DNA of 37,692 bases. Origin: an uncultured Pirellulaceae bacterium (GTDB lineage: Bacteria > Planctomycetota > Planctomycetia > Pirellulales > Pirellulaceae). Where the stretch lies: the NCBI GenBank assembly GCA_937981585.1, contig CALJOA010000112.1:1-37692 (forward strand), read 5' to 3'. Within the stretch, counting starts at the first letter, position 1. The number at the start of each line of letters is the position of its first letter. The notes under the pieces were generated by a model that did not search any database, was not told where the DNA came from, and worked only from the letters and a program-made list of their open reading frames with translations. Positions 1 through 37,692 of the stretch are shown here, in pieces. The position numbers and the translations under genes were made by a program.

Positions 1-45
1 CAATTTGAGAGTGCCGTTGTGTTTTCAACTTAACAACCGCTTGAT

Positions 46-1086
46 CTATTGATCGTCGCCGTCGGCTGCAGCACGATACTTTTCGACGATGTCGCGATAT
101 CGGGCAGGAAGTTTTTCCTTCACAGCGTTGTTAGCTGGGTCGCGTAGACGATCTCGCAAACGACTCCAAGGACTGGCAGGCGAATCGTCGTAAGTTTTCA
201 CGACTTTTCCATTAGAGTTGCTACTCTGTCCACCACTCTGACCTGGCTTTGTTTCGGCTTGTTCACCACCAGGCGTTGATTCGGCTTTTTCATCACTAGG
301 CTTCTGACCAGAAGCTTGACTACTCTGTCAGGTACTGCACTCTTTTTTCTCAGCCTCTTTGATCATCTCAGTCAGCATACCAACGATCTTGTCTTGCTCT
401 TGCTGAGTCTTCTCACCAGTTTCGATTTGCGTCAGACGCCGTCGTGAATAATCCATTCGCTGATGGACATCATCGAGCTGGCCTTCTTTGATCGACTTCA
501 GCTGTTCGTGTTGTCGCCAAGCACTAACAAGCAGACGCTCTGGAGCATCGGGATTGTTGGCGATAAATTCTTTGAACGACTCGACGGCTTCCTTGTTTTT
601 GAGGAGGCCGGCTTGAGCTACCGCTTTGAAGTACTGAGCACTTCCTTGATGAGCTGAGTGGTCACCCATCTCACCTATCAATTTTTCAAGCCGTGGCATC
701 GCTTCTTCGAACCGCTCGCTGTTCATCAATGTTCGAGCTAGGTAGAAATTCGCATCGGCAGCGAGGAACTTGTCCTCTGATTCAGCCAGTGGACTGAGAA
801 GCTCGATCGCCTGATCGGTGTTCTCGGCGTCGGAAGACTCAACCGCAGCTGAGTACTTTGGATAGATTGCAATCAAGCCATCGGTTATGCCATCTGACGA
901 TCGCTTCTTTTCGACGGATGCCTTTATCGAAGATTTCTTCTCGGTATCCAACGAGTCCATTGACTCAACATGCTTCAGGAAAGAGGTGACGACTTTGGTC
1001 ACGTGGCTATCAGCAGCTGAGACGGAACACATCAGCATTGCCAACAGGCAGCTACATGTGCTTTGAATCAGGGAAGTTCGTTTCAT
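46..1086 (-). CDS. Secreted TPR-like protein with in-frame UGA; candidate selenoprotein (plain ORF 328-1086)
   Basis: The start ATG (1086) follows AGGA at about 6 nt. Residues 1-24 form a signal peptide. Residues about 80-185 are helical TPR-like repeats and about 205-248 a charged coiled coil, so this is probably a periplasmic scaffold. The plain ORF is 252 aa and ends in C-S-T-TGA (stop at 328-330). The same frame then stays open for 93 codons to TAG at 46-48. The extension is Q/S/G-rich and then forms a compact helical tail including PWSRLRDRLRDP and LPARYRDIVEKYRAAA. That looks like real coding sequence, and no ATG in it could start a separate gene. If UGA is decoded, the product is 346 aa with a CxxU-like motif. 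It is the last gene of the moxR/BatA operon, 204 nt after the coiled-coil gene. The alternative is a nonsense mutation: GGACAGAGTAG occurs in frame 99 nt downstream, so TGA could come from GGA. The TPR part is confident; the decoding is not. Confidence 0.8.
300..315 (-). promoter_or_regulatory. SECIS-like hairpin just after the in-frame UGA
   Basis: Read on the minus strand, the perfect inverted repeat GCUUCU-GGUC-AGAAGC begins 13 nt after the UGA, placing the GGUC loop at +19 to +22. Known bacterial SECIS elements are stem-loops right after the UGA, with a small apical loop that has G in its first two positions, roughly 16-37 nt downstream. From memory, the E. coli fdhF element also has a GGUC loop after an 18-nt gap. 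There is no obvious bulged U in the 5' arm, unlike fdhF. A chance hairpin in a repetitive Q/S/G-coding stretch is possible. Confidence 0.5.
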
Positions 1087-1290
1087 CTGAGATCCTTTCG
1101 TAAGGTCGCAATTCGCCCAATGCGAAATAAGCAGTATATCAAGTTCTCTAATTTAAATGTCGTAAGAAAGTCTACACTTCATTACGCGTTTTGGTCGGCT
1201 ATCGGCTTGATAGCATCCAATAATCGGCAAATGACAAATATTTTACTACTGAAAAAGCCGTTGAGAGGGAAGATTAAACCCCCAATCTTA

Positions 1291-3396
1291 CTATTGGTTC
1301 TCTTTTTCCATGATGGTTTCGGTCATTTCCAGCAGTTTTTCCTGTAATTGAGCCGCTTCCAGGGCCTCTTTATCAAGTAAAGGCTCCAAGCCCTCGGGAT
1401 CGCGTTGCCGCAACTCGTCAACTTTCTTGGTGCGGCGGTTCAGACGGAGCTGCTGAATTCGTAGGACTTTTAGTTCGGCTGACTTTTTAAGCAGGGGTTG
1501 GTCACCGCCGCCGCCACCGCCACCTCCACCGCCGCCTCCATTATCATCATTTTTTTGCTGCGCTTCTTTTAGTGCATCGAGCAAATCTTCGATCGTGGTT
1601 TCGATTTCTTTCTGGACCAGTTGGGTGTACTGCCCCGTCTTTTCATCCTGAAGTAAATCGGCGGCGGTTTTCAAATCTGTCCGCAAGTCCTGAACGATCT
1701 CCGGGAAGACGATACTGGTGCCATCCTCAAGCAGCAGATCATAGGCCTGCTGACCAAGCTCGCTGATCTCGATTTCGTCGTTGGAAAGCTGCAGCATCAA
1801 CAACTGGTCGCGCCGGCGAAGCTTGCCAAGGTTGGTTCGTTTGTCATCCAGTTCGATCGTCATGACATTGGTTACCGTCTGCCGTTCGAGCATCTGCTTG
1901 AAACGACCTTCCAGCCGAGCTAACTTTTCCTCGCGGGTTTCATCACGAAGCTGCGCGAGTCGGTCTTCGATTTCCTCAATCGCTTCCTCGATTTTGTTCT
2001 CGGCGATCTTCTGTTGCTTCTGCGCATTTTCAGGATCGTTCTCTTGCATTTCGTCGGAAGCCTCTTTCATCGCATCGCTGGCTTCGCCCATTTTCTCCTG
2101 ACCGGGTTGCTGAGAAGGAGCAGAGTCAGCTTGTGCGCCATCTTCTTTCTTGGGCTTGGGGGCAGCTTTCATTTCCTTGACCAAGTCCATCGCCTTGTCT
2201 CTGGTCCGGCGCTGCTTTTCAGCCATTTGTTGAAGCGCTTCAGGAGGAAGCGACTCAATGCGTCGCTTTTCTTTTTCCATTTCGCCGAGCGCTTTTTTCA
2301 AAGCGTCAAGCGCGTCTTCTTGTTTACGTTTGGCTACCTCAAGTTTTCCACTTCCAAGCTTTTCTTCAGCTTGCTCCTGAGCTTGGGCGGCTTTTTCCAA
2401 CGACTCCTGGCCGGGTTGAGGTGGTTGGTTCTGCTGATCGCTAGGCTTTCCGTCGCTAGGTTTGCCGTCACTAGGCTTTCCGTCGCTAGGCTTTCCGTCG
2501 CTAGGTTTGCCGTCACTAGGTTTGCCGTCGCTGGGTTTGCCGTCACTAGGTTTGCCGTCGCTGGGTTTGCCGTCGCTGGGTTTGCCATCGCTGGGCTTAC
2601 CATCGCTAGGCTTGCCATCGCTAGGCTTGCCATCATTCGGTTCACCGTCTCCCGATTCACCGTCTACCGGTTCACCCTCGCCCTGTTTGGGTAGACCATC
2701 ATTAGGCTTGTTGAGTCTGGACATTTCCTTCTTCAACTCTTCTGTCTTTTTACGAACTTCGAACTGCTTGTCAGCGACTTTGTCCAAGGCTCGGATACCA
2801 GCCTTGCCTTTATCCTTGGTATCTTCGATGACTTCTTTTTGCTCTTGGATCAACCCCTTGAGCTTTTTGATCTGCCCTTTGAGTTCGTCAACGGCCTTCT
2901 CTTTATTAGCAATCTTCTCCAGCTCGGTTCGTTTGACCTGTTGTTCACGGAGCACCTTTTGGAACTCGTCTTTCCATCGTTGAAGCTGTTCCTGCTCCTC
3001 CTGCTTGGTCGCTTCCATGGGCTTCTTTTGAGTCAACAGCCGAACCAGTGACTCAATGTTGTTGATCACTTCGTCCAGTAGGCCGTCGGCTTCTTGAAGT
3101 TTGTCGTCGTCGAGCAGTCGCCCAACTTCGGCCATTTTTTTGGAGATCAACTTTTCTTTGGATTGCTGATAGGCCGCGACCAACAACTCGGCTCGCTTCG
3201 GCTCTTTCTCGCGCAGCTTTTCTGCGATAACTGTGAGCTTGGTTTCCAACTCGAGCATCTTTTTCTGCACGAGACGCTGCCGAACGCCCAATTCACTGCG
3301 CTTATCGGTGTCATCTTGAGCAGTCAGAGGAACTACGCTCACGGCGATCAACAGAGATGCAAAAAGTAACGTTAGAATTCGTTTTGAAGTTTCCAT
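1291..3396 (-). CDS. Secreted coiled-coil protein with PSDGK repeats
   Basis: I chose the ATG at 3396, not the longer frame to 3432, because it has GAGGA about 6 nt upstream and gives a clean signal peptide (METSKRILTLLFASLLIAVS, cleavage after a T-A-Q region). The mature protein of about 675 aa is almost entirely charged helix and coiled coil. It is broken by a low-complexity linker at roughly residues 255-325 made of about 13 K-P-S-D-G units, and by a 13-glycine run near residue 640. No enzyme motif is visible. It lies between the DUF4175-like gene (171 nt upstream) and the TPR gene, as the seventh member of the moxR operon. A periplasmic structural or spacer role is inferred; no precise family is recognised. 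Confidence 0.85.
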   Translation of the reverse strand: METSKRILTLLFASLLIAVSVVPLTAQDDTDKRSELGVRQRLVQKKMLELETKLTVIAEKLREKEPKRAELLVAAYQQSKEKLISKKMAEVGRLLDDDKLQEADGLLDEVINNIESLVRLLTQKKPMEATKQEEQEQLQRWKDEFQKVLREQQVKRTELEKIANKEKAVDELKGQIKKLKGLIQEQKEVIEDTKDKGKAGIRALDKVADKQFEVRKKTEELKKEMSRLNKPNDGLPKQGEGEPVDGESGDGEPNDGKPSDGKPSDGKPSDGKPSDGKPSDGKPSDGKPSDGKPSDGKPSDGKPSDGKPSDGKPSDGKPSDQQNQPPQPGQESLEKAAQAQEQAEEKLGSGKLEVAKRKQEDALDALKKALGEMEKEKRRIESLPPEALQQMAEKQRRTRDKAMDLVKEMKAAPKPKKEDGAQADSAPSQQPGQEKMGEASDAMKEASDEMQENDPENAQKQQKIAENKIEEAIEEIEDRLAQLRDETREEKLARLEGRFKQMLERQTVTNVMTIELDDKRTNLGKLRRRDQLLMLQLSNDEIEISELGQQAYDLLLEDGTSIVFPEIVQDLRTDLKTAADLLQDEKTGQYTQLVQKEIETTIEDLLDALKEAQQKNDDNGGGGGGGGGGGGDQPLLKKSAELKVLRIQQLRLNRRTKKVDELRQRDPEGLEPLLDKEALEAAQLQEKLLEMTETIMEKENQ
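2437..2629 (-). repeat. Tandem 15-bp repeats encoding K-P-S-D-G
   Basis: About 13 head-to-tail 15-bp units, read on the plus strand as CCGTCGCTAGGTTTG and variants, differ mostly at silent third positions (CTAGG/CTGGG, CCG/CCA, TTTG/CTTT). The protein repeat K-P-S-D-G is kept while the DNA has diverged. Degenerate units (E-P-N-D-G, E-S-G-D-G) flank it on the N-terminal side. It is a coding tandem repeat that may vary in copy number between strains. Confidence 0.95.
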
Positions 3397-3567
3397 TGTC
3401 GTCCTCAGTTTGGTTGAAAGACACGCCTGCATATAAGTTAACGGTTTGGCGTCTCAAATCTTAGATTGTTATGTGAAAAACTGGATTGGCCTTGCCTCTG
3501 CAAAGCCCCCAGATTCCACGATTGTGAGTGCAGGTACAACACGCTTGCTGGACATTAGATTGCTTTA

Positions 3568-5793
3568 CTAGTTGTCGAAGATGTCCTCGCCGCCATCTTT
3601 GGGTTTCTGAGCGTCTTTGATGCCTCTCTTAAGTTCTTTTTCCTGGTCTTTGATATCGAGAAAGTCATTGATGACTTCCTGAAAGTTCTCCGAATCGTTC
3701 ATTGCCGAAAGGATTCGTTTCATTTCTTCCAGAATCGCGGTTTGCACCGCCACCGTCTGGCCGACTGCCTTGTCGAGCTCGCCCTCGGTTTGAATCGCGC
3801 GTCGACAGTCATCCAAATGACGGGTTGCCATTGAGATAAGTTCCGAATCAAGTTGCCGAATCGGCTGGATGATTTTCTCATCGAATCTCGTCTCAATTCT
3901 CTGATCTGGCGCGACCGCGTTTTCGGCTTCGTCGAGCCGATTGTTTTTGACTTCGACCAGGAAGTCTTCGAATCGATTGGCAACCCGGTCGATCGCTGTC
4001 CCGACTCCTTTTTGATCTCGAACCATTTCGATCAGGCTTGCTTCCTGTTGGGCCGCGAAATCTTCTTTGGTCGTGCCTTCCTTGGGTTGCCGCGCAGCGA
4101 CGGCTTGAATCTCACTCGTCAGCTCCAGTTGAATCTGGTAAGCCTGATCAAACGCCTTTCGTTGCTCGATTTCCCGGCGAAGCAAGTCTGCGCGAAGCTG
4201 GTCGTCGGACACAACTCGCAACAAAAACTCTTGCGACTTCCCAATTTTGGCTTGATTAGGGAAGTTATCAAATGCGGCGACAGAAAATTTGAAGCTTGTG
4301 CCCGGGTTGAGTTTCAGCGGCACCAAGTCCAGCACCACGTCCTCTTCGGCTGTTCGAGTTGGGGGGCCGTCTTTTTGTGCATCAAATTCTGCGATCGGAA
4401 TCTCTCGCTTGCCGTTGTTATCTTCATCTCCAGCTTTCCAGTAGCAATCAAATGCAGTCGAACGCAGTCCGTACTCGTCGGTCGCTTGATACGAGGTGGG
4501 AAGCATTGCTCGAGCGGAAACCAGGCCGCTGATTCCCCATAGTTTTGCCCGCACGCGTGGTGGAGCGTCTTCCTTGATCACAATTTTGAACTTAGATCGA
4601 CGCGAACTCTCGAGACCCGTAACATCGGTTAATTCAAATTCGTATTCGCCGCCCACTAGTTTTTCGTCCGCACCGGGGATGGTCAATCCAAATGAAGTGT
4701 CATCGGTCGTCTTTTCCATTGCGAACACTTCTTCACCAAGTTTCAAATTTGCACCCGAAAGTGGCTTGTTGGATTTGATGGCCAGTTGCAACTTGCTTCC
4801 GACTAAAATCGAGTGAGGGCCGTTGCCAGCTAGTTCAACCGATTCAACGCCCGTGTATTTTGGCAACAACGCGTCCATTTTGAGTTCGAGAATGTTGGGC
4901 GGCTCAACCAGTTCAACATCCACCCACGCTGAAACGTCGTCGCCACCAGCGGCGCGAAGACGAAACTCGGAAGAAACGTTGTGAAACATAAAGACATGTT
5001 CGCGACCATCAAGCTTTCCGGTCGGTTTCATCTGGTGATACGTTCGTCCGCCAGGATTGTCGATCTCAAGCGAAACTGACACGTTGGTTTCTTCGCTGTC
5101 TTCGCGAACGGTGACCAGTTGCCGATGATCGACGCCGCGAGGCAGAATCAGTTTGCCGTCTTTGACGCCAGCGATGTCAAGATAAGTTGCCTGCGGCCAC
5201 TGGTCCTCCAATAGCAAGATATTTCGATTGAACCAAGTCGAAAGAAATTGGTTGTTCATAACGCCCCAGCCCAGAGCGACCGAAGCCACGATCCCGGTTG
5301 CCAGCAGCAACCAGTTTTTGTAGTGAGATTCGAGATCGAGGGCATTGCCAAAATTGATCGCACCCGCGTTATCCAAACCCTGTTGGATCGTCGCGTCGGC
5401 AAGCTGCCGCGAAACGCCTATTGAGTCGAGATCCTTTTCCCGAGCAAGCTGCATGCTGGAAATCAGGCTTTCCTTGAGTTCCGGATTCTTGTTCTCGATC
5501 TCGTAAATCAAAGCGTCATCGTTAGGGCGTGCGCCTAGCGGCTTGATCACTTTCCAGCCAAAGTAAACCAGCGCCGCTACACACATGATCACCAGCATGA
5601 CCAATCGCTGAGCCATGTCCATTTTGAAAACACGGTCCAGCACCATATCGGCGGCAAGAATCAACAGCACGACCAGCAACCAGCGGCCCAGACCATGCAC
5701 CATGATCCAGCGCGTCAGTTGACCTCGCATGCGATTGAGTTTTCGCAAGATCACTTTGGGGATCGGTTGTTTTTCAGATGTTACGGTTGCCAT
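3568..5793 (-). CDS. DUF4175-like membrane protein
   Basis: The 741-aa product has three hydrophobic helices near its N terminus (about residues 35-55, 62-82 and 158-178). A long extracytoplasmic part follows, made of beta-rich, Ig-like segments (about 200-520), then a helical, coiled-coil C-terminal region rich in E/K/Q. The layout resembles DUF4175 and related BatA-associated planctomycete membrane proteins; the family name is from memory and not secure. It lies 58 nt downstream of the VWA/amidotransferase-like gene and probably shares its transcript. No catalytic motif is seen. The Shine-Dalgarno sequence is weak. The role is inferred as an envelope scaffold partner of the MoxR/VWA proteins. 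Confidence 0.8.
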   Translation of the reverse strand: MATVTSEKQPIPKVILRKLNRMRGQLTRWIMVHGLGRWLLVVLLILAADMVLDRVFKMDMAQRLVMLVIMCVAALVYFGWKVIKPLGARPNDDALIYEIENKNPELKESLISSMQLAREKDLDSIGVSRQLADATIQQGLDNAGAINFGNALDLESHYKNWLLLATGIVASVALGWGVMNNQFLSTWFNRNILLLEDQWPQATYLDIAGVKDGKLILPRGVDHRQLVTVREDSEETNVSVSLEIDNPGGRTYHQMKPTGKLDGREHVFMFHNVSSEFRLRAAGGDDVSAWVDVELVEPPNILELKMDALLPKYTGVESVELAGNGPHSILVGSKLQLAIKSNKPLSGANLKLGEEVFAMEKTTDDTSFGLTIPGADEKLVGGEYEFELTDVTGLESSRRSKFKIVIKEDAPPRVRAKLWGISGLVSARAMLPTSYQATDEYGLRSTAFDCYWKAGDEDNNGKREIPIAEFDAQKDGPPTRTAEEDVVLDLVPLKLNPGTSFKFSVAAFDNFPNQAKIGKSQEFLLRVVSDDQLRADLLRREIEQRKAFDQAYQIQLELTSEIQAVAARQPKEGTTKEDFAAQQEASLIEMVRDQKGVGTAIDRVANRFEDFLVEVKNNRLDEAENAVAPDQRIETRFDEKIIQPIRQLDSELISMATRHLDDCRRAIQTEGELDKAVGQTVAVQTAILEEMKRILSAMNDSENFQEVINDFLDIKDQEKELKRGIKDAQKPKDGGEDIFDN

Positions 5794-5851
5794 ATCGTTC
5801 GGTGTCTTGGTTCAGTGTTTTCGTAGGAGGTATTCTTTGCGTGTTTGTTGA

Positions 5852-8479
5852 TTACAAAAGCTTGTACCATTTTCGTAGCGTCCACTCGATCGTCAAAAGT
5901 ATTACCGGAAGCAGCAATATCCCCCAGCGCAAAACCAAGTTGCCATCCCAAAGCGGTTTGGGCGGACTGTTGAATTCGGCGCGGGTCACGATAGTGGGAA
6001 GCGACTCAGCCACGTCCTCCAATTGATTCAATTGGAAATACTTGCCGCCGGACTGCGTGGCGATATCGCCCAGCAATTTTTCGTTCAACCAATAGGCACC
6101 TGATTCGGCTGTCGGAGGGACAACGCGAAACGTAATTGGATCGATTAATTTTTCATCCGACGAACCCAATTCGATGGTCGCCTGATAATTTCCGATTCGC
6201 TGCGCCACAAAGGTGCCCTCGTAACGCCCTTCCTGATTGGGAAGCAACTTCATGGCAACTGTCTGTGAACGGCCATCGTCGGAGCGAATCGTTGCCTTGT
6301 GCATCTCCTGAGTTGAAGGGCGAAACTCTTGATCGAGTACTCGGCCGACCAAAACGATTCGATCACCAAGCTCAAATTCTGTTTTCTCAGCATCAATAAA
6401 TCCGCGACGCGAACCTTGAAGCGACCGGGTCTCGACGAGATAACGAACGACCTGGATCCAGAACCGATCGAAGTACTCGGCTTGCACGCCCAGCGGACGC
6501 CAGCGCCATGTGCCTTGGAATCCCATGTACAGCACCGAACCGGCTCCGTAACGTCCGGCCACCATCAACGGCTGATTGCCTTCAGCATTGACTTGATCAC
6601 CGCGCTCCAACAGCACACGGGCTGTGGCCTTTGGCTTGAGCGTCGGAAAGTTCCAATAGATACCGGGCATCAAGTTCCAGATCTTCAACGTCTCGGCTGG
6701 GTCGGCACGGAAGCTCATCACTGGATGGTCCATGTTGTGATTGACCACCAGCATCCTGCCAGGCTTTCCGCCGCCTTGGGCTGAAGTCAACACTTCGACG
6801 GTATCAATAAATTCAATGTCACCAAAACGGACCGGCAACAAATCGTGAATCGACTTGAGCCGATTCATTGTGACGAATTCGCTGGTGAACTGAGGGCCGG
6901 CCATGAACAGAACACCGCCGGCTTTGGTTTTGCAGAACTCTTTCAAGTTATCCATCCACTGAGCATCGAACTCCTCCGAGTTCGGATCCATCAGAATTAC
7001 GACGTTGTACTCAGCCAGTTCCTGAGGCGTGCGAGGCAAACGAGTGATCGCCGGGTTTCCTTCTTGCGGACGACTTTCATCCATCGACTGAAGCCAGCAA
7101 CTAAGTGCGATCGAAGAATCTCGCGCGAGCAAGCGTCGGACCTGTTGGTAGTCCCAACTGGGCAAGCCCGAAACCAACAGCACGCGAACCTTTTCATCGA
7201 CGACTTCCATGACGGCCGAAACTTCTGAGTTGTCGTCAGTTTCAGTTTCGTCATCAAGCGCGGCGACTTGGACGGTGTAAATGTACTTTCCGGGCTGGGT
7301 CAGGATATGATCGAAATCAACACGGATGCGCCCGCCATTGGGAGGCACTTCGACAGATTTTGTTTTGATCGCCTGAGGCGCACCTGGTTTTCCGGTTGTT
7401 AGGTCGATCTGTTGCTGAACCAGTTCAACATCGATGCTCGGTGGCATGCCTTCTTCGCCGACCTGACTGGTTTGCAGGATTGCTTCGATCTCAAACGGCT
7501 CATCAGGATAGGCTTGCTCGCGAACGTAGACTTCGTTTACGGCAAGGTTCTTGGGTGGATTAGGATCGCCAACTCCGACTACAAAAATCGGAATCCCCAG
7601 CGAAGCCGCTTTGCGGGCAATTTCTAACGGATCTTCGGTTCCATTGTGCTGGCCATCGGTAACCAAGATGATCGAGGACAATCGGCTGGCGTCATCAAGC
7701 GATTCTCTTAGAGCTTGCCAGATGTCGGTCCCCAAGCCATTGGCCTCAAGCTCAGGCATCGAATCGCGAAGCACCGTTTCCCCAGCCCCTTCTTCAGCAG
7801 CGGCCGGATCAGCCGGCTCGTTCGATTGAGCAATCGCCGAGTTCCCGTCGTCAGAATCGCTTGATTGGTCGGGCTGGACGTCTTTGCCTTGTTCTTCGTC
7901 GCCTTGTTTTTCAACGATCGCAGGAATCACGGCAATCGGCGCGTTTCCATCGGAAAAGTTGATCACACGGATCGAACCCTTGTTGCGAAGTTTCTCCAGC
8001 AACTTGGGGTTCTTTTTGAAAGCCTGATTGAGCAGTGCTGAGCGTTTGATCTCACCCGAGGCGATGTCTTGGGCCAGCAGTCCGGTTGCCTCGGCAAGCT
8101 GGTTGGCTTGGTCCTTGCTGCGATAATTGTCACCACGGTCGAACGACAGCGAACTGTCTCGAAGCATCGCAATCGTCGGTTTGATCAAATTGACTTTTTG
8201 ATAAAACACAGATGGTTCGAGGTACATTGCGACCAGCAACAGCAAAACGGTCAGCCGCAAAAATCCCATCAGCATTTTGATCGGCATTGGGCAAGTGTTG
8301 ATCTCGCGTCGGTACATCCAGAATACGCCAAAGATGATCGCCAGGATCACAATGATCAAGACGAACACGCCCCAGGACTCTGGCATATTTGCCCATTGAA
8401 GCCGAGGCGCACCGGCAGCCTCTGGATCGCCGCCGACAACCCATTGGAGAAATTTGTTTTCCGCAATCAAAAAATTCAA
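5852..8479 (-). CDS. Membrane VWA / glutamine-amidotransferase-like protein
   Basis: This is an 875-aa protein. Two transmembrane helices (about 36-58 and 68-88) are followed by a split VWA-type domain. The metal-site motif D-S-S-L-S begins at residue 108, and a later strand reads IILVTDGQHNGTEDPLEIA (about 275-295). A CARF-like beta section and a class-I-amidotransferase-like fold (about 430-620, VRVLLVSGLPSWDYQQVRRL onward) follow, but I see no clear catalytic Cys-His-Glu triad. A final transmembrane helix lies at about 853-870. The reading frame starts with TTG (8479), preceded by GAGACGAAG; the first ATG, at residue 32, has a weaker ribosome site. It is the fifth operon gene. By analogy with BatA-like proteins it probably presents its VWA domain outside the inner membrane. 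Confidence 0.85.
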   Translation of the reverse strand: MNFLIAENKFLQWVVGGDPEAAGAPRLQWANMPESWGVFVLIIVILAIIFGVFWMYRREINTCPMPIKMLMGFLRLTVLLLLVAMYLEPSVFYQKVNLIKPTIAMLRDSSLSFDRGDNYRSKDQANQLAEATGLLAQDIASGEIKRSALLNQAFKKNPKLLEKLRNKGSIRVINFSDGNAPIAVIPAIVEKQGDEEQGKDVQPDQSSDSDDGNSAIAQSNEPADPAAAEEGAGETVLRDSMPELEANGLGTDIWQALRESLDDASRLSSIILVTDGQHNGTEDPLEIARKAASLGIPIFVVGVGDPNPPKNLAVNEVYVREQAYPDEPFEIEAILQTSQVGEEGMPPSIDVELVQQQIDLTTGKPGAPQAIKTKSVEVPPNGGRIRVDFDHILTQPGKYIYTVQVAALDDETETDDNSEVSAVMEVVDEKVRVLLVSGLPSWDYQQVRRLLARDSSIALSCWLQSMDESRPQEGNPAITRLPRTPQELAEYNVVILMDPNSEEFDAQWMDNLKEFCKTKAGGVLFMAGPQFTSEFVTMNRLKSIHDLLPVRFGDIEFIDTVEVLTSAQGGGKPGRMLVVNHNMDHPVMSFRADPAETLKIWNLMPGIYWNFPTLKPKATARVLLERGDQVNAEGNQPLMVAGRYGAGSVLYMGFQGTWRWRPLGVQAEYFDRFWIQVVRYLVETRSLQGSRRGFIDAEKTEFELGDRIVLVGRVLDQEFRPSTQEMHKATIRSDDGRSQTVAMKLLPNQEGRYEGTFVAQRIGNYQATIELGSSDEKLIDPITFRVVPPTAESGAYWLNEKLLGDIATQSGGKYFQLNQLEDVAESLPTIVTRAEFNSPPKPLWDGNLVLRWGILLLPVILLTIEWTLRKWYKLL

Positions 8480-8561
8480 CTTCGTCTCGTCGTTGTTAAG
8501 TTAGTCTTGGATTTGTGTCTTAAAGTTTTTACGTCTTTTAAAGCAGTTAGCGGCTGCTAAT

Positions 8562-11459
8562 TCAAAAATCAACCAATTCAACATCAAACTTCAAAACCGA
8601 ATTGGCTTTGATTTTCGGCAACTCGTGATCCCCGTAAGCAAGTTTGCTGGGAATGTACAATGTTGCCTTGGATCCTTTGTTGAGCAGTCGGATACCTTCC
8701 TGCCAGCCAGGGATAAGCGACGCCAGCTTGAACTGTGGCGCCTCTCCACCGCGTTCAATTGACGAATCAAAGACCGTGCCATCAAGCAGTGTGCCGTGAT
8801 AGTGAACCGAAACGGTAGAGTCGACTGGAACCCGTGGCCCTTCGCCTTCTTTGTTGATCACGTAACGCAAACCTGAAAGAGTTTTCGAAGCGGCGATCCC
8901 TTTGGCTTTCAAATGTCTGTCGATTTTTTCTTCGTCGGTCTGCTTTAGATCGGTCTTTGAAACGGATGGCTTTGGAGCGACCGGTTTCTTGCTGACGCCC
9001 TTCTTGGACGGATCGGCCTTGCCGGCCTCCTCGGCTGGTCCAAGGGCGTACAAACGATTGGCTCCGTGGACCCAAAGCCGTTCGCCATCACTGTAGAGAT
9101 TGCCAACTGGAGCGAGGGTCCCAAGATCGACGTGCGACTTGGCGATAATCTTCGCATCGCCTTGGTCGCCGTTGAGGTCAAACTGATAGATCGTGTCTTC
9201 GACGGGCATGTAGATACCATCTGGCGTCAGCATTCCGCGTCCAAGAGATTGTTTTCCATCAAAAACCTGCTCGGCGCCCCAAACCATCCTTCCATGGCCG
9301 GCCAAATCGTAAGCGATAATTGTTTCGGTCCCGGCGGCATAAAGCATGTCATTGTAGACGCCCAAAATGTAGTCGACCTTGAATCCGATTGGAGTCGTCT
9401 CGGTTCGCCAAATTGCTTTTCCGGAATTTCGATCATACGCGACAATTGTTTCGGAATCGGAGTTAAAGCAGATCATCTGCCGACGATACGGCACGATGAT
9501 GTCGCTTGACCAACCTGAAAAAGTCAAACGATCGCGCAACCTGTTGTTGCGTTGTGCAGTTGAATCCCGAGTGCCCGCACGCTCGTAGCGCTTGGCAAAT
9601 CGAATGGTGCCTGACGCAGGGTCAAGGACGAACACGACTCCCAGCCCACAACTGACGAACAGATCACTTCCTTCGATCGAAAGGTTGATTGCTGACCAGG
9701 GCGCCGCGCCTGTCAAGGGCTCGTCACAGAGGAACGATTTCCAAATCGTCTTTCCTTCCTGATTTGGATCCAGTGCGTAAATTGAAATTGCTCCGCCGGT
9801 GTTGACGGGCACGATGATCGTATCGCCGTAACCGATGGGCGCCGCCATGAATCCAGCGTTGGAAATCCAGGGTGAGTCGCCTTCGGCCAAAATCTCTTCG
9901 GCAGAATGCTCCTCTCCCTCAGGGGCTTTGCGGGGCAGCGTCCACTGCACCCGTCCGCTGACTGAATCGTAGGCCGTCAAGAAGTTTAACCTGGTTCGAC
10001 GGATCGAAAAATTCAATTGAGGCCTGGCCTGGTTTTTGGCTGCTTTGTATTTGACTCCGAAACTTTCGCCTTCGATCGCATACAAATTCTTTTGGTGGAT
10101 CGACATCTGCTGATAGATCTGATCCCCAAATAATTGGACTTCGGTAAGCCCGGTAGGAATGGGTGACAAGCTAGGAGGTTTCTTCTTGTCGCCCTTTTTT
10201 CGACGGTTTCGTTTGGGTCTCGGTCGAAACATCTCAAGCGACCGGGTTACTTCGTCCAAGCGAAAAATGTTGTGCCAGGCACTGCGCCACTCAATTGCAC
10301 CTTCAAGTGTGGTTTGTTGGAGCGATTGTTTGGCCAGCTTGGATATCTTCTTCCGATTCCATACCGCGATGTCCGATCCGGTTTTAAAGAAGACGCGATC
10401 ACCATCGATCAACAAGTGGCCGGTCGGTCGCCAGGTTTTCTTACGCCACGAAGTAATCAATTCCTCTTCCAGGTCATCAACGGTCTGCAATACCTCAGCA
10501 CCAGAAGCGTTCCCTCCAGTCAGCATCGCGCCGTTAACGTCGGCCGCTTTTAAATATGCTTCCTGTGGATCGAAATAGAACTGCCAGACAGCAGCCAGAT
10601 CCTGGCTCATTGTATCCTTGGGTAGTGGCGGCATCGTGCCGTAGCGCCGGGCGTCGCCCATCGGGTTGTTCCAGCTGGTCAAGTAGGAAAGATCGGAATT
10701 CGATGCAGCCAGCTGGGCCAGTGAACGACGAATCATACCGGGCTGCTCTGAGCTACCGTTGATGTCGGTCGCCTGTTTCAAAGATTCCTCGGCTAGATTG
10801 ACGTCGCCAAGGAACGCCTGACAAAGCGCGATTCGTGAGTAGACCTCATCCATCGGCATCGTCGGATCGGGATGCTGTGTGGCAATTTTTTCGAACAGAC
10901 GGCGGGCACCAATAAAATCGTATCGGTCGAGGAAGATACAACCAAGTGAATAAGCGGCTTCGTCTCCGAGAGAGCTGACAAAGTACGAACGCACGATTTT
11001 GTTCAGCGCTTCTGTGTCACTTGGTCCGGTCGCTTGAGCCAGGATTTCTTTTACCTCCGCATCGGCCAAAACGCGATAGGCCTGCAACCCCTCCGGTGGA
11101 AGATTGGCAAGGATTGCTTCTACTTGTTGGACTAGCGAGAAGTAAGTCTTGCCATCCTCGGAGTAAAGCGAATCACCGCTCCGTTGCAGGACGGCTTGCC
11201 ACAACTGCGACGCGACGCGGTAGTTCCCGTCGTTTTTGATTCTCTCGGCCTGTTGAAGAATCGATTCAAGATCAGGATCGGTTTTGAGCACTCCGCCGGA
11301 TTCGGTATCAGGCTTGTCCTCAACACGGACACCCATGTCGATGCCCAAACCGCCACGAAAGACTTGAGCCGAGCAGGAAAAACTCGCGCCAAAACCGATT
11401 ACTGCGACCAGCAATGACCGAAAAAAGGTTTTCGAAAATTTAAGTTTTAACCTGTCCAT
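8562..11459 (-). CDS. Secreted PQQ-type beta-propeller fused to FKBP prolyl isomerase
   Basis: I chose the ATG at 11459. It follows AGGA by 7 nt, starts a signal peptide (cleavage near S-C-S-A-Q), and avoids overlap with the upstream gene, which stops at 11468. The mature protein has a TPR-like helical part (about residues 55-270) and a PQQ/WD-like propeller (about 330-820) with repeated blades such as VFVLDPASGTIRFAKRYERA and IVAYDRNSGKAIWRTE. After a Lys/Pro-rich linker comes a complete C-terminal FKBP domain (last 110 residues) with VSVHYHGTLLDGTVFDSS and GWQEGIRLLNKGSKA. FKBPs catalyse cis-trans isomerisation of X-Pro bonds. Propeller blades of this type either bind quinone cofactors or act as protein scaffolds; no cofactor ligands are identified here. 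The fusion suggests a periplasmic folding factor serving the operon's other exported proteins (inference). Confidence 0.88.
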   Translation of the reverse strand: MDRLKLKFSKTFFRSLLVAVIGFGASFSCSAQVFRGGLGIDMGVRVEDKPDTESGGVLKTDPDLESILQQAERIKNDGNYRVASQLWQAVLQRSGDSLYSEDGKTYFSLVQQVEAILANLPPEGLQAYRVLADAEVKEILAQATGPSDTEALNKIVRSYFVSSLGDEAAYSLGCIFLDRYDFIGARRLFEKIATQHPDPTMPMDEVYSRIALCQAFLGDVNLAEESLKQATDINGSSEQPGMIRRSLAQLAASNSDLSYLTSWNNPMGDARRYGTMPPLPKDTMSQDLAAVWQFYFDPQEAYLKAADVNGAMLTGGNASGAEVLQTVDDLEEELITSWRKKTWRPTGHLLIDGDRVFFKTGSDIAVWNRKKISKLAKQSLQQTTLEGAIEWRSAWHNIFRLDEVTRSLEMFRPRPKRNRRKKGDKKKPPSLSPIPTGLTEVQLFGDQIYQQMSIHQKNLYAIEGESFGVKYKAAKNQARPQLNFSIRRTRLNFLTAYDSVSGRVQWTLPRKAPEGEEHSAEEILAEGDSPWISNAGFMAAPIGYGDTIIVPVNTGGAISIYALDPNQEGKTIWKSFLCDEPLTGAAPWSAINLSIEGSDLFVSCGLGVVFVLDPASGTIRFAKRYERAGTRDSTAQRNNRLRDRLTFSGWSSDIIVPYRRQMICFNSDSETIVAYDRNSGKAIWRTETTPIGFKVDYILGVYNDMLYAAGTETIIAYDLAGHGRMVWGAEQVFDGKQSLGRGMLTPDGIYMPVEDTIYQFDLNGDQGDAKIIAKSHVDLGTLAPVGNLYSDGERLWVHGANRLYALGPAEEAGKADPSKKGVSKKPVAPKPSVSKTDLKQTDEEKIDRHLKAKGIAASKTLSGLRYVINKEGEGPRVPVDSTVSVHYHGTLLDGTVFDSSIERGGEAPQFKLASLIPGWQEGIRLLNKGSKATLYIPSKLAYGDHELPKIKANSVLKFDVELVDF

Positions 11460-11467
11460 GATTTGTC

Positions 11468-13759
11468 CTATCGTTTCTTGCCCCAATACCAGCCGAGAAA
11501 CTGTTCCAACGCCAGAACGCCGAACAACAACATCAGAATCGTTAACCAAATCTCTGTGTTGCCACCTGAAACGGTTTGCTCACTCAAATCCTGTGACGAA
11601 ATCATTTTGACTTTGTCACCAAAAAAATCGCCTTCCAGTGACGCCGCCGGCAAGCGCTTGAGTTGACTCTCTCGCGGATCGAGCTTTGCCGCAAAGAGCA
11701 CGTTTTCTTTTTGACCGGTATGGCGATTGAGCTCAAGATCATAAAAGCCGCGACGTTCGATGCTGTCGAAGCTGACTTTGTAAATCTCGCTTTGTTTTGC
11801 TTCTTCCGAATCGTCCAACGGTCGAGCGACGGCTTCCGTCTTTTCGTTTTTCGGATTCCGCATTCCGACTCGTCCTTGATAGGCCGAAACGTCGAGCTTG
11901 AAATTGATATCTCCGCCGATTTCAACGGAACTATCTTCGCCGCCCGATCCGACAAGGTAATCGATCAAGTCAACCATTACCGGCGGGAATGTCGGGCTAC
12001 TGGGCCACATCGTCCAATCACCGTCGCCCGGAATCGTAAAAACAACCACGTTGCCCGCGCCCAGAGTCTTGTCGACCATCGCCGGCGATTTCTGGTCATC
12101 GCTCAATCGTAGTGGCACCTCGACCTGCGTTCCGACCAAAGACTCAGGAAGAATCGAAGTCCACCAACTGAACACATCGACATTGCTGAGGCTCGAAGCA
12201 TCGCTACCAACGATCGTTCGCAATGACGGATGGACTTGTGCATCGACTTCAAAGTTGACCCACCGCGCCATCGTGGGGTCACCGCTGATTTCAACCAGCC
12301 CGAGCGGAGAAAGGCCCTCGCCATCGCGATAGAAGGCTTCGTTAAATGTCTTGGCACGAACTCGATTACCGGGCATGAACACCAGTGAGCCACCGTCTTC
12401 GACCCAAGTCTCGAGCGACTCGACTCGCGCTCCCGAAGCCTCATCGACATTGCAGAGAAAGATGACTGAGAAATCCGACAGCGAAACAGTTTCCAGTTCG
12501 CTGGCCGTGACGACTTCCATATCCAGACCGGTCCCGGCAACTGCGAGGCTGTTGAGGTAGTGTGTTTCGCTGCGCTCCGAAGAAGCCGATGGGTCGCCGT
12601 CGACCAGGAGAACCGAAATTCCATCGATCACTCGTGAAGCGTAGAGTCCGATACTGTCGTCGAGCAACTGGTCGGCGACCAAGCCTTCTTCGCCCAGCGA
12701 CGCCCGATCAATTTCGGCTCTGACCCGGTAATTCGCAAACCGCGCTTTGACTTCTGGTTCGGGATTGAGCAAATCTACGCCCGACGCCTGGGGTGGGAAC
12801 ACGTAACGGAACGCAAGTTCTTGGGTTTGGCCGGGCGCGATCGAAGCGATCGTTTCATAGTCCGGCTGTCCGTCATCGACCTGGAGGAGAATTCGCACCT
12901 GCTCGGCGGTTCGCGTTCCATAGTTGGCGACCGAAACATTGAACTGAATGACTTTGTCCGCGACTTGAAGGTTCTCGGGACGCACGCTGGTGATCGCCAG
13001 ATTTTGGTCCGCCGAACTGCCCACGTCGATCAAGAAGCAACCGGCCGTTGTTTCGGAGATTTCTGTCGTCAGTTTGTTGGGCGCGTTTTCGCTTTCGGCA
13101 TCCAGGGAGCTGGTCCAGTCGGATTCACGCATGTCGGAGAAGATGTAAACCACTCGCCCCCCCGACTCTCGCTGACCACTGACGTAACGTTTGAGCTCAC
13201 CCAGCGAAGCACTGTAGTCGGCAACGAGGTCGGAACATTCGAGGTCGTCAATCGTCTGGTTCAGAGTTGCCAGTGTGCTGGGTGTAAGCGGTTCATTGGC
13301 CAACAGCGGCTGTTCGGGATCGCTGGTCAACATGACCGTCAGCCAATCATCGGTCTTGGTTGATTCGGCAAACCGCCCCATCATTTCTTTGGTGCTGCTT
13401 TTAATGCTGTCGAAAGCGGGCTGCGACCCGTTGAGGATTTTTTGGCTGAGCGAATCATCGATCAGGATAACGCGTTCGAGCTTCTGAGATTGTTGAAGCA
13501 CATTGGTAACGCTCGACGGCAGGAAAGGTCGAGCCAGCATAAGCGCGATCAACAGCATCGCAAGACAGCGAAGCAACAGAAGAATAAAGTTCTCAATTTG
13601 AACACGGCGACGGTTTTTTTTGTCGGCTTCGAACAAAAAGTCCATCGCTGCCCAGTCGACGATCTTGAATCGGCGCTTGTTGAGCAAGTGGATCAGGATC
13701 GGCGATGCTACAGCCAGTCCTCCCAACAACATCCACGGATTCAAAAACCAGGTCAGCAT
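11468..13759 (-). CDS. BatA-like membrane protein with VWA-like domain
   Basis: The N terminus (MLTWFLNPWMLLGGLAVASP, then an I-L-I-H-L-L-N-K-R segment) is the typical start of the BatA N-terminal domain, with helices at about 6-24 and 57-78. A VWA-like domain follows with metal-site motif D-D-S-L-S from residue 101. Next come CARF-like beta sections, an amidotransferase-like region (about 375-600), and a C-terminal transmembrane helix just before the final W-Y-W-G-K-K-R. The ATG is preceded by AGGA at 7 nt. The gene sits directly between the DUF58 gene and the PQQ-FKBP gene (8-nt spacing). BatA proteins are known partners of MoxR ATPases in Bat loci, linked to oxidative-stress tolerance in Bacteroides; the precise role here is unknown. 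Confidence 0.88.
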   Translation of the reverse strand: MLTWFLNPWMLLGGLAVASPILIHLLNKRRFKIVDWAAMDFLFEADKKNRRRVQIENFILLLLRCLAMLLIALMLARPFLPSSVTNVLQQSQKLERVILIDDSLSQKILNGSQPAFDSIKSSTKEMMGRFAESTKTDDWLTVMLTSDPEQPLLANEPLTPSTLATLNQTIDDLECSDLVADYSASLGELKRYVSGQRESGGRVVYIFSDMRESDWTSSLDAESENAPNKLTTEISETTAGCFLIDVGSSADQNLAITSVRPENLQVADKVIQFNVSVANYGTRTAEQVRILLQVDDGQPDYETIASIAPGQTQELAFRYVFPPQASGVDLLNPEPEVKARFANYRVRAEIDRASLGEEGLVADQLLDDSIGLYASRVIDGISVLLVDGDPSASSERSETHYLNSLAVAGTGLDMEVVTASELETVSLSDFSVIFLCNVDEASGARVESLETWVEDGGSLVFMPGNRVRAKTFNEAFYRDGEGLSPLGLVEISGDPTMARWVNFEVDAQVHPSLRTIVGSDASSLSNVDVFSWWTSILPESLVGTQVEVPLRLSDDQKSPAMVDKTLGAGNVVVFTIPGDGDWTMWPSSPTFPPVMVDLIDYLVGSGGEDSSVEIGGDINFKLDVSAYQGRVGMRNPKNEKTEAVARPLDDSEEAKQSEIYKVSFDSIERRGFYDLELNRHTGQKENVLFAAKLDPRESQLKRLPAASLEGDFFGDKVKMISSQDLSEQTVSGGNTEIWLTILMLLFGVLALEQFLGWYWGKKR

Positions 13760-13892
13760 TAAAGTTCCTATCGCCTATCGTCGTAATTATCAGTTCAAAC
13801 TCGAAGCGCAAGCCAGTGGGGCTTGGTGAGGTGGAATTCCCCACTGGCTGGCGTTTCGAGCTTTTGTAGAAGTTAAAATTATCCAGTCCCGA

Positions 13893-14822
13893 CTAAAACA
13901 GTTTACGCCGTGATTTGGCGCGGAAGTTCAAGTAGCTCGAAAGCACTCCATCAAGCGGTTTGGATGTGTCCAGCAGGACGTGATCGATACCTGCAGACGC
14001 ACAAACCTTTTTGACTCGCGTCATGTAACGATCCAACGCTTCCATGTACGACTTTCGCAGCGCCCGGGGTTCGGTATGCAACTCGGCGTCGACTTCGATA
14101 CCTCGAAACAAAGTGTTTTCTTGAAACGGGAATTCCAGTTCGTCGTTGTGCATTACGTGGAACACCACGACTTCGTGTCGTCGCAAACGAAACTGCTGCA
14201 ATGATTTTCCCAACTCATCGGGATCAATAAACAAATCCGAAAACAGGACCACCAAACCGCGTTGGCGAATTTGAGCCGCCAGCGCCAAAAACGGGTCGGC
14301 GACATCAGTCGTGTTGTCCGGCTCAATTTGTTCCAGCTCGTGAAACAGCATTTTCATGTGCGAAGGATGCGAAGACGATTTGAAGTTCTTGTCGATCTTG
14401 TTGCTAAACAACACCATCCCGACAGCGTCCTGTTGCTGTTGCATCATATAGCCAACACTAGCGGCGGCTGTCGCAGCGTAATCGAATTTGCTCCAGCCCC
14501 CCTCTTCGCCGTATCGCATCGATTTACTGCAATCGACGATCAGGTGACATTTGAGGTTAGTTTCTTCTTCGTACTCTTTAATGTACAGCCGATCAGTCTT
14601 TGACCAGACTTTCCAGTCGATGTGCCGCAGGTCGTCACCTGGAGCGTACTCGCGATGGGCGGCAAACTCGATCGCAAATCCGTTGTATGGACTGCGGTGC
14701 TGACCGGTGATGAATCCTTCTACGACCAATCTCGCGCGGACGTCAAGCCGCTTGATCTTGTCAAGCGTTTTTGCGTCAAGGTATTTTGTGCCCGAGTTTT
14801 CAGAAGTTGACATCTTTGCCAT
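13893..14822 (-). CDS. DUF58 family protein
   Basis: This 309-aa soluble protein carries the DUF58 signature Y-A-P-G-D-D-L-R-H-I-D-W (about residues 59-70) followed by a VWA fold with metal-site motif D-C-S-K-S at 97-101 and LVVLFSDLFIDPDELG in the second half. DUF58 proteins are nearly always encoded beside MoxR ATPases and are thought to be their VWA-domain partners; here moxR lies 119 nt upstream. Two possible starts, ATG at 14822 and 14813, both have weak ribosome sites, and I used the longer one. The length is normal for the family and no key residue is missing. Confidence 0.93.
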   Translation of the reverse strand: MAKMSTSENSGTKYLDAKTLDKIKRLDVRARLVVEGFITGQHRSPYNGFAIEFAAHREYAPGDDLRHIDWKVWSKTDRLYIKEYEEETNLKCHLIVDCSKSMRYGEEGGWSKFDYAATAAASVGYMMQQQQDAVGMVLFSNKIDKNFKSSSHPSHMKMLFHELEQIEPDNTTDVADPFLALAAQIRQRGLVVLFSDLFIDPDELGKSLQQFRLRRHEVVVFHVMHNDELEFPFQENTLFRGIEVDAELHTEPRALRKSYMEALDRYMTRVKKVCASAGIDHVLLDTSKPLDGVLSSYLNFRAKSRRKLF

Positions 14823-14941
14823 CTACAGAGTTTCAATAAACAGGAAAATACAATCGGGCACGTTGATGCTGCATTAGTGCGCGTGCTCGCCGACAGAAAC
14901 TGCCACGATTTAAACCGCCACGGTTTACTAGTCAAATAACA

Positions 14942-16012
<1,071 letters not shown>

Positions 16013-16478
16013 ATCTTATTTCCTGTTGCATTGGATTAGTGTCAAGAAAGCAGTCGGCTAACTTCGCCGCGAGCAATCGTAGTTGAGTTGGACAATTCCC
16101 GTGTAAGTATTGTCGTTGGTCGATCTTCCGATTTTAACCCACGATGCACCGTTTGTGCCAGTTTCGTGAGGGATTCTGTCCGATTGGGTGGGTATTAATC
16201 AAAAAGAGATCGGATTGGTCAAATTTCGTTTGTTTCCAGATTCTGCTTGATGAAGACAGTCTTTCAACAATTTAAGAGCGGCATTTCGCATTGTTTTTTC
16301 TCGAGGGTTTAGAGCTTGGTATGAGAACACACTGTTTTTCAAGTTCGCCTGAATCGAGAATGCCGCGGTTTCCTCAATTCATGAAATATCCGGGTGAGCG
16401 CTACAGCAGTCCTCGCCTCCAAGAAAGACCTGTCAGAATACGCTTGGTTCAGTCGATCGAACATGAAATAATAGTCGA
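16013..16478. other. Divergent intergenic region between moxR operon and VWA gene
   Basis: This 466-nt stretch must hold promoters for the leftward moxR operon and for the rightward VWA/secreted-protein pair. I see no convincing -35/-10 pair, no long inverted repeat and no coding sequence. The short open frame around 16291-16482 has no coding-like composition. Confidence 0.6.
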
Positions 16479-17549
16479 ATGACTCAAGCCGGGGCCAATT
16501 CAAAACCGTTGCCTGCATCGCAAGCCGATCTCGGCGAGCGGGCGGCCAATAGCTGGCGTCCTATGTTGTTGTCGTTTCTGACTCACTTTTTCTTAGTTCT
16601 TTTGTTGGTACTTTTTGGCTTTTTCAATCGAAGCGCTGCTCCCGAGGGCGATTTGCGTCGTGCTGGAATTGTTCTTTCTGCAACCAACGCTGAAAAAGAA
16701 ACCGAGTACCTCAACGAAAAAGATTTAGCTGAAGAATCTTCCGAAGACGCTCAGTCGGAGAGTGTTGAGGCTTCGGTTGCTCCCCCACCGGCACCGCCAT
16801 CGCTTAGCAACCCAGTAACTCAAGACCTTCCTGATCTTCCGGGAATGGAGGCGCTCAACCCGAATCAGTTTGACGCCAACCAAATGGCCGAGTCCCCCAG
16901 ACAGGCGGACACCAGCACTCACTATGAGCTTTCCGAGGACGACCTGAAGCTGATCGCGGCCGACCAACGATTGATCAATTCGCGAAAACCGGTTGGCGAG
17001 CCGGCGACATTGAGTGTTTTTGGTGCAGGCGGATTGAAAGGGCGCTCGTTTGTATTCGTGATCGACCGTTCGCAAAGCATGGGAGCATCGGGGTTGGGGG
17101 TGATCCAGGCCGCACATATCGAATTGACCGCCGCGATCGACCAGCTTCAGCCGCACCACAAATTTCAGATTGTCGGCTATCATGAGCGAACGGTTACGAT
17201 TTCTAAACGTCAGTTGCTAAACGCGACAGCCGAAAACAAAAAGCTCGTCCCTGAGTTTATTCGCAAACTGGCGGCGTTTGGGGGAACGAATCATGAAAAC
17301 GGCTTGTTCGCAGCCATCGCATTCAAACCTGACGTTATCGTATTAATGACCGATGGAGGTTATCCTGAACTCAATGATTGGAAGATCGCCGAACTGGATC
17401 GGATGTCCAAAAAGGGCAGCTCGATTCACTGTATCCAATTTGGAGTCGGTGCCTTGCAGGAACAGATTAACTTCATGACCAAACTCTCGGCCAAGACTTC
17501 AGGCTCATTCCGTTACGTTGATGTGATGAAGTGGAACAAGTCAGAGTGA
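16479..17549 (+). CDS. Membrane-anchored VWA protein
   Basis: This 356-aa protein has a short cytoplasmic head, one transmembrane helix (about 29-49), a Glu/Pro-rich linker (about 70-175), and a VWA domain from about 188 to the end. The metal-site motif D-R-S-Q-S starts at residue 196, with a threonine in GGTNHENGL and DVIVLMTDGG downstream, so the adhesion site looks complete. The layout is that of planctomycete proteins in which a TonB/ExoB-like anchored stalk carries VWA outside the membrane. The start ATG has no clear ribosome site, but an in-frame TGA 15 nt upstream limits alternatives. It is followed 11 nt later by a secreted-protein gene. The ligand is unknown. Confidence 0.88.
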   Translation: MTQAGANSKPLPASQADLGERAANSWRPMLLSFLTHFFLVLLLVLFGFFNRSAAPEGDLRRAGIVLSATNAEKETEYLNEKDLAEESSEDAQSESVEASVAPPPAPPSLSNPVTQDLPDLPGMEALNPNQFDANQMAESPRQADTSTHYELSEDDLKLIAADQRLINSRKPVGEPATLSVFGAGGLKGRSFVFVIDRSQSMGASGLGVIQAAHIELTAAIDQLQPHHKFQIVGYHERTVTISKRQLLNATAENKKLVPEFIRKLAAFGGTNHENGLFAAIAFKPDVIVLMTDGGYPELNDWKIAELDRMSKKGSSIHCIQFGVGALQEQINFMTKLSAKTSGSFRYVDVMKWNKSE

Positions 17550-17560
17550 GAAAGTAAAAC

Positions 17561-19660
17561 GTGAATCTCATCAGAATCAGACTCTTATTGGCTTGCGCGA
17601 TCACGTCGCTGGTTTTGCCAGTGCAAACTGACGCCGCCGCCGACGAGCTCCAGCTCAATCTCGATGGTGGATCTGTCATCACAGTTGAGGTCGCCAGCCT
17701 GACGATCAACTGGACCGATGTCATGGAAAACGGAGACATGACAACTAAAGAAATTCCGTTCGCTGACGTCAAACAGCTACTGCTCTGCAAAGCCCCTGCG
17801 AGCAAGCAGGTCGCTCAGATTCGCCGCTACCTCAGTCAGCTTGAAAGCGACAGTTACCTCGAACGTGAGGAGGCCGAGAAGCAACTCTCCGATCCAAAAG
17901 TTGGTGGGCGATTTAGGTCACTGATCAAAATCCGTTCGGAGCAAGGCCCTTTCGAAGTTCGCTATCGCGTCAATCGAATTCTTGAACGCCTCAATAACGA
18001 AGACGAGTTGCCCAACAACGAGTTCGATCAACTCACCCTCAAAGACGGTTCGGTTTTCGAAGGCGATGCCGGTGAGCTGATAATTCAATGTGACTTTCGC
18101 GGCAACGAATCAACATTCAAACGAGACGATCTTCGCTTGATCTCAACTCCGGTGAAGCTTCCCAAACTTCTTGCCGAAGATCAGGAAATCGAAGTCCGAA
18201 TGTTCCACAAACATGAAGGTACCGCCGAAAGTGGTGATCGGGTGCCTTTCTTCTATCGCGATGATCAAGTCATGGTGGATTTTGATAACGCTCCCAATGG
18301 TGCCGAACTCAAACGCCAGGTCGCAGTCAACGATACGTTCATTCCATTTGGCGTGCGGTTCGACACGGCTCAAGTTGGTTACATCGGTATCTCGGGATAC
18401 CCCTTTAAATTTCCCGACGTGCCGGTGGCGGGCAACTCGATCTGTGTTTTCGAAACGGTCGGCACTTACGCCAAACGCTTCAAAGGAATAACGGAAGTTC
18501 AATTTTGTCTTCCCAATCAGCCCGCCGTTCCGGCCGGAGTTTTTGAGATCGGCATGTTCATCGCGCGGGTCAATCATAGCCGTGACTTTATTCTCGAAGC
18601 CTACAATGCCGACGGCGAGCTCTTGGCTGCGGTGGAATCGACCGACAAGCCGTGTGCGTTTGCAGGTGTAAAATCCAATGAGCCGATCACCAAAGTTCGG
18701 ATCCTTTCCAACCCATACCTGTTCCGAATTGACAGGGCGATTGACGAAGATTATGGCTTAGACAGCATCTGTTTCTCACCGCCGGTTCCCGTTGCTAATA
18801 CCATCGATTCCCAGTCAGGCGTGGTTCGGTTGAAGAATGGTGACTTGCTCAAGGGATTCCTCGGGTTGAGCGAAGAAGAAATCGAAACCCAAGAAGCGTC
18901 TTCCGCCGTCAACGCAAAGATGTTCGACGCGATCAAAATTGTTGACGAAAATACACTCTCAATTCAAGTCTCTCCGGCTGACCGAATGACGCTGCCTCTG
19001 GACGAACTTCAGACTATCCGGTTTGCTAATCAGCTTGACGGAACACTTGGCAAAGGCAAAAAACTAAAACCTGGTGCCGCTCCGCAGCGTCCCAATACCT
19101 GGATGGCCATATTGAAAGACCGTAGCACAGTCTTTGTTGAGCCGGGTGCTAACACCATGACCAGCACCGAATTCAATCTAAGTCTTACGCCCGAGGACGT
19201 TGCTGGAATAAAAGTATCCCGAAACCCAACACGATATCCTGAAGCCGAAGACTTTAAAAAGGGAAAGCATGTCCTCGTTTTCCCGACTTGTCGAATCGCA
19301 TCGGACAAACTTAAATTTTCCGATGAAGGTTTCGAGTGGGACGAAAACGACAAGAAGCTTCAGCAGCCAGTTCATACTGGTGAAGACGAAGACGATGAAG
19401 AGGATCCGACGCCACAGTTCACTTCCGTTCAATACGCCAAAGGCAGTCCCGAAAGCACCCCTACCCTTTGGCTTTCTCCGCCGAGAAGCCAAATGCCTGG
19501 AACGGGAAGACTTCGATTGACCGATGGGCAACAGTTGACTCTGAGCGAAAACGGATTCAAGCTCGCCCGCTTTGACAAGGGCGTGGTCGTCGTTTCAGTC
19601 GCCGATCAAGAAATTCGAATCCCGATCAAGAAAGTTCTGAGTATTGACTTTCCGAGGTAA
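17561..19660 (+). CDS. Large secreted protein, possible NPCBM-like domain
   Basis: The GTG start lies 11 nt after the VWA gene stop, so the two are probably co-transcribed and translationally linked. The 699-aa product begins with a signal peptide (cleavage near D-A-A-A). A helical, HEAT-like stretch follows (about 80-150, YLEREEAEKQL then FEVRYRVNRIL). At about 235-400 comes a beta-sandwich region (GVRFDTAQVGYIGISGYPF onward). Short LSm/SH3-like strands of the type L-K-D-G-S-V-F-E-G and L-K-N-G-D-L-L-K-G repeat before and after it. No catalytic residues are recognised. The domain assignment is tentative; confidence applies to the gene, not to a function. Confidence 0.8.
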   Translation: MNLIRIRLLLACAITSLVLPVQTDAAADELQLNLDGGSVITVEVASLTINWTDVMENGDMTTKEIPFADVKQLLLCKAPASKQVAQIRRYLSQLESDSYLEREEAEKQLSDPKVGGRFRSLIKIRSEQGPFEVRYRVNRILERLNNEDELPNNEFDQLTLKDGSVFEGDAGELIIQCDFRGNESTFKRDDLRLISTPVKLPKLLAEDQEIEVRMFHKHEGTAESGDRVPFFYRDDQVMVDFDNAPNGAELKRQVAVNDTFIPFGVRFDTAQVGYIGISGYPFKFPDVPVAGNSICVFETVGTYAKRFKGITEVQFCLPNQPAVPAGVFEIGMFIARVNHSRDFILEAYNADGELLAAVESTDKPCAFAGVKSNEPITKVRILSNPYLFRIDRAIDEDYGLDSICFSPPVPVANTIDSQSGVVRLKNGDLLKGFLGLSEEEIETQEASSAVNAKMFDAIKIVDENTLSIQVSPADRMTLPLDELQTIRFANQLDGTLGKGKKLKPGAAPQRPNTWMAILKDRSTVFVEPGANTMTSTEFNLSLTPEDVAGIKVSRNPTRYPEAEDFKKGKHVLVFPTCRIASDKLKFSDEGFEWDENDKKLQQPVHTGEDEDDEEDPTPQFTSVQYAKGSPESTPTLWLSPPRSQMPGTGRLRLTDGQQLTLSENGFKLARFDKGVVVVSVADQEIRIPIKKVLSIDFPR

Positions 19661-19683
19661 TCGTTAAGTAGCTCGGCTGACTA

Positions 19684-19779
19684 GGATTTTGCAAGGCGCT
19701 CGCGTTTTTCAACCAGCTCGGCTTCATCGCGCCCCGATAGGCGTGAAACCAATTCAGGTGGTGCCGCGTGAAACCAGTA
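19684..19779 (-). pseudogene. Coding-like fragment in frame after the histidine-kinase stop
   Basis: After the kinase stop (TAG, 19780-19782), the same frame runs 32 more codons to another TAG (19681-19683). It encodes Y-W-F-H-A-A then PPELVSRLSGRDEAELVEK and a charged end. Composition is typical of a protein C terminus, but it does not continue the receiver domain. It may be the tail of an older gene replaced by the kinase gene, or chance. Confidence 0.3.
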
Positions 19780-21981
19780 CTACTTTACTATGTTGTCAGC
19801 CCGGCCTGCACAAACCTTGCTGATTGTCTCCTCTAACTGCGAGATCGAATATGGCTTGCGTAGCATAGCCGACGGTAAGACTTTTCCATTTTTGGGAAGC
19901 TCAACAAAGCCGCTACACATGATTGCTGGAGTTGAATTGTGGCGCAGACTCAACTCGCTCAAGAACTCCAAGCCATTCATTTCTGGCATTGAGAAGTCGA
20001 CAATAATGCAATCATATTCTTCTCCTGAATCAATCAACTCCAATCCACTCGCACCAGAGTTGGCGGTTGTCAACTCGTATCCTATTCCTCGCAACGCCAG
20101 TCCGATTGACTGAGTGATCATTGTTTCATCATCAACAAGGAGAATTCGTTTGCTCGACTGGGTTGCAAAATGCGGAGCATGATTTGTCTGAGAAACTGGA
20201 ATTTGAGTCGTCTTGCCAACGGGAAAAACAAGATCAATTCGCGTGCCTGAAGAGTCCGAGTCACAATAAATGAGACCATTATGATTCTTTACAATGCCGG
20301 CAGTTACAGCCAACCCAAATCCATGGCCGTTTGATTTGTTCGAAAAATACGGTTCAAAAACCCGTTGCAAGTCCGTTTTGTCAATTCCGCATCCGTTGTC
20401 CTTGATCGTCAGCAAGGCGAATGTGTCTTTCTCTCTTAGCGGATCGAGTTCCCCCATTCGAATACCCTTGAGAGTATCGGTTGGCAGACCATCTACGACT
20501 CGAGTAGAAATCAGGATCTTTCCTTGCTTTGGCTGAACCTTGATCGCTTCACATGCATTCTTGATTAGGTTGACGATAGATTGCTGGATCAACAAACGAT
20601 TCGCAATGATTGGAATGGGGTCACGAGCCAAATCGAAACTCAGCTCAATTTCTTTTGAAACGATCGCCCGGAAGAACTGGTTCATTTCTCTAACCAGTGA
20701 ACTCAAATCCGATTCCATTTTTTCGTGGGATGATTTGCCGGCCAACATTAACATCTGTTCACAAACACCGGCGGCATTCATCGCGATCTTTTTGATTTCG
20801 ACTGGAATTTCAGGCTGTTCAATAAACTGACTGTCGTTTGATACAGGCGGCTGTTCCCATAATTCGCAAAAAGCAATGATTGCCCCTAGGTAGTTGTTGA
20901 AGTCGTGTGCGACACCGCTGGCCAGCAAACCAAGACTCTCCATTTTCTGAGCTTGGAGCAATTGAGATTCCAACTCCATTCTCTGGTGCTCTGCCAAGAC
21001 GCTTTCAGATACATCGAATCCCACACCCAGGACGCCAACAACATCTTGATCCTTTCCGATCACGGGACAGTATTGAAGTTGGTGAGTTAGTCCTGGTGCA
21101 AAAGAAACTCGGACCTGTGAACTCTCGCCCTGCCGGGCTTTCTCGAATGCGACCAAGAGCTTTGGATGATCTTTATAAAGTTCTCGAAATTGTTGTCCGA
21201 CGATTTCGTCACCCGCAAGACCAAGCTTACTCAACCCTTGTCCACGAGATTGGGTGTAGACTCCATTTTTGTCCATGACGCACAGGATGAGCGGAGCATT
21301 GCTCAGCAAAGTAGAAAGCTGCAACTCGCGCTGTCTCAGATCAAACTGAGACTGCTCCTGGTCCTTACGGGATACCTTGAGGGCATCTTCGGTTGACGCC
21401 AGTTCGGTGGATAACTTCTTTTCGCTGTTCAATCGCTCCAGCAACAAGTTGTAGTTCGTCTGAACAACCACGCGAGTTATGAATGCAATTCCGGGCGCGA
21501 CAAAAAGGACATTCATCCAAAAACTGTGGCTTAGACCCGAACCAGCCGACAGGCAAGCAAAGGATGACGACCACACGCTCGCAAACGTAAACACGACGAA
21601 AAACCAATTACTGGTAAAGCTCAGCGAAGCGACAATGAGTAGCCCGACCACGACCCCCGAAAGATCATCGCCCGGATGTTGGTAAATCGTCCATGCATTT
21701 GCGAGCGTTGGTAACGACAGCAAGCATGCCGAAAGCAAGTCCAGTCCACGCATCGTGGAAACTCGCCGAAAAGCAAAAAAGTACAGCAACAGGTAGTAGC
21801 ATACCAATGATAACCCCACCATCGCCCCCATCAACTTTCGATCCGGTGGATACGAAATCAAGATAAAGATGACAATCATGAACGTAACGGGTGTCGCAAT
21901 CAGCAGAGCCCATTTCAAGACTTGATACTGCAACAGCATTTGCAGCGGGGGCGATGAATTGTTTTGGCTTGACTGCGCCAT
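19780..21981 (-). CDS. Membrane hybrid histidine kinase (PAS, HisKA, HATPase, REC)
   Basis: A cluster of about six transmembrane helices (residues about 20-180) is followed by a short coiled coil and a PAS domain (about 230-330). Next come a HisKA box A-S-G-V-A-H-D-F-N-N-Y-L-G (His near 360), an HATPase with N-L-I-K-N-A-C-E-A, D-N-G-C-G-I and G-H-G-F-G-L-A, and a C-terminal receiver (about 615-730) with D-D-E, phosphoacceptor Asp in I-I-V-D-F-S-M-P-E-M-N-G and Lys in L-R-K-P-Y. All catalytic residues are present. The frame opens with GTG at 21987; the ATG two codons later (21981) is the likelier start. It is a single gene, divergent from the ECF sigma gene, with no response regulator beside it. 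The signal is unknown. Confidence 0.93.
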   Translation of the reverse strand: MAQSSQNNSSPPLQMLLQYQVLKWALLIATPVTFMIVIFILISYPPDRKLMGAMVGLSLVCYYLLLYFFAFRRVSTMRGLDLLSACLLSLPTLANAWTIYQHPGDDLSGVVVGLLIVASLSFTSNWFFVVFTFASVWSSSFACLSAGSGLSHSFWMNVLFVAPGIAFITRVVVQTNYNLLLERLNSEKKLSTELASTEDALKVSRKDQEQSQFDLRQRELQLSTLLSNAPLILCVMDKNGVYTQSRGQGLSKLGLAGDEIVGQQFRELYKDHPKLLVAFEKARQGESSQVRVSFAPGLTHQLQYCPVIGKDQDVVGVLGVGFDVSESVLAEHQRMELESQLLQAQKMESLGLLASGVAHDFNNYLGAIIAFCELWEQPPVSNDSQFIEQPEIPVEIKKIAMNAAGVCEQMLMLAGKSSHEKMESDLSSLVREMNQFFRAIVSKEIELSFDLARDPIPIIANRLLIQQSIVNLIKNACEAIKVQPKQGKILISTRVVDGLPTDTLKGIRMGELDPLREKDTFALLTIKDNGCGIDKTDLQRVFEPYFSNKSNGHGFGLAVTAGIVKNHNGLIYCDSDSSGTRIDLVFPVGKTTQIPVSQTNHAPHFATQSSKRILLVDDETMITQSIGLALRGIGYELTTANSGASGLELIDSGEEYDCIIVDFSMPEMNGLEFLSELSLRHNSTPAIMCSGFVELPKNGKVLPSAMLRKPYSISQLEETISKVCAGRADNIVK

Positions 21982-22251
21982 CTGCACGCTCGTTCTAAAG
22001 TTGCAACGTTGAAAAGGTCAAACAGGATCGCGAGGCTTGATCGTTGCTCAACTTGGAATGGAGTGGTTAGGCGTCTATCTCTACTTTTATTGTATTTGTC
22101 TTTTTCTGTCAGCCGGGAAATATCTTTACTTTCTGTAGAACGGTACTCTTGAGTGCCCGGCCCATATTTTGCACCGAGTTTCCTTTTATTTTACAAACGA
22201 TGTCCAAATCTCCTTTGACGTGACATATCCCTTCCAATACCGGAGATATCA

Positions 22252-22836
22252 ATGCACGCCGCCACGTCGAAATCGAAAATACCAATGGCCGATCCTCGAG
22301 AATTCATCCAATTGCTGATGGAGAACGAACGGAGAATCTACGCCTACATTCGCACGCTACTGGGAAATTCGGCCGACGCCGAAGACGTGCTTCAGGAAAC
22401 GAGCATCGTTCTTTGGGACAAGTTCGACGACTTCGATCAAGTCAACGGGAACTTTATTGCCTGGTCGTTCAAGATCACTTTTTATAACGCTCAGAACTTC
22501 CGTCGGAAAAAAGGACGTTCCAAAGTCATCTTTTCCGATCAGGTTTTCAATGCCGTCGCCGACAGATCAGCCCAGATGGTGGATCAACTGGACCAGCGGC
22601 ATGAGCTGTTGGCTGTATGCATTGAGAAACTGAGCCCACAGGATCGTGATCTTCTTCGGCTTCGCTACGACCTCAACAGCAGTATCGAAGTCACCGCTCA
22701 AAAATCCGGTCGGACCACTTCAGCGGTTTACAAAGCGCTCTCGCGGATGCGGGCGGCGCTTTATCAATGTGTCGACCGAGCCGTCGCGGCCCAAGACACC
22801 TCGGTCGGCGGTGTCTCGCTCGACGGGCAATCGTAG
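22252..22836 (+). CDS. ECF-type RNA polymerase sigma factor
   Basis: This 194-aa protein has a region 2 (about 15-90, with the R-R-I-Y-A-Y-I-R, D-A-E-D-V-L-Q-E-T and A-W-S-F-K-I-T motifs) and a region 4 (about 120-180, L-S-P-Q-D-R-D-L-L-R-L-R-Y then a helix-turn-helix with T-S-A-V-Y-K-A-L-S-R-M-R). No region 3 is present, as is normal for ECF factors. It matches the group common in planctomycetes and verrucomicrobia. The ATG has GGAG about 7 nt upstream. The next gene, 51 nt downstream, encodes a membrane FecR/VIT/VWA protein whose N-terminal segment could act as its anti-sigma partner. Confidence 0.95.
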   Translation: MHAATSKSKIPMADPREFIQLLMENERRIYAYIRTLLGNSADAEDVLQETSIVLWDKFDDFDQVNGNFIAWSFKITFYNAQNFRRKKGRSKVIFSDQVFNAVADRSAQMVDQLDQRHELLAVCIEKLSPQDRDLLRLRYDLNSSIEVTAQKSGRTTSAVYKALSRMRAALYQCVDRAVAAQDTSVGGVSLDGQS

Positions 22837-22887
22837 AAAACAGCAGTTTGAAAACAAGCATCTGAAGCAGCAAGCCTAGGAACCAAC

Positions 22888-25800
22888 GTGAATATCGAAT
22901 CAAACAATAAACAGCCTTTTGATCCTCTGGAGCTCGGCGCGCTAATCGATGCGATGTGTGATGGCGCGATCGACCAGCAACAAGCTCAGCGGCTCGAGGC
23001 CATCATCGCCTCGGACGAAGAAGCGATGGAGTTCTACATCAAAACGATGTGGATGAACGAATCAATCGCCCGGCACGCTGCCGGCGACTCGCCCAGAATT
23101 GACCAATCCGTGTTACCTATCGGCGATGCGGCCGATAAAGAACAGCCTCAGTTCGTTCAAAAAACCGACTCAAACGTGGGGGCAGATCCAATGTCGATTT
23201 CAGCATCGGAGAATAGAACTGTTGGCAAGGCAATCAGCACCACTGGTTCAGGCCAGAAAAACTGGTCGCAGGCCGGTGGAGCTGGTGCGACTTCTCATTC
23301 GGCAGGATGGCCGATTGCTCTGGCGATTGCAGCAGCGCTGGCATTGATTGCCGGCCTTGGGGTTTTGATGACGCTCAACGGCGATGCAAACAATGGCACA
23401 AATGGAACTCACGTTGTTGACAACGGCAACGGAGTCAAGAAAGCCGAAGAATCAGCCACGAATTTGGAAAGTGACAACAGCCCACTTCGAGATAAGACTG
23501 ACAAAGCTAACGGGGGCCAAAACGTTGGCGAAGTCGTGAGTTCTGGCAAATCGGATCAAGGCAGTTCTCACGAGAGAACGCACGGCAAAAAGGCTGAGAA
23601 ACCAATGACCGAGGCGCATCGCACCGAAGGCGATGTTGAGCTTGTCGGACAGAAAGTCGATGCTGGAAAACTTAAACGAACCGAGCTTTCCGATGGAACC
23701 ATCGTGATCGCCCGCGCCGGAGCAAAGTTCGCCGTTGAAAAAAGTCGAGAACTGCGGCTTGAAAAAGGCGAGCTGTACCTCATCGTCGCCAAATCTGATA
23801 CGCCATTTATCGTCAGAACTGACGATGGCGAAGTCCACGCGACCGGAACCCGTTTTTCCGTCTCGGCCAGCGACAAAACTCAGGCCGCCGTCGCGCAGGG
23901 AACCGTGATCCTCAAATCAAGCCTCAGTGACATTGCACTTGGGGCCGGACAAAAAGGAACGTTGGTCAAATCTGAAACGCCGACCCGCGGACCCGCCAAA
24001 CGACTTTCCTACCTCGTCAACTGGGCAAAGGCGGCGCTGGCGCAGGACGAACTGCTCGTCGAAACATTGCCGCGCGAAAATGGCTTGGTCGCGATCGACC
24101 CCTATGGCCAAAAAGCCAAACTCTCCCTGCGAAAGTACCACGTCGACGTCTATATCGAAGACGGCGTTGCCCGAACCACGATTGACCAGACTTTCTTTAA
24201 TCACAATCCGTGGAACACCGAAGGAACGTTTTACTTTCCGCTTCCTCAAGACGCCTCGGTTGCCAGACTGGCAATGTACGTGTTCGGTCAACTGAACGAA
24301 GGCGGAATGGTCACCCGTCAACGCGGCCAGGAAATTTACACCGACATCCTTTACCAGCGACGCGATCCGGCGTTATTGGAAATGATGGAAGGCAACATGT
24401 TCAAGATGCGAATCTTCCCACTCGAAGGCCGACAGGAAAAACGAATCTTCCTGAGCTACACCCAGAATCTTGAAGAACTCTACGGGGCGACAAAGTACTT
24501 TTTCCCGATGGAGCACACCAACGACATCACCCAGAATCTTTCGATTCGGGTGCACATTAAAGATGGTGCAAAACAATACGACCCAAAATCTTCGACGCAC
24601 CAACTTAAGGCGACCGTCGATGGCGATGATTTGGTGTTGGAGTACGACGCTCAGAAAATCAAACCGGATCAAGACTTCCTTTTGAATCTGCTTCCTCAAA
24701 CCGAGAAACCAGAATCCGAAGTCCGCGTTGCAGTCTGTGAAAAAGACGGACAGCATTACCTTTCCGCCAAGCTCAACCCCGAGCTGACCGGCGTCAACCA
24801 GCCCCAGCCGCGTCAGTGGATCGTACTCAACGACGTTTCAGCATCGCGATCCGACATCGACATCCAGGCCCAACGTTATGTGCTGGAGCGAATGGTCACC
24901 GAGGCCGACGACGACGATTCCGTTTTCCTGATCGACGTTAACACGGTCGCGAAGAACATCTCGTTCAAGCCGGTCAATGTTCGCAGCGTCGATATCAAAC
25001 CAATTCTTAACCACCGCCCCGAGCATGTTCTGGGTGCCACGAACCTAGGCGCCGGTTTCAAAGCCGCCGCCGAAGTCGTGCGTAAACACAAACTCAAAAA
25101 CCCACACATCCTTTATCTGGGCGATGGCGTGGCGACTGATGGCGAGAAAACGATCGCCGATCTTCCTCGCTTGATTCCACGCACTTGCAAGTTTATCGGT
25201 GTCGGGATCGGTAAGAAAGTCGATTCGATGTTTCTCCAAGAGGCCGCCAATCGAACTGGCGGAACGTTTGCGAGCATCAGCCCGAACGAAGACATCGATT
25301 GGCGCGTTTTTGATTTGTTGGCTTCGATCAACACTCCACGCATGACGAACATCAAAGTCGAACTGCTTGACGAAAATGACGGACTGATGGAAGCGATCGC
25401 TTACCCAAGTTCAACCTCGCTGGCCGCTGGCGAAACGCTGACAGTAACCGCCATGTCTGACAAATCACTGCCTGCCTCAATCCGGTTCCAAGGCCGGGTT
25501 GGAACCGAACTGATTACCAAGACTGCCAACGTCAAGAAAGCCAAAACCGACGCCGAGTATCTGCCTCGTCTGTGGGCCAAACGTCACATCGACGAATTGC
25601 TCAAATCGGACATGTCTGACAAAGAAGAAATCATTTCGCTTTCGAAAGACTTCTATGTTGTCACCCCGTACACCAGTTTGATCGTGCTCGAAGACGATGC
25701 GATGTATGCGGAGTACGATGTCGAGCGTGGCCGCAAAGATCATTGGGCCAGCTACGACGCACCAAAAACGATTGACGTCGTCAAAGAACCGCTTGAACAA

Positions 25801-27492
25801 AACAATTGGTGGTGGGGACAGTTCGAGGGAGAAGAAAGCAAGATCGATGTAACGGTACGCCCCAAGACGGCTCAGGAAATCGTTGACAACATTCAGATTC
25901 GGGTCAACGCTCCGTTTTACATCTGGAACAACCAACAATACCAACCGCCATCGCCATCACGGACCGGGCTGTACCAGCTTTGTAACCGCGATACGTCTGG
26001 CAAATCAGATCCGTCAAAATGGTTGACGCTGTACTACCTTCTGGCCGCTGGTGATCGTCAAGCCGCCGTTGATTGGAGCCGGTCCGTTGCCACATCATCA
26101 GCGACAACTTCAACGCCAAAGGTTCCAGTGTCGAATCGACCGGAATCACGAAAGCCAAGTTTGGCAAAGCAGAGACTAATTTCGAACTTTGCGTTCGATC
26201 TCAAGTCGCTGAATCGAGGGCACTTACAAACGCGACCGGGTGCGAGCGAATTAGAAGCTCGGATCAGCGCTTATGAACTCGCGTTTCGCATGCAAACCGC
26301 GGCGCCGGAATTGGGGCTCAGTCTCAGCCCTTTGAATGGAAAATTAATGCTGCCGATGCAAATGAAGCAATTGGGAGGGCGAGCAGAACGGTTTCTGCGC
26401 AGAAGTTTCGAGGAAAAAAGACTTGGCCAGCAAAGCATGTTTGAAGCAACAGGCCAGTCTGTTAGGGGATTTGCAAGTTCGAGCCGCCTGTCTAGTTCTT
26501 GGCTTTACTTCACCGACGGCAAAAGAGACCGTATCGCTCCGATGCTCAAAAGGCTGAACGTCGGACAAGACAAGTTCGTTCCCATGGCGGTGTATGCAAA
26601 AACTGCACCTCCCAGCCCAAGGAGCTTGGTAGGCGCGGCGCCGCTTCCATTGAGCCGGGAAATGTCATTGTCAGTTGCTCAGGCGATTGAAAAACGATGG
26701 TCGCGGATGCAGCGTGACATCGAAAAGTACAATTCCCAGCATCACTATGGCTGGGGCGGACGCTGGAACCAATGGGATTCGATCGACGCAAACAATTTGT
26801 CCTCGAGTTGGTATGACAACCAGATCGAGGAGATCCTTGAAGGCATGGATTTTGGAGAGAATGAAGAGGCTGACGAAGAGCCTGCGATGATGGATTTCCA
26901 GTCCTTAATGTCGGGCCCCGGTACTGATGGGCTAGGCATCATGAACGAATCGCTGCTTGGTGAAATCGGAGCCGCAATGCGCTCTGCAGGCGGCGGAATG
27001 GGCTTCGGAGGTGGAATTGCCAGCGATTCACTTGTCAGAGGCAAACGCGGTTTCAAGAGTTTCGGCCCTTGGGCGACCAGCTTTGGCGACGGAGTTGACT
27101 CAGACGGAGAGCGTGTTACCGATTTTTATGGGGATGGCGAAATCAATGCAAAACACGATGCCTTAGCGCTTCCCCAAATGTATGTCGCCGCATCTCAACG
27201 GCCAATCCAAACCCAACCTGGAATGATTGCGATCCTTGCGGCTGACCATCTATCAAAACGCCTGGACGAACTGGAACGTCTTGCCGGCGAGCAGCCCGAT
27301 GGTTTGGACAAAAGCCAACTGGCAGAGCAACGGGCAATGCAAGTGGTGCTCAAGAACATGAGCGTACTGGCGCAAGGCTGGAACAGAACGGACAATTTTG
27401 GGGTTATCAATGGACGTATCGTCCACGGCCTCAAACGATCAATCCACCAGCGTTTCAGGCCCACCCCGGTTACCAATGGTCTCTCGATTTGA
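22888..27492 (+). CDS. FecR/VIT/VWA giant membrane protein, frameshifted at its end
   Basis: The GTG start has AGGAA 6 nt upstream. The 1534-aa product has an N-terminal anti-sigma-like helical segment (1-70), a transmembrane helix (about 148-170) and a FecR-like domain (about 250-355, with ATGTRFSV). A VIT domain follows (about 405-530, with VDVYIEDGVARTTIDQTF), then a VWA domain (about 645-800, metal-site D-V-S-A-S near 652), a DUF1501-like fragment (about 1094-1141) and a Gly/Met-rich low-complexity part (about 1350-1390). It is coupled to the ECF sigma gene. FecR domains commonly regulate sigma factors across the membrane, so regulation by surface binding is inferred. The C terminus after about residue 1504 looks like out-of-frame sequence: coding continues in the -1 frame into the next gene. 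Confidence 0.88.
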   Translation: MNIESNNKQPFDPLELGALIDAMCDGAIDQQQAQRLEAIIASDEEAMEFYIKTMWMNESIARHAAGDSPRIDQSVLPIGDAADKEQPQFVQKTDSNVGADPMSISASENRTVGKAISTTGSGQKNWSQAGGAGATSHSAGWPIALAIAAALALIAGLGVLMTLNGDANNGTNGTHVVDNGNGVKKAEESATNLESDNSPLRDKTDKANGGQNVGEVVSSGKSDQGSSHERTHGKKAEKPMTEAHRTEGDVELVGQKVDAGKLKRTELSDGTIVIARAGAKFAVEKSRELRLEKGELYLIVAKSDTPFIVRTDDGEVHATGTRFSVSASDKTQAAVAQGTVILKSSLSDIALGAGQKGTLVKSETPTRGPAKRLSYLVNWAKAALAQDELLVETLPRENGLVAIDPYGQKAKLSLRKYHVDVYIEDGVARTTIDQTFFNHNPWNTEGTFYFPLPQDASVARLAMYVFGQLNEGGMVTRQRGQEIYTDILYQRRDPALLEMMEGNMFKMRIFPLEGRQEKRIFLSYTQNLEELYGATKYFFPMEHTNDITQNLSIRVHIKDGAKQYDPKSSTHQLKATVDGDDLVLEYDAQKIKPDQDFLLNLLPQTEKPESEVRVAVCEKDGQHYLSAKLNPELTGVNQPQPRQWIVLNDVSASRSDIDIQAQRYVLERMVTEADDDDSVFLIDVNTVAKNISFKPVNVRSVDIKPILNHRPEHVLGATNLGAGFKAAAEVVRKHKLKNPHILYLGDGVATDGEKTIADLPRLIPRTCKFIGVGIGKKVDSMFLQEAANRTGGTFASISPNEDIDWRVFDLLASINTPRMTNIKVELLDENDGLMEAIAYPSSTSLAAGETLTVTAMSDKSLPASIRFQGRVGTELITKTANVKKAKTDAEYLPRLWAKRHIDELLKSDMSDKEEIISLSKDFYVVTPYTSLIVLEDDAMYAEYDVERGRKDHWASYDAPKTIDVVKEPLEQNNWWWGQFEGEESKIDVTVRPKTAQEIVDNIQIRVNAPFYIWNNQQYQPPSPSRTGLYQLCNRDTSGKSDPSKWLTLYYLLAAGDRQAAVDWSRSVATSSATTSTPKVPVSNRPESRKPSLAKQRLISNFAFDLKSLNRGHLQTRPGASELEARISAYELAFRMQTAAPELGLSLSPLNGKLMLPMQMKQLGGRAERFLRRSFEEKRLGQQSMFEATGQSVRGFASSSRLSSSWLYFTDGKRDRIAPMLKRLNVGQDKFVPMAVYAKTAPPSPRSLVGAAPLPLSREMSLSVAQAIEKRWSRMQRDIEKYNSQHHYGWGGRWNQWDSIDANNLSSSWYDNQIEEILEGMDFGENEEADEEPAMMDFQSLMSGPGTDGLGIMNESLLGEIGAAMRSAGGGMGFGGGIASDSLVRGKRGFKSFGPWATSFGDGVDSDGERVTDFYGDGEINAKHDALALPQMYVAASQRPIQTQPGMIAILAADHLSKRLDELERLAGEQPDGLDKSQLAEQRAMQVVLKNMSVLAQGWNRTDNFGVINGRIVHGLKRSIHQRFRPTPVTNGLSI
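26170..26312 (+). other. Fragment resembling DUF1501 proteins inside the VIT/VWA gene
   Basis: Residues about 1094-1141 read ...LKSLNRGHL, QTRPGASELEARIS, AYELAFRMQTAAPE. This is close to the segment found in planctomycete DUF1501 (Tat-exported, sulfatase-like) proteins, usually of the form N-x-x-H-...-R-P-x-D-x-x-L-x-A-R-I-x-x-Y-E-L-A-x-x-M-Q-x-x-A-P-E. The recognition is from memory. Only this piece is present, in frame and without the rest of that family. Confidence 0.5.
27394..27407 (+). other. Probable frameshift site joining the VIT/VWA and TPR reading frames
   Basis: In the run AATTTTGGGG, the VIT/VWA frame reads N-F-G-V and then poor-quality sequence to TGA at 27490-27492. The -1 frame reads F-W-G-Y-Q-W-T-Y and continues as PPAFQAHPGYQWSLDL straight into the downstream gene. 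A deleted T in the homopolymer, or a sequencing error, explains it. The site C-AAT-TTT is not a standard X-XXY-YYZ slippery heptamer. Confidence 0.65.
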
Positions 27493-30065
27493 CCAGATAC
27501 GCTGGGGGACTCTACAGCAACACCAACGACATGATCGAAGAAGTTGCCAAGCAATACGGTTCACCCAAGCCACTTGGTAAAATCGACGATCAGTCACGAA
27601 AGCGAATTGAACAGGCCCGGTCAAATTTCAAACCTGTCGAAGTTCGGTTTGATGCTGACGGATCAACTTTCCTTGTTGGCCCTGACGACAAGTTCGCTTT
27701 CTCCAGCACTAGCGATATGTACTTGACCGAGCAGTTGATTTGCGATGGCCAGCACATTGTTCAGATCTATGATGAAATTGGACTCGCCGCTCGCCGAGAC
27801 GCGACGCCATCTCGCTTGGAGGAGTTGCGACAGCTGGCCCCTCATATGATCCCTGATGTTGATTCAATGATCGGGCACTTCGATGTTGAGCTGGTCCAAA
27901 CCAACGATCAGTCGACAACCATCAAACTCACAGTCGCCGAGCCTGAAGAGATGGCGTCGGAAGAATCCGAATCCGATTCCGATGACAAGGAAAACTCGGA
28001 AACCGAAAAAGACGAACGAGACCAAGAGCAGGAGGTCGAGGAGAACTCGGTTTGTGTGATCGTCAAGTTTGACAATCAGGGCCGCATTCTCAATCGCCAA
28101 TTGCTCTTCAATGGCGACGAGCTGTACTCGCTTGACTTCAGCTACGATGACGACAAGGTCACATCAAAGTGGAAAATCCAGGTCGAGCCTGAAGCTGACG
28201 CCGAATCAGACAAAGAAGCCGAAGCGAATCAAACGGAAGTCGCTTCATTCGAAACCGGTGAGAGCTCGTATCATTGCAAAGAGCTCGGCGCCGCTGAATC
28301 AGCATTTGAAATCGACTTGGACGAACAAGTCGTAATCGACATGCCTTTGATGAAACCAGAGTTTTACAAACAACTGATCGACAAGATTGAGCAAGCTGCC
28401 CAAAAAGACGACCAGGAGGAAGCTAAAGAAGGCCAGCAGCAACCGGCAGAACTGGACCTCAGCAAGCTTAACCGCGAAACGGCGGAGGAACTGGTCCGAC
28501 TTTATCATCACTTTTCGGTCTCGCACCTACAGAATTTTTCTCACGATCAATGGAGAGGGCCGCAACATGTCTCCACAACGACTCCGAAACTCCAAAAACT
28601 GAAGAAGCACGCTGGTCAAAAGTACAAGAAAGGCGAAATGACGATTTTCGGGACAACTCGCCATCACAGCCTTTACCAAGTTCTTGGCCAGGACGAAGCG
28701 AAGAACTTCGAGTCGAGCCCTTTGTTCCAGTTCATCAACGCAAAAAATCGTTATGCAGAACGTAAATCTTCCGCCGAAGGCGAAGTAGCCGACGGCCTGA
28801 TTCAACATATCTCTCTCTACGACTGGATTTGTCAGAATCCTTCCAGCGAGAACGTGCAGTCATTCCGCGATCGGTTCAAAGAATCGCCGCTCACATTGGC
28901 CTTACTTTTCAACTTGCACGGCCAAACGTTTCAGGTCGACGAAGTACTCAAGCTCAATGAAGATCCCAAATGGGAAGGAATGGCGCTGCTGGCCGCGACC
29001 AATCTCCACCACTCCGAAAAAATCAACGAGAAGATCTCGGCGGCGTTTTGGAAGTGGCAGGAGAAACTGGCTAAAGACGATCTGCATCCGATCCTTGTAG
29101 ATTCGCTGCTGCAACGGATCCAGCCCGTTGATAATCAACGACTTTCCAAATATCTCTCAACCCGATTCGACCTGGTCGAGAAACTCGAATCGTTGCCGGC
29201 GATGGTTAGCTTCACCGAGCGAGTTAGTGTGTTAGGCGAGAAGGAATTGGCCGACAGAGGTTACGCGTTGATGCGAAAGCAACTCAAGATCGACTCCGAG
29301 CAGCCTCCGCTGCTGCATCGTTTCGCGTACGCCCAAGCCTTATGGGCCGGCGTCCGTGACAAACAAGCTCTCGAGCAATACGAGTTGATTCTGGCAGAGC
29401 TTGAGAAGAAGCAGATCCAACCTTCGCCCGGTTTCTTCGCTGCGATGGCGCGGCTGTGTCAATGCGTTGGCGACCTGCCCCGTACGGTCGAACTTGAAGA
29501 AAAAGCGCTTAGACTGGAGCAACCGTATCTTCCAAATGCGATCAATCTCCAGACGTTCCGACAACGATACCATTGGTTGTGGAGCCGATATGACGCAGCG
29601 CTAACCCAGATCGAATCCAACGATCCCGAGCGTTCAAAGAAGATTGATGGTCTGCTCGATCGTGCTTCTAAAACCTGGCGTCGTTGGAATGAAGTCGATC
29701 GGGACAACGTTGGATTACCCGTACAAATGGCAACGTTGCTCAGGAAAGCCGGACGAGATGATCTGGCTTGGGAATACCTTTCGACTTCAATCGACAAACG
29801 GCCCCGCGACGCGACCACCTATTTCAGTTTGGGCAGTTGGTATCAACAGCACGGCGATATGGAAACCGCCAGCAAATGGTACAAACAGGCGCCTCAGTGG
29901 GACACTGCCAATCCGCAGTGGATCATGACCTACGCGACTTCATTGAAGGAGCTTGGAAAGAAAAACGAAGCCAGGATCGAACTGAAGAAGATCATTGATG
30001 GAAAATGGGCGCCAGGTCTTCAAGGTTATGTGAATCAAGCGAAGAAGCAGCTGGATGAGCTGTAG
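27489..30065 (+). CDS. TPR protein, probably the detached C-terminal half of the VIT/VWA gene
   Basis: The frame formally opens at a TTG (27489) that overlaps the previous stop. Coding-quality sequence in this frame extends back to about 27399, so this start is probably artificial. The 858-aa product begins with TRYAGGLYSNTNDMIEEVA. A beta-rich region of the outer-membrane lipoprotein-sorting type follows (about 35-290, with FLVGPDDKFAFSSTSDMYLT), interrupted by an acidic Glu/Asp/Ser stretch (about 155-185). The last 400 residues are helical with TPR-like units (about 600-850, such as DATTYFSLGSWYQQHGDMET). Joined to the upstream gene it would make a protein of roughly 2390 aa. There is no signal peptide of its own, which also argues for a single original protein. 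Confidence 0.8.
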   Translation: MTRYAGGLYSNTNDMIEEVAKQYGSPKPLGKIDDQSRKRIEQARSNFKPVEVRFDADGSTFLVGPDDKFAFSSTSDMYLTEQLICDGQHIVQIYDEIGLAARRDATPSRLEELRQLAPHMIPDVDSMIGHFDVELVQTNDQSTTIKLTVAEPEEMASEESESDSDDKENSETEKDERDQEQEVEENSVCVIVKFDNQGRILNRQLLFNGDELYSLDFSYDDDKVTSKWKIQVEPEADAESDKEAEANQTEVASFETGESSYHCKELGAAESAFEIDLDEQVVIDMPLMKPEFYKQLIDKIEQAAQKDDQEEAKEGQQQPAELDLSKLNRETAEELVRLYHHFSVSHLQNFSHDQWRGPQHVSTTTPKLQKLKKHAGQKYKKGEMTIFGTTRHHSLYQVLGQDEAKNFESSPLFQFINAKNRYAERKSSAEGEVADGLIQHISLYDWICQNPSSENVQSFRDRFKESPLTLALLFNLHGQTFQVDEVLKLNEDPKWEGMALLAATNLHHSEKINEKISAAFWKWQEKLAKDDLHPILVDSLLQRIQPVDNQRLSKYLSTRFDLVEKLESLPAMVSFTERVSVLGEKELADRGYALMRKQLKIDSEQPPLLHRFAYAQALWAGVRDKQALEQYELILAELEKKQIQPSPGFFAAMARLCQCVGDLPRTVELEEKALRLEQPYLPNAINLQTFRQRYHWLWSRYDAALTQIESNDPERSKKIDGLLDRASKTWRRWNEVDRDNVGLPVQMATLLRKAGRDDLAWEYLSTSIDKRPRDATTYFSLGSWYQQHGDMETASKWYKQAPQWDTANPQWIMTYATSLKELGKKNEARIELKKIIDGKWAPGLQGYVNQAKKQLDEL

Positions 30066-30100
30066 CCCCGGAGGGCTTGTGAGTTGTGCGCCGTTTTGGC

Positions 30101-30292
30101 GTTAGTTGGACAGCGCCAGTTTCGCCATTTGGCTCTGCTTTTTTCAGAAACTTTGAGCCGTTTGGGCGCTAGCCCAATGGCCCTTACTTTGTAGCGGTGG
30201 AGCGCAAGCTCCCCGGTTTTATTCAAGCGGAACTCTGAGAAACCGGAGGGCTCGCGCCCAAACGCCTCAGTAAAGTGGCGCTGTCCAATTAG
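30101..30292. repeat. Nested imperfect inverted-repeat element
   Basis: The outer arms contain TTGGACAGCGCCA (30106-30118) and its exact complement TGGCGCTGTCCAA (30276-30288), extended with mismatches to about 20 bp. Inside, TGAGCCGTTTGGGCGCTAGCC (about 30153) pairs with GGCTCGCGCCCAAACGCCTCA (30249-30269) with 2 mismatches. The core has GGAGC-GCAA-GCTCC. The whole could fold into one branched hairpin of about 190 nt. It resembles a small non-autonomous repeat rather than a terminator. No transposase or target duplication is seen. Confidence 0.75.
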
Positions 30293-30324
30293 GCCGTGTT
30301 TGATCAATGTCAAAACGTAAATTC

Positions 30325-30397
30325 TTGGGCGGGCGAAGCTCCTGCTGAGCCGGTGTCATCTGGTGCTTCAGGCTCAGCAAGAGCTTCGCCCTCCCGA
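30325..30397. repeat. Long palindrome with 21-bp arms
   Basis: GGGCGAAGCTCCTGCTGAGC(C) at 30331-30351 pairs with the segment 30371-30391 with a single mismatch; weaker pairing extends outward to 30325 and 30397. The loop is 19 nt. It stands between the TPR gene and the DUF3467 gene and could act as a transcription barrier or be a copy of a dispersed REP-like repeat. It differs in sequence from the other palindromes in the window. Confidence 0.85.
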
Positions 30398-30522
30398 GGA
30401 AGAAATCTATTAAACTCGGCCTAGCCAGCAGTCACGGTTTGAAATCTGCGAACGTTTAAATAAAACATGAACAATTAAACCGGAATTCCCCCCCAATCAA
30501 ATGGAAAACTCCCAAGTCAATC

Positions 30523-30551
30523 TTGACGCACTCTCGCCAATCCGACATTCT
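30523..30551 (+). promoter_or_regulatory. Possible promoter for the DUF3467 gene
   Basis: TTGACG is followed after 17 nt by CATTCT, about 48 nt before the ATG. The -35 is good (5/6) but the -10 matches only 3/6, so the call is weak. Confidence 0.25.
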
Positions 30552-30598
30552 AAAAACCTAGCGCTAACTAATCTAATCCCGAGACCTCGAGGAAGATC

Positions 30599-30913
30599 AT
30601 GGCTGAAAACGAAAACAAGAACCAACCGCGTCCGATTCCTGTCGACGACTCAGACACGGTCAGCAGCTACGCAAACTTTTGCCGTGTCACAGGGTCTCCC
30701 GAAGAGCTGATCGTTGACTTTGGCATGAACGCTCAACCGATGGGAAGCAACGATCGCCCAGTTGAAATCTCTCAGCGAATCGTACTGAATTTCTACACCG
30801 CCAAGCGCTTGCTCCACGCATTGCACGTTTCAGTGCAACGACATGAAGAGGTGTTTGGCAACATTGAAACCGACATTCAAAAACGCGTCATCAGCAAAGA
30901 AGCACAGGCGTAG
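30599..30913 (+). CDS. DUF3467 family protein
   Basis: This 104-aa soluble protein carries the DUF3467 pattern: Y-A-N-F-C-R-V-T-G-S-P-E-E-L-I-V-D-F-G followed by R-I-V-L-N-F-Y-T-A-K-R-L and an amphipathic C-terminal helix. The ATG follows AGGAAG by 5-6 nt. The family is small and widely spread in bacteria, with no established function. It is a one-gene unit, isolated by the palindromic region upstream and closed by a strong intrinsic terminator about 80 nt downstream. Confidence 0.92.
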   Translation: MAENENKNQPRPIPVDDSDTVSSYANFCRVTGSPEELIVDFGMNAQPMGSNDRPVEISQRIVLNFYTAKRLLHALHVSVQRHEEVFGNIETDIQKRVISKEAQA

Positions 30914-30992
30914 TATACGTCAAAAAGAGAAGCCAATGCAGCCGCGGCGCACGCGGGCGATTGACTTCTTGATCAGAGCACATCGACAACCC

Positions 30993-31024
30993 AAAAGCCA
31001 ACCGGGAACCGGTTGGCTTTTTTT
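30993..31024 (+). terminator. Rho-independent terminator after the DUF3467 gene
   Basis: AAGCCAACCGG-GAA-CCGGTTGGCTT forms a near-perfect GC-rich stem with a 3-nt loop, followed by a run of T. It is the clearest intrinsic terminator in the window and separates the DUF3467 gene from pgk. Confidence 0.93.
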
Positions 31025-31172
31025 AATTGACGTTTGACTCAGCGACTGATCAGTTCGGCCCGGCGATTACGCCTCGCCTTACCAGCGGATCTTCCCAACC
31101 ATTTGCTCCCTTAACCTTGGCACTCGGGAAGATACTCCGACAGAACGCCATCCAACGAGATTGGCCCTTTTT

Positions 31173-31213
31173 ACTCTCTTTATTGAGAGTTAAATTGTGA
31201 CAATCACCATAAT
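31173..31213 (+). promoter_or_regulatory. Possible pgk promoter with overlapping palindrome
   Basis: TTGAGA (31183-31188) and CATAAT (31208-31213, 5/6 to the -10 consensus) are separated by 19 nt, slightly long, and lie 29 nt before the pgk ATG. The palindrome ACTCTC-N6-GAGAGT (31173-31190) overlaps the -35, which could make it an operator. Both are sequence impressions only. Confidence 0.35.
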
Positions 31214-31242
31214 CAATTTTTAAACGAAACCTTGGATCAATC

Positions 31243-32427
31243 ATGGCCAAACTTACAATCAATGATGTCGACGTCGCCGGTAAGAAAGTCTTTATGCGAG
31301 TCGACTTTAATGTGCCACTTGATGACGATTTGAAGATCACCGACGAGCGCCGCATCGAGATGGCTTTACCGTCGATCAAATCGGTTATCGAGCGCGGTGG
31401 CCGATTGATTCTTGCCAGTCACCTCGGGCGCCCCAAAGGCGAACCGAATCCGAAGTTCAGTCTCGCGCCTGCCGCCGAGGCACTGTCCAGGCATGTCGGC
31501 CAAGCGGTCAAGCTTGCATCGGACACTGTTGGCCCTAATGCAACTGAATTAGTAGAGAATCTCAAGGACGGTGAGATCGTCTTGCTTGAAAACCTTCGTT
31601 TCGACGCGCGTGAAAAATCAGGCGACGAAGCCTTCGCGGCTCAGTTGGCCGAGTTCGCCGACGTCTACTGCAATAACGCGTTTGGAACTTGTCATCGCGA
31701 GCACGCGTCAATGTACGGTGTGCCTGCCGCGATGGGTGGAAAACCAAAAACAGTTGGTTCGCTGGTGGAAAAAGAGATCAAGTACCTCAGCGGTGTGATC
31801 TCCACACCTGATCGTCCGTTCGTGGCAATTCTCGGCGGCGCCAAAGTATCGGACAAAATCAAAGTCATCGAGAACCTAATCGGAATCTGCGATCACATCC
31901 TGATCGGCGGCGCGATGGCCTATACGTTTTCACTCGCTCAGGGTGGAAAAGTCGGCAAGAGCCTAGTCGAGCCCGACAAAGTCGATCTTGCCAAAGAACT
32001 GATCGCCAAAGCCGGTGACAAACTGGTGCTTCCTGTCGATACTCATTGCGGAGACGATTTTAACAAAGATTGCAACAAGCAAGTCGTCGCCGCCGGTGAG
32101 ATCGCCGACGAGTTTGAAGGCTTGGACATCGGCCCCAAAACCGCTGCTCAATTTGCAGACATCATCAAGTCTGCGAAAACCGTTGTCTGGAACGGACCAA
32201 TGGGTGTCTTCGAAATGCCTCCGTTCGACGAAGGTACAAAGATTGTCGCTCAGGCAATTGCAGATTCCGAAGCCATCAGCATCATCGGCGGAGGCGACAG
32301 CGCTGCGGCGATCGCTCAGCTTGGATTCGAAGACTCGGTCACCCACGTCAGCACCGGTGGCGGTGCAAGCTTGGCGATGCTCGAAGGCAAGTCGTTCGCG
32401 GCAGTTGACGTGCTGGATGAGAAGTAA
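31243..32427 (+). CDS. pgk: Phosphoglycerate kinase
   Basis: PGK interconverts 1,3-bisphosphoglycerate + ADP and 3-phosphoglycerate + ATP in glycolysis and gluconeogenesis. At 394 aa the protein has normal family length. Signature segments are all present: R-V-D-F-N-V-P-L near residue 20, SHLGRPKGE near 58-66, [13 protein letters not shown] near 150, GGAKVSDKI near 200, [10 protein letters not shown] near 320 and [14 protein letters not shown] near the C terminus. It stands alone, with no GAPDH or triosephosphate isomerase gene beside it. The ribosome site is weak (TTGGA). Confidence 0.98.
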
Positions 32428-32677
32428 TCGGCGCAAACCAGCCTGGTTAACTTTAGGGCGGCGATTGCGGATTCAAGCAGTTTCAAGGGGTTTAGCGAGG
32501 AACAAACCGAAGCCACATTTCATCGAGGCTTTAAGGCTCTATAGCGCTACACTGTCTTTAACCGGCGGCAGCGTTTCTTTGAACTCTTGATCGCCGCACT
32601 ACGCACCGGCGGGGCATCGATTAGAATACGCGATTCTGCAACGAACCTATTTTTGATTTACCCGTCATTCTCCCGTC

Positions 32678-33517
32678 ATGCTCAACAATGCGCCACTCAA
32701 GACACTAAAATACGATGGACTGACCGTCGAAGGCTACTCTCGCGCGGCAGTGCAGTCTTATTGGCGAATCCCCGAGCTGAAACTTGGTTTCGATCTTGGC
32801 GCGCATCCTTGGGACTTCATGGGAGTGCCCACCTGGTTCATTACTCACTGCCACCTCGACCATATCGCCGCGCTTCCTCTATACGTTGCCCGTCGGCGAT
32901 TGATGAAGATGGCGCCGCCAAAAATCTATCTGCCAGCCTATGCGGTGGACGCAGTTCGAAGGATGCTGGACTCATTTCAAAGACTTGATCGAGGCCGCAT
33001 GAATTGTGATCTCATCGGAGTGGAGTCCGGTCAGGAAATTGAACTTTCGAGAGAACTGATCGTCAACGTCCTCAAGACCAAGCATACCGTCCCGAGCGTT
33101 GGCTACGCGATCTCCGAACGACGAAAGAAACTCAAGCCCGAGTTCCTCGAGCTCTCTGGAGAGCAAATTCGAGACCTGCGCGAAAGCGGAACTGAAATCA
33201 CTCACGAAATCCGTTTGCCCCTGATCGGATTCACCGGTGATACGTCAGCCGAGGGTCTTGATGACAACCCGCTGTTCTACCAGACGAAAATTCTGATCAC
33301 TGAAATGACTTTTATTGCCGACGACCATCGCAAGGAGCTGATCCGCAAGAACGGTCATATGCACCTTGACGATTTCGTTGAGCGACAACACAAATTCAAG
33401 AACGAGGTCGTGATCGCCGGTCACTTCAGCACGAGATACAATATGCATCAGGCAAAGAAAATCGTCACCAAGCGATTGCCCGATATGCTTGATGGGCGCT
33501 TGAAGCTGTGGGTTTGA
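32678..33517 (+). CDS. MBL-fold hydrolase, RNase Z-like
   Basis: The 279-aa protein has the metallo-beta-lactamase metal motif H-C-H-L-D-H (residues about 53-58), further metal ligands in T-K-H-T-V-P-S, F-T-G-D-T-S and A-G-H-F-S-T-R-Y, and a final strand typical of the family. The overall shape and the short N-terminal part resemble RNase Z-like or ElaC-related proteins, but substrate cannot be told: tRNA 3' processing is one option. Consistent with that option, the tRNA-Leu in this window has no encoded CCA. It is followed 7 nt later by hemW, so the two are probably one operon. Confidence 0.9.
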
Positions 33518-33524
33518 TGAGTTT

Positions 33525-34748
33525 ATGAATTCTGGAAAACCATCAGCAGACGATCAGCCGAGCGCGCCAGTGGCGGAGCAAGTTCATCCACGCGGTTGTG
33601 CAACGTTTCGACCTCGAGTTACTTCGCCACGGTCGCTTTACATTCACATCCCGTTCTGCCGACACCGCTGCGGCTATTGCAACTTTACCCTCGTTGCTGG
33701 CCGGGACCATCTGATTGAGCGCTTTCTTGATGCGCTTCAAACGGAACTCTCGTGGCTGAGCGACAGTTTCGAATTGGACACCCTTTTTCTGGGTGGAGGA
33801 ACACCAAGCCATCTTTCTCCACGACAGTTGGATCGTGTGAGCGAGATAATCAGTTCCAGATTTACGCTTGCCGATGGCGCCGAGGTCACAGCCGAGTGCA
33901 ACCCAAACGATTTGAATCAAGCTTGTGGTGAAGCGCTGGCCAAACTGGGAGTCAATCGTGTCAGCCTCGGCGTCCAATCGCTGCAACCAGGCAAGCTCAA
34001 GACCCTCGAGCGCGACCATAATATTTACGACATCAAGAACGCGATCGACGTCGCACACTCGTTCTGTAACTCGGTTTCAATTGACTTAATCTTTGCCGCT
34101 CCCGGAGAGACGCTCGGACAATGGGAGTCCGACCTCGATCAAGCGATCGGACTGAACCCAGATCACATTTCGACTTACGAATTGACGTACGAAAAAGGAA
34201 CCCAATTCTGGAACCGGCTCAACCGTGGGCAACTATTCCAATCTGACGAAGACTTGCGTGCTCAGATGTACTGTAGCGCAATTGAGCGACTCGCCAACGC
34301 GGAAATGATGCAATACGATATTTCCAGTTTTGCCAAGCCTCAACATCGATGTCGACACAATGTCGTCTACTGGACGGGCGATCCCTATTTCGCGTTCGGA
34401 CCAGGAGCATCGAGATTCGTTGATTCGATCCGTCAGACAAACCATCAAAGCACGATGAGCTACCTGAAACTGGTTGAGCAGCAACAACCACCCGTCGCCG
34501 AATCGGAACAGCTTGACGCGATCAACTCAGCAAAGGAACGATTGGCAATCGGATTGCGAATGATCGATGGAGTCAATGCAGAACGATTCAAATTAGCCAC
34601 CGGAATTAGTGTTGCGGAAATCCTGGGCGATCTTGCCAGTCAATTGCAGGACAACGAAATGCTAATCCAAGCCGATGGTTGGTGGCGTCTGACCACCCAG
34701 GGAATTCTGATTTGCGATTGGATCAGTGGCGAAATTGTCAGTGGTTGA
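33525..34748 (+). CDS. hemW: HemW-like radical SAM protein
   Basis: After about 35 extra N-terminal residues comes the radical SAM motif I-H-I-P-F-C-R-H-R-C-G-Y-C (CxxxCxxC, about 46-53), which binds a 4Fe-4S cluster and S-adenosylmethionine. GGGTPSHL, E-C-N-P-N-D-L, G-V-N-R-V-S-L-G-V-Q-S and S-I-D-L-I-F-A-A-P-G-E follow, as in the HemN/HemW family, and F-G-P-G-A-S comes later. At 407 aa the size fits HemW (heme chaperone) better than the longer HemN oxidase. Its ATG is 7 nt after the MBL gene stop. A HemN-like activity is less likely but cannot be excluded from sequence alone. Confidence 0.92.
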   Translation: MNSGKPSADDQPSAPVAEQVHPRGCATFRPRVTSPRSLYIHIPFCRHRCGYCNFTLVAGRDHLIERFLDALQTELSWLSDSFELDTLFLGGGTPSHLSPRQLDRVSEIISSRFTLADGAEVTAECNPNDLNQACGEALAKLGVNRVSLGVQSLQPGKLKTLERDHNIYDIKNAIDVAHSFCNSVSIDLIFAAPGETLGQWESDLDQAIGLNPDHISTYELTYEKGTQFWNRLNRGQLFQSDEDLRAQMYCSAIERLANAEMMQYDISSFAKPQHRCRHNVVYWTGDPYFAFGPGASRFVDSIRQTNHQSTMSYLKLVEQQQPPVAESEQLDAINSAKERLAIGLRMIDGVNAERFKLATGISVAEILGDLASQLQDNEMLIQADGWWRLTTQGILICDWISGEIVSG

Positions 34749-34847
34749 AACGTATGCCGAGGGAAAACACAAGCACGAAGCGTAATCGCCTCGCGCTTGA
34801 ATGTGTCGCACAAGGTGGCGAGATACTCCGACAACTAAATCATCGTG

Positions 34848-35450
34848 TCAAAACGAGTCAGTGAACACGACTTCTTCCAGGGGCAACTGACCTGGCTTGT
34901 CCCAAGGTTCTTCAGTTTTTTTTCCGATCGCAATCATCGGTCCCATTACGTGATCATCGGGAAGCGAAATCAGGTCGGCGACTTTCTCAATCTCAAATCC
35001 GATCATTGGACATGAGTCTAAACCAAGTGCTTTGGCGGCAAGCATGATGTTTTGCATCGCCATTCCGATCGAACGCTGTGCTTCATCGCGTTGAAGCCAT
35101 TCCTTTCCCTCGTGAAACGGCCCCATCCAGTTGACCAAAAGTTCCCGCACCGCGTCGGGCGCGTTCTTCCAATATCGATTGGGTTCTTTCTTCCAAGCAT
35201 GAACATCGGCGGTCATGATGATCAAGAGCGAAGCATCAGTCATCTGGGCTTGGTCGTTACCTAGCTCTCGAATCTGCGTTCTCTTTTGAGGATCCTTTAC
35301 AACAACAAACCGCCAGTGCTGAATATTAAAACTCGTTGGGGCCTGAATTGCTGCTTCGAGGATTTTGGTTTCATCCTCAGTAGAAATTATGTGTCCTGGG
35401 TCAAAATGCTTTACCGACCGCCGGCCGTAAATCGCGTCAAATGTTTCCAT
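34848..35450 (-). CDS. Nitroreductase family protein
   Basis: I chose the ATG at 35450 (METFDAIYGRRSVKHFDP) because AAAAGGAATC puts AGGA 5-6 nt upstream; a longer frame to 35465 lacks this. The 200-aa protein has the family's N-terminal R-R-S-V-K-H-F, the F-N-I-Q-H-W-R-F-V-V-V-K-D segment that lines the FMN pocket, and a G-L-D-S-C-P-M-I-G-F-E segment. It is likely an FMN-dependent NAD(P)H oxidoreductase of quinones or nitro compounds. The substrate is unknown. It is a single gene, convergent with hemW. Confidence 0.93.
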   Translation of the reverse strand: METFDAIYGRRSVKHFDPGHIISTEDETKILEAAIQAPTSFNIQHWRFVVVKDPQKRTQIRELGNDQAQMTDASLLIIMTADVHAWKKEPNRYWKNAPDAVRELLVNWMGPFHEGKEWLQRDEAQRSIGMAMQNIMLAAKALGLDSCPMIGFEIEKVADLISLPDDHVMGPMIAIGKKTEEPWDKPGQLPLEEVVFTDSF

Positions 35451-35580
35451 GATTCCTTTTGCCAATCTAAAATACCCGTAAACCGTTTGTCTTGTTTGAT
35501 CAGTGGTGCATCACTTCGTTTTGTAGCGATGCATTGATGGCCAACCTAGCGTGACATACTCGTCCACTGAGCTGATGAAG

Positions 35581-35663
35581 TGCGGGTGAGAGGATTCGAA
35601 CCTCCACGTCCTAGGGACACATGAACCTGAATCATGCGCGTCTGCCAGTTCCGCCACACCCGC
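35581..35663 (-). tRNA. tRNA-Leu (anticodon CAG)
   Basis: On the minus strand, GCGGGTG and CACCCGC form the acceptor stem with discriminator A. The D arm carries GGCGGAACTGGCAGACGC. The anticodon stem CATGA/TCATG encloses the loop TTCAGGT (anticodon CAG). A long variable arm (TGTCCCTAGGACG) marks class II, and the T arm holds GGTTCGAATCC. CCA is not encoded, so it must be added enzymatically. Confidence 0.97.
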
Positions 35664-35712
35664 CGGTGTTCGTCATTTCAACTCTGCCATTTCTACCCTA
35701 CTATTTAGCTCT

Positions 35713-37356
35713 TTAATTGTCACTGGGGTTTGCATCCACCGCATCATTGAACTGATTTTGCTGTGCGATTTTGCTTTTGATGAGTTGAAGCTGACTGCTG
35801 GCGTGGCTAACGATTTTCTCATAGCCTTCTTCTCCCGCAAACTCCATTTGAATTCGCACCAACAGATCGTGAGCTTTTTCCAATTGATCAGGTGAGGAAT
35901 TACGAGCCTTGTTGATTAACTCACTAAGCCTGTCATGGCTGCGAGGAAACTCATCGGACAGGGTCAGCCGTTTCAACCTTGCTTCGGATTCCTGATAAAT
36001 GTGTCGTTCTTTGCCATCGGGATCAACCTGGTCGACCAATTTGCTGTAGATCTGGATCGCTTCGACGGCTTTATCGTCTTGTTCGCATCTGACTGCTTTG
36101 GAAAAAAGCTGCCAGTTCTCAGAGTCCACACGTGTGCTTCGGTTGCGCTCGGTGTGATAAACAAGCGACTTTCGGAACGACTGGTAGTATAAATCTTCGG
36201 CTTGTTCGGCCAATTCGCCGCCGCTATTCATCACTGGCGCGATTTTGATTCTGGCTTCGTTCCACTTCGCTGAACTATCGGATGCGACCAACGTTTTGAC
36301 TTCATCTACAATCTTTTGTTGGCTCTTGGGGAAGAATAACATGAATCCGGCAAAAGCGAAAATTGAAAGCAGCGCCACGATTTGGAATGTCATCCGTTTG
36401 TAGAATGGCAGATCGGAAACCTTCCTCTTTTTTTTCTTCTCCATGCCCAACAAGCGTTGAGCTTCCGTTTTATCCTGGCCGGCAGTTAATGGATTGAAGC
36501 CACCTGAGACCTGGCTGACAGCGGCCTTTTTGGTGGCATCGATGTTTTTGATCTCGTCAAACGCCATCGAAATCGCACGCGCCGAATGCGGACGTTTCCT
36601 CGGATCAGGGGAAAGCATCTGGGAAACAATTTTGTCGAGCCAGATCGGGCAATTGAGCAAGTGCGTGGCCACCGAAGGAACTGGAGCGTTCAGCTTTTGC
36701 CGTTTCATGCGCCCCATCGTGTCGGGCGGGTAAGGCAGTTTGCCCGTCAACATTTCAAACAGGATCACGCCCAGCGAATAGAAATCTGATTTGCGCGACG
36801 CACCTTCGGAGAATTGTTCAGGGGCCATATAAGCCGCGATGTCTAACTCGCGTTGTTTTGTCGCGTCCCAACGCCGGCGTTTCGAACGATTAAGCCGAAG
36901 GTCAGAGATCTTGATTCGATGATCCGGCGTTACCAGAATTTTCTCGGGAGTCAATTTTGAATGGATCAAATCCAGCGAATGCAAATAGCGAAGAACTTCC
37001 GCAATCTGCTGGCCGTATTCGACGACCAAGTCGGTCGTTAGCTTGCCGCGACGGGAAAGAATGGACGTCAGCGATTCTCCTTCAACCAGTTCGGTCGCAA
37101 AAAAGATTTTGTTGTCATCTGAAACGCCAGCGCCAAACACCCGTACCAGATTCTTGTGACTCAGCTTCTGAAGCTCGTTGACCTCTCGCTCGATCTTGTC
37201 GAGTGCAGTGCTCCATTGGATAGTCGGCGGAACCGAAATAAACTTCAGTGCAACATCTCGATCCTGCTCCGTTTGCCGCGCATGATAAACCTTCTGTCGG
37301 CGATTTCTGCCGAGTTTCTTGATTATCAAAAATGGGCCGACGTACGTGTTTTCCAC
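35713..37356 (-). CDS. Membrane Ser/Thr kinase-like protein, likely pseudokinase
   Basis: The frame opens at GTG 37428, but GTG 37356 has AGGTG about 4 nt upstream and directly starts the kinase fold (VENTYVGPFLII), so I used it. The kinase domain spans about 1-265 of this form. The glycine loop is degenerate (L-G-R-N-R-R-Q-K-V). The V-A-L-K lysine is present. The catalytic loop reads I-H-S-K-L-T-P-E-K-I-L instead of HRDLKPEN, so both the catalytic Asp and the metal-binding Asn are lost. DFG is S-D-L, and A-P-E is kept. A transmembrane helix (about 325-347) is followed by a helical TPR-like extracytoplasmic tail. It is probably a non-catalytic scaffold or sensor; such degenerate kinases are common in planctomycetes. 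Confidence 0.88.
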   Translation of the reverse strand: MENTYVGPFLIIKKLGRNRRQKVYHARQTEQDRDVALKFISVPPTIQWSTALDKIEREVNELQKLSHKNLVRVFGAGVSDDNKIFFATELVEGESLTSILSRRGKLTTDLVVEYGQQIAEVLRYLHSLDLIHSKLTPEKILVTPDHRIKISDLRLNRSKRRRWDATKQRELDIAAYMAPEQFSEGASRKSDFYSLGVILFEMLTGKLPYPPDTMGRMKRQKLNAPVPSVATHLLNCPIWLDKIVSQMLSPDPRKRPHSARAISMAFDEIKNIDATKKAAVSQVSGGFNPLTAGQDKTEAQRLLGMEKKKKRKVSDLPFYKRMTFQIVALLSIFAFAGFMLFFPKSQQKIVDEVKTLVASDSSAKWNEARIKIAPVMNSGGELAEQAEDLYYQSFRKSLVYHTERNRSTRVDSENWQLFSKAVRCEQDDKAVEAIQIYSKLVDQVDPDGKERHIYQESEARLKRLTLSDEFPRSHDRLSELINKARNSSPDQLEKAHDLLVRIQMEFAGEEGYEKIVSHASSQLQLIKSKIAQQNQFNDAVDANPSDN

Positions 37357-37625
37357 GTGACACCTGGAACGAAGGGAAGCAGAAACGAAAGGCTTGATAA
37401 CAGCTTGGCCATAACTTTTACCTTGCACCTATCATAAGCCCATAGCCTCCTTTTTCAAAAAGAAGTTCACCGATAATTGAACGATCTCGCCCATAAGCGT
37501 TTTGGCTAGGTAAAGACTGTTAATTTTACTGAGCTCAGAGCACGCAAAGAAAGCGAATCGGGGCACTAAATGCTCGTGGAAGTTTTCAATTCAATCGCTG
37601 GATTCGAGGTTGATTGGTACTTAAT

Positions 37626-37689
37626 GGTAACCCGACGTGTTAGCGAGGGATGTCTGGCATGAAATCCCTCGCTAACGCGTCGGGTTACC
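37626..37689. repeat. Palindrome with 25-bp arms at the window edge
   Basis: Segment 37626-37650 (starting GGTAACCCGACGTGTTAGCG) is the inverse of 37665-37689 (ending AACGCGTCGGGTTACC) with one mismatch (T/C, still a wobble pair in RNA). The loop is 14 nt. It lies upstream of the kinase gene. It may be a dispersed intergenic repeat or a two-way terminator; the element could continue past the window. Confidence 0.9.
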
Positions 37690-37692
37690 AAT

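Follow-up and report, generated by a model that had tools for sequence, protein, structure and literature searches.

The question raised by this locus is whether a TGA triplet that closes a TPR gene in a planctomycete acts as a stop or is read as selenocysteine (Sec). The gene is encoded on the minus strand of a 37,692-nt stretch of DNA from an uncultured Pirellulaceae bacterium (the window, meaning the whole stretch analysed), in a frame running from position 1086 to position 46. Its ATG-initiated open reading frame (1086-328, 252 codons) ends with TGA at 330-328, and 93 further codons are open past this triplet before the TAG of the extended frame is reached at 48-46. The initial annotation, made from the letters of the window, had claimed an open frame of this length, which was confirmed on the minus strand, and had proposed the TGA as the codon of a selenocysteine, which would be residue 253.

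The TPR gene and the tail past the UGA

The part of the gene before the UGA (331-1086, minus strand) encodes a signal-like N-terminal segment, called by eye, followed by a TPR solenoid (residues ~24-220) and a long helix (225-253). The Pfam TPR matches to the gene were weak, and one of them was slightly over its cut-off. The tail (49-327, minus strand), assigned from its homology to non-UGA members and from dN/dS, comprises a probably disordered linker and conserved C-terminal helices, and includes a conserved C-terminal motif of 45 codons (SPWSRLRD..LPARYRDIVE; 58-192, minus strand). A single AlphaFold2 model, built from an input of 28 sequences (27 of the 33 loci plus the window), had a mean pLDDT of 77.6. 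In this model, residue 253 ends the long helix after the TPR solenoid and is followed by a low-confidence linker at 254-302 (pLDDT below 50 at 257-302), which we read as disordered, and then by short C-terminal helices.

To judge from codon comparisons, the tail past the UGA is under purifying selection. When ten genus sequences were compared pairwise (45 pairs), the 45-codon motif showed 899 synonymous codon differences and 80 non-synonymous ones; the dN of the tail was lower than that of the body in all eight pairs computed, and tail dN was far under dS, or dS was saturated. In homologues with a sense codon at the site, the homologous tail is fused in frame. The ratio of tail to body dN was 0.54-0.57 in the three pairs that include the window, as against 0.28-0.31 in the five others, and the window differed from its nearest relative, G021, by 35 synonymous and 18 non-synonymous codons.

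A genome-wide recoding of UGA was rejected, because TGA also terminates 5 of the 16 other open reading frames of the window. The sequence around the triplet is partly repetitive on the minus strand: GGACAGAGTAG recurs in frame as a partial repeat 99 nt downstream of its copy at the TGA, and CAGAGTAG, directly after the TGA (320-330), duplicates the copy that follows the GGA at 231-229 (221-231).

Conservation of the UGA and of the SECIS-type hairpin

A homologue search over 60 genomes, namely the window's own and 59 relatives, returned a match to the TPR gene in 56, with E < 1e-60 in 26 of the 28 genus genomes; the gene was not found in the other two among the 60 searched (G020 and G022). At the site of interest, 10 of these 26 genus genomes, including that of the window, have TGA, and 16 have sense codons. 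TGA was found at the same site in G044, which belongs to another family. A wider alignment search, covering 396 genomes in the order and in which the UGA matches number at least those listed here, added G062 from the family of G044. A conserved TGA with an open tail is therefore present in at least 12 genomes (the window's, nine other genus members, G044, and G062). One further candidate, G360, was left out of the count; a scan had suggested one TGA, yet its site reads CSSC without a stop.

The phylogenetic tree contained 30 rows: 28 of the 33 loci (L174, L176, L170, L177, and L180 being left out), G062, and the window. Taken as a single group, the Sec forms need one change, but the branch support is 21/55. 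With such support, Sec may have had one origin or two in the family.

The initial annotation had suggested that homologues be aligned and this column inspected for Cys or UGA, and had described the site as a CxxU motif. The alignment placed UGA at the site in the 12 genomes; Cys pairs occur in some homologues, and the CxxU form holds for part of the family. The window reads ECST-U, with the codons C-S-T ahead of the TGA, and G044 and G062 read GCGT-U, both of the CxxU type, but the nine genus relatives read NCK(K/Q)GGT-U (CxxxxxU). Across the UGA members, a Cys thus stands three or six residues ahead of the UGA. Homologous sites include ECSSC, GSCKNC, and QCSGGQC, as well as Cys-free forms such as EVSNSKSN, and the 16 sense-codon genus members comprise 5 with Cys at the site and 11 with none. 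No strictly aligned Cys was found in the Sec column; the stretch is of low complexity, and the Cys/Sec column is not firm. The homologues at L027, L032, and L035, which have neither Cys nor Sec, carry long glutamine runs in the linker at the site of the Sec form.

The SECIS-type hairpin claimed for the window is present as described (GCTTCT-GGTC-AGAAGC, 300-315, minus strand). It is a perfect 6-bp stem spanning +13 to +28 after the TGA, and its GGTC loop starts 18 nt past the TGA. The E. coli fdhF spacing cited in the initial annotation was also right, since in the fetched sequence of E. coli K-12 fdhF, where the UGA is codon 140, GGTC begins 18 nt past the UGA. The two systems therefore share a UGA followed by a GGUC-loop hairpin at an identical distance; they differ in the protein and in the stem sequence, and the loop lies 21 nt from the UGA in the 11 other UGA genomes. 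The geometry agrees with the bacterial SECIS criteria given in PMC13188914 (loop of 3-9 nt, upper stem of 4-16 bp, 16-37 nt from the UGA, and G within the first two loop positions), as the hairpin has a loop of 4 nt beginning with GG, a stem of 6 bp, and a spacing of 18 nt. The 50-nt fold from the UGA had an MFE of -9.7 kcal/mol in the window, against a threshold of <= -7.5 kcal/mol in that paper. For the 16-nt hairpin alone, the value was -5.6 kcal/mol in the genus, compared with -9.5 for G044 and G062, and the minimum-energy fold did not contain the hairpin in G024 (50 nt) or in G003 and G044 (60 nt). An Rfam scan of positions 1-1500 of the window gave two matches, both far below their gathering scores.

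The window contains 1537 TGA triplets, counted on both strands and in all frames, and the TPR-gene TGA is the only one with a GGTC loop 16-37 nt away on a Watson-Crick stem of at least 6 bp. The generic bacterial geometry was passed by 965 of the 1537 at a stem of at least 4 bp and by 243 at 6 bp or more, so the loose model alone has little meaning. The strict GGTC hairpin is a rare feature; the loose geometry is no evidence.

Codon usage within the hairpin was examined in the ten genus sequences, whose tails contain 58 columns where the amino acid is invariant and its codon degenerate. Each of the five hairpin codons (A-S-G-Q-K) was represented by a single codon (5/5), compared with 4 of the 53 other such columns, and the chance of five invariant hairpin codons is C(9,5)/C(58,5), approximately 3e-5 when relatedness is ignored. 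The hairpin of G044 and G062 has the sequence GGCTCC-GGTC-GGGGCC. Stem pairing was complete (54/54 cells), with both sides changed in three of the six pairs between the genus and G044/G062, and the best slid version of the hairpin had 55.6% of its cells paired. For three measures, namely the cells paired, the cells with changes on both sides, and the covariation score, the real hairpin exceeded all 500 shuffles; the number of pairs changed on both sides was matched by 38 of the 500 and that of further pair types by 379. As G044 and G062 carry all of it, the covariation is in effect one deep evolutionary contrast and not many independent events.

Selenocysteine machinery and the reading of the UGA

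Among ten other UGA genomes tested, selB was over the cut-off in all ten, tRNA-Sec in nine (the exception being G021), and selA in seven; the selA of G021 was partial at a contig end, and G003 and G018 had none over the cut-off. selD was over the cut-off in all ten, and also in G062, which was checked for selD alone. A selB survey of 18 genomes detected the gene in four without the UGA form, of which G004 and G025 have sense codons at the site and G020 and G022 are those without the TPR gene, and found it below the cut-off in the window's own genome (G000), G002, G029, and G030. The machinery permits the UGA form without predicting it.

Of 19 genomes searched for SelD, four (G021, G024, G044, and G062) had a TGA in frame within SelD itself. 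The residues are CAG-UGA-AG in G021 and G024, and the context CGG-U-A or CAG-U-A with a downstream hairpin was observed at L182 (G062), L184 (G021), and L186 (G024). The nearest relative of the window, G021, accordingly possesses in SelD a second candidate selenoprotein gene.

A search of the window's genome for selA, selB, selC, and selD, proposed in the initial annotation, went largely against it. This genome is a MAG with a size of 3.5 Mb, 158 contigs, and a completeness of 80.2%; selD was over the cut-off within a 773-codon open frame, and no selA, selB, or tRNA-Sec over the cut-off was found in the MAG at this completeness. The SelB-like matches were rejected (best score of 157 bits against a cut-off of 242), and the best of them is probably EF-Tu, as it stands beside tRNA-Tyr/Gly/Thr genes in the manner of EF-Tu. 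Eight of the nine tRNA-Sec-like matches were scanned by ARAGORN, and all eight were ordinary tRNAs. Contig C43 is collinear with G021 as far as the pair of genes ahead of selB in that genome. Across 13 genus selB loci, some of which are cut, the first preceding gene adjoined selB in 10, the second in 3, and the following gene in 11. On C43 (L148), at approximately 11732-14321, an IS200-like transposase ORF and a panC-like ORF, both called by eye, occupy the place of selB; selB and the gene following it were absent from this locus, and the DNA of the G021 selB locus, compared with the whole of G000, found no match for selB or beyond. For selC, the flank of a relative barely matched G000. The absence of selB from this place on C43 could reflect loss, relocation, or a chimeric contig.

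Taking the conserved UGA, the invariance and covariation of the hairpin, the constrained tail, and selB in the relatives together, selenocysteine is the most likely meaning of the codon, and the UGA in this TPR family of marine planctomycetes is very probably decoded by SelB with tRNA-Sec. The selenoprotein reading of the initial annotation is therefore supported for the gene family, with selB in 10 of 10 genomes, and falters at the window's genome, where no selA, selB, or tRNA-Sec passed the cut-off. Certain observations stand against Sec even for the family: Cys is not aligned to the Sec column, CxxU is not conserved, and 16 of the 26 genus genomes have a sense codon. A sequencing error, or a GGA-to-TGA mutation within the repeated stretch, was the counter-argument of the initial annotation, and GGACAGAGTAG, in frame 99 nt downstream as it had reported, would be its source; the identical TGA of 11 further genomes, in none of which CAGAGTAG follows the TGA (0/11), refutes this origin, which can practically be dismissed. 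That CAGAGTAG follows the TGA in the window and in none of the other TGA genomes, and that the NCK(K/Q)GG residues before the UGA are missing, is suggestive of a small rearrangement close to the site. An ORF call with plain table 11 closes the gene at the UGA, as it should if the codon were a genuine stop in every member and the tail belonged to another or a dead frame, but the tail is constrained at the protein level, and homologues with a sense codon have it fused in frame, which makes this very improbable. Conservation of codon and hairpin does not show which amino acid is inserted, and the UGA might be read through without Sec, by a near-cognate tRNA or programmed read-through with the hairpin as a stimulator. 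This too is improbable, if less so than a real stop, as the loop sequence and distance match fdhF, selB was present in all ten of the other UGA genomes tested, and the base after the UGA varies (C or G), which disfavours a fixed read-through context.

The species of the window may be a separate case: the Sec genes would have been lost recently, the UGA would act as a genuine stop that ends the protein at residue 252, and the intact hairpin and tail would be relics. We consider this plausible, if somewhat short of probable. It agrees with the failure to find selA, selB, or tRNA-Sec over the cut-off in G000 (p ~0.008 for missing all three if they are independent at 80% completeness), with the disappearance of selB from its locus, which is conserved across the genus and here adjoined by an IS200-like ORF, with the raised ratio of tail to body dN in pairs with the window, and with the absence of the Cys-containing NCK(K/Q)GG ahead of the UGA. 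The MAG is fragmented, however, at 158 contigs and 80.2% completeness, single genes are missing in relatives as well (selA in G003 and G018, tRNA-Sec in G021), and the contig may be chimeric at the IS-like element; moreover, SelD is present, the hairpin is identical, the tail is open, and synonymous differences from G021 outnumber non-synonymous ones. Continued Sec decoding in this species is thus uncertain. Such a loss would be compatible with Sec decoding in the family at large, and the conclusion for the family is independent of the decoding status in the window's species.

The Bat-like operon and comparison of the family with known selenoproteins

The operon context reported in the initial annotation was correct and proved to be conserved in relatives. 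All genes lie on the minus strand in the order MoxR-type AAA+ ATPase (14942-16012), DUF58 protein (13893-14822), BatA N-terminal domain protein (11468-13759), a 995-aa protein with a C-terminal FKBP_C domain and a weak PQQ match (8562-11549), an 875-aa VWA-domain protein (5852-8479), two large unnamed proteins, and the TPR gene as the last. The unnamed proteins are one of 741 aa with no Pfam match (3568-5793) and one of 713 aa with PSDGK repeats and a poly-glycine run (1291-3432), for which no Pfam or NCBIfam match was obtained. The order of the three genes nearest the TPR gene was kept in six of the seven relative loci examined, the seven representing six genomes (L138 and L181 share a contig), and the seventh, L153, ends inside the first neighbour gene; the 713-aa gene adjoined the TPR gene in 7/7 loci, and the 741-aa and VWA genes were each present in 6/7.

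This arrangement resembles the Bat (Bacteroides aerotolerance) operon, in which MoxR, DUF58, BatA, and VWA genes occur with a TPR protein (PMC5700661). It differs in the FKBP gene and the two large unnamed proteins, and Sec is not mentioned in the accessible part of that paper. No Bat-named model in Pfam or NCBIfam matched the TPR protein. None of three TPR proteins searched against NCBIfam, with the UGA entered as U and treated as Cys, was over a curated cut-off, and among 28 family members at 1e-5 the sole model matched was tol_pal_ybgF, in two. According to the available text of PMC3557215, the Bat proteins of B. fragilis have been proposed to reduce damaged periplasmic proteins or to export reducing power, bat mutants of L. 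biflexa showed no oxidative phenotype, and the literature is divided on a role in aerotolerance.

In the mechanism we propose, the TPR proteins of this family, whose genes close a MoxR-DUF58-BatA-VWA operon in planctomycetes, are probably exported. A subset of members would carry one selenocysteine. Its UGA, which coincides with the end of the last TPR-domain helix or lies just past it, would be decoded by SelB and tRNA-Sec with the help of a bacterial SECIS of canonical type whose GGUC loop starts 18-21 nt past the UGA. Read-through would append the disordered linker and the conserved C-terminal helices. With at least one Cys nearby (CxxU or CxxxxxU), and given the Cys pairs of some homologues, the Sec would belong to an envelope site, of a thiol/selenol redox or a metal-binding kind, that works together with the Bat-like complex; a selenol of this kind as part of the Bat-like operon is our best guess. 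Sec insertion, export, and the redox role are presumed. It is also conceivable, although rather unlikely, that the Sec sits at a hinge between the TPR scaffold and the C-terminal helices and renders a Bat/MoxR envelope machine selenium-dependent, with a full redox form in the presence of selenium and a truncated scaffold in its absence, the window's species having lost decoding and making the short form only.

The family was compared with published selenoproteins. The CxxU families in Table 1 of PMC13188914 (2026) are similar in having one Sec near a Cys, some Cys homologues, and a canonical bacterial SECIS, whereas here the Sec is predicted to border a disordered linker that follows the TPR solenoid; the same paper ascribes a thioredoxin-like fold to most characterized selenoproteins. 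It counts 119 families and subfamilies of selenoproteins. None of its table entries is a TPR protein, and the words TPR, tetratricopeptide, and Planctomyc are absent from the accessible part of its text. The same terms were not found in the available text of the deep-Sep paper (PMC12013277) and of a review (PMC9312934), and PMC1794560, as far as its accessible text goes, names Planctomycetes among the phyla with few genomes. Planctomycetes of Porphyra (PMC4807772) likewise possess Sec insertion genes and selenoproteins; those treated are FdhA and FmdB, and TPR or tetratricopeptide occurs zero times in the main text. Among the titles listed from the open literature on planctomycete selenoproteins, selenoproteomes, tetratricopeptide and TPR/MoxR proteins, metagenome families, groundwater MAGs, and Mariniblastus, none concerned a Sec TPR protein. 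The proposed TPR selenoprotein family is absent from the catalogues checked, namely the table of PMC13188914, so far as accessible, and NCBIfam.

If the UGA is read as selenocysteine, this would be a selenoprotein family built on a protein-binding scaffold instead of a redox fold, and selenium would be placed in a Bat-like operon of unsettled biochemical role. The Bat proteins have been proposed, in the accessible text of PMC3557215, to bring reducing power to the periplasm, and a conserved selenol in such an operon would make this proposal directly testable. A plain ORF call cuts these genes short, and their most conserved, C-terminal part is lost. Members with Sec, with Cys, and without Cys in one genus may serve as a natural series for the gain and loss of selenocysteine.
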